This document shows, in pieces, positions 1 through 34,062 of a stretch of DNA of 34,062 bases. Location of the stretch: positions 1-34,062 of IMG/VR virus record IMGVR_UViG_3300031784_000115. One strand, 5' to 3'. Position numbers and translations under genes: made by a program. This DNA is from a virus. Below the pieces are notes generated by a model. That model was not told the DNA's origin, did not search any database, and saw nothing but the letters and a program-made list of their open reading frames with translations. Positions within the stretch are counted from its first letter, which is position 1. The number at the start of each line of letters is the position of its first letter.

Positions 1-1430
1 GAGGCGAGGTCTTCAAGGATTACGTCAGTGTCAACCATGAGCCGGTGTTGGTTAAGGACAGGCTCAAGGGTTTCGATGATGCGGAGTTCCTTTTGCTTTG
101 TGTGTCGAACCTCTTCAACGCTGCAGGGGTAAATCGTGCCGAGGTATCTCTTGAGCAACTCAGAGAACATCCCGAGGCCGAGGTTGCTTTCAACAAGTAT
201 TTGCTTGACCTTGAACTCTTTAGCGATAAGAGCCAGCTTTTTAAGGTTCGGTTCGCTGTAACCTCCCCTAAGGCCACCGCTAGCGAGAAGGAAAAGGTTT
301 CCGTTCAGGTAGCTAACTACAGCGTATCCAAGCTCGTCGCTGCCGCGTCCAGAAGGGTCAACGGCCATGACAACCCCGGTGTATTCAAGAAATTCATCCC
401 CTATCTGAGCCGGTTTGTAGAAAAGGTCACCATGAAGCCCAACCGATGGAAGGTCTAGGGCTTTATCGCCGTTAGCCATCCACACGACCTTATTAGGACC
501 GTTTTCACGGTTCAGGCGGAACACACAGAGGTCTCTGAGCTTGAGAGGGTATTTCTCCTCGTCGCTAAGGCTGATATCTAGAAGGAACTGAAGGTTGAAC
601 GTTGAACGTCCAATGGACATTTGACGGGCTTCTAGTTCAGCCCAATCAAAACGTCGAGGGTCTACAGGGTGTCCAGCAAGCCCTGGGTCTTCATCTAGAT
701 CAGCTTGGATCTTGGGTGCTAGACGGTTGCCGTAATAGTTCTTGAGCTTCTTACCAGTGGGGTACAGAGCAGGCCAGATCCTGACGGAGTAACCAGAGAC
801 CTCAAGCTTTGCGTAAACACTGTCTTGGGTGTGAGGCGTACCGAGGAACACGATCTCACCACCAGGCTTGATCACCGAGTCAAACTCTTTAATCGATTCC
901 CGAAGCTTGTCTCGGATTAACTGGGTTTCACAGGACTGTGGTGTTTCAACGTCGTCAGCAACGATGAGATCAGCACGGGAGCCAGTAATCTGCCCAAAGA
1001 TTCCACTGGAACGGACAGAAGGAGACTGGTCTGGTTTCGCGCCGTAAACGTCAAAAGCAACTTTTGAGAACCGTTGGGTGTCGCTAGGGAACAGGTCTTT
1101 GACCATGAACCAGTTTCGTAGCAGGTCATGGCAAAACACGGAGAACGCATCTGCACGGTCCTGAGCTGCAGAGATTACCAGCACCTTACAGTTTGGATCC
1201 CTACGCAGTCTCCACAGCACATAACCAGCCGTTAGGAACGACTTACCACAGCCCCGATACGCCATGATGATGCGTCGGCTAGGGCCGTTCTGAAGGTAGT
1301 CAGCAACTTGATACTGAACAGGGGTAGGGCTAGGAAGCCTTAGGTAGTCCCAAAGGTAGGTAGCAAAAACAGGAAACGACTCTGCAGCTTCCTTAATAAT
1401 CTGTTCAGTCTGTTTGCTTGCTCTTGACAT
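1..1430 (-). CDS. terL: Terminase large subunit, partial (T7 gp19-like), C-terminus cut by window edge
   Basis: This is the ATPase/nuclease motor that packages DNA into the prohead through the portal. Reading from an ATG at 1430 the frame stays open to the left edge, giving 476 codons; T7 gp19 is about 586 residues, so roughly the last 110 are outside the window. Walker A is visible as AYRGCGKS (residues 57-64) and Walker B as LIVADD (155-160) followed by Glu162. The RNase H-like nuclease domain shows AVDPSGRGSDE with Asp358 and a second acidic strand VESNLG with Glu414. The start overlaps the end of the NblA-like gene by 26 bases. I see no frameshift or stop in the frame, so the gene looks intact as far as it goes. 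TerL identity is very secure. Confidence 0.95.
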   Translation of the reverse strand, partial: MSRASKQTEQIIKEAAESFPVFATYLWDYLRLPSPTPVQYQVADYLQNGPSRRIIMAYRGCGKSFLTAGYVLWRLRRDPNCKVLVISAAQDRADAFSVFCHDLLRNWFMVKDLFPSDTQRFSKVAFDVYGAKPDQSPSVRSSGIFGQITGSRADLIVADDVETPQSCETQLIRDKLRESIKEFDSVIKPGGEIVFLGTPHTQDSVYAKLEVSGYSVRIWPALYPTGKKLKNYYGNRLAPKIQADLDEDPGLAGHPVDPRRFDWAELEARQMSIGRSTFNLQFLLDISLSDEEKYPLKLRDLCVFRLNRENGPNKVVWMANGDKALDLPSVGLHGDLFYKPAQIGDEFLEYTGVVMAVDPSGRGSDELGYAVVSYLNGNLFLLASGGLRGGYSEPNLKKLALIAKEFKVKQILVESNLGLGMFSELLKRYLGTIYPCSVEEVRHTKQKELRIIETLEPVLNQHRLMVDTDVILEDLA

Positions 1431-1614
1431 TGACTGCCCACTTGAACATTTGGCTCAAGTTATTCTGCAGGATCACAGTCATTTTTAAGAACTCAAACAG
1501 CATCTTCTCCAGATCTTCCCGAGAGCAGTTAGGGATATCCCGTCTGACTCGTTCTAGGCGTAGCTGCTGTTCTATGGATAGCTCGAAACAGGGCATAGGA
1601 GGTAGTTCATCCAT
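1405..1614 (-). CDS. nblA: NblA-like phycobilisome degradation protein
   Basis: NblA is a small cyanobacterial adaptor that binds phycobiliproteins and presents them to the Clp protease, dismantling the light-harvesting phycobilisome during nutrient starvation. This 69-residue protein has the family layout: a short Pro-rich start (ELPPMPCFELS), the signature LSIEQQLRL (12-20), then SREDLEKMLFE (31-41), and a second predicted helix to about residue 60. From memory it aligns without gaps to cellular NblA of about 60 residues, with extra residues at the C-terminus. It overlaps the HNH gene upstream by 43 bases and TerL downstream by 26 bases, so it is probably co-expressed with packaging genes late in infection. 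No clear ribosome-binding site is visible. A second ATG at residue 7 is possible, but the first keeps the conserved LPP start. The family call is strong; activity in the host is inference. Confidence 0.85.
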   Translation of the reverse strand: MDELPPMPCFELSIEQQLRLERVRRDIPNCSREDLEKMLFEFLKMTVILQNNLSQMFKWAVNVKSKQTD

Positions 1615-1946
1615 CGGTCAATTACTTGTTCACGCACTTCACAATACTCAGGGCGCTGTTTAAACCAAGTTTTCCAGTTAGAACTACCTTTTTCGTGGTT
1701 ACACTTCCGACACGCAGGAACGATGTTGGTGGCTAGATCCTCTCCACCTTTGGTTTTGGGATGAATGTGATCAAGTGTTAGCTGATCATCTTTGACACCG
1801 CAGTAAGCACACTGACAACCAAACGCTTCTTTAATTGACTGTCTCCATTGTTTTACTGCTTCACGACGCTGGAGGGCTTGAAGATTTGCCATAGCAGCCT
1901 CTGGTGTCAAATAGACAAAGCCCCCGGATGGCGAACGAATCACCAT
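1572..1946 (-). CDS. HNH endonuclease
   Basis: A 124-residue protein with a complete HNH nuclease core. A zinc-binding pair CAYC (Cys46, Cys49) precedes the catalytic LTLDHIHPKTKGG (Asp59-His60), followed by NIVPACRKCNHEKG, which supplies the second Cys pair (Cys79, Cys82) and the terminal Asn-His. It lies between the small and large terminase genes. HNH proteins beside terminases often help DNA packaging in other tailed phages, but free-standing HNH homing nucleases also insert there; the sequence alone does not decide. About 40 bases separate it from the small terminase stop. The last 14 codons overlap the NblA start in another frame. No Shine-Dalgarno sequence is obvious before the ATG. 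Confidence 0.9.
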   Translation of the reverse strand: MVIRSPSGGFVYLTPEAAMANLQALQRREAVKQWRQSIKEAFGCQCAYCGVKDDQLTLDHIHPKTKGGEDLATNIVPACRKCNHEKGSSNWKTWFKQRPEYCEVREQVIDRWMNYLLCPVSSYP

Positions 1947-1986
1947 ACCGAGGGCTCTGCTTGGTACATATAGGAAGGGTTAATTC

Positions 1987-2259
1987 CTAAGCACCAATAT
2001 AAGACCTGACCTTCTTGATATCGACTTCCGGCAAAGCAGAAATCATTTCAGAGATAGCAGAGACATCACCACCATTAAGAGCAGTAATACCTTGGTCTTT
2101 CAGAAACTTAATAGCGTTTGCCAGGTCAGAAGCTTTTACATCCTCACGATTGAGCTGATCAATCAGCTTAGTAGCCACCAAACGGTGAAGACTATAAAGA
2201 TCATCTTCCGAGGCAAGTCCTTCAGTCTTATTTAGAGACTTTTTTGGAGCGGCTGCCAT
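1987..2259 (-). CDS. terS: Small terminase subunit (T7 gp18-like DNA maturase A)
   Basis: A 90-residue protein, nearly the same length as T7 gp18 (89 residues), placed before the large terminase as in T7. Small terminases recognise concatemeric phage DNA and recruit the large subunit. The first 17 residues are Lys/Ala/Ser rich; the rest is predicted helical, including the stretch LHRLVATKLIDQL and ASDLANAIKFLKDQGI, which I recall as typical of cyanophage small terminases. The ATG lies inside the end of the preceding 54-aa gene (32-base overlap) and no ribosome-binding site is apparent, suggesting translational coupling. Assignment rests on size, synteny and recalled family resemblance. Confidence 0.75.
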   Translation of the reverse strand: MAAAPKKSLNKTEGLASEDDLYSLHRLVATKLIDQLNREDVKASDLANAIKFLKDQGITALNGGDVSAISEMISALPEVDIKKVRSYIGA

Positions 2260-2392
2260 AAATTACACGGAACAGTTTCAACCCCAATTGTACGAGGCTG
2301 TTTTCTTTCAGCTTAGAAACACCAATAATTTCAGAGGCTGCAAAAGCACTAAGCCAAAGAGCAGCTTGTACCGAAGGATCAGAAAGGTCCAT
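2228..2392 (-). CDS. 54-aa hydrophobic protein, possible holin by position (T7 gp17.5 place)
   Basis: A short frame in the gap between endolysin and small terminase. The N-terminal half is hydrophobic and Ala-rich (VQAALWLSAFAASEIIGV), followed by a Lys-rich tail ending KKVSK, so one membrane segment with a basic cytoplasmic tail is plausible. An AGGT sequence 7 bases before the ATG could be its ribosome-binding site. In T7 the holin gene 17.5 lies directly before small terminase gene 18, the same position as here, which makes holin the leading guess. The membrane segment is short and contains a Glu, so an unrelated small conserved phage protein is possible. The existence of the gene is fairly secure; its function is not. 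Confidence 0.6.
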   Translation of the reverse strand: MDLSDPSVQAALWLSAFAASEIIGVSKLKENSLVQLGLKLFRVIYGSRSKKVSK

Positions 2393-2400
2393 AAAGTTAC

Positions 2401-3501
2401 CTAGCTAGGGTTCTTGATCAAAATAGCCCAGCCAGAGTTAGGACCCTCAACAAGCCACCTTTTGTTCCAATTCTTCTGGCTGTAAGCAACCCCTTCACCT
2501 TTGGAGTGGTTTACATATCCACCACGAACCACATCAGCCTCACCATTGGGGTCATGGTGGATCCAAGCACCTTCTGTAAACCCAATCACTACGCTGTAGT
2601 GCCCAGAGCCGCTAGGAGCCCCTACAGGGCCCTTGTGGAGCCAACCAGCTACTACAGGCCTACCAGCCTCTAACTCGCGTCTGAGAAGCTCTGGGGAGCC
2701 ATTCTGGATGAATTTAGCGTCCAGTCCGAGGTGTCTGAGAGTTTTAAGCTGAGCATCGGCAGAAGTGGAATCACCATACCGAGCACGGATCTTGTTGTAC
2801 TCGTTATCTGTTTTTACCTTGCCGTAGTAGTCAGCAACCATTGCACAACTAGAACTAAAACACTCTCGATAACCATTAGGACCGTTATCCAATTGGTATT
2901 CATACGGCACTTTTAGCAATACGCCTGTTTGCTGTACTTGAGGCTTGTTTGTCTGACGATTAACAATGGAGATTAGTTTGTTTGCATATCGAGGATCAGT
3001 TGCATAACCCTGTGCCTGCAGCTGCTGAGCGGCTTCTGACGCTGTTTTAGCGTTATTTACTCCTTTGTATTGTTTGTAATCTTTGTACCAGCGAATAACG
3101 AGGTATTCAACGCATTCTTTAATAGAAGAGAAATTAAGAAAGCCGTCACGAATAGAAACAGGTACCCCATTAACGTACTCCGTTGTTGAAGTAGTTGTAC
3201 CCTTACCTTTTAAACCAAAATAGTTATGCGTGCCAGATGTATGTTGTCCCCAGTTACTCTCCAAAGCCCACTGAGCAGCAACTAATTCTGGAAACTTTGC
3301 TCCAGCTTCACGAGCAAGCTGCTCTACACCGTCCCACGAGCCGTTACTTGGGATATTGTTCTTAGGACCAGATCGCCACAAATCAGAAAACTTTGCCAAG
3401 GTCCCTGGAGGAATCTGATCCTGCAGGAAATCCAAAGCAAAGTTTTGATGTTCTTGATTGTTGTAATACTTAGCTACGTCACGAAGAGAGATGTCGGCCA
3501 T
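2401..3501 (-). CDS. Two-domain endolysin: glucosaminidase plus C39-like cysteine peptidase
   Basis: A 366-residue lysis enzyme that should cut both glycan and peptide bonds of peptidoglycan. Residues about 55-185 form a FlgJ-type glucosaminidase-like domain: AAQWALESNWG carries the probable catalytic Glu81, followed by the family hallmark HNYFGLKGK (92-100). Residues about 196-362 resemble the papain-like Peptidase_C39_2 family: VPYEYQ with oxyanion Gln203, ECFSSSCAMV with probable nucleophile Cys214, GSGHYSVVIGF with His301, and HHDPNG with Asp317. All expected catalytic residues are present in both halves. No signal peptide is seen, so export would need a holin. Its start overlaps the 82-aa membrane protein gene by 23 bases. 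T7 itself uses an unrelated amidase (gp3.5) for lysis. Confidence 0.85.
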   Translation of the reverse strand: MADISLRDVAKYYNNQEHQNFALDFLQDQIPPGTLAKFSDLWRSGPKNNIPSNGSWDGVEQLAREAGAKFPELVAAQWALESNWGQHTSGTHNYFGLKGKGTTTSTTEYVNGVPVSIRDGFLNFSSIKECVEYLVIRWYKDYKQYKGVNNAKTASEAAQQLQAQGYATDPRYANKLISIVNRQTNKPQVQQTGVLLKVPYEYQLDNGPNGYRECFSSSCAMVADYYGKVKTDNEYNKIRARYGDSTSADAQLKTLRHLGLDAKFIQNGSPELLRRELEAGRPVVAGWLHKGPVGAPSGSGHYSVVIGFTEGAWIHHDPNGEADVVRGGYVNHSKGEGVAYSQKNWNKRWLVEGPNSGWAILIKNPS

Positions 3502-3727
3502 TGAGTAAGATCCGGTCGAGTTTTTCGTCGATGTGTTGGATCTGTTTATCGATCCGGTCCATCATCGGCATAAGCTCGTCCTTTCTAACAAACTCTTTGT
3601 GAATCGTCATCTCAACAGTGTCGATGCGGCGATCAAGCTCCATATGCCTTTTATGAGACCAAGCAAATACACCACCACCGACACTGGCAGCGCCTAGGAC
3701 AAGGGAAAGAAGGAATGAAGGATCCAT
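3479..3727 (-). CDS. Small membrane protein with coiled coil, candidate holin or inner spanin
   Basis: An 82-residue protein with one N-terminal hydrophobic segment (FLLSLVLGAASVGGGVFAW, about 5-23), then a charged helix with heptad-like spacing (MDRIDKQIQHIDEKLDRIL). This layout, an N-terminal anchor followed by a coiled coil, is seen in phage inner spanins and some holins. It immediately precedes and overlaps the endolysin gene, which supports a lysis role. The sequence AAGGTG lies 8 bases before the ATG. I cannot tell spanin from holin, and no outer-spanin lipoprotein is evident nearby. The gene is secure, the function inferred. Confidence 0.65.
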   Translation of the reverse strand: MDPSFLLSLVLGAASVGGGVFAWSHKRHMELDRRIDTVEMTIHKEFVRKDELMPMMDRIDKQIQHIDEKLDRILLNGRHLSS

Positions 3728-3729
3728 TG

Positions 3730-3951
3730 TTAGGCACCTTGAAGACGCTGTTTTAACCTTTGTTGGTTCTTACGAACTTCACGACCTTGAGGGGTCTGAT
3801 AAAACTGCATCATCAAACGCTTTGCGTTCATTTGATCTGCAGGGGTAGACACAGCATCTACATCAGAAGGATCAACCAAATCAAAGCTTGGACCACCAGC
3901 AACTTTGACGGACCCTTTCTTCTTCATCCCATAGCCGCTTTTGCTTTTCAT
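3730..3951 (-). CDS. 73-aa basic protein of unknown function
   Basis: A small protein with a Lys/Gly-rich start (KSKSGYGMKKKGSVKVAGG), a short acidic middle (FDLVDPSDVDAV) and a predicted helical Gln/Arg-rich C-terminus (KNQQRLKQRLQG). I chose the ATG at 3951 because it overlaps the stop of the preceding 30-aa gene as ATGA; a TTG five codons upstream is a weaker option. I do not recognise the family. It sits in a run of very small basic genes between the fibre cassette and the lysis genes. Confidence 0.65.
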   Translation of the reverse strand: MKSKSGYGMKKKGSVKVAGGPSFDLVDPSDVDAVSTPADQMNAKRLMMQFYQTPQGREVRKNQQRLKQRLQGA

Positions 3952-4040
3952 TTCTTGGGTACGCAATTAGGAACAGTTTTGGTACCTTTCTTCTTAGTAC
4001 CAACCATTTCGTATCCCTTCCAGCAAGGTCCTTTAGCCAT
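3948..4040 (-). CDS. 30-aa Cys/Lys-rich phage micro-protein
   Basis: A 30-residue frame with a recognisable pattern: MAKGPCWKGYEMVGTKKKG, then VPNCVPKK at the end. I recall short proteins of the form CWKGYEM...KKG...VPNCVPK as common in cyanophages and other marine phages, with unknown function. Two cysteines flank a Lys-rich turn, so metal binding or a disulfide-like hairpin is conceivable. The sequence AAAGGCG lies 9 bases upstream of the ATG as a ribosome-binding site, and its stop overlaps the next ATG as ATGA. Existence is well supported by this context despite the size. Confidence 0.7.
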   Translation of the reverse strand: MAKGPCWKGYEMVGTKKKGTKTVPNCVPKK

Positions 4041-4042
4041 AA

Positions 4043-4552
4043 TCATTCGCCTTTCATCTTGGTGTTGTACTTACGGCCTTTCCAGCTGAACGTTTTAACG
4101 CCAGCTTTACGAGCCGCTGCAAAAGCATCATCAAACGAGCTGTTCTCACGTCCTTTGTTACCTTGACGTGCTGCACGCTCTTGACGGGCAAACTCAGCAC
4201 CTTGAGTGCGTTGAGCCTCCACTCGACGGGCTTGAGAGGCTGGTAAGGTTCCAGAAGCCGTAGGACGAGGCCTCATAACTTCATAGGCTGCACCAGCTGG
4301 AGTAGCACGACGCAGATTACTCAACACACTCATTGCATCTTTAACGATGCTGAGTCCAGAAGACTTGGGTCGATCTGCGCTGCTAGTAACTTTTGCAGGA
4401 GGAGCACCAGCAGGCCGAGGATCACCACTCCTAGTTACGTTTGCTTGGCTAACAGATTGCCTGTTCTGCCGTTGAGGGTACTGACCCTTTGTAACTGGTT
4501 TAGTAGACGATCTTTTAGACCGATTACTAGAAGACGTAATCTTAGGAGCCAT
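4043..4552 (-). CDS. 169-aa basic, Ser/Arg-rich protein of unknown function
   Basis: The N-terminal 75 residues are low-complexity and rich in Ser, Lys, Arg, Pro and Gln, probably disordered. The middle contains AGAAYEVMRPRP, and residues 95-135 are a highly charged helix rich in Arg, Gln and Glu. The C-terminal 35 residues, FDDAFAAARKAGVKTFSWKG followed by RKYNTK, match a short motif I recall at the C-terminus of many cyanophage and marine phage hypothetical proteins. The strongly basic composition suggests nucleic-acid or virion association, but nothing proves it. AAGG lies just upstream of the ATG, and the 48-aa gene ends 5 bases before it. Confidence 0.7.
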   Translation of the reverse strand: MAPKITSSSNRSKRSSTKPVTKGQYPQRQNRQSVSQANVTRSGDPRPAGAPPAKVTSSADRPKSSGLSIVKDAMSVLSNLRRATPAGAAYEVMRPRPTASGTLPASQARRVEAQRTQGAEFARQERAARQGNKGRENSSFDDAFAAARKAGVKTFSWKGRKYNTKMKGE

Positions 4553-4556
4553 AGCC

Positions 4557-4703
4557 TTACTTGGTTTTGTAACCTTTTTTCATCTTGCCACTTTTTTGAA
4601 CTTGTGGCTTACCAGATGCTTTAGCCTCTTTAGACCATCGCTTAGCAATCTCAGGATGTTGAGCGTACATATAACGCATCTGTTTTTCAGATTTAAACGG
4701 CAT
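4557..4703 (-). CDS. 48-aa basic micro-protein (MPFKSEKQMRYMYA type)
   Basis: A short minus-strand frame beginning MPFKSEKQMRYMYAQHPEIA, then a Trp and a Lys-rich tail ending KKGYKTK. Small proteins starting MPFKS...QRRYMYA..P.IA..W are familiar from many phage genomes but have no established function. Its ATG shares bases with the ATG of the plus-strand 85-aa gene (the CATG palindrome), so the two genes start back to back. Its stop lies 5 bases before the 169-aa gene. Amino-acid pattern and tight packing support it. Confidence 0.7.
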   Translation of the reverse strand: MPFKSEKQMRYMYAQHPEIAKRWSKEAKASGKPQVQKSGKMKKGYKTK

Positions 4704-4959
4704 GGAAATTTCAAAACTCTTAAACCAGCTTATTCAATATGTTTTTGATTGGTTACTTGAACTTTGGAGAGAAGCTAAAACAGAAGCAAATTTAAACTCT
4801 GAAATTTCTAAATACCACAAAGCGGCTGAAGAGTTAGACCCCCAGCCGCAAGCAGAATTTAAAGAAAATGGCGTTTTTGGAGAACCCGGTTGGTCTATCG
4901 AGATCTCACATCCAGCTTTTACTTCCCCTGACCTCGATAAGCCTTCTGACCCTTCTTAG
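4702..4959 (+). CDS. 85-aa protein on the opposite strand, unknown function
   Basis: The only convincing plus-strand gene in the window. It fills the one sizeable hole in minus-strand coding (4704-4918), starting at the ATG of the leftward 48-aa gene and ending 41 bases inside the leftward 42-aa gene. The protein has ordinary composition: a predicted amphipathic or weakly membrane-associated start (LLNQLIQYVFDWLLELW), a helical acidic middle and a Pro/Asp-rich tail. By hand count, 4681-4920 is about 37 percent G+C, clearly lower than the 61 percent of the adjacent 5041-5280. No Shine-Dalgarno is seen; TATAAC at 4670-4675 might be a -10 element but has no good -35. I do not recognise the family. 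It could be a moron-type acquisition with its own promoter. Confidence 0.55.
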   Translation: MEISKLLNQLIQYVFDWLLELWREAKTEANLNSEISKYHKAAEELDPQPQAEFKENGVFGEPGWSIEISHPAFTSPDLDKPSDPS

Positions 4960-5047
4960 GTTTACTGTTTTTGCTTGAACCTTGGGTTGTTTGTTTTGGT
5001 TTAGCTGGGAGACGGACTGGTTTACCGCTCAGAGTTTTCTTAACCAT
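4919..5047 (-). CDS. 42-aa highly basic micro-protein
   Basis: A minus-strand frame whose ATG overlaps the stop of the 77-aa gene as TAATG, suggesting coupled translation. The product is almost entirely Lys, Gly, Pro, Ser and Gln (for example KKTLSGKPVRLPAKPKQ and a KAYRGQGK end), so it is probably disordered and may bind nucleic acid. Its last 41 bases overlap the tail of the oppositely oriented 85-aa gene. No family is recognised. Low complexity makes this call less secure than its neighbours. Confidence 0.5.
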   Translation of the reverse strand: MVKKTLSGKPVRLPAKPKQTTQGSSKNSKPKKGQKAYRGQGK

Positions 5048-5280
5048 TACGCCAACCCGAACAGTTCCTTCAGCTCCGCCACGGTCAACCCAGCCGCTTC
5101 CAGCTTCTGCTCAGTGGTGAGCACTGGGGCGGGTTCAGGTTCAGGGGCAGGCAAGGGGGTGTTGCCTTCATCGAGCCATGCGAGGTACGCCTGGTAGTCG
5201 GTGTTGGCGAGGTCGGGTGGGATGAAGGCGTTGTCGGAGAGGCGAAGAATGGTGTCGCCTTGGGTGCGTTGGTAGGTCAT
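5047..5280 (-). CDS. 77-aa small protein following fibre genes, possible fibre assembly factor
   Basis: An acidic 77-residue protein with the phrase FIPPDLANTDYQAYLAWLDEG, then a Pro/Glu/Ala linker (LPAPEPEPAPV) and a C-terminal helix-turn-helix-like stretch LEAAGLTVAELKELFG. Proteins with the phrase DxxNxDYQxYLxWLxEGN are common next to phage tail-fibre genes, and some are treated as assembly chaperones; I infer a similar role. The gene is G+C rich (about 61 percent by hand count), unlike the A+T-rich DNA just to its left. Its stop overlaps the 42-aa start. Confidence 0.65.
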   Translation of the reverse strand: MTYQRTQGDTILRLSDNAFIPPDLANTDYQAYLAWLDEGNTPLPAPEPEPAPVLTTEQKLEAAGLTVAELKELFGLA

Positions 5281-5283
5281 GGG

Positions 5284-6360
5284 TTACAGCTCGGCGGAAG
5301 CAGTAAATGTACCGCTGTTGTTTGTGTTTGCGACAGTATCGCTGCGACCAACGCCCGCAGATGTTGTTCTTATGTTAACTGCAGCAAAAGTACCCTGATC
5401 GTTTGTTCCGGTAACAGTCGGAACTATACGTTTTTCGACCATAAAGTAACACGATGTATAGTAACTTGTGGTGATACTTGCGTTCGCCACGCCAACTCGG
5501 ATGTAGTAATCTCCTTCTTCGTAATACCTCTGACACAACGCCAGCTCCTGCCCGTAGCTCCTGCGTTCAAACGGGGTGGCGACGGTTCCGGCTTCTAGTT
5601 GGACTCCGGTGATGTCCCAAGTAGCGTTCAGGGTTCCAATAATGTTTGTCGCCCCTGTGGCTCCGTAAATACTGGAAGTGCTGGTCCAGCTACCTGCTGC
5701 ATCAACGCGACTGGAGCCAGCACCAATCTGGAAGGTCAGCGTGAGTCCACGCCCTGTATCCGTCAACCATGTGCCCGTAGTATCTCCGGCAACAGTTACA
5801 GTCTTGTACTCCCAAGTATTAGCGGATGAAATCGAATATGTAAAAGGATAGTTTCGATCATTTGCAGAGTTGTTTAACGCACCGCCAAATGTTCCTGTCA
5901 GACTTGACCTGACCCAAAAAGAAAATGTAAAAGTTTTTGCATTAGCAGTGCCAAGCCCAAGATCATATACATTGTTTCCTTCGATAGCCTGCCTAAACAG
6001 GTAGATCTGTGTAGACCCAATAGAAGCATCTGCTGTTGTAACGGTAATGCGTGTTGAGTTTGTGAATCCCGTGGGCGCATCCGTGGTCTGATCAACAGTA
6101 AAAACACCATCTGTGCTTTCGCCAGAAGCAAACCATCTGTCAATACAGTAAGTATTTGCAGTGGAGTTGATTGTCACACTCGCCCCAGCATTCCGCTGAT
6201 CAATCCGCATATCACCGTTGATGATGCGGTTCCTAGCGCCACTCAGTGGTCCGCCGTTGAGGCTGCTGACTTGAGCTGTTGCACTGCCATCAGCAGCAAG
6301 CACGATGGCTGGATTGGCCGCTGAGGCGTGTTGAAGGTTGGTTGTTTTAAGTGTGCTCAT
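5284..6360 (-). CDS. Tail fibre/receptor-binding-type structural protein
   Basis: A 358-residue protein. After a short collar-like start containing AADGSATAQV comes the phrase NRIINGDMRIDQRNAG (43-58), typical of a jelly-roll, carbohydrate-binding-like domain found in many phage structural proteins. The conserved closing block GVQLEAGTVATPFERRSYGQ and LCQRYYE follows near residues 250-280. The last 75 residues are a Ser/Thr-rich beta region that probably varies with host. It follows the 224-aa fibre protein by 3 bases and has GGAG 7 bases before the ATG. A virion surface role in host recognition is the most likely reading; no catalytic motif is seen. Confidence 0.75.
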   Translation of the reverse strand: MSTLKTTNLQHASAANPAIVLAADGSATAQVSSLNGGPLSGARNRIINGDMRIDQRNAGASVTINSTANTYCIDRWFASGESTDGVFTVDQTTDAPTGFTNSTRITVTTADASIGSTQIYLFRQAIEGNNVYDLGLGTANAKTFTFSFWVRSSLTGTFGGALNNSANDRNYPFTYSISSANTWEYKTVTVAGDTTGTWLTDTGRGLTLTFQIGAGSSRVDAAGSWTSTSSIYGATGATNIIGTLNATWDITGVQLEAGTVATPFERRSYGQELALCQRYYEEGDYYIRVGVANASITTSYYTSCYFMVEKRIVPTVTGTNDQGTFAAVNIRTTSAGVGRSDTVANTNNSGTFTASAEL

Positions 6361-6363
6361 TGG

Positions 6364-7038
6364 TTAGCTCCAGGTGCCTTGAGATGACGCACTACCAGCT
6401 GCACCGATAGGCGTGATATTGATATAACTACCAGCCAAAGTGCTATAGGCACCACCAGGAGCTGCACTTAGTTGATATTGAGGGATAAATGTGCCACTAG
6501 CGTTAACACTAATAGTGCCTCGCAAAATTAGTACAAAAGTTACAGCAGCTGAAGTGACACCAGTTGTGTAGTTAAGATTGTTTAACGTTGTGTTAAACAC
6601 AACTCCTGCAGGTGGCGAGCCACCACCAAGATCGCCTGTAGTTGCAGTGTTAATTCGTACTGAAGTTGCAGAATAGTTAAAGTTATTTGTTGTAGCTGTA
6701 CCACCAAAAAGTAAACCAAGGTTATGGCTTGTTGTTCCAGCAGTTTTTTGAAGCTGCAAATGCATTTCAAACGCATAAACAGTGCTTGCTTCTAGTGTCG
6801 CCCCAACTCCAAATACTGATTGTGCTCCAGTTGCGTTTGAGCCAACGTAATTAGAGTTAAGCCGATAAAATAACGAGCCAGCGTTCCATTGAAAAGACAA
6901 GGAACCAGCTGCATCTGTTATGACTGATTGCCGATTGCTACCGTTGCTGCTTGGTAGCACCAGAGTATTGTTCCCCCCGGCTGCTGCACAGTCAAGGTTT
7001 ACATAGCCGCTGGTTGATCCATTAAGCCTTAACGTCAT
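6364..7038 (-). CDS. Fibre-associated structural protein, beta-rich
   Basis: A 224-residue Gly/Ser/Thr/Asn-rich protein. The N-terminal stretch LRLNGSTSGYVNLDCAAAGG, followed by NNTLVLP, resembles the start of many phage fibre-tip and collar proteins, where this repeat-like module attaches fibre subunits. The remainder is predicted beta sandwich with phrases such as YAFEMHLQLQKTAGT. Its ATG overlaps the previous stop as ATGA. It belongs to the block of fibre accessory genes between the tail fibre and the small basic genes. Exact function is unknown. Confidence 0.65.
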   Translation of the reverse strand: MTLRLNGSTSGYVNLDCAAAGGNNTLVLPSSNGSNRQSVITDAAGSLSFQWNAGSLFYRLNSNYVGSNATGAQSVFGVGATLEASTVYAFEMHLQLQKTAGTTSHNLGLLFGGTATTNNFNYSATSVRINTATTGDLGGGSPPAGVVFNTTLNNLNYTTGVTSAAVTFVLILRGTISVNASGTFIPQYQLSAAPGGAYSTLAGSYINITPIGAAGSASSQGTWS

Positions 7039-7457
7039 TGTGCTGCCTCCAGTGCAGATTTGATGGCTTCCGGCGTGAGTGCCGTGTCGATAAGTTCTTG
7101 CAAGAAGGCATACTTCTCGCGGATCTGAAGGCGTGCATTCTCAGCAGCCGCTGCATCAGCACCAGGGATTTGTTTGGCAATGATGTCGTCATATGGTGCG
7201 AACTCTCCAGCTCGCATCTCACGACGCTTGGCGTGACCGATCTTTTTGCACTGATCAAGGTCGTGCTCAACGCAGCAGTCACCCATTACCCAGGCACCAC
7301 GGAAGAAGCGATCAGAAGGTATGTCGGAGTCTTCGACGATTTCGTAGGGCACGCCCTGGGGGACATCCTTAGCGGCGACTTCCTCGATGCTCAGTTCACC
7401 TGTTGGGATGATGACCGAGACGCCGCCGGATTCGTTTTGGTAGATGATTCGTTTCAT
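7035..7457 (-). CDS. Tail-fibre-associated small protein, chaperone-like
   Basis: A 140-residue, mostly alpha-helical acidic protein beginning MKRIIYQNESGGVSVIIPTG. The phrases AAKDVPQGVPYEIVEDSDIP and FFRGAW resemble a family I know as small proteins encoded beside phage tail-fibre genes, often with C-terminal helices like KYAFLQELID. A role as fibre assembly chaperone is inferred from location and shape, not from a catalytic or binding motif. No Shine-Dalgarno is obvious. The gene looks more G+C rich than the large structural genes, hinting at separate ancestry. Confidence 0.6.
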   Translation of the reverse strand: MKRIIYQNESGGVSVIIPTGELSIEEVAAKDVPQGVPYEIVEDSDIPSDRFFRGAWVMGDCCVEHDLDQCKKIGHAKRREMRAGEFAPYDDIIAKQIPGADAAAAENARLQIREKYAFLQELIDTALTPEAIKSALEAAQ

Positions 7458-7460
7458 GGC

Positions 7461-7934
7461 TTAGCGGAAAATGGCGACACAGACAGCCGCGCAATCATTG
7501 CTAGTGCCAAGATCATCGGCTGTTCTGATCTGGCAGTTTGAGGCCGAAAAGCCCGATGCAGCGACTGGGGCAAGTATCCGGGGCACGGCAGATGTTGATG
7601 CGTTAAGTGTTGCGCTACCAGCAATCGAAAAATTGGCATCCGCCAATGCCGTCGTGAAGTTCACCGTATAGTCACCAACCCCGTTATCCGTAATGCTGCT
7701 GACGTTGTAGCTGGAACGGATTGCAACAGCACCAGTGCCGTTGAAGTTGACCCAAGCTTTACAAACTTGGCTCTGAAGGGTCGTACCGAGTTTATCAAGC
7801 GTTACAGCGTTAGACGCCAGTTTGGTTTCTGTTACAGCAGCGCTAGCTAAATCTGCTTCGTTAACACAACCATTTTCAAGACCACCAACACTGATACCTG
7901 AAATGGTTCCTGATCCGTTAATTGAAATAGGCAT
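7461..7934 (-). CDS. Fibre-like structural protein (KAWVNFNGTG family)
   Basis: A 157-residue protein. The N-terminal third has a fibre-like repeat pattern (NEADLASAAVTETKLASNAV, TLDKLGT), followed by the widely seen phage domain KAWVNFNGTGAVAIRSSYNV with ITDNGVGDYTVNFT. This domain occurs at the tips of many phage fibres and probably folds as a small beta sandwich. It begins 3 bases after the tail fibre gene stop, so the pair is likely translated together and may form one fibre. No enzymatic motif is present. Confidence 0.7.
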   Translation of the reverse strand: MPISINGSGTISGISVGGLENGCVNEADLASAAVTETKLASNAVTLDKLGTTLQSQVCKAWVNFNGTGAVAIRSSYNVSSITDNGVGDYTVNFTTALADANFSIAGSATLNASTSAVPRILAPVAASGFSASNCQIRTADDLGTSNDCAAVCVAIFR

Positions 7935-7937
7935 AAT

Positions 7938-9470
7938 TTACACCACCACCCAAGTAGAACCAGAAGGAACCGTTACGGTTACCCCTGAATTAATTGATAC
8001 AGGTCCAGCAGTCATTGCGTTTTTGTTGGTACTAATAGTGTAATTGGTAGTAACTGTTTGACTATTTTCATAGAAAATATCATCTGTACCACCACCAGTA
8101 GCACCACCACCAGCAAGACCCCAAGACAGGTTTCCAGCACCGTCAGATTTAAGGGCATAACCGTTTACAGCTGAATCAGTAGCAGGAAGCGTCCAAACAA
8201 CGTTAGAAGCGATGTTAGAAGGCGCTTGAAACCCAACGTAGTTAGAACCGTTAGCAGTAGCTTCACCAAAACGGAGATCAGTCTGGTTACCCAGAACAAT
8301 ATCTCCAGTCATCGTGCCACCAGTCGCTGGAAGTGCAGCGCTAGCGAGGGTGTTAGCGGTACTAGCTAAGTCGTAAGCGGTTTTAACGCTGTTAGGTGTG
8401 GCAGCAGTTGTAGTGCTGTTATCGCTAACAGAATCTGTCAGCTGGACCGTACCTCGATTGGAAGTAGAACCCTGTTGGATCTTGGTACCAGTAATTGCTG
8501 CAGAAGCGCTAATAGCACTATCTGTAATAGTTCCAGCAGCAATCTTGGAATTAGTAACAACTCCAGTATCAATAGTCCAAGTGGTACCAGCAGAGCCAAC
8601 AATGATGTCACCTTTATCGCCATCAGAAACACCACTACTGGCTACACCATCGACGTAAGACTTATTAGCTGCATCAGTGTTATTAGTCGGTGTCGGAACA
8701 ACAGGGCTAGAGCTAAACGTTTTAACTCCAGCGACTGTTTGAGCGCCAGTAAGAGCTACATATTTGGCATCAGCTTCTGTTTCGGTGTAATACCGATTAT
8801 CCAGGTCATAAGAACCAACAGAGGTGACGTGACCTTGAGCAGTAACAGTGATGTCTTGAAGGACTACACCATCGCTGTTGTTGACTGTGGTGTTTGCACC
8901 TGTAACGTTATGTGCAATGGTGATCTGACCGCTGCCAGGAGTGTTATCGCTAATACTGATATCAGTACCAGCTACAACATCACCAGTTAAAGCAGCATCA
9001 ATTTTGCCATCTACACGAGCATCAATTGCACCTGTAGTTGCTGCGTGGGCGTTATCTGAAAGCCAAGTTTCAGCAGAACCAATAAAACCACCAAGAGCAC
9101 TGAGATCACCAGTACCGCTAGTTAAAGCATTATAGGTATCGCTGAACTCCTGAAGACCATAACGAATCTGGTTATCAGCGTTATTAAGGTCTTGAGCTGT
9201 CAGTGTTGATCCTGGTGTGTAAACAACAGTTGCATCAGCAATATCAGTTACACGGTTAATAACAACCGTTGCTCCACTTACAGAAGCATTGAGGATGATT
9301 GCTGTTCCAGCGGTGTTAAAGGTGTAATCAGTACCTTGAGTTTGAAGGACATTATTAACAGTTACTGAAATATCCGATTGCCGTAGATACGGAATTGGAT
9401 CTCCATTGCTGTTAGTAAGAGCAAAGGTAGTACCAGAAGCGCTGGTATAAGTTACAGAAGCGTAAGCCAT
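7938..9470 (-). CDS. Tail fibre protein (T7 gp17-like N-terminal domain)
   Basis: A 510-residue fibre protein. Residues 1-115 match the T7 tail-fibre N-terminal domain that docks to the tail: SDISVTVNN..L..GTDYTF, VVINRVTDI, and TAQDLNNADNQIRYGLQEFS. The shaft contains fibre repeats (YTETEADAKYVALTG, AGVKTFSSSP, NNTDAANKSYVDG) and the motif GGTMTGDIVLG near residue 385. The C-terminal part (NGYALKSDGAGNLSWG and a final Ser/Thr/Val beta strand) is typical of cyanophage fibres. The ATG overlaps the gp16-like stop (TAATG) and has GGAGG about 10 bases upstream. Host specificity would depend on this protein together with the following accessory genes. Confidence 0.88.
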   Translation of the reverse strand: MAYASVTYTSASGTTFALTNSNGDPIPYLRQSDISVTVNNVLQTQGTDYTFNTAGTAIILNASVSGATVVINRVTDIADATVVYTPGSTLTAQDLNNADNQIRYGLQEFSDTYNALTSGTGDLSALGGFIGSAETWLSDNAHAATTGAIDARVDGKIDAALTGDVVAGTDISISDNTPGSGQITIAHNVTGANTTVNNSDGVVLQDITVTAQGHVTSVGSYDLDNRYYTETEADAKYVALTGAQTVAGVKTFSSSPVVPTPTNNTDAANKSYVDGVASSGVSDGDKGDIIVGSAGTTWTIDTGVVTNSKIAAGTITDSAISASAAITGTKIQQGSTSNRGTVQLTDSVSDNSTTTAATPNSVKTAYDLASTANTLASAALPATGGTMTGDIVLGNQTDLRFGEATANGSNYVGFQAPSNIASNVVWTLPATDSAVNGYALKSDGAGNLSWGLAGGGATGGGTDDIFYENSQTVTTNYTISTNKNAMTAGPVSINSGVTVTVPSGSTWVVV

Positions 9471-12400
9471 TACTGAGCACCTCCGGTCTGGCGTTGATTC
9501 AAGATGAACTGTTTCATGTCCTCAGGCATTTTGTAACGTTGACCTGGATTAGTGCCCATTAGAAATTCTTCTTTGGCAATATCAACCAGTGTACGAACAT
9601 AATCGCTCAAAATTGTACGCCTCATATTGTTGTCTCGATCCCAATCGGCCTGAGCGATAGGAACACCGAAAGGTCCTACCGTCATCTTAAATGGGCTATC
9701 TACAGAGGGATGTTGAGTGTAAATAGGAGACTTAATTAAGTCTTTAAGAGCGCTGTAAATACCTTTGTGAGTTTTGTTAGTTACTGGGTCTCGGTATTCA
9801 AATTCAGAGTTCAGGAAGTGGTTGAAATCATTCAAGATGGTTTCGTTAATGCCAACTCCATCGCTGTTGTAAAGAGAAGTCCTAGGAGGAGCGATGAGGT
9901 TGTAAACCATCTCCTTAGCTACAGGATCACCGTCAAGCTTGTCTGGGAACGGCCAGTAACGACCTAGAACAGCCTGCAGGGGATACCACTTACCAGCGTG
10001 GTTAGCGTTGATGGTTTCGCCTGGTTTACCGTACCAAAGGGCTTTCCGAGAGCGAGCTTCTGGTTCGTTTTTCATAATGCTGACAACAGCATCAGCAAGG
10101 AACCCAACAGGGCTGTATTCAGAAGCGATACCAAACGTACCAAAACCAGTATCAATAGCGCTGTTTACAACGTCCTGAATGGTCATACCCTTTTCGCTCA
10201 TCGAGCCTCGCTCGTACCAACCACGCTGGACAAATCGTGTAATAGGACTTGCTGGTTTACGAGGGTTGATACCTTGAGTAACGACCTTACGCAGGTTGAG
10301 GTAGGGATCACCAACTTTGGCAACGCTATCGGCAAGGATCTTTTGAAGACGACTGATATCACCAGTACCAGCAGAGGTAAGAGCTTTGATTAGTCGATCC
10401 ATACCAGCAATAGCGGGAGTCTCCAAGATGTAGTTAGCCAGTGAAGCAACACCAAGAGCCATTAGACCGCTTGTATCGCGTCCAAGGGCAAACTCATACA
10501 GGTCACGAAGAGTGGCTTGGAACGCCAAGGTGTTGCCGTAGAAAGGGAAATAACGATACGGCCAGCGTTTATCTCCAATCTTCATGGTGTAAGCATCCAC
10601 AGCACCTGAAGTTTCTCGATAGGTATTTTCAAGACCACCAGTGATGTCTTGATTACCGTCTCGAACGTGGAAGAACGCAAGCGCTTGTAGACCAACAGCC
10701 ATAGCTAAAGCACCTTGAGCTTTGGTACGAACTGCAATGTCATCACTGAAATACTTACTTTCAAAATCAGTGATGTTTTGCTTGAAGCCAGGTGGAAGAA
10801 TATCAAGCACCTTTTCAGGAAGTGCTTTAGCTCCAAGGCGACCAACGTCCGCACCAAACCGAGCAATTTCTCCACCAGAAGCAATCATCACAGCCCTTTT
10901 AACACCGTTAATAGGCGATACAAGGAACGGGAACAAGTCACGTCCAAAGGCAGCAACTACTGGGTTATTAGATTGACGGAGTTTGTTGATGGCCCCCTCA
11001 ACGTCTTGAAGAGGTCCAGTAAGCTCTTCAGTTAGGTTTACAGCTCTGGTGAGGCCAAGGATTTGACCATCCAATACTGAGTAACCAATCGTGGTTTGAT
11101 CAAAACCAACTTTGACTGGCTGGTAAAGACTATTAAATTCTTTATCTAAATACTTTGCAATTTCATCTGCACGGTCTGCAATATCCAACGTGCCTGCAGC
11201 TATCTTTTCGTCTACATCACGAATTGCTAAAGCACGAATGCGAGCATTAGCAAACAGTGATGTAACTAGTTCGTCAGCAGTAGCGGAAAGCTGTCCAAAG
11301 ATAGAAAGATTTACGTTTTCACCACCAGGGTAGTAACTAGTCTTACCAAGACCCATTCCACGAAGACCTGTAGTGCTAAGCCCCAAAATGTTCTTACCGA
11401 CAAAGCTTCGCTTATCCCACGCTTCACCAGGCATGAAGTAATCGTGAAACACCTTCATCAACACACGGCTCTTATTGAGGGTGTCGAAAAGTTCTGCATT
11501 TTCTTCACCACGTTCAATGACGTAGTTGAAGAACGGAGTTTTGATTTTGGTAGCAGCAAGATCCTGAGCAATAGCTTCTTCCCTGCGCAACCCAGCAGAC
11601 TTCTGAAGCTCGTAAGCAGCTTCTGCAGCTTGCACAGGGTCAGTAATAGAACGACCAAACACAAAGCGGTTGTAGGTGGCGTTTAGGGCGTCTCCAATGG
11701 CGTGACGCAGCACCAACAACGTATCCATTTCAAGCTTGGCTTGCTGGAAGCTTTCAGTAGCTAATTGAGTCTGTCCAGTGAATTTGGCTAATGTACCAGT
11801 CAAAATGTTTCCAATTGCTTGACCAGTGATTTGACCTGCACCTTCAGGGATACCTTGAAGAGGAATCGAGAAAATGGTTGCAGGGTTAGACAGTGGAGAG
11901 CCGACTTGAAGGCGAGCAAGAACTGCATCACCAGTGAGTTCAAGTTCCTTGATCTTGGTAAGGTCACCTTGCGTTTCATAAACCTTTTCTACAAGACGCT
12001 CTAGACCTTGCATTTCTTCATCAGTTAAATCTTCACCAGATTCAATCTTTTTAAAGAAATTACCAAAGGTGTTGTTTAGTTCAGCTTTAGCTTCACGAGC
12101 GGCTTTGCTTACATCTTCAGCAAAATCAGCTGAATCTCCAAAGCTGGCTAGTTGACGGTTTGCTTCACTAAACAGCTCTTTGGGATCAGTTGTGGAGAAC
12201 CCAAGACGGTTACGACGATCAAACAACCGAAGACCGTTACCAAAGGCCTCAAACAAAGATTTAAGTGCTCTTGCGTTGGCAATTAGAACTGTAAAGTTGT
12301 CCTTAAAATTTACAAGAGCAGTAACACGATCAAGTCCATCTACCTCTTGACCTTTCAAAATCCTTCTAAGATCTCGTGCTGATTTCAACGCTGCTTGAGC

Positions 12401-15106
12401 GCTGTCATCCATCATCGCTTGTGGCTCCATTAATTTGTGGAAATTACTAGAGATGTATTTTCCGTATGCCTCGCTTTCAGCAAGTAGTGCCAGTTTTCTT
12501 AGTGTTGAGTTACCACCAAGAAGAGTGGAAAGCCTTCTAATAGCAATTGCGTATTGCTGAGGAAGGATATTTTTACGTTCATCAAGCAGGTCTATAGCAG
12601 CTTTAACAGCAGCAGCGTTTTCAAGATCTGAAGTGTATTTAATTGCGTTAGTGCTGTAGATGGCTGTTGCATCCTCAGCTAGATCAGTACCATTTTCAAG
12701 ATCAGATTTAATCAGTTCTTGTTGCTTGGTAATAGTCTGATCAACACCGGCCAAGAAGTTATCAAGATCTTCTTTAGTAGCAGTTGGATCTTGATACTCA
12801 CCACGATCCCTATTGATCTCTTGAACAGTCTCACGAATCGTAACAGCTGGTTCATCACCAGGAGTTTCGTTAGCTACACGACGGACAGCTAGTTCATCAG
12901 TATCAATCTTGATCTCACCAGCTTCATCGACTGTTACAGGTACCTGATTCTGGATAGGAGCTTCCTGCCTAGGAATTGCTACAGCCTCGTCTACAGCCTC
13001 TACAGGAGGCATCTGAACGCCCTCAGGCATCTCAGGGACCGTAGGTGCTAGACCGCCGTTCTCAATGACTTTGTTTTGAACAGCTTCAACACGCTGAACA
13101 AAGGTCCGCATGAACTCAGGGTTCAGGTTCTCAGAAGCAACAGCAGCTTCAGCAGCGTTCAGAATGTCTTTGAGTTCACCGTAAGCTTCACCAAAAGCAT
13201 CGTTCAAAGAAAAATCACTATTGATTTCATCTAGACGGTTCTCAGCAAACAGTTGATTGTTACGAGCAGTAAGAAGTGCAATACGCTCTGCATCTAGCTC
13301 ATCGAGAGCATCGACAAGGATGCGAGCATCGGTAAGAGCGTTCTTGAAACCAATAGAGGCATCAAAAGCGCTTTCAGTAACTCGACCCAGCTCAGCAAGA
13401 CGTTCAAGCTGACCGAGTTGTGCTTGCTCTACTTCAGCCCGACGAGCGACCAGTGAATCCAGCTCATCCAGCTTTTGAATGGCATCTACAACCCGACGAA
13501 CCTTAGTAGCGTTCTTGCTGGCACGTTTACCAGTACCAGTGCTCCTATTGATCCAATCAGGATCCTCAGTCATCACCCGCTCATACTCAGCAAGACGAGC
13601 TTGAAGGTTTGCTCGCTTACCTTGGACTTGATCAGGTGTTGTAACAGCAAGATCAGAGCGGAGTTTACTGATTGCGTTATCTAGTTCTGTTGCATCAGCA
13701 GGGGTAGCAGCGAAACCTTCATCAATCTTTTGGATCAGGTTTTCTGTTTCAAGAGCTGCTTCCTGTTGCTTAGTCAGGAACGTCTCAGCACCGCTACGAG
13801 CAGCTTGAGAGATCTTCCCAACGTTCTCATCGATCTTGCGGTACAGCTCAGCCGTAACGGTACCGAGACGCTCTTCACGCAGTTCATAAGCCCGCTGGAA
13901 ACCTTCAGCTTCCAGCTCTTGCTTAGCCAGAGGTACAGCATCGTTAAGAGCCTCCTCCATGGCTTGCTGAGCAGGGATACCACTTGTCGCTTTACTCATA
14001 AAGCGGTTAGCAGCCCAGAACGCTCCACGAAGACCAGTAAGAGCTACAGCACCACCAGCAGCGTTTTTGAGTTGTTCAAAGGCGTAGTTAAACTCTTCCT
14101 TCGATGTAGCCCGAACAACCTTTGCAGCAGCAATACGCTCTTCAGGTGTTTGAAGTTGTTGAACACGCTCAAACTCCTTTTGCAGCTTTGCAGGAGGTTG
14201 AGGCATAAAGAACATTGCATCCTGAATGGCGTTAGGCAGGATGTCGTTGATCAGGAACCGAGCAGTGGTTTCTAGACCAGCTTTGATGTCTTTAGTTTTC
14301 CAAATTTCTTGAAGACCTTTACCAGTCGTTGAGATGGCAGAAGGTCCTTTAACCAGAGTGCTTACACCTTTATCAAACAGCATTGCAGCTGCTGTAGATG
14401 CTGCTAGCTGACCCAGAGCAGTAGCTGGTTTGACATAGCGCTTAACGAAACCGCTGTCATCACTGAATACAGGACCCAGGAGGGGCACAGAAGGCTTGAT
14501 ACCGTAGCTAAAACCTTCAGGCGTCCTACCAGTCTTTTGGAGGGCTTCTATAGCTGCTACAGCGTTGTTTTGACGTTGCTCTACCAGCTGAGGGTTAGTC
14601 TCTACAGACGGACCACCGCCCATAGGACCACCAGCCAAAGCACTACCAAGATCTACACCTTGAGTCAAGGCACCGATCTGTTCAGCAGCAGCAATAGGAG
14701 CGTTTACAGCTTGACGTACTGTTTCTGCTCCAACACGACGCAGCTCACCACCAACAGTTGCTTTGGTACCAGGAATTTTTGTTTGACCTAGTTGCGTAGC
14801 CTGCTGCCCAAGCTGCACAAACGGTGCAAGAGGACCAGCAAGGAAATTAGTAGCACCAGCTTTTACAGCTCTTTTAACGCCTTCAACAGCTTGTCCGCCT
14901 GCTTGCTGGATAAAACGACCCAGATCAAAACCACGTTGAGGTTGTTTCGGTTTTGCTTGGGCTTTAGGTTTTGCAGCTGATTTCGGGGCAGCGGCTACTT
15001 TTTGCTGAGGTTGACCGCCACCCCACTCCTGTTGATAACGCTGTTGTGCCTCGTTAGGGTCCTGGATAAAGACAGATTGACCGTTCTTAAGAGGGATGTA
15101 AGGCAT
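9470..15106 (-). CDS. Large internal virion protein (T7 gp16-like)
   Basis: The longest gene, 1878 residues against 1318 for T7 gp16. It is called by position: last of three internal core genes and directly before the tail fibre. The first 200 residues are rich in Gln, Gly, Ala and Lys; about 340-850 is acidic and strongly helical, probably coiled coil. The C-terminal half is globular with several hydrophobic helices (for example ALAMAVGLQALAFF). I see no lytic transglycosylase signature at the N-terminus, where T7 gp16 carries one. In T7 this protein is ejected into the cell and helps form the channel for DNA entry. A TAA codon lies immediately before the ATG, fixing the start. The leader contains the inverted repeat described separately. 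Confidence 0.8.
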   Translation of the reverse strand: MPYIPLKNGQSVFIQDPNEAQQRYQQEWGGGQPQQKVAAAPKSAAKPKAQAKPKQPQRGFDLGRFIQQAGGQAVEGVKRAVKAGATNFLAGPLAPFVQLGQQATQLGQTKIPGTKATVGGELRRVGAETVRQAVNAPIAAAEQIGALTQGVDLGSALAGGPMGGGPSVETNPQLVEQRQNNAVAAIEALQKTGRTPEGFSYGIKPSVPLLGPVFSDDSGFVKRYVKPATALGQLAASTAAAMLFDKGVSTLVKGPSAISTTGKGLQEIWKTKDIKAGLETTARFLINDILPNAIQDAMFFMPQPPAKLQKEFERVQQLQTPEERIAAAKVVRATSKEEFNYAFEQLKNAAGGAVALTGLRGAFWAANRFMSKATSGIPAQQAMEEALNDAVPLAKQELEAEGFQRAYELREERLGTVTAELYRKIDENVGKISQAARSGAETFLTKQQEAALETENLIQKIDEGFAATPADATELDNAISKLRSDLAVTTPDQVQGKRANLQARLAEYERVMTEDPDWINRSTGTGKRASKNATKVRRVVDAIQKLDELDSLVARRAEVEQAQLGQLERLAELGRVTESAFDASIGFKNALTDARILVDALDELDAERIALLTARNNQLFAENRLDEINSDFSLNDAFGEAYGELKDILNAAEAAVASENLNPEFMRTFVQRVEAVQNKVIENGGLAPTVPEMPEGVQMPPVEAVDEAVAIPRQEAPIQNQVPVTVDEAGEIKIDTDELAVRRVANETPGDEPAVTIRETVQEINRDRGEYQDPTATKEDLDNFLAGVDQTITKQQELIKSDLENGTDLAEDATAIYSTNAIKYTSDLENAAAVKAAIDLLDERKNILPQQYAIAIRRLSTLLGGNSTLRKLALLAESEAYGKYISSNFHKLMEPQAMMDDSAQAALKSARDLRRILKGQEVDGLDRVTALVNFKDNFTVLIANARALKSLFEAFGNGLRLFDRRNRLGFSTTDPKELFSEANRQLASFGDSADFAEDVSKAAREAKAELNNTFGNFFKKIESGEDLTDEEMQGLERLVEKVYETQGDLTKIKELELTGDAVLARLQVGSPLSNPATIFSIPLQGIPEGAGQITGQAIGNILTGTLAKFTGQTQLATESFQQAKLEMDTLLVLRHAIGDALNATYNRFVFGRSITDPVQAAEAAYELQKSAGLRREEAIAQDLAATKIKTPFFNYVIERGEENAELFDTLNKSRVLMKVFHDYFMPGEAWDKRSFVGKNILGLSTTGLRGMGLGKTSYYPGGENVNLSIFGQLSATADELVTSLFANARIRALAIRDVDEKIAAGTLDIADRADEIAKYLDKEFNSLYQPVKVGFDQTTIGYSVLDGQILGLTRAVNLTEELTGPLQDVEGAINKLRQSNNPVVAAFGRDLFPFLVSPINGVKRAVMIASGGEIARFGADVGRLGAKALPEKVLDILPPGFKQNITDFESKYFSDDIAVRTKAQGALAMAVGLQALAFFHVRDGNQDITGGLENTYRETSGAVDAYTMKIGDKRWPYRYFPFYGNTLAFQATLRDLYEFALGRDTSGLMALGVASLANYILETPAIAGMDRLIKALTSAGTGDISRLQKILADSVAKVGDPYLNLRKVVTQGINPRKPASPITRFVQRGWYERGSMSEKGMTIQDVVNSAIDTGFGTFGIASEYSPVGFLADAVVSIMKNEPEARSRKALWYGKPGETINANHAGKWYPLQAVLGRYWPFPDKLDGDPVAKEMVYNLIAPPRTSLYNSDGVGINETILNDFNHFLNSEFEYRDPVTNKTHKGIYSALKDLIKSPIYTQHPSVDSPFKMTVGPFGVPIAQADWDRDNNMRRTILSDYVRTLVDIAKEEFLMGTNPGQRYKMPEDMKQFILNQRQTGGAQ

Positions 15107-15110
15107 TTAC

Positions 15111-15162
15111 AGCAATTTCTAGTTCGCTTCCTCCAAACTAATGGATATAACTAGAAATTGCT
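15111..15162. repeat. Perfect 14-bp inverted repeat with 24-nt loop between gp15- and gp16-like genes
   Basis: The arms AGCAATTTCTAGTT (15111-15124) and AACTAGAAATTGCT (15149-15162) are exact reverse complements. They occupy almost the whole spacer between the two genes. Read on the coding (minus) strand, the loop contains the strong ribosome-binding sequence GGAGGA, while the 3' arm separates it from the gp16-like ATG. The linear distance from GGAGGA to ATG is about 22 bases, longer than normal. There is no T-run, so it is not a standard terminator. A translational control or RNA-processing element is plausible. Confidence 0.8.
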
Positions 15163-15164
15163 AT

Positions 15165-17912
15165 TTAGCGTCTGAACAGTGGAACCAAGTTTTGCTGCAC
15201 AAATTGTGACTGACGCTCTTGGCTGTATTGGAAAGCTTGGGTAGGAACACCAGAACCAGGCTTATACACCTGAATATGAACGTGTCCAGGATCCCCTGCA
15301 CCAGTACCAGAACGTCCTGGAACGCTGTCGTGAGGGCTGTCATCACCACTCTTACCAACAGGACGACCACGAGTGATTTGATCACCAGCCTTCCAGTACA
15401 ACTGAGCTAGGTGAGCAATACGCACCCGATCACCTTTGTTGTAACCAGGACCAGCACTAGCAGCTTCAATAATGATGCTGTTACCAAAACCACCGTCACG
15501 ACCAGCAAAGATCACACGACCGCTAATAGGTGCTGGAACGTTGTTTGCAATCTGACCGTTTTGACGGACAAGGGTGAAATCAATAGCTCGGTTTTGACTA
15601 TGACCGTGGTGCCAGTTAGTAACACGAATACCTACATCGCTAGGTTGCGTACCAGTAGCAGCACTTACAGGCCGTACAGAAGCTTCAATCTGCTTTGCAC
15701 GCTGCTTTAGGTTTGGAGGTAGAAACTCATTACCGTAATAAGTCTTAAGCTGACGTTCGACAATCTCAGACACAGGGATCTTACCTTGGAACGCAGTGCG
15801 GCTGAGGTTGTTAAGAGACTGTCTAACAGCCTGACTGAGGCTACTCAAATCACCAGTAATAGCAGCTTTATTCAGCTCACCAATCTCAACGTCGTTAAAG
15901 AACATCTGACTGTTGAGAGCGCTGCGAGCAAGGTTAGGATTTCTGCCGTAGGTGCTAGAAGCAGCAGCAGACCAAGCAGCACGGTTATCGGTATCTTTAA
16001 TGTCGATTACCCAACGACCGTTTGAGTCTTTACGGGAGCTACCAAGAGCTGGTGCAGAAGCTTTAGTACCAAGCTTGCCGTACTCAGTAACGTTGTAATA
16101 ACGGTCAACGTCGTTGTACTCAGGACGAGCGTAAAAATCTGTTTGAGCCCTTTTAAGGATCTCAAGCTGCACTGTGGGGTCGTTGATATCTTTACCAGCA
16201 GCACGAGCACGGTTGATCTCACGAGTTAGGTAAGGACCAGCTTCTGCGTTAAGACGTTGCTTAGCTTCAAGAACGGCTTGATTAAGGAAAGCTTTCTTTT
16301 GTTTAGGTACTTCACCTTTCTCCTTATCCATTGCTTTGATCTGAGGATCCTGCATAAAGGACCCTTTAAGACCTTTTGTTAGCTCTTCAAGTAGTGTCTT
16401 TTGAACACGACTACCAGCAGCACGATCAGCAGCGTTGTCCTTGCGGCGAGCGTTATCAAATAGTTCAAGAGCAGTTACATACAGATTGGTGCCTTGAAGT
16501 TGCTCACGAAGATCAGCAGGCATCTCCGTTACACCTCCTTCAATAAGATCCTTTGCTCGGCCTAATAGTATTGAACCTTGTTCAGGAGTTAGCTGTCGTT
16601 GAGAGAACTTGTATTGATCCCTAATCAGATCCACAGCGCCTTGGTACGACATACCTTGAGGCAGGTAGCCACGGCGAGATTGCTCAAGAGCAAAAGCTTC
16701 CTCTTCCCTAATACGCTGAATGATCTGAGCGTCAGTAGCGTTAGGGTTTTCTATCCACCACAGCGTTGAACGGTCTTTAATAGTACGAGTGAACTCACGC
16801 TGCTGACGTTGGATACCACGTTCAATAGAACCTTCACGCAGCTCCTCACGTTTGGTAGCTCGGTCTACAGCACCCTCGATAACAGAGCGGAGATTACGAC
16901 CTTTACTATCACGCAAATCTGTCAGCTTGACTCCATCTACAGTCAGCTCTCCAAGACTGCGGAGCATATTGTATGCGTTGTAGGTAGAGCCAATATCGTT
17001 CAGCTGATCGCCATTTACATCAAGGAAAACAGCGTCTTTATCAAACAGCTCAAACAACGCATCAGTGGCTTGCTGTTTGCCGTATCCATTCTTATTGATT
17101 AGCCAATCCCGCATATCCAGCACACCTGCTTTGAGCAGATCAGAACTGAACTCAGTAGTACCTTCTGCTTTATTGAACTGAGCACCAAGCCTCCACCTAC
17201 CAAGAAGGATCTCAGCACCAGTTTGTTTGATGGTACGTTCTTTACGCTCAAATACTTTGTTGGCTACATCAGCTTTGATATCAGCTTGAGTAGCAGCCAT
17301 CAAAGGATCAATCTTGGCTGCTTTAAAAGCTTCAGGAATATCTGAATACTGAGCCAGGATCTGTTGAGCTTTCCTAGTCAGTACAGCAGCACGCTCTGCA
17401 GGATCATCAATCTCAGCAATTGTTCCAGCTTGAGATTTAGCCCAAGCGGCTAGTTCAACAGCAGCTTGCTGTCCAGCGTTAGTTGCTTTGGTGTCGTAAT
17501 AGAAGAAGTTAACCCAAGGGTTACTAAGGCGTGTCTGACGGGCTAGTTCTTCATCACCCTTAGCCTGGAGAACCTTGATATCCTTAGCGTTCTCTTCAGT
17601 ATCAAATAGTGCTGTAGCTTCTTGCTCCAGCAGTTGTTTTGCTTGACGCCGCTTGTCTTCCTTATAGCGTTCAAACAATAAACCTTGAACGCCTTGGAAT
17701 AACCCCTTCTCACCAAGGAACGCTTCAATGCTTTTAAGGCCTTGTTCAGTTTTGGTATCTGGCTGGAACTGACGGCTATACATCAGCTGTCCGCCAAGCT
17801 GTTGAGGCTCTTGAGCAGGCTGTGCAGGTGCTGCAGGGCGTACAGGAGCCTCAGGAGTAGCGACTAGATCACGGACCTGACGCTGAGGGGTAATACCAAA
17901 ACTACTTGTCAT
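15165..17912 (-). CDS. Internal virion protein (T7 gp15-like) with C-terminal M23 peptidase-like domain
   Basis: A 915-residue protein in the gp15 position of the T7 core. Residues 1-760 are mainly helical with Gln/Arg/Ala-rich stretches and the phrase NPWVNFFYYDTKAT; its N-terminus is Pro/Ala-rich. Residues about 760-890 form an M23 (LytM-like) metallopeptidase domain: NRAIDF (Asp778), APISGRVIFAG, FGNSIIIE, RIAHLAQLYWKAGD with His834, and GHVHIQVYK with His877 and His879. The first zinc ligand, normally His four residues before the Asp, reads Asn774, so activity is uncertain; His771 is nearby. Such a domain could open the peptidoglycan during DNA entry. The ATG overlaps the gp14-like stop as TAATG. 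Confidence 0.82.
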   Translation of the reverse strand: MTSSFGITPQRQVRDLVATPEAPVRPAAPAQPAQEPQQLGGQLMYSRQFQPDTKTEQGLKSIEAFLGEKGLFQGVQGLLFERYKEDKRRQAKQLLEQEATALFDTEENAKDIKVLQAKGDEELARQTRLSNPWVNFFYYDTKATNAGQQAAVELAAWAKSQAGTIAEIDDPAERAAVLTRKAQQILAQYSDIPEAFKAAKIDPLMAATQADIKADVANKVFERKERTIKQTGAEILLGRWRLGAQFNKAEGTTEFSSDLLKAGVLDMRDWLINKNGYGKQQATDALFELFDKDAVFLDVNGDQLNDIGSTYNAYNMLRSLGELTVDGVKLTDLRDSKGRNLRSVIEGAVDRATKREELREGSIERGIQRQQREFTRTIKDRSTLWWIENPNATDAQIIQRIREEEAFALEQSRRGYLPQGMSYQGAVDLIRDQYKFSQRQLTPEQGSILLGRAKDLIEGGVTEMPADLREQLQGTNLYVTALELFDNARRKDNAADRAAGSRVQKTLLEELTKGLKGSFMQDPQIKAMDKEKGEVPKQKKAFLNQAVLEAKQRLNAEAGPYLTREINRARAAGKDINDPTVQLEILKRAQTDFYARPEYNDVDRYYNVTEYGKLGTKASAPALGSSRKDSNGRWVIDIKDTDNRAAWSAAASSTYGRNPNLARSALNSQMFFNDVEIGELNKAAITGDLSSLSQAVRQSLNNLSRTAFQGKIPVSEIVERQLKTYYGNEFLPPNLKQRAKQIEASVRPVSAATGTQPSDVGIRVTNWHHGHSQNRAIDFTLVRQNGQIANNVPAPISGRVIFAGRDGGFGNSIIIEAASAGPGYNKGDRVRIAHLAQLYWKAGDQITRGRPVGKSGDDSPHDSVPGRSGTGAGDPGHVHIQVYKPGSGVPTQAFQYSQERQSQFVQQNLVPLFRR

Positions 17913-18790
17913 TATTCTTGAGGAGTTTGAAAGGTGTTGCCAAGGTCTGCGTTAAAAACTGATTGACCAGCTGCTTTAGCTGATGAGTAGAACGATTTTG
18001 GAACTACTTCTTTAGGAGCTTCAGGAAGCATTGACTTGTAGTTCTGATACGCATTAAACGCTGATGTTGCTATCTGCATCGTAAGCGCTGTAGGTGAAGG
18101 CCCACTAATAGCAGCAGGCTGTACCGCAGTAATAGGCAGCGGAGCCAGCGGTTTAATCGGATCAGCAATCGGTTGAGGAGTGTAATACTGAACCTGATTT
18201 GAAGTGTTCTCCCGAGCTACGTTGGCAGCCTCAGCCATCCGTAACTTGTCTGCAACTCTGAAATTACGAGTGATTTGACGGTTACTTAGGTTAGCTAGGT
18301 ACTGCTGGTTGTATTGGTTTTGAAGGCGTTGAACAGTTCTACCAACCTGACCGCCAGCTGCTTTCTTAGCTCCAGCAGCAATGGTCTGAGCACGAATGTT
18401 TTCAAGATCAATCGTGTCCTTTGCTTCCTCTTCGTAGAACCGACCCTCAATATCAGCAAGCTGCCGTTCAAAGTTTTTAGTAGCAGCAGTAGCTACAGCA
18501 CCTTTGTAAGTGGCTTGTTGTTCGGCTAGTTGTTGTTCGTACTGACGACGCTTCTCAACGTAATCAGTTTCCCGATACCAAGCGTTTAGTTGGTATTCGT
18601 AGTTCCTGTAGTTTTCTTGGTTTTGAGCTGCATACTGAGTCCAGAACTGCCTCTGAGCTTCTGCTGTTGCACGTTTGGCTTCAGCAGCTTGGAATTGATA
18701 GCCAGCATAAGCAGTGAAGCTTTCTGCAGCAAACTGACCAATACTCGCAATCGCAGGGAAAGAAAAGATACTTTCTTTAGGTTGAACCAT
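17912..18790 (-). CDS. Internal virion protein (T7 gp14-like)
   Basis: A 292-residue protein, first of the three internal core genes and directly after tail tubular B, matching T7 gene 14 by synteny (T7 gp14 is 196 residues). The first 35 residues are moderately hydrophobic (FPAIASIGQFAAESFTAYAG), then a long Gln/Glu/Arg-rich helical region with coiled-coil character runs to about residue 185. The C-terminal third is Pro/Ala-rich. In T7 this protein is ejected first and inserts in the outer membrane. The sequence alone would not prove the identity; gene order does most of the work. Start and stop both overlap neighbours as TAATG. Confidence 0.72.
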   Translation of the reverse strand: MVQPKESIFSFPAIASIGQFAAESFTAYAGYQFQAAEAKRATAEAQRQFWTQYAAQNQENYRNYEYQLNAWYRETDYVEKRRQYEQQLAEQQATYKGAVATAATKNFERQLADIEGRFYEEEAKDTIDLENIRAQTIAAGAKKAAGGQVGRTVQRLQNQYNQQYLANLSNRQITRNFRVADKLRMAEAANVARENTSNQVQYYTPQPIADPIKPLAPLPITAVQPAAISGPSPTALTMQIATSAFNAYQNYKSMLPEAPKEVVPKSFYSSAKAAGQSVFNADLGNTFQTPQE

Positions 18791-21700
18791 TAGCCGTACT
18801 TCCTAGCAACATCAAAGTACAGACCAGTCCATTCAAGAGCGATGAACTTAGCCTGGTCTATGCTGTCGTTCACTAGCTCCACTGTAACTTGGTCGTTCTT
18901 GCTTTGAATATAAGCACGGAATTTAGCTTCTTCAAAAGCTTCCTCCTCGCTAACCACAATGTTTCCGTTTAGCGGATCCCTACGATCAAACTCATAGGTA
19001 ATCGTGTCTCGATGCTTAGGAGTCACTTCAATCGTGAAATACCTTGCATCGTTGTAATAAACATCAACATATCGAAGCTGCAAGCGGCCAGTACGATTAC
19101 CAATAAAAGTGTTATCCGTTGCTGTTCTGCTGTAAGGCATGAGCTGAGGCGGCTGAAACTTGAACGTAAACTTCTCGCCAAAAACCCAAGAGCTACCTGA
19201 GAAATCCCCAAGGCTATCGCAAACAAAACTAGTAACACCAGCTGGAACGTTGTTAGCCACGATCCAACGCTTTTCTGATTCAGAGGCATCTGTACTGTCC
19301 TGTTTGATGATTACAAGCTGACTAGGGTTAACAGTGCGGTAAGGCAGCGTAACTGTAGTTTTGTTAGTACCAGCGTCATAGCTAAAGCTTGCAGTACCAA
19401 CGTCAGTCGTAATAGAACTAGAGATCTGACGATCCAGCAGGAACAGATCAAGACTGTCCTGAGGAGGTCTAGAGGCGTTTACACCTTCGATGTAATACTC
19501 AGTGTTAGCACCGTTTACATAGCTCACCAGCTTGAACAGAGTACCCTCTACAAAGTCACACCAGTAAATCTGCTTGTTAGGGAAGACCCATTTATGCCAA
19601 GCATTTTGACGGTTGGTTAAAGAGCCTCCAGAAGCCTCCCAGAAGAACTGATACACATACAGAGCTGTGGGCTCATCGCTGCTAAGGGCAACTAGATACT
19701 GGTCTGTACGGCTTACAGCAAGGGAATCAATGTTTTTAGGAATGTACTTAGGTACAGTTTCAGTAATTACAGCTGTTTGACCGAGGTTAATACCAACCGT
19801 TCTGTCAGTCGTAATGAACGTATGGAAACCAGTGAAGTCACCCTCTTTAACAGGGAACAGCACCTGAGGTCCAACCTGTTCAGGCTTGACGTTTGGCTCC
19901 ATACTGATGGAGCTGATACGACCTACAGAAGCTGTGTCAGGACTGAACGTTACGTTGTCACCAGAGTACAGACGGAACTGGTTTTCACTAGAGAACAGAA
20001 CAAGTTCATCCTGCTGCTGCAAGGCGTAGTTAAGAACAGCAACATCGTTACTGACAGCGGTCAAGTCAATAGGATCGCTATCGAGAACTTGAAGAGCTGA
20101 TTGCTGCCAGAAGTTGTAATACGAACCAGATTCACTCAGGATGACATTTTCACCAGATATGAAACCTAGGCGGTTCTTGAAAAACACAATGTCGTTAATG
20201 GTGTAGCCAACAAACGACGGACCAGGAAGTTCATCCTCATCACCAGCCAAACGACGTTCCCACCCTGGAAGATCAATCGAAACAGCACCATCTGTATAGG
20301 TAGTTCCACTAAAAGGTTGGAACGTAAACCGCACAAGACCACTAGCGTTTCTGTAATAGATAAACGCATGAGGCATTGTGTTGTCGTCTAGAAGCCCTCT
20401 AGTACCCCAACCAGCTGTTTCTTCCCACACACCACGACCAAACGTACCTGCTGTGGTGGTGTTCTCAGCGTTAAAGGTCAGGTAATACGAGCTTTGATCT
20501 GAAGACCCATCAGGAGCTACAAGCACCGTATAGCCTTCCCAAGAGGCGCTAGGTAGCTCTGTGATACTGGTTACCTGATTAGAGAACGCAGACATCAAAG
20601 TGTTACCACGGGCATCCGAAGCAATGATGCTTTTGATATAGCGAGAAGAGCTGACAAGACCAATCAGGATCTGAGAGCCTTTAACTTCAAACGTCAGCTT
20701 GTTGTTGATATCAGTGTTATCAAGACCATCCCCAAGGGTCAGCGTAATAGTACCGTTATTTGTTGCGTTAACTAAAGTTCCAGCTTCGTTAACCAACGTA
20801 AAGGACAAAGCAGTTGTATTTACAGTTCCAACAAAAGTGTTTGCTGGGATATGTGTTCCAGTAACCAGTTCACCTGGAAAGACCCTTTTGATGTCAGCAG
20901 CAGTGACACTAGTAACTGTTGAGCTACCTGTTGTAGTTGTGCCAGTAATAGTTTCAGTAAAATTAACCAGACGAGCAGCAATATCCTCTGAACTAACAAC
21001 GTTTGCGTTGCCACTGCTGTCAGTAAGAGATGGCGTCAAATAATGACCAACGATTACATCACCATCGTCTAGCTCAACACGAACCTCATACATCGTGTCG
21101 TAATCAACCAGTTTCACCCATACCTGAGCTTTGGTTGGTTGATACGCAGAGCTAATTACCCCGACGTTATAACTAGTCAGCGTTTCAGAAGCGTCGTAAG
21201 CAGTGTCTTTTTGGGTATTAGTGATAAATACATAATCCTGAAACGAGGTAGCCCTAAAGCGGTCACGAGCTCTTCCGCTACCACGCAGGTATTCAAGATT
21301 TGTAGAAGTGATGTTTGCAAACACCTGTTCAACAGGGACCACTTCAGGCAGGATCCCACTGATTGGTTCAACGTTTGCAATGCCAGTTACAAAGGTTTGA
21401 CTGGCTTGGATCGTAAGGGTTACGCCAGTAGTAGTGGCTGTAGCGTTCTTACTTAAAGTAATCTGACTGGCACTGACGTTGTAATCAACAATTGTCGTAC
21501 CAGCAGGGATACCAGCACCAGTTACACCAGCTCCAATAAAGATATCTGTCATGGAGCTGACAGATGTAACTACTGCTGAGCCGTTAGTAATGTTGCCAGT
21601 ACGACTAACGGTACGGCTATCGTCAGCAACAATGATGATAAAACGCTCTGTACTACTGCGGTTGTAAACAAAGAGCCAAGCTTCATTCCACTTGATCGGA

Positions 21701-21909
21701 TTAACAAGAGTCAAACCACCAGCGTTCTTGGTAAGCGTATCAATACGCTTTACAGGCACAGAACCAAGACGCTTTTTAAGACCCTCTACAAGGTCACAGT
21801 TGCCGTTCTCAAGAACTTTTGCAAAACCAGGCAGCACAAAACTAGTAGCTTGCTGGTTTACACCTTTATTCAGTGGGCCAATAATTTGGCTAAAAAGTTC
21901 TCGTGACAT
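18790..21909 (-). CDS. Tail tubular protein B, nozzle (T7 gp12-like)
   Basis: A 1039-residue nozzle protein, longer than T7 gp12 (794). The start (LFSQIIGPLNKGVNQQATSF) and phrases such as KNRLGFISGENVILSESGSY and YRTVNPSQLVIIKQDS are typical of podoviral tail tubular B proteins. Two related insert domains explain part of the extra length: residues about 104-168 (GSAVVTSV, GAGIPAGTTIV, ATTTGVTLTI) and about 322-392 (GSSTVTSV, GTHIPANTFV, NNGTITLTL). Such beta modules decorate many phage structural proteins. The ATG overlaps the tail tubular A stop (TGATG). It forms the distal part of the tail and likely carries the fibres. Confidence 0.88.
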   Translation of the reverse strand: MSRELFSQIIGPLNKGVNQQATSFVLPGFAKVLENGNCDLVEGLKKRLGSVPVKRIDTLTKNAGGLTLVNPIKWNEAWLFVYNRSSTERFIIIVADDSRTVSRTGNITNGSAVVTSVSSMTDIFIGAGVTGAGIPAGTTIVDYNVSASQITLSKNATATTTGVTLTIQASQTFVTGIANVEPISGILPEVVPVEQVFANITSTNLEYLRGSGRARDRFRATSFQDYVFITNTQKDTAYDASETLTSYNVGVISSAYQPTKAQVWVKLVDYDTMYEVRVELDDGDVIVGHYLTPSLTDSSGNANVVSSEDIAARLVNFTETITGTTTTGSSTVTSVTAADIKRVFPGELVTGTHIPANTFVGTVNTTALSFTLVNEAGTLVNATNNGTITLTLGDGLDNTDINNKLTFEVKGSQILIGLVSSSRYIKSIIASDARGNTLMSAFSNQVTSITELPSASWEGYTVLVAPDGSSDQSSYYLTFNAENTTTAGTFGRGVWEETAGWGTRGLLDDNTMPHAFIYYRNASGLVRFTFQPFSGTTYTDGAVSIDLPGWERRLAGDEDELPGPSFVGYTINDIVFFKNRLGFISGENVILSESGSYYNFWQQSALQVLDSDPIDLTAVSNDVAVLNYALQQQDELVLFSSENQFRLYSGDNVTFSPDTASVGRISSISMEPNVKPEQVGPQVLFPVKEGDFTGFHTFITTDRTVGINLGQTAVITETVPKYIPKNIDSLAVSRTDQYLVALSSDEPTALYVYQFFWEASGGSLTNRQNAWHKWVFPNKQIYWCDFVEGTLFKLVSYVNGANTEYYIEGVNASRPPQDSLDLFLLDRQISSSITTDVGTASFSYDAGTNKTTVTLPYRTVNPSQLVIIKQDSTDASESEKRWIVANNVPAGVTSFVCDSLGDFSGSSWVFGEKFTFKFQPPQLMPYSRTATDNTFIGNRTGRLQLRYVDVYYNDARYFTIEVTPKHRDTITYEFDRRDPLNGNIVVSEEEAFEEAKFRAYIQSKNDQVTVELVNDSIDQAKFIALEWTGLYFDVARKYG

Positions 21910-22547
21910 CAGCGATCAAGGATATCAGGACCAAAAGTAGTAATCACACGACCGCCATACATATCATCAGGACCGCTGATGAAGTTGTAGTTACCAGCCA
22001 TGTCCTCAGTACGCTTCAAAATTTGAAGAGCGTTTTGTTCGTCTTGTGATGTATAAGCTTCAAGACTAGAGGAAGTCACAGCACGGTTAGCAAACATCCT
22101 ACCGGCTCGGATCATAATGTACCGTTTGCCAGTTTCTGGGATGCTGTCCCAATCCAACTCTTCGACAATCTCAGCAACTAGATCGCTGGTATTACCAACC
22201 GTAGCTACACCCAGACTGCCCCTCAAATCGTATGTATTCTTAGCGCGATCAAAAAGCCGCAGACCACGAAGAACAAACCTTTGAGACGGATACAGCAGCG
22301 GATTAAACCGTACAGCCAGGGTGTTGCTAGGAAGTTGTGATTGACCTGTAGAAGCGTCCAGAGGAATGGAGTCATACAGCATCGTGTTCCAAGACCAACC
22401 AGCACCTTGAACCTCTCGGCTCACTTCATCCAAGGTGCGTTCTGCGAGAGCTACATCGCCCACTAGAGGGGGGTTAAGGGAGTTAACAGGAGCTTCGCCA
22501 ATGATTGCTAGCAGCGTATTAACTGCACTGAGCTTTGAAGTCGCCAA
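21909..22547 (-). CDS. Tail tubular protein A, adaptor (T7 gp11-like)
   Basis: A 212-residue adaptor that links portal and nozzle. Family phrases include LSAVNTLLAIIGEAPVNSL, ERTLDEVSREVQGAGWSWNT and MIRAGRMFANRAV. The start is a TTG, chosen because GGAGGA lies 5 bases upstream and the protein then begins with the expected MATSKLSAVN. That ribosome-binding site lies inside the last codons of the inserted homing-endonuclease-like gene, and the two genes overlap by 29 bases. The gene is intact. It is first of the tail module after the capsid terminator. Confidence 0.9.
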   Translation of the reverse strand: MATSKLSAVNTLLAIIGEAPVNSLNPPLVGDVALAERTLDEVSREVQGAGWSWNTMLYDSIPLDASTGQSQLPSNTLAVRFNPLLYPSQRFVLRGLRLFDRAKNTYDLRGSLGVATVGNTSDLVAEIVEELDWDSIPETGKRYIMIRAGRMFANRAVTSSSLEAYTSQDEQNALQILKRTEDMAGNYNFISGPDDMYGGRVITTFGPDILDR

Positions 22548-22866
22548 GGAATTCCTCCATTTTTAAACGGCGACGCTCGCCCATATATGGCAGTAGAGCG
22601 TCCACAATTTCTTTCACTTTAGCTTGACGGCTTACTTGAGCTACATATAAGTCTTTCCACTTTGGATTTTTGTGAGCACGAGGTTTGAATTTAACTTGAA
22701 GATCAAAGATATTTGCAAAACGTTCGACAATATCTTTGTCTGTCATTTCAATACCAATTCGCCATGAATTGTTTTTGTAACCTCCATGTCCAGCTTTACC
22801 AGCAATGCAAATGTAACCTTCGCCTTCAAACAAACCAGCAGCCCAAGTAAGTTCGCAATAAGACAT
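22519..22866 (-). CDS. LAGLIDADG-type homing endonuclease-like protein
   Basis: A free-standing 115-residue protein with one LAGLIDADG-like motif, LTWAAGLFEGEGYI (6-19), followed by the family pattern WRIGIEMTDKDIVERFANIF and a C-terminal LLPYMGERRRLKMEEF. One motif implies that it works as a homodimer. Such proteins cut an unoccupied site in related phages and spread by repair. It sits between the capsid and tail tubular A genes. Its ATG directly follows the terminator T-run, and its 3' end overlaps tail tubular A. No ribosome-binding site is visible, so expression may depend on read-through. It resembles free-standing genes that invade intergenic phage DNA; no intron is indicated because both neighbours are intact. 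Confidence 0.85.
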   Translation of the reverse strand: MSYCELTWAAGLFEGEGYICIAGKAGHGGYKNNSWRIGIEMTDKDIVERFANIFDLQVKFKPRAHKNPKWKDLYVAQVSRQAKVKEIVDALLPYMGERRRLKMEEFLGDFKAQCS

Positions 22867-22891
22867 AAAAAAGGGGCCATAAGACCCCTTT
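22867..22891 (-). terminator. Rho-independent terminator after the capsid gene
   Basis: On the minus strand the sequence reads AAAGGGGTC, a TTAT loop, then GGCCCCTTT with further T residues (six T in all). The stem is 9 pairs including one T-G wobble. It lies about 30 bases past the capsid stop codon and directly abuts the ATG of the homing-endonuclease-like gene. T7 has its late terminator at the same place, after gene 10. A partial terminator here would keep capsid mRNA abundant relative to tail genes. Confidence 0.82.
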
Positions 22892-22896
22892 AATAT

Positions 22897-22914
22897 ATCC
22901 TTATTAATAAGGAT
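22897..22914. repeat. Perfect 18-bp palindrome between capsid stop and terminator
   Basis: The sequence ATCCTTATTAATAAGGAT equals its own reverse complement. It starts a few bases past the capsid stop codon and is followed by the terminator hairpin, so the capsid transcript would end with two tandem hairpins. It might protect the mRNA 3' end or be a protein or nuclease recognition site. Its A+T content makes the RNA hairpin weak. Confidence 0.7.
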
Positions 22915-22919
22915 TATAC

Positions 22920-24332
22920 TCAGTACGGGTTACCGTCACTCAGCAAGCTGACGCAGCACTCAGGACGCAGGATACCGTGACCCACGGCATAGCTAGCAAC
23001 CATCATGGTGCTTTGGGTCATGGCCTTGTACTCCGAACCAGTCATCTGCATCGAGACATCCTTCAGAGCCACAGTACCCACAGCTTCCTTGGTGAAGCAC
23101 AGACCGAAGCAGTTAGCGATGGAGCTGGTGTTACCCTGCTCATCCTGGTAGTAATCGTAGGTACCAGCAGCAGCCTGACCGTCAGAGCCATCGCGGCCAT
23201 TGACGTAGTTAGGACGCTCACCACGGGTCACAGCCGACTGGTTGCTAAGACCAGCATAGGTTTGACCGTTGGTGTAACCGTTGATGCCCAGGTGGTTGGA
23301 GGTCATCAGACGGAAACCAGCCACAGAAGCAACACGGTTGCCATTGACGGTGCCGTTGACACCAGTACCGCCGTTCCAATCGGTGTTGATAGCACGGTCG
23401 CTATTCAGCACGTCATAGTAAGCACCAGGGGTCAGGACAACCACACGGCCTTCCTTAGGAGCATCCTTCTCGTCCAGGGCTTGGCAAGCCTTGTAGAGGT
23501 TCTCAACGATCAGATCACCGCGAGCGTTACGGTCAGCAGCACCGTTCAGGTCAATACCGGTGAACGAGGTACCACCAGGCAGAGCGTTCAGAACGAACAG
23601 GCGCTCACCCACAGTGAACTGAGCGTTAGTACCAGTACCAATAGCACCCAGGGGGTTGATACCGAAGGTAGCTGCACCGTTGGTAGGAGCAGTGGTGATC
23701 ACACCGTAAGCACCGGAGGTCTCACCGTACACCACTTCACCCACTGCCCAGTAAGCCAGTTCAGCGGTCTGGAAGTTGGCGCTCAGAGTCACCACACCAG
23801 AGGTAGCCGAAGCGTAGGTACCGCCGTTCAGTTGGAATCGCTTGGAATCCCAATCCTTCACGCGACCGTCAGACTCAGAAGCAGCCAACAGAGTACGAGC
23901 AAGGCGCTGATCGTAAGCACGGGCCAGAGCGCGACCAAGTTCAGTCGAGTAAATAGAACGCACGTCCCAGTGCAGTTTTGCTTCATCCAGGTCGTAGATG
24001 GAAGCATCAGCAATGAGCAGGTCATCAATGGTGATGATCTTTTCACCGATCATGCCTTTGTTACCTTGACCCGTGATGAAATCACCAGGACGGTGGTAGC
24101 GGCTGGAGAAACGACCAGTGATCGGGAAGCTTGCGCTCTTGCCCGAAGAAATGGTGCGCTTCATGGTCAGATCCTTGAAGATCGTCTCACGGTTGAAGGT
24201 GGTAAGAACCTCACCAGAGAAGATCTTCAGGAAGTTAGCGTTTTCACGCTCGTAGTTACCGGAGGCGGAACCAGCGTTATATTGAACGCCATTAAGTCCA
24301 CCCAACCGGCCTAGAGATGCAAAATCAGGCAT
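22920..24332 (-). CDS. Major capsid protein (T7 gp10-like)
   Basis: A 470-residue capsid protein, longer than T7 gp10A (344). The N-terminal half carries familiar T7-like capsid phrases: LKIFSGEVLTTFNRETIFKD, SGKSASFPITGR, and IDDLLIADASIYDLDEAK with the E-loop near residues 55-100. Residues about 165-255 (GVVTLSANF, GEVVYGETSGAYGVITTAPT, GGTSFTG) are beta-rich and look like an inserted surface domain. A second Gly/Asn-rich insert lies around 370-405. The C-terminal part (KDVSMQMTGSEYKAMTQ, YAVGHGILRPE) returns to the conserved fold. Codon use looks more biased and G+C rich than in its neighbours, as expected for the most highly expressed gene. No Shine-Dalgarno is seen. Confidence 0.93.
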   Translation of the reverse strand: MPDFASLGRLGGLNGVQYNAGSASGNYERENANFLKIFSGEVLTTFNRETIFKDLTMKRTISSGKSASFPITGRFSSRYHRPGDFITGQGNKGMIGEKIITIDDLLIADASIYDLDEAKLHWDVRSIYSTELGRALARAYDQRLARTLLAASESDGRVKDWDSKRFQLNGGTYASATSGVVTLSANFQTAELAYWAVGEVVYGETSGAYGVITTAPTNGAATFGINPLGAIGTGTNAQFTVGERLFVLNALPGGTSFTGIDLNGAADRNARGDLIVENLYKACQALDEKDAPKEGRVVVLTPGAYYDVLNSDRAINTDWNGGTGVNGTVNGNRVASVAGFRLMTSNHLGINGYTNGQTYAGLSNQSAVTRGERPNYVNGRDGSDGQAAAGTYDYYQDEQGNTSSIANCFGLCFTKEAVGTVALKDVSMQMTGSEYKAMTQSTMMVASYAVGHGILRPECCVSLLSDGNPY

Positions 24333-24377
24333 CGTTAGTTTGGAGGTAGGAATGTTTAACTGCGCTCGCTTTCACTG

Positions 24378-24401
24378 TTGTTATCGCCTCAGCGGCAACA
24401 A
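24378..24401 (-). promoter_or_regulatory. Imperfect hairpin in the leader of the capsid gene
   Basis: In the 92-base spacer between scaffold and capsid genes the minus strand can pair TTGTT with AACAA and CGC with GCG around a four-base loop, with a two-base internal mismatch. The rest of the spacer shows no recognised promoter. The hairpin may be an RNA processing or stability element, since T7 capsid mRNAs are processed at hairpins, but this is weak evidence and could be chance. Confidence 0.25.
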
Positions 24402-24424
24402 TGTTTACGTTCGCTAATGAAATA

Positions 24425-25051
24425 CTAACCCCTTGGACCAAGAACTTCACTACGAATGAGTTTGTCTTGAACATCTTGGGTATAAGCAGGGTCTTGCAAA
24501 TACCGAGGATCGCTCATGGCAGCCATCACTTCTTGGTTTGAACGGAACACATCACTGCTATTTGCAGAGAGCTTTCCACCAATTAGATCAGGCTCATAGC
24601 CAGTGTTGTCTTGGTAGGCGTAGTACAACGATTGAAGAGCGTTACGAGCACGGTAGTAGTCACCGCTATTGACTTCGCGGTTGTAAGCCTCAAGTTCTTC
24701 TTGGTTCAGGTTTTCCTTTGCCCAAGATTGAACAGCGGCAAAGTTCTCTTGACCGCCAATGCTGTCGAGAATAACTTGCTCATCCTCTTGAGACAAAACA
24801 GGAACTTCCTGCTCAACAGCTTCGTCTTCTACTTCAGAATCCTCAGCAGCTTCGTAGCCACGGGATCCAAGTTTCTTCTCAAGCTCTTGGTAAGCCTTAA
24901 GAAGATCATCAGTAGAACGAAACTTACCTGCAATCAGGTCTTGTTGTTCTTGAGTTTGTTCCTGCTGTTCAGACTCTTCAAGCATTTGAAGGTCTTGTTC
25001 AGAGTAAGGACCTGTTTGTTGGCCCAAGAAATTATCAGCGATAACTTCCAT
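24425..25051 (-). CDS. Scaffold/capsid assembly protein (T7 gp9-like)
   Basis: A 208-residue, very acidic, Gln/Glu-rich helical protein located between portal and capsid, as T7 gene 9. Key stretches are EQTQEQQDLIAGKFRSTDDL (a motif I associate with T7-like scaffolds) and an acidic segment around DSEVEDEAVEQEVPVL. Scaffolds guide prohead assembly and leave before packaging. I chose the ATG at 25051 because it follows the stop of the 72-aa gene; a TTG four codons upstream would overlap that gene. Assignment is strong by synteny and composition. Confidence 0.85.
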   Translation of the reverse strand: MEVIADNFLGQQTGPYSEQDLQMLEESEQQEQTQEQQDLIAGKFRSTDDLLKAYQELEKKLGSRGYEAAEDSEVEDEAVEQEVPVLSQEDEQVILDSIGGQENFAAVQSWAKENLNQEELEAYNREVNSGDYYRARNALQSLYYAYQDNTGYEPDLIGGKLSANSSDVFRSNQEVMAAMSDPRYLQDPAYTQDVQDKLIRSEVLGPRG

Positions 25052-25055
25052 GTGA

Positions 25056-25274
25056 TCAACCAATACGAACGGTCAGATCAGGATACACCCAAGCAGGACG
25101 ACGATTCTTAATCGCAGCTACATACTGCTCATACACTTCCGGCTTTTCAGCTTTCAGTTGTTCGATCAGCGCATCCAGCTTGGACTTAGGAGCAGCTTTC
25201 TTAGGAGCTTCTTTAATCTCTTCAGAAGCCTCCAGGGGCTCCAGCGATTTCTTGGCTTGCCCGGATTGAGTCAT
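25056..25274 (-). CDS. 72-aa small protein between portal and scaffold
   Basis: A Lys/Glu/Ala/Pro-rich N-terminus (about 1-30) precedes a predicted helix SKLDALIEQLKAEKPEVYEQ and the end RRPAWVYPDLTVRIG. The first 53 bases overlap the end of the portal gene in another frame, and the gene stops just before the scaffold start. Cyanopodoviruses often have a small unknown gene here. I do not recognise a function; involvement in head assembly is only suggested by location. Confidence 0.65.
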   Translation of the reverse strand: MTQSGQAKKSLEPLEASEEIKEAPKKAAPKSKLDALIEQLKAEKPEVYEQYVAAIKNRRPAWVYPDLTVRIG

Positions 25275-26814
25275 TTTCAGCTTTTACGAGAGCGGCTTGT
25301 TTAGCAGGATCGTTATTAGGATCTTGCTGAGCCATTTGTTGCTGCATCATCATAGCTGCTTGTTGTTCTTCAGCCATGAGATCCTCGTCACTCTTAATAA
25401 GCTTGTAGGTATCAAGACCGTCAGAAGCAGCAAGACGAGTGATAAGCTCTCGACTATTAACAAACTTTGCAAGTGCTTCAGGTCCGAGAGTTCCTGCGAT
25501 GGTTTGTAGGAATTCAATGAGCTTGGCTTTGTCGTTACCCCTACCGAGGGCGTCAAGACCAGTTGTGATCTGAGGTTTAACAATGTTCTTAGGCAGCTTC
25601 GGTAGACGACCTTGACGTTCCATCAAAGCCATCTTGCGGTTTACCAACGGTAGCTGCAGCTCAATACTGAGGATGCTGTAAATACCACCAAGACCTGCTT
25701 CAAGTTCCTGTGCCACCATTCGGATCTCTTCAGCTGTAACGCGGTCACGGCCAGAGGTACCAGCTTGGATGGCGCTATTCAGCAGGAACGCAAAGCTAAG
25801 ACGCTGTTCGATCCGAGCGATGGTGTTCAGAGCGACTGTAAGATCAGCCTGCTTCTGCATTTGCAGAGGTGCCACATCATTTGGATTGCCAGCCACAATT
25901 GATCCATTGGCAGCCCGAGCAAGAGCGTCAGGGCGAGTCGTGCCGTTAGGGTTACAGAGGAAGATGATCTTGGCCGCTGCTGCAGAACCCTCGACGATTG
26001 CTTTGGAGAGGTACTCAAGGCTCTTCAGGTCTCCCAGAAGTTCTTCACAATATCCACGACCGTAAGCTTCGTGAGCCACACGGAACATACGAAGGGGAAT
26101 CCAAGGGCTCTTATCAATAGGCACTGAACCCTTTTTACCAATGGGTTTGCCGTAAGCCTCTTGATACCACTCACAACGATCTTTCTCGTAGCTCCAAGTG
26201 ACGTGGGTGTAGAGGAATACCGTCTTGTCTACAAACTTTCCATCAGAGTTCCTTGGCGCAACCTTCTCAGGCAGCACATCAGGGCTAACTTCTTCACGCA
26301 CTACAACCTCAAGGATGTTTCCCTCAGGGTCCCTGTTCAGTACAAAAGACTTCAGAGGGTAAACACGAGTGCCGTTGTCAGCGACATACAGCAAAGCGTT
26401 ACCACCAATGATCAGGTGTTTAAGCGCTTCAAACAGTGCTGTACGGTCTCCAGACTCTTCAATGTCCCGCATGACGGAACGTTCCATCAAAGCCAGTTGC
26501 TGATCAAACTCTGATTGGAGATCTTTGAAATTATCCAGCTCACGCTTCAGTTTCATATCGTCTACAGAGAGACGGAAGAAGCTTTGGTTAGGAGGCAGCA
26601 AAGCAATCAGCAGTTTGCTAGCCAGGTTGTTTACGCCACGAGCTCCAAGCCCTTGGTAAGTGGTTTGAATCTTGGTGTAAAGATTCTTACCAGTGCTCCT
26701 GTCGTTATCAGTAATAAGAGTCGGCAGAGTGTATTTACTACACTCAATAGCACGATCAAGATAAATCGTCTTTTCCGGCTCTAGTGCCGAATAACGAGCT
26801 TGAGCATTAGACAT
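25222..26814 (-). CDS. Portal protein, head-tail connector (T7 gp8-like)
   Basis: A 530-residue portal, nearly the same length as T7 gp8 (536). It forms the dodecameric ring at one capsid vertex through which DNA passes. Characteristic phrases are NLYTKIQTTYQGLGARGVNN, LASKLLIALLPPNQSFFRL, LKHLIIGGNALLYV and VTAEEIRMVAQELEAGLGG. The C-terminus is Gln/Met/Ala-rich (MMMQQQMAQQDPNNDPAKQ), also common in this family. The ATG overlaps the previous stop region by a few bases. Identification is very secure. Confidence 0.95.
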   Translation of the reverse strand: MSNAQARYSALEPEKTIYLDRAIECSKYTLPTLITDNDRSTGKNLYTKIQTTYQGLGARGVNNLASKLLIALLPPNQSFFRLSVDDMKLKRELDNFKDLQSEFDQQLALMERSVMRDIEESGDRTALFEALKHLIIGGNALLYVADNGTRVYPLKSFVLNRDPEGNILEVVVREEVSPDVLPEKVAPRNSDGKFVDKTVFLYTHVTWSYEKDRCEWYQEAYGKPIGKKGSVPIDKSPWIPLRMFRVAHEAYGRGYCEELLGDLKSLEYLSKAIVEGSAAAAKIIFLCNPNGTTRPDALARAANGSIVAGNPNDVAPLQMQKQADLTVALNTIARIEQRLSFAFLLNSAIQAGTSGRDRVTAEEIRMVAQELEAGLGGIYSILSIELQLPLVNRKMALMERQGRLPKLPKNIVKPQITTGLDALGRGNDKAKLIEFLQTIAGTLGPEALAKFVNSRELITRLAASDGLDTYKLIKSDEDLMAEEQQAAMMMQQQMAQQDPNNDPAKQAALVKAENDSIRASQEIAGAPGGF

Positions 26815-27289
26815 TCAAACCACCAGTCGCATTAGGTGTCCCCATTCCAACGCCGCCGGAAAGAGGAGATTGTATCTCCAAACTAGTACGCATTGCGGCA
26901 GGAGTGCCAACACGACGACGCACTCTTTCTGCAACAGGAGCGACAGATTGTTGACGTTGAATAGCAGCTTGTAGCTGTTGCTGCTGGATAGCCAAAGCAG
27001 ATGCTTGTTTCTGCTGAGCAATTTGACGTTCGGAAGCTATTTTAGCTTGAGCTGCTTGCTGTTCAAAAACCTGAGTTTGAGATTTAGTCTGCTTAAGTTG
27101 CTTCTCAAACTGAGCAGCACGTTGGGCAGCCTCAGCTTGCATCTGTTGAATCTGAGCTCGTGCTTGAGCTTGTGATTGAGCTGCTGCACGTCTTGCTTGG
27201 TCTGCAGCTTGTTGAACAGCTTTCTGCTGGTTATACGCTGAATAAGCTGCAGCACCTGCACTTACTAAACCAATGACCGCACCAATCAT
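26807..27289 (-). CDS. Gln/Ala-rich virion protein candidate (T7 gp7.3-like), copy 2
   Basis: A 160-residue protein. It starts with a hydrophobic Ala/Gly stretch (IGAVIGLVSAGAAAYSAYN), followed by about 90 residues of Gln/Ala/Arg-rich coiled coil, and ends SGGVGMGTPNATGGLNV. T7 gp7.3, a minor virion protein encoded just before the portal, ends from memory in a similar GGGINI tail, and the position here is the same. The 182-aa neighbour has a related C-terminus, suggesting duplication. AAGGTG lies before the ATG. Virion association is inferred, not shown. Confidence 0.6.
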   Translation of the reverse strand: MIGAVIGLVSAGAAAYSAYNQQKAVQQAADQARRAAAQSQAQARAQIQQMQAEAAQRAAQFEKQLKQTKSQTQVFEQQAAQAKIASERQIAQQKQASALAIQQQQLQAAIQRQQSVAPVAERVRRRVGTPAAMRTSLEIQSPLSGGVGMGTPNATGGLNV

Positions 27290-27301
27290 TTGGAAACACC
27301 T

Positions 27302-27475
27302 TTAGCTAAATTTTGTTTCCTCCTGCAGGTTGTACTGATCTTTTAGATGTCGTACAACAGATACCTGACCAGCGGAGAACCAAATAAGTTTCTCTTCCAT
27401 ACTAAGGTCAGGTGCTTTATCTGGATAAAGCTCTTCTAAATACTTGATCAGTTCAAGATCAAAAGCAGGAATCAT
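27302..27475 (-). CDS. 57-aa conserved-looking small protein
   Basis: A complete short frame between the two Gln-rich genes. Its ATG overlaps the previous stop as ATGA, and the next gene starts 12 bases after its stop. The product is an ordinary, mostly helical acidic protein: LIKYLEELYPDKAPDLSMEE, then LIWFSAGQVSVVRHLKDQY. I recall similar short proteins with the phrase WFKAGQVSVVRHL in cyanophage genomes before the portal gene, with no known function. Composition and tight packing make it very likely real. Confidence 0.75.
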   Translation of the reverse strand: MIPAFDLELIKYLEELYPDKAPDLSMEEKLIWFSAGQVSVVRHLKDQYNLQEETKFS

Positions 27476-28020
27476 ATATTCAAACCAGTTGGGTTGATGC
27501 GACCAGGAGCGGTACCAGAAAAACCACCGACAGTAGTTCCGGTTGAGAGTCTAGTTCTAGATACACCAGGTTGACCGATTGATGTTCTACGTTGCTGTCC
27601 AATGGTCAGTGTGGTTGGTTTTTGCTGAGTAGCTGCTGAAATCTTTTCTTGTTGAGCTAAAACTTTTTGCTGGTTTACTGCAGCTGCTGAACGGCGTTGT
27701 TGGATTTCTACTTGCGCTTTAGTTTTAGCAAGAATTTGTGAATAGATATTTTGAATTTTTTGCTGCCTAAGGCCTTCAGCCTTCATAGCAGCCTGCTGTT
27801 GTTTTACAGCTGCTTGTGCTACGGCTTCCTGTTGAGCAACTCGATTAGCAAGAAGTTGTGCCTCTTCTCTTGCAATCCTTTCTTGAAACTCTCGCTGTTG
27901 ATTACCAGCGTTACTACCAAAGCTAATGCGAATGTCGTTATGTACCCCAGTAAATTCAAACGAAAGAGGATCTACAAAGAAAGTAGGCTCTACAAATTTT
28001 GAATCTTGATTGCGGAACAT
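27472..28020 (-). CDS. Gln-rich coiled-coil virion protein candidate (T7 gp7.3-like), copy 1
   Basis: A 182-residue protein. About 35 N-terminal residues (including FVEPTFFVDPLSFEF) are not low-complexity, then residues 40-130 are a Gln/Ala/Arg coiled coil. The C-terminus, TTVGGFSGTAPGRINPTGLNI, resembles the ending of the 160-aa protein (RR, G-P, RT-L and a final GLN-I/V). Both lie between RNR and portal, where T7 has its minor virion genes 6.7 and 7.3. A tail assembly or ejected virion protein is a reasonable guess. No ribosome-binding site is obvious in the 20-base spacer. Confidence 0.6.
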   Translation of the reverse strand: MFRNQDSKFVEPTFFVDPLSFEFTGVHNDIRISFGSNAGNQQREFQERIAREEAQLLANRVAQQEAVAQAAVKQQQAAMKAEGLRQQKIQNIYSQILAKTKAQVEIQQRRSAAAVNQQKVLAQQEKISAATQQKPTTLTIGQQRRTSIGQPGVSRTRLSTGTTVGGFSGTAPGRINPTGLNI

Positions 28021-28040
28021 AACGACACTGCGGTTTTATA

Positions 28041-28769
28041 TCAAGCGTAACTCGGAAGATCAGAGTTAGAAGTCTCGAAAAACGCTGGCATTCTGGCTCG
28101 TTGGGTTTCGATCAACCCTTCTGCTTTACCTGCGTACATCAGACTGTCGCTCTGATCCAACCAGAACTGCTTGTCTAGGTACTTGTCGCTCGACTTAGCA
28201 AGCGGCTGCATCACCCAATTAATGGTTGCCTTTCTGAGGCGATCCAAACTAGGAGAGACAGTGAGACCAAGCTCACGACATACCAAGCTATTTGTTGCGA
28301 CGTGAACTTGTTCATCACGACTGATATCAGCAGAGATGGTCCTCAGTCCAGCGTCACCGTTGAACCGGAAGAATGGGAGGATAACAAAGAATATGCTTCT
28401 CTCAGCCACCAGTGCTTTGAGTACGGTGTGGTCTGGATGATCTTCCCAAGCTTTTCGTAGGCGAGCTGCTTCCGTTTCTGCTTGGCTATCTGTACCGAGC
28501 GCGTTTGCTGCGTATCCCAGGGCAAGGTCATGGTTCTCCTCGTCTTTGATGTTTGTAAGAAGAAGGTCACGAGCTGCTTCAGGTACCTCTGATTTCAGAG
28601 CATCACTGATGAACTCACCAACAGGCAGCTCAAGCTGTCGAAGGGCGAGAGCCCGGAAGATAGCCTCTTCCGAACCCTCTTTCAACTTACCTCCGGTTGT
28701 TTGAACAGGAGTCCAAGTACGCTTACGTTCAAGCAGTTTCTGATACGGGTTCATTCGGCGCAATCGCAT
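28041..28769 (-). CDS. nrdB: Class I ribonucleotide reductase small (beta) subunit, cyanopodovirus type
   Basis: A 242-residue ferritin-like protein, shorter than cellular NrdB (about 350). The six di-metal ligands fit a four-helix bundle: Glu47, Glu77 and His80 (EENH), Glu123, Glu153 and His156 (EQVH), with equal 30-residue spacing within each pair. The radical-bearing tyrosine of E. coli NrdB lies four residues after the first His; here that position is Leu84, and the nearest Tyr is at 86. This fits the proposal that P-SSP7-like beta subunits form an unusual class I subclass. The gene follows nrdA with a small overlap. ATG at 28754 (ATGA overlap with the nrdA stop) is an alternative start. 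The beta role is well supported; metal and radical type are open. Confidence 0.85.
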   Translation of the reverse strand: MRLRRMNPYQKLLERKRTWTPVQTTGGKLKEGSEEAIFRALALRQLELPVGEFISDALKSEVPEAARDLLLTNIKDEENHDLALGYAANALGTDSQAETEAARLRKAWEDHPDHTVLKALVAERSIFFVILPFFRFNGDAGLRTISADISRDEQVHVATNSLVCRELGLTVSPSLDRLRKATINWVMQPLAKSSDKYLDKQFWLDQSDSLMYAGKAEGLIETQRARMPAFFETSNSDLPSYA

Positions 28770-30148
28770 TGAGGTTCTGAATCCCCATCAAGAATCCCGG
28801 CAAGATAAGCCTCAACATCTACATCGCTAATAGCTGCGTAGGCGTCAGTTTTATCTTGTGTATCTGACATTACCTGAAGAGAGTAATACAAACTCTTCAG
28901 AGGGGAGTTCAACCATCGTGCCATAAATTGACGGTCCATTGTTGTCATATCGGACCACCAATTCATAGAAATTGCGTGAGCCATTCCAGTGCTGTCCATG
29001 AGCTTTTGCCACTCACTGTTCAGCTCAAAGAACACGTCCCAACCAACCTCTTCAGCAGTCTCACATTTGGGATTGAACTTGTAGCTCTGCACCCCAAGAG
29101 TGGCACTATCACGATCTACCTCGCGGCTAATTGGAGGAGAGATCTCAGGGGTTGTAGTGAACCCTTCACGGTCCACATAACGGTATGCACAAGACGCTGT
29201 AGGAGCCACGGTGAACGCTCGTGACATCTTGTAGTCAGCAGCCACCTTAGCGGCCTCCATAAAGCCCGTATAGAGCGCTTGAGCGATCTCACCAGCTTTG
29301 TTATCAGCGGTGCCTAACCCAAGGTTCCTGCGACGGAGAGCGCCAACAAACTCTTCGTACTTGACGCCTTCGATAGCCAGCAGGTTTGCCAGACCAAGAA
29401 CACCAAGACCAACTTGGTTATCTTTGCGGGTATAGATCCCTGATTCATCTACACCTGTACGGGTGTAAAGATCACAAAGGAACTTCATTCCATCAACGAA
29501 AGCTTGAGGGATCTCATCGATCTTGGTAAGACCCAAGTTGATGTGACTCAGCAGACAGGTATCCCGAGACTTGAGCAGGATCTCTTGGCAAACATTCGAA
29601 TAAATCCGCTCACCATTTGCGTCGTACTGCTTCTTAACAATCCAGACATCACCCTTACGGGCAGCATCCATGATTGCTTTCAGCTTGTTGGGTTCATCAA
29701 TGATGTCAGGATCAACATTGACACAGCGCTTGATCCAAGGAATACGAGCTCGATCGTAATTAACAAACTCAAGAATGTCAGGGTGATCTGCGTCGCAATG
29801 AGCAACGATTGCACCGTTCCGATATGTTCCCCCTCGACGGAGAATCTCGTTGAACTTGGAGTAAATCTCCATGAACCCACAAGGACCTGAAGCAACCATT
29901 CCGTGGCTGTTCTCGGTACCTTTTGCACGAAGCTTAGACAGGTGGATAGCAACGCCTGCACCGTAGCGAAGAGCTTTACTAGCAAACTGCCAAGAGCCTT
30001 CAAGACCATCAGGGTGTTCGTCCATTGTGTCTTCTACAACGAAGACAGTACAGGAGACCGGGTACCTACGAGTCGGATTCTTCAGCCAGCTCTCCACCCT
30101 CCCCGTCATTGCGATCGCTGGATTCAGAGTCTGCATCGAAAGTTCCAT
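28751..30148 (-). CDS. nrdA: Class I ribonucleotide reductase large (alpha) subunit, compact cyanopodovirus form
   Basis: This enzyme reduces ribonucleotides to deoxyribonucleotides for phage DNA synthesis. From the ATG at 30148 it has 465 residues, against about 760 for E. coli NrdA. Active-site residues are all visible: Cys33 (PVSCTVF), Asn185-Cys187-Glu189 (NVCQE), and Cys198 (TCLLSHINLG). The class I radical-transfer pair Tyr421-Tyr422 (LKSLYYSL) and the C-terminal redox pair CDC (461-463) are present. The ATP-cone and most of the usual N-terminal region are missing, because the protein begins only about 30 residues before the first catalytic Cys. The start overlaps the 96-aa gene by about 80 bases, has no clear ribosome-binding site, and a TTG at 30154 or later ATGs are possible. 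Class I assignment is strong. Confidence 0.9.
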   Translation of the reverse strand: MELSMQTLNPAIAMTGRVESWLKNPTRRYPVSCTVFVVEDTMDEHPDGLEGSWQFASKALRYGAGVAIHLSKLRAKGTENSHGMVASGPCGFMEIYSKFNEILRRGGTYRNGAIVAHCDADHPDILEFVNYDRARIPWIKRCVNVDPDIIDEPNKLKAIMDAARKGDVWIVKKQYDANGERIYSNVCQEILLKSRDTCLLSHINLGLTKIDEIPQAFVDGMKFLCDLYTRTGVDESGIYTRKDNQVGLGVLGLANLLAIEGVKYEEFVGALRRRNLGLGTADNKAGEIAQALYTGFMEAAKVAADYKMSRAFTVAPTASCAYRYVDREGFTTTPEISPPISREVDRDSATLGVQSYKFNPKCETAEEVGWDVFFELNSEWQKLMDSTGMAHAISMNWWSDMTTMDRQFMARWLNSPLKSLYYSLQVMSDTQDKTDAYAAISDVDVEAYLAGILDGDSEPQCDCAE

Positions 30149-30356
30149 TGTCAAGTGAGCGTTGAAGTGAGGTGGTTACAAAATCGTCCCACTGATCGTC
30201 ATCAAGTTGATTCAGTGGAGCAAGTTCAGGGTGTTCATCGGGATCCCAGAAGAACTGAAGAGACCCGTTACCCTCGTCATCTTCCTGGTATTCAGCTTCG
30301 ACGTACTGCCAAGCTTCAGCAGGAATCTGTTTCAGCAGTTCAGTGTAATCCTTCAT
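30066..30356 (-). CDS. 96-aa very acidic protein of unknown function
   Basis: The N-terminal part reads as a folded domain (LLKQIPAEAWQYVEAEYQED, LQFFWDPDEHPELAPLN), while the last 35 residues are Asp/Glu/Ser/Gly-rich and disordered. The ATG overlaps the MazG stop as ATGA, indicating coupled translation. Its final 80 or so bases also encode the start of the RNR large subunit in another frame. No family is recognised; it could be a regulator of a nucleotide-metabolism partner or a DNA mimic, but there is no direct evidence. Confidence 0.65.
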   Translation of the reverse strand: MKDYTELLKQIPAEAWQYVEAEYQEDDEGNGSLQFFWDPDEHPELAPLNQLDDDQWDDFVTTSLQRSLDNGTFDADSESSDRNDGEGGELAEESDS

Positions 30357-30709
30357 AAGTCCGAGAGATCGGCGGGTTTGTAGTTAGGTCCTTTTTGTAC
30401 CTTTCCGTTGACTTTGGTGAAAGGAAACTTAGACCAGTTGGAAAGATAAACTCGTCCAAAAGCATCGTCAGGGTCCACACCATGAAGATGGAGAAGGCCA
30501 TATGTGACCCAAATGAGGTCGCAAGCTTCCTTGATGATCTGCGGGCGCTTCTCGTTGCGGAAGGCGTACATGAGTTCGTAGAACTCCTCCTCGACATAGG
30601 TGAGTTGTTTCTCAAGCGCCTCGATGTAGTCATCAGAATCAGGACTGATTAGTTGGTCCGCTTTTTGCATCCAAGCTTGTACTAGTTCCGCATTGGAAGT
30701 CAGCATCAT
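30353..30709 (-). CDS. mazG: MazG-like nucleotide pyrophosphohydrolase
   Basis: A 118-residue single-domain MazG-type protein. The metal-binding pattern is visible as EEEFYE on one helix and EACDLIW on the next, giving the EExxE and ExxD signature that binds Mg for nucleoside triphosphate hydrolysis. The C-terminus (AFGRVYLSNWSKFP, GKVQKGPNYKPADLSD) matches the form common in phages. Phage MazG proteins may recycle nucleotides from degraded host DNA or alter alarmone levels. I picked the ATG at 30709 (a second ATG follows directly). The start overlaps the DUF3310-like gene by 71 bases, so the exact start is uncertain. Confidence 0.85.
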   Translation of the reverse strand: MMLTSNAELVQAWMQKADQLISPDSDDYIEALEKQLTYVEEEFYELMYAFRNEKRPQIIKEACDLIWVTYGLLHLHGVDPDDAFGRVYLSNWSKFPFTKVNGKVQKGPNYKPADLSDL

Positions 30710-30977
30710 CTGCGTCAAGGATCGAATCGTAAAGGTTTGCTTGGCGTTGAGCCCACTTGGTGTCCCACTCTTCTGATCGTTTGATCAGTCGGTCAAGATA
30801 CCAACGAGCTTTCTTGAGATCTTCGGTACCGTTCTTGTGTTGGTACCTAGTCACATACTTGATGATGTTGCCTTCAATGAAGTCAAAGCAGTGACTCTCG
30901 ATGTAATCAATACATTCAATTACCCCCTCGTCGAACGCGTAGTGGTGGGGTCGTATTGGATCGTTGGTGGTGTCCAT
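30639..30977 (-). CDS. DUF3310-like protein
   Basis: A 112-residue protein with the DUF3310 pattern: HHYAFDEGVIECIDYIESHC, FIEGNIIKYVTRYQHKNGT and DLKKARWYLDRLIK. The family is common in phages, located with nucleotide metabolism and replication genes; some annotations call it a nucleotide kinase, but its reaction is not established to my knowledge. The last 25 residues, past about residue 87, are low-complexity and may be shaped by the overlap with mazG. The start overlaps the exonuclease gene by 58 bases. Confidence 0.8.
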   Translation of the reverse strand: MDTTNDPIRPHHYAFDEGVIECIDYIESHCFDFIEGNIIKYVTRYQHKNGTEDLKKARWYLDRLIKRSEEWDTKWAQRQANLYDSILDADDADFQCGTSTSLDAKSGPTNQS

Positions 30978-31699
30978 AGTTGAATCTCATTGAGGGTGTA
31001 CTCAGTGTCACGAAGGATGCGAGCGAGGCGTGCTTGGTTCAAGGCGTAGTCAGCACTTAAACCTTTCTTTGCGTACTGCTGAACTACAGTTCGCCATGCG
31101 GAGGCTTCTGAGAAGTCTTCTGCTGGGATGAGCTTCTCTGCTGTCTTCGGGCCAATCCCAGGGCAACCAGGATAGCCGTCAACGGAATCGCCGGTAAGAG
31201 TCTGACGATAGTAAAAGACATCAGCTTCAAGTTGAGAGATGGTAAAGATGTTTCCGTCGTTATCAAGGTGGGTACCAGGGATCTGTTTTAGATCCTTGTC
31301 ACCAGACCACATAACGACTTGATCTTCATGGCGAGTGGTGAGAATGCCTAGAACATCATCGGCTTCCAACCTGTGCCAACACTCAGAAGGAAACTGTTGC
31401 TCAGCCCACCGTCGAATTGCCAAGTACCCAACTGGTTTCCGACGATGGTTTCCAGCACGGTTTCCTTTGTAGGACGGTTCAATGTCCTTTCGGAAGTTTT
31501 GATCAGCAGTCCAACAAAGCGTGAATCGATCTGATTGTGCTTGGTTGCGCTTGATATCCAAAAGCTCATTGAACATCAACTGGGCTTCTTTGACTGGTAA
31601 GTGAGTCGTGATGATGTCAGGACACCATTCGATTTCAACTTCGCAAGCGGCCACTGTTTGATACAGCAGCATATCTGCGTCAAGCAGTAGCCACGTCAT
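30920..31699 (-). CDS. 5'-3' exonuclease (T7 gp6-like, flap nuclease family)
   Basis: A 259-residue exonuclease that would degrade host DNA and remove RNA primers. Acidic metal-binding residues appear in LLLDADMLLYQ (Asp7, Asp9), EADDVLGIL and VVMWSGDKDLKQIPG, followed by the helix-three-turn-helix DNA-binding loop PGCPGIGPKTAEKL. The phrase DIEPSYKGNR is also typical. The ATG at 31699 has a textbook ribosome-binding site, AAGGAGG, 5 bases upstream; this lies within the end of the endonuclease VII-like gene. The C-terminal 19 codons overlap the DUF3310-like gene. Identification is strong. Confidence 0.92.
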   Translation of the reverse strand: MTWLLLDADMLLYQTVAACEVEIEWCPDIITTHLPVKEAQLMFNELLDIKRNQAQSDRFTLCWTADQNFRKDIEPSYKGNRAGNHRRKPVGYLAIRRWAEQQFPSECWHRLEADDVLGILTTRHEDQVVMWSGDKDLKQIPGTHLDNDGNIFTISQLEADVFYYRQTLTGDSVDGYPGCPGIGPKTAEKLIPAEDFSEASAWRTVVQQYAKKGLSADYALNQARLARILRDTEYTLNEIQLWTPPTIQYDPTTTRSTRG

Positions 31700-32198
31700 C
31701 AGCACCTCCTTGATGGGTCCCTAGCTTATTAACCCTGGCTAGGTAGTCCACTGCTTTTAGGACGCCTTCAAGATTGTCACCAAGCTTTCCGATGCCAGTG
31801 TTGCAATTGTTACAAAGCCAACCTCTGTGTTCATGGCTGTCGTGGCAGTGATCCCAATGCAACTTTTGTTCGGTAAGACCGCAACATTCACAAGGTGTGC
31901 CTAGCTCAGGAGCCTGCTGCTTGCGTCGTAGCTTTTGGTAGTGACTCATCTGGCGGCAGTTACAAGAGAGACATTCAGGGCGTCTCCAAGTACCGTTCCT
32001 ACCGAATAGCTCTACCGGCTTGGTTTGTTTACAGATCTTGCAGGTCTTAGTGGCACTCTGCCCAGTTGGATCCAACCTTGTATTCCGCACCGATTTCAAT
32101 ACGGACTCCAAGTGCTTCTCCTGCCAAGGCAGCAGATCTGACAGCGATTCCTCCGAGCTCTTCTGCTCGTTCAGCTGCGACTGAGAATTGGATTTCAT
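31680..32198 (-). CDS. Endonuclease VII-like (recombination endonuclease VII family) protein, start uncertain
   Basis: The C-terminal 115 residues show the endonuclease VII pattern: a zinc pair CKICK, a second CLSC pair, CECCGL, then the nuclease signature WDHCHDSHEHRGWLCNNCN, followed by IGKLGDN. T4 endonuclease VII cleaves branched DNA and Holliday junctions; in this phage the protein could do the job of T7 gp3, or act as a mobile HNH nuclease. The stretch before about 32050 overlaps the polymerase C-terminus and looks like a shadow of it, so translation may begin late, for example at a TTG at 32075 (131 residues); ATG codons at 32198 and 32264 are the other options. None has a good ribosome-binding site. 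Confidence 0.8.
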   Translation of the reverse strand: MKSNSQSQLNEQKSSEESLSDLLPWQEKHLESVLKSVRNTRLDPTGQSATKTCKICKQTKPVELFGRNGTWRRPECLSCNCRQMSHYQKLRRKQQAPELGTPCECCGLTEQKLHWDHCHDSHEHRGWLCNNCNTGIGKLGDNLEGVLKAVDYLARVNKLGTHQGGADDVATA

Positions 32199-33885
32199 CT
32201 TGGCAGTGGACAAGAAAAGCAAAGTCTTTGTCGTAGGTAAACCCTGCCTCCACCAGTTGGTCATAGCAGATGTTGTACCAGAGCTTGCTAATTATGGCTC
32301 CAGCGCTCTGGAGTAGGAAGTTCAAAGAGCTATGTGAGGACCGGATCTTTATCTGTCTACCGTCTAAAGCTTTAATGAATCCTTCAGAATCTGCTTTCTC
32401 TGTGACTCGCTTTGTCAGCTCAGCAAGCGCTGGCATATTGCGGAAATACTTTCTCTTGAGCTTTGCTCCGTCTTGCCCTGTAATAAGTCCTAGCTTCTCG
32501 GCTCCAGCGCCGTACATCAGGGCATAGAAGAACGTCTTGGCTTGGTCTCTGGTAGCCAGGCCAGCAGCCTTCTGATTGACTGTGTGGATATCACCGTTCA
32601 ATACTTCATCGGCAAACTTGCCGTCGTCAAAGGGCCACAAATAGTGGGCTAGACAACGGGCTTCAATGCCGCTGAGGTCCACGCCAACCTGCTTGGTGCT
32701 TCTACCTTCCCCAAGGTAGCCAGGTCCAAACAGAGCTCGGCACTCCGGTCCCAGGACTGACCTGACAGCAGGAACCTGGGCCATATTGGGGTTGACGTGG
32801 GCGCAGCGAGCGGTGGCACAACCAACAGTAATCACACTGCCGTGAATCCTGTTGTCGCTTTCCACCAGTTTCAACCAGGCGTTGTTACCTGTGCTGAGTT
32901 GACCCAAACGTTTTTGGAGCGTGAGGTGTGAAACAAAATCCTCAGCCCCAGGGATCTTTGCCAGAACTGTTTCATCTACTTTGGGTTTCCCCGTTTCGGT
33001 GAAGTCCTTTGGCTTCCACTCCAAAGAGTTCTGGAGCACCCAAGCGATGTGATCACGAGAGTTCGGGTTGAGGTCCACGAGGCGGCACATCTCTGCACCG
33101 GCTACATAACCTCTTGAACTGTCGTTGCGCTTAGGAGTAAAGAGCCCTCCGTCAACGAACGGGAACCGTTGTCTCAATCGCTCGTTGAGAGTATTCAGTT
33201 GTTGATTGATCTCAGCTTCTAGCTCCAAAGCCCCTTGAACATTGAAGCCAAAGCCAGACCGTTCCTGCAGGGCGATGAGACTCGCAAATCTCATCTCAAG
33301 GTCAACGGCACAAGGGATGCTGTCGGCCTTAGGTTGCAACCTGTGCCAAAGCTTAACATTTAATTCAACATCGCAGACGCATCGATCAGCTAGCTCCTCT
33401 GTGAGCACACTGAAATCCTTTAGGTCTGCGTGTCGTTTGCTGTGACCCAGACGAAACCCATAAGCCTCAAGAGAGTGCCGACCATAAAGCTGAATCGGCA
33501 TACCCTCCCACTTCTTCTTCAGATCCGTGTCAAAGATATTTGGATACAACATCCGACACAGGATTAACGTATCAACGACCTTTCCCTTCGGCTTGAACTG
33601 AGGGTAGACCTGTTGGATGGCTGGGATATCGTACTGAATGATGTTGTGACCAATCAATACATCAGCATCCTCAAGGATCTGTAACCACTCTTTGGGATTC
33701 TTATACAGCTGCGTCTGGTTCTCCTTGTGGATGACGCAACAGTGAATCGTAGTTACGTTCCTCGTCTTCAGAGCATTGGTCTCCACGTCGAACGTTACCG
33801 TCGATAAAGACTTGGAGGTTTCTGCTGTAGCAGAAGTCAAGGAAGTCTTCAAGCTTGTCGTAGGTGAGCTGGTGGTAGGAGTCAT
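32047..33885 (-). CDS. DNA polymerase I family replicative polymerase (T7 gp5-like)
   Basis: A replicative family A polymerase with proofreading. The exonuclease domain has FDVETNAL (Asp33, Glu35) and GHNIIQYD (Asp86); motif III is RCVCDV, with Arg where the usual Tyr stands. The polymerase domain has motif A VDLSGIEARCLAHY (Asp403), motif B RDQAKTFFYALMYG (Arg446, Lys450, Tyr454) and motif C HCQDEIQ (Asp563, Glu564). The end SNWAECH matches the T7 ending NWAICH. At 612 residues it is shorter than T7 gp5 (704) and probably lacks the thioredoxin-binding insertion. The first 28 residues are Ser/Thr-rich and overlap another gene, so the ATG at 33885, which has no ribosome-binding site, may not be the true start. 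Confidence 0.93.
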   Translation of the reverse strand: MTPTTSSPTTSLKTSLTSATAETSKSLSTVTFDVETNALKTRNVTTIHCCVIHKENQTQLYKNPKEWLQILEDADVLIGHNIIQYDIPAIQQVYPQFKPKGKVVDTLILCRMLYPNIFDTDLKKKWEGMPIQLYGRHSLEAYGFRLGHSKRHADLKDFSVLTEELADRCVCDVELNVKLWHRLQPKADSIPCAVDLEMRFASLIALQERSGFGFNVQGALELEAEINQQLNTLNERLRQRFPFVDGGLFTPKRNDSSRGYVAGAEMCRLVDLNPNSRDHIAWVLQNSLEWKPKDFTETGKPKVDETVLAKIPGAEDFVSHLTLQKRLGQLSTGNNAWLKLVESDNRIHGSVITVGCATARCAHVNPNMAQVPAVRSVLGPECRALFGPGYLGEGRSTKQVGVDLSGIEARCLAHYLWPFDDGKFADEVLNGDIHTVNQKAAGLATRDQAKTFFYALMYGAGAEKLGLITGQDGAKLKRKYFRNMPALAELTKRVTEKADSEGFIKALDGRQIKIRSSHSSLNFLLQSAGAIISKLWYNICYDQLVEAGFTYDKDFAFLVHCQDEIQFSVAAERAEELGGIAVRSAALAGEALGVRIEIGAEYKVGSNWAECH

Positions 33886-34033
33886 TGGACTTGAAGAAGG
33901 ACTGAAGATACCTCTTCGCTTTCTCAGTAGCAGCTAGTGCTGTTACCTTCAGCGGATTCATCTCAGAGATGTGAACGTCAAAAGTCGGCTTCAAAAGAAT
34001 CATCGAAACTTGCGGTTGATTTTGTTCCGCCAT
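33701..34033 (-). CDS. 110-aa protein upstream of and overlapping DNA polymerase, unknown function
   Basis: The first 78 residues read as a normal protein (MILLKPTFDVHISEMNPLKV, LEDFLDFCYSRNLQVFIDG) with strong third-position C preference. The last 30 or so residues are Arg/Asp/Glu-rich and look like a shadow of the polymerase frame. GGAG lies about 8 bases before the ATG, a credible ribosome-binding site. The gene overlaps the polymerase frame by 185 bases if both use their first ATG. Either it ends in a long dual-coding region, or the polymerase is made by a late start or a frameshift from it. No family is recognised. The 29 bases right of it hold nothing else recognisable. Confidence 0.6.
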   Translation of the reverse strand: MAEQNQPQVSMILLKPTFDVHISEMNPLKVTALAATEKAKRYLQSFFKSNDSYHQLTYDKLEDFLDFCYSRNLQVFIDGNVRRGDQCSEDEERNYDSLLRHPQGEPDAAV

Positions 34034-34062
34034 TTTTAAGCTCCAACATTCTGCCTGTACTC

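Follow-up and report, generated by a model that had tools for sequence, protein, structure and literature searches.

Gene organization at the terminase locus

The window, that is, the whole 34,062-nucleotide stretch analyzed here (positions 1–34,062 of virus record IMGVR_UViG_3300031784_000115), carried a packaging gene cluster on the minus strand in the order endolysin, a small ORF of unknown function, small terminase subunit (TerS), HNH endonuclease, nblA, and large terminase subunit (TerL). The endolysin gene was located at 2401–3501. TerS (1987–2259, 90 aa) and the HNH endonuclease (1572–1946, 124 aa) were assigned by PHROG matches with E values of 5e-11 and 8e-31, respectively. TerL (3–1430), whose C-terminus lies off the window, matched its PHROG family with E = 1e-90. 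The nblA gene (1405–1614) encoded a 69-aa NblA-family protein from an ATG start codon. It overlapped TerL by 26 bp (1405–1430), and its start overlapped the HNH gene by 43 bp (1572–1614). The initial annotation had described nblA as overlapping the terminase genes; this was correct for TerL, but TerS was separated from nblA by the HNH gene. A second HNH-endonuclease ORF (22519–22866) was flanked by the major capsid gene and the gene for tail tubular protein A. No psbA, hli, or tRNA gene was found in the window.

In relatives with available flanks, HNH directly preceded nblA and TerL followed it, and the order TerS-HNH-nblA-TerL with overlapping reading frames was found in more than 100 contigs. 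The 94 distinct TerS–TerL junction sequences contained HNH and nblA in 82 cases, HNH only in 5 cases (P-RSP2 among them), and neither gene in 7 cases; these counts are not frequencies because the loci were gathered with chosen queries. No junction among the 94 carried nblA without HNH. In four loci (L019, L037, L042, and L051) the distance from nblA to the downstream TerL start was about 0.5 kb greater than usual. A 126-kb contig (L337, IMGVR_UViG_3300042503_000838, 125842 bases) also carried a TerS-nblA locus of this phage type, whose genomes are roughly 40 kb long; the contig may be a chimera or a concatemer, or may represent a different genome type.

The phage had been regarded as a T7-like cyanophage. 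The structural and packaging genes did follow the T7-like order expected of Autographiviridae, but a T7-type single-subunit RNA polymerase was not found in P-RSP2, in the window, which excludes the TerL–DNA polymerase interval, or in relatives spanning that interval. In these relatives the interval contained thyX, an SSB-like gene, an endonuclease-like gene, and primase/helicase. Over 4.8 kb, the promoter scan yielded a single weak match, whereas 4.6 would be expected by chance alone. As the lineage yielded no T7-type RNA polymerase, late expression of nblA, a suggestion that relies on T7 logic, is weakly grounded. Co-transcription of nblA with terL is plausible because their reading frames overlap.

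Identification of the 69-aa protein as an NblA-family member

The predicted product contained LSIEQQLRL followed by SREDLEKML, in the order first described; the strand is minus. Against PF04485, it scored 28.7 bits (E = 1.8e-6; curated cut-off 25), and this was the single PF04485 match in the record. All 26 aligned homologs also matched PF04485 (E ≤ 0.1). A profile built from cyanobacterial NblA only gave 24.9 bits, compared with 10.4 bits for the best of 2000 shuffled sequences and 4.8 bits for the second-best of the 533 ORFs of the window. The S. elongatus NblA crystal sequence (PDB 3cs5) was matched over residues 4–56 with E = 1e-8 by the single sequence and 5e-10 with a profile, and Anabaena NblA (1ojh) was matched weakly. 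The score was modest, since cyanobacterial copies reached about 46–94 bits against PF04485 among the matches listed. The NCBIfam equivalog model NF045916 has a cut-off of 100 bits and gave 33.3 bits, so the protein is called a family member and not an equivalog. No matching family was found in PHROGs.

The AlphaFold2 monomer showed a helix-loop-helix with helices at residues 14–29 and 32–67 and a mean pLDDT of 87. The solved NblA structure is described as a helix-loop-helix (PMC7966870), and both the shape and the length of 69 aa agree with NblA proteins of roughly 55–70 aa. Foldseek against PDB returned nothing significant of any kind for this short two-helix chain, which is a hard query, and support for the fold therefore comes from prediction plus sequence. 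The NblA homology proposed by the initial annotation is supported by the match to its Pfam family and by the predicted two-helix fold.

The window protein shares PF04485, length, the EQQ and SREDLE motifs, and the helix-loop-helix with cyanobacterial NblA proteins (S. elongatus 3cs5, Anabaena 1ojh, and Synechocystis NblA1/NblA2). It differs from them in having Leu after EQQ where the cyanobacterial proteins have Phe, and its conserved C-terminus, ILQNNLSQVFKWA, is unlike the cyanobacterial sequences. The C-terminus is the phycobilisome-binding end of NblA (PMC7760959).

Relatives of nblA were found in at least 102 viral contigs, and each near-complete record held a single copy. The invariant residues of the family included P5, P6, M7, P8, E15, Q16, R32, L35, and E36, and, toward the C-terminus, L49, Q50, N51, N52, L53, F57, W59, and A60. 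The core of the gene (codons 15–59, outside both overlaps) had a median dN/dS of 0.16 over 48 distinct sequences, and the shifted frames of the same strand contained stops in all 48. The core codons are under purifying selection. A chance ORF at this position was ruled out by the Pfam score, the shuffle control, and the selection analysis. The results show that nblA is a real, conserved gene in a common, uncultured cyanopodovirus lineage represented by more than 100 viral contigs. The search of genome contigs with the phage-alignment profile found no cellular relative.

Comparison with P-RSP2 and its clade

The nearest cultured genome was Prochlorococcus phage P-RSP2 (HQ332139), with identities of 87% for TerL, 86.5% for the portal protein, and 85% for the major capsid protein. 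P-RSP2 shares the order TerS-HNH-TerL with the window but lacks nblA. Its HNH gene (65% identity) overlaps TerL by 8 bp with nothing between them, and no NblA-like match was found at this junction or in the whole record. psbA was also not found in P-RSP2, which has a GC content of 34% and an hli match. P-RSP2 was isolated on Prochlorococcus MIT9302, and Prochlorococcus has neither phycobilisomes nor nblA (PMC7439483).

On the TerL trees, presence and absence of nblA corresponded to one change. Mean locus GC was 46.9% with nblA, 39.9% with neither gene, and 33.9% with HNH only. Rooting with distant outgroups placed the clade without nblA inside the clade with nblA, which would mean loss of the gene. 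A tree that holds the nblA-bearing sequences together was also compatible with the data (AU p = 0.465). The absence of nblA marks a sister clade that includes a Prochlorococcus phage; the contrast with phycobilisome-less hosts is drawn from this one isolate.

NblA in other cyanophages

A second position of nblA was compared in four isolate genomes and one fosmid. An NblA-like ORF was found at the end of the exonuclease gene in S-TIP37, S-RIP2, KBS-P-1A, S-SRP01, and fosmid MedDCM-OCT-S28-C3. The isolates, like the window, carry a small NblA-family ORF in an Autographiviridae cyanophage, and identity with the window NblA was about 30–35% for these five sequences. Both groups share an LPPxP..EQQF/L start and a C-terminal pattern N[LF]xLxN..S..[FV]K; the latter was absent from the cyanobacterial sequences compared. 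The two groups differ in gene position. In the cultured cyanopodoviruses, nblA follows the exonuclease gene beside MazG and ribonucleotide reductase, whereas in the window it lies between HNH and TerL. S-TIP37 has the order exonuclease-nblA-DUF3310, while in the window (30639–31705, minus strand) the exonuclease gene directly overlaps the DUF3310-type gene (30920–30977), leaving the slot empty. A single phage-NblA clade across both positions was compatible with the data (AU p = 0.405), on a poorly resolved tree of 50–70 columns. The ORF is often unannotated in the cultured phages; in S-TIP37 (L084:12467-12700) and fosmid AP013539 (L085:761-1036), the NblA-like ORF after the exonuclease had no annotated gene of its own.

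The NblA proteins of the freshwater phages Ma-LMM01, MaMV-DC, and PaV-LD are phage-borne like that of the window, but these phages are of other types and have bloom-forming cyanobacteria as hosts. Their nblA is expressed during infection, and phycobilin declines (PMC9602691).

Host assignment and host NblA genes

The endolysin matched 159 phage records, every one a cyanophage and 156 of them named Synechococcus phages. The tail-fibre protein resembled those of several Synechococcus phages and of phages of other bacteria. Judged indirectly, from the endolysin matches, the host is probably a phycobilisome-bearing picocyanobacterium, Synechococcus or Cyanobium.

Picocyanobacteria had been described as often lacking nblA of their own. 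This was true of the canonical family: only 2 of 300 picocyanobacterial-family genomes had a PF04485 match above the cut-off, one of which (L193) was a phage contig, whereas 58 of the 60 Synechocystis-order genomes contained canonical NblA. It was not true of the wider family, as divergent NblA-like genes were present in 207 of the 300 genomes. Comparison of this divergent family with the phage profile gave an hhalign probability of 95% (E = 4e-8). Since these genes are so widespread and are related to the phage profile, the hosts probably own a divergent NblA. The similarity to phage NblA is weak and at profile level. Most of the picocyanobacterial proteins fall under the PF04485 cut-off, without the LPPxP start and without the C-terminal motif of the phages.

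Host nblA counts from genome bins can be inflated because phage contigs sit in bins. Both L193 and L195, the latter below the cut-off, were T7-like phage contigs with the order exonuclease-nblA-MazG in picocyanobacterial bins. In the picocyanobacterial loci L201, L205, L207, L210, L211, L213, and L214, divergent NblA-like small genes, mostly under the PF04485 cut-off, were paired on opposite strands about 0.5–1 kb apart.

Recent capture of the gene from a picocyanobacterial host was considered and was unsupported. The phage copies gave 42 bits with S. elongatus NblA, compared with about 17–25 bits with picocyanobacterial proteins, and the tree of 50–70 columns was poorly resolved.

Proposed function and alternatives

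NblA bridges ClpC and phycobiliproteins (PMC7966870). Expression of phage NblA proteins, both freshwater ones and ones from marine viral metagenomes, is reported to lead to loss of phycobilin, the marine-metagenome genes having been expressed in S. elongatus (PMC9602691). The gene in the window probably encodes a phage NblA, predicted to act as a ClpC adaptor for phycobilisome proteolysis. In the proposed sequence of events, the phage would infect a phycobilisome-bearing picocyanobacterium, probably Synechococcus or Cyanobium. Translation of nblA would use the transcript of the packaging genes and would be coupled, through the overlaps, to that of HNH and TerL. The helix-loop-helix adaptor would then link phycobiliproteins to the host ClpC-Clp protease. 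Dismantling of the antenna would release amino acids and lower light capture. Weighing against this reading are the modest PF04485 score, the shortfall on the equivalog model, and a C-terminus that departs from canonical NblA at the phycobilisome-binding end. For the window NblA, we infer dimerization, binding of ClpC and phycobiliproteins, bleaching, benefit, and timing.

Three other explanations were weighed. It is unlikely, though the best of the three, that the NblA fold and the ClpC contact are kept but retuned, so that the protein brings other cargo to Clp or shields phage proteins by occupying ClpC. The divergence from canonical NblA (under the equivalog cut-off) and the phage group's own C-terminal motif, invariant across the family, would agree with such a change. 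The N-terminal signature LPPxP..LSxEQQ..SREDLE is nevertheless close to that of S. elongatus NblA, bleaching has been reported for a distantly related NblA from a marine phage (PMC9602691), and nblA is absent from the clade that holds the phage of a phycobilisome-less host.

HNH proteins encoded next to terminase genes can take part in packaging. If the NblA-like hairpin of helices acted there together with HNH and terminase, this would explain why nblA, wherever its flanks are available, invariably follows HNH, precedes TerL, and overlaps both reading frames. Such a packaging role is very improbable: P-RSP2 has TerS-HNH-TerL and packages its DNA in the absence of nblA, other relatives have neither gene between TerS and TerL, and the NblA ORF of related phages lies far from the terminase. 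Equally remote is the possibility that nblA travels with a mobile HNH cassette, spread by homing and not kept for function. The three junction states (none; HNH; HNH with nblA) and the presence of HNH wherever nblA occurs in the junctions examined might suggest it, but the purifying selection and the single, unscattered change on the TerL tree oppose it.

With a phage NblA as the preferred reading, its distribution can be tentatively explained as follows. Among P-RSP2-like phages, nblA may track the host antenna, being kept on phycobilisome-bearing Synechococcus or Cyanobium and absent on Prochlorococcus, with one gain or loss at the HNH–TerL junction. Through its place in the packaging operon, antenna dismantling would be linked to the assembly of virions in hosts without canonical NblA.

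Relation to known phage NblA and significance

Phage NblA itself is already established. The initial annotation placed it in freshwater cyanophages and at least one uncultured marine cyanophage. Both are known, but the statement falls short, as T7-like cyanophage isolates with the gene are many: Nadel et al. 2019, as cited in PMC9602691, predicted nblA for 14 isolates of cyanopodoviruses as well as for one cyanomyovirus, and reported activity for the NblA of an uncultured marine phage. No description was found of the P-RSP2-like nblA lineage, its HNH–TerL placement, or the contrast between sister clades with and without nblA. These look new, although the environmental set of Nadel 2019 may include the group.

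Work on cyanophage photosynthesis genes has mostly dealt with sustaining the light reactions (psbA, hli), whereas the gene in the window is predicted to dismantle the antenna. nblA marks a common, uncultured cyanopodovirus lineage. The sister clades with and without nblA, one of which contains a cultured Prochlorococcus phage, provide a ready comparison for the purpose of phage NblA. This comparison could show whether the presence of nblA follows the antenna type of the host.

Follow-up and report, generated by a model that had tools for sequence, protein, structure and literature searches.

The closest described relatives of the locus analyzed here are the ribonucleotide reductases (RNRs) of cyanophages such as P-SSP7. 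Harrison 2019 reports the discovery of a P-SSP7 beta subunit that had been overlooked earlier, which is missing Tyr122 and exhibits a ligand pattern unlike that of any subclass; this kind of enzyme was named Cyano SP and was proposed as subclass If. The same study proposed, on grounds other than those presented below, that alpha and beta derive, throughout the clade, from separate cyanomyovirus lineages. Burnim 2022 (PMC9531940) set the Cyano SP enzymes apart as class Ø, with an alpha branch lying outside classes I and II, and solved the S-CBP4 alpha by cryo-EM. By that account, the radical site of class Ø betas is occupied by either Phe or Leu, and these betas end in a C-terminal Tyr that is equated with Tyr356 and are devoid of the C-terminal docking extension; the paper itself raises the question of how such a beta engages alpha. 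The finger-loop motif NVCLE is given as common (30/35), without being defining, in PMC9669993, while PMC9860041 describes P-RSP2 as an outlier clade among the cyanopodoviruses. A 2026 preprint presents the class Ø group as still lacking biochemical characterization.

The window, by which we mean the whole 34,062-base virus record under analysis, is a fragment of a P-RSP2-like podovirus and encodes an alpha/beta pair (Table 1) that, judged by its sequence, is a member of the published class Ø (Cyano SP) RNR. Its alpha is short, yielded no Pfam match to an ATP-cone anywhere in its 465 residues (PF02867 alone passes its cut-off), and combines a Tyr-Tyr dyad with one of the two C-terminal dithiols of the class, CXC or CXXC. 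The adjacent ferritin-like beta, of ~240 residues, has Leu, one of the two class Ø residues, at the Tyr122 site and ends just past a Tyr (Y241-A242). A preliminary description of this DNA had recognized a class I-like pair with Tyr-Tyr and CxC features in alpha. Both features could be located, and the pair is borne out by a phmmer match of alpha to S-CBP4 alpha (PDB 7URG) across 453 residues, by the match of beta to the cyanophage RNR beta family of PHROG 6799, and by the R2 fold of beta. The description also held that most of the alpha N-terminal region is lacking, which is right insofar as the whole class is minimal and devoid of the ATP-cone, but this alpha is not short relative to its own family. 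Similarly, its agreement with the reassignment of the P-SSP7 enzyme from class II to a possibly novel class I subclass was correct as to kinship: the alignment to P-SSP7 that it had proposed reveals a beta that is 71.0% identical and shares the ligand pattern, including Asp76 and Asp152, whereas the alphas are only 51.9% identical. However, the 2022 reclassification was missed, and since PMC9531940 already states that the Tyr122 site of these betas is occupied by Phe or Leu, the central point of the description is not new.

Table 1. Positions of the RNR genes, their key residues and the upstream neighbour in the window
Feature	Position	Strand	Remarks
Class Ø RNR alpha	28754..30148	-	465 aa; stop 28751-28753; 7URG E 5.7e-161
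Class Ø RNR beta, ferritin-like	28041..28769	-	242 aa; PHROG 6799 E 4.4e-128
MazG-like nucleotide pyrophosphohydrolase, upstream neighbour of alpha	30353..30718	-	PHROG 671 E 1.5e-22
Alpha Cys187, finger-loop catalytic cysteine, motif NVCQE	29588..29590	-	Alignments; Cys in 164/164
Alpha Tyr421-Tyr422, radical-transfer dyad	28883..28888	-	P-SSP7-type mosaic junction at residues 419-422
Alpha C-terminal tail, residues 423-465	28754..28882	-	Two weakly predicted helices + CDC
CDC dithiol of alpha tail	28760-28768	-	
Beta Leu84, at E. coli Tyr122 site	28518..28520	-	Leu 162, Phe 2 of 164
Beta Tyr86, variable	28512..28514	-	Tyr 147, Phe 15, Met 2 of 164
Beta Tyr241, penultimate residue	28047..28049	-	Tyr in 164/164

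Several details of the gene layout are worth recording. The alpha frame spans 28751..30154 (-) and encodes 467 residues from a TTG at 30154, a possible alternative to the ATG at 30148. The beta start may be Met1 or Met6, and the alpha and beta frames overlap by 19 nt. The pair is flanked by the MazG-like gene on one side and by virion genes on the other. Between MazG and alpha lies a 96-residue acidic ORF (30066-30356, -), which overlaps the start of alpha by ~80-90 nt and had no match in Pfam and PHROG searches. Among the subset of window ORFs scanned against PHROGs, the record being a fragment, no NrdI, thioredoxin or glutaredoxin was seen.

To place the pair within its family, we collected 279 loci containing 203 complete alpha/beta pairs, of which 164 are unique; the copy of the window (L001) was excluded, and the pair of Microcystis phage Mic1 was assembled from two loci of one genome. 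The pairs were sorted into group A1 (the window, P-RSP2), A2a (P-SSP7, S-CBP), A2b (Syn5, SS120-1, S-TIP28) and A2s (S-CBS4-like, with L259 assigned by hand), plus an outgroup of Mic1, L262 and L264. Cysteines C33, C187 and C198 of alpha are all present in the alignments, and the Tyr-Tyr dyad is found in 163/164 unique pairs, the remaining one having an X. The predicted AlphaFold2 model of alpha has a mean pLDDT of 88.1, with the two tail helices (433-441 and 445-453) being short and of low confidence. Instead of the common NVCLE, the window alpha carries NVCQE, as do 55/55 unique A1 pairs; this otherwise A1-typical motif also occurs in 8/37 A2b (Syn5-type) pairs. S-CBP4 is accordingly a close parallel in architecture (minimal alpha, Tyr-Tyr dyad, CXC tail, and a beta of ~240 residues whose radical site has Phe or Leu and which ends just past its C-terminal Tyr), yet its alpha is just 54.5% identical and has the NVCLE loop. 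P-RSP2 (HQ332139) is closer, with the same alpha type (68.7%), a beta 70.2% identical, and a backbone that includes a portal at 85.7-86.5% and a DNA polymerase at 66.2%, the next polymerases reaching ~43% or less. The P-RSP2 RNR is unannotated in its record and, unlike in the window, both of its reading frames change phase: at ~4550-6720 of that record (L166), alpha and beta each switch frame part-way, and these two apparent frameshifts could be either real or sequencing errors.

The beta subunit is highly conserved at its putative metal site. The six ligands E47, E77, H80, E123, E153 and H156, whose numbering in the preliminary description proved exact, are unchanged in the 164 unique pairs apart from one X at His156, and Asp76, Asp152, Trp19 and Tyr241 are each present in 164/164. 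Alignment also confirmed the previously noted Leu at the Tyr122 site: Leu84 sits four residues past H80, just as Tyr122 of E. coli NrdB lies four residues past His118. With beta as the tblastn query, 56 phage-collection records were matched, at least 80% of the query being covered in 56/56. Pfam by itself would miss this protein, as its PF00268 match (E 0.044) is under the cut-off. The predicted model (mean pLDDT 90.3) adopts an R2 fold, and VIA aligns it with members of several R2 subclasses at Z ~19-20 over ~220 residues; assignment to an R2 subclass from the fold was rejected, as Foldseek and VIA structure matches do not separate the subclasses.

As one candidate store of the radical in the absence of Tyr122, the preliminary description had offered Tyr86. 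This residue lies on the same helix two residues past the Tyr122 site, and it aligns with a Tyr two positions past Phe127 of the C. trachomatis R2; Tyr9, kept as Tyr in 163/164, is another candidate. Tyr86, though, is Phe or Met in 17/164, which makes a family-wide store on this residue unlikely and led us to reject it as such, and Tyr9 is found within the N-terminal helix (8-14) of the beta model. A radical on another beta tyrosine is quite improbable in our estimation. The alignments do not support a fixed alternative Tyr near the site; the most economical reading is that the equivalent is held by the metal, and a high-valent dimetal center similar to those of class Ic or Id seems likelier than Tyr86. 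The class Ic R2 of Chlamydia trachomatis, a 346-residue protein with a second-sphere Glu119 and a full C-terminus, employs a Mn(IV)/Fe(III) cofactor. It is the best Foldseek match of the window beta (4d8f, E 3.5e-4), at ~14% identity. Both proteins lack a radical-site Tyr and share their first-sphere ligand types (Harrison 2019, Table 3), the window beta having the Glu/Glu/His/Glu/Glu/His set that, with a non-Tyr radical site, characterizes class Ic. However, the second spheres differ, as the Glu preceding ligand 2 in class Ic is replaced by Asp76 in 164/164 class Ø betas, and we make no claim of subclass Ic membership.

Based upon these features, a plausible course of the reaction can be sketched. 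Four Glu and two His of beta would bind a dinuclear metal site and, Tyr122 being replaced by Leu84, it would most likely be the metal center that stores the oxidizing equivalent, in the manner of class Ic or Id. From there, a relay through beta Trp19/Asp152 and Tyr241 may reach alpha Tyr422-Tyr421 and finally Cys187, after which the CDC tail would re-reduce the active-site cysteines. An entirely different reading, in which alpha is a B12-dependent class II reductase and the ferritin-like protein encoded next to it is unrelated, corresponds to the first annotation of P-SSP7. Burnim 2022 (PMC9531940) does report class Ø alphas to be closer to class II by BLAST, and phmmer with the window alpha likewise ranks class II chains (E 2e-12) below 7URG. 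Against this are the near-universal Tyr-Tyr dyad, the invariance of all six beta ligands, the covariation of tail and beta described below, and the proximity of the genes, which are no more than 300 bases apart in 197/202 complete pairs and no more than 500 in the remaining five (Mic1 uncounted). We regard the class II reading as extremely improbable. In Mic1 (MN013189; L082, L169), ~12 kb separates alpha (74598-76109) from beta (61615-62385), in contrast to the adjacent genes that PMC9531940 reports for complete class Ø operons.

The relationships of the two subunits to the rest of the family are discordant. The window alpha is 50-55% identical (maximum 55.2%) to those of the P-SSP7, S-CBP4 and Syn5 types and 71.7-97.4% identical to a viral-contig set (109 pairs, including the window and its copy); P-RSP2 is the only phage-collection isolate with this alpha type, the next reaching ~54%. 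The window beta, by comparison, is 71-77% identical to P-SSP7/S-CBP-type betas and up to 85% identical to betas encoded beside the other alpha type. When Syn5, S-TIP28, SS120-1 and S-CBS4 are pooled as A2b, mean alpha/beta identities are 53.9/73.2 between A1 and A2a, 67.4/52.6 between A2a and A2b, and 50.4/52.4 between A1 and A2b, as compared to 77.6/75.3, 81.5/84.6 and 69.0/64.7 within A1, A2a and A2b, respectively. The mismatch is thus confined to the two comparisons involving A2a. Near-fixed alignment columns mirror this shift: 39 barrel columns unite A2a with A2b and 0 unite A2a with A1, whereas the corresponding counts are 0 and 5 in the tail, which is short (43 columns), and 0 and 20 in beta. 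The same trend is obtained with three different cut-offs and with thinned sets (Fisher p 2e-23 to 3e-5). The last barrel-type column is 418 and the first tail-type column is 423, with SLYY in between. In the tree, column, dithiol, correlation and quartet analyses, A2a was partly defined by the tail QDK motif, which favours the tail result but not the beta result, and the mean-identity comparison, grouped without the QDK-based assignment, exhibits the same shift.

Rooted quartets yield a similar picture, although they have sequences in common and are not independent trials. With three outgroups, A2a joins A2b in 4284, 4284 and 4282 of 4284 barrel quartets, while A1 joins A2a in 4263, 4281 and 4283 of 4284 beta quartets; with A2s replacing A2b, the counts are 1862-1999/2016 for the barrel and 1941-2016/2016 for beta. 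For these quartets and the column counts, L147, or L147 together with L152 and L153, was removed from A1, as these were treated as a separate event, and L266, which has many X, was excluded from the tree, AU, column-pattern, tail/beta correlation and quartet sets. It is conceivable that no exchange occurred and that alpha and beta always traveled together, the contrast merely reflecting region-specific rates (a fast A1 barrel, and a fast tail and beta in Syn5/S-CBS4). Tree support for a mosaic is indeed incomplete, as congruent topologies are not all rejected by AU tests. The barrel tree unites A2a and A2b (SH-aLRT 99.3), with A2a in two places among A2b, and the beta tree unites A2b and A2s (99.8), with A2a as one group (96); these trees come from quick searches that missed better ones. 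For the barrel, A2b+A2s without A2a was not rejected (p 0.60) and even has a likelihood above the free quick tree, nor was A1+A2a (p 0.22). With beta, the test rejected A2a+A2b (p 0.014) and failed to reject A2a+A2b+A2s (p 0.54). Given these mixed group-level results, we rely upon the column patterns and rooted quartets. Barrel identities to Mic1 (A1 46.8, A2a 45.7, A2b 45.9, A2s 46.8%) reveal that the groups are about equidistant from the outgroup, making a fast A1 barrel less likely, while the almost complete conflict between barrel and beta quartets and the abrupt change from residue 418 to 423 are likewise hard to reconcile with an absence of exchange, which we deem improbable.

It is therefore likely that the class Ø family is a mosaic in which the P-SSP7 and S-CBP types join a barrel of the Syn5 lineage to a tail and beta of the window lineage. 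The barrels of S-CBP4 and the window accordingly differ in lineage, whereas their tail and beta are of one lineage. Our searches of open-licence PMC papers brought up no description of this mosaic. The ancestor of the P-SSP7/S-CBP types would have kept its own alpha barrel and gained the tail and beta from a window-like lineage, joined at the Tyr-Tyr dyad. The explanation as a whole, comprising a class Ø RNR, a metal-centered oxidant, and a tail and beta that form an exchangeable module in evolution, strikes us as quite probable.

The linkage between tail and beta is also evident from the tail dithiols, the type of which goes with beta. CXC tails occur in 52/55 A1, 43/44 A2a, 0/37 A2b, 0/25 A2s and 0/3 outgroup pairs, and all 37 A2b, 25 A2s and 3 outgroup pairs have CXXC; the sole A2a CXXC row is L266, counted as A2a in this tally, and its beta is Syn5-like. 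Among 85 representatives, tail and beta distances have a partial r of 0.88 given residues 11-379, as compared to -0.15 for the preceding 43 residues. Within groups, the values are 0.43 to 0.71 versus 0.12 to 0.28, kinship being uncorrected. Since class Ø betas are devoid of the usual docking peptide, the fact that tail and beta are inherited together hints at, but does not prove, a functional match between the two; either tail-beta contact or plain adjacency would explain their joint inheritance. That the two move together by adjacency alone, with the conserved SLYY providing homology for crossover and no functional matching involved, is to our minds slightly the better wager: the two window genes share 19 nt, and SLYY is kept in nearly all ingroup representatives. 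Both inferred events share the same upstream limit, which counts weakly against adjacency alone (n=2). A bolder possibility, which we consider rather doubtful, is that class Ø reverses class I docking, with the alpha tail and its two short helices ahead of the CXC/CXXC dithiol binding beta, a swappable module beginning at Tyr-Tyr, and P-SSP7 and S-CBP4 as natural chimeras that combine two class Ø lineages.

As for the direction of transfer, the genes flanking the cassette in A2a are closer to those of A2b than to those of the window, which makes the tail and beta more likely to be the foreign piece of A2a. The P-SSP7 portal is 52-56% identical to those of Syn5, S-TIP28 and SS120-1 versus 44% to that of the window, a gene of 57-65 residues after beta is common to A2a and A2b but missing from the window, and the A2a exonuclease is 40-45% identical to A2b versus 35-40% to the window, a small difference. 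From these comparisons we infer that a relative of the window is the more likely source of the A2a tail and beta. L147 and its near copies likely represent a second event with an unsampled source: they have an A1 barrel, a CXXC tail and a distant beta, and identity to crown A1 falls from 81-91% over alpha 380-422 to 40-44% in the tail and 61-63% in beta, a drop at the same point as the A2a switch.

Although this kind of enzyme is already known, the window member is useful as a parental type. If the best-studied class Ø enzymes are recombinant, as suggested here, this bears on whole-alpha phylogenies and on the notion of alpha and beta evolving as a unit. The mosaic similarly bears on the reasons for the distribution of CXC and CXXC tails, and the docking of a beta without the usual peptide onto alpha becomes a testable question via the lineages known here. 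Class Ø-like betas are also encoded in contigs titled Calothrix, Limnothrix MAG, Chloroflexi MAG and others (L260, L264 and L262 among the loci); the most distant of those in genome contigs are 48-55% identical, and they could be either host genes or phage contamination. Elsewhere in the window, an open frame of 445 codons (22977-24314, +) runs antisense to the major head protein gene and is probably a by-product of codon use.
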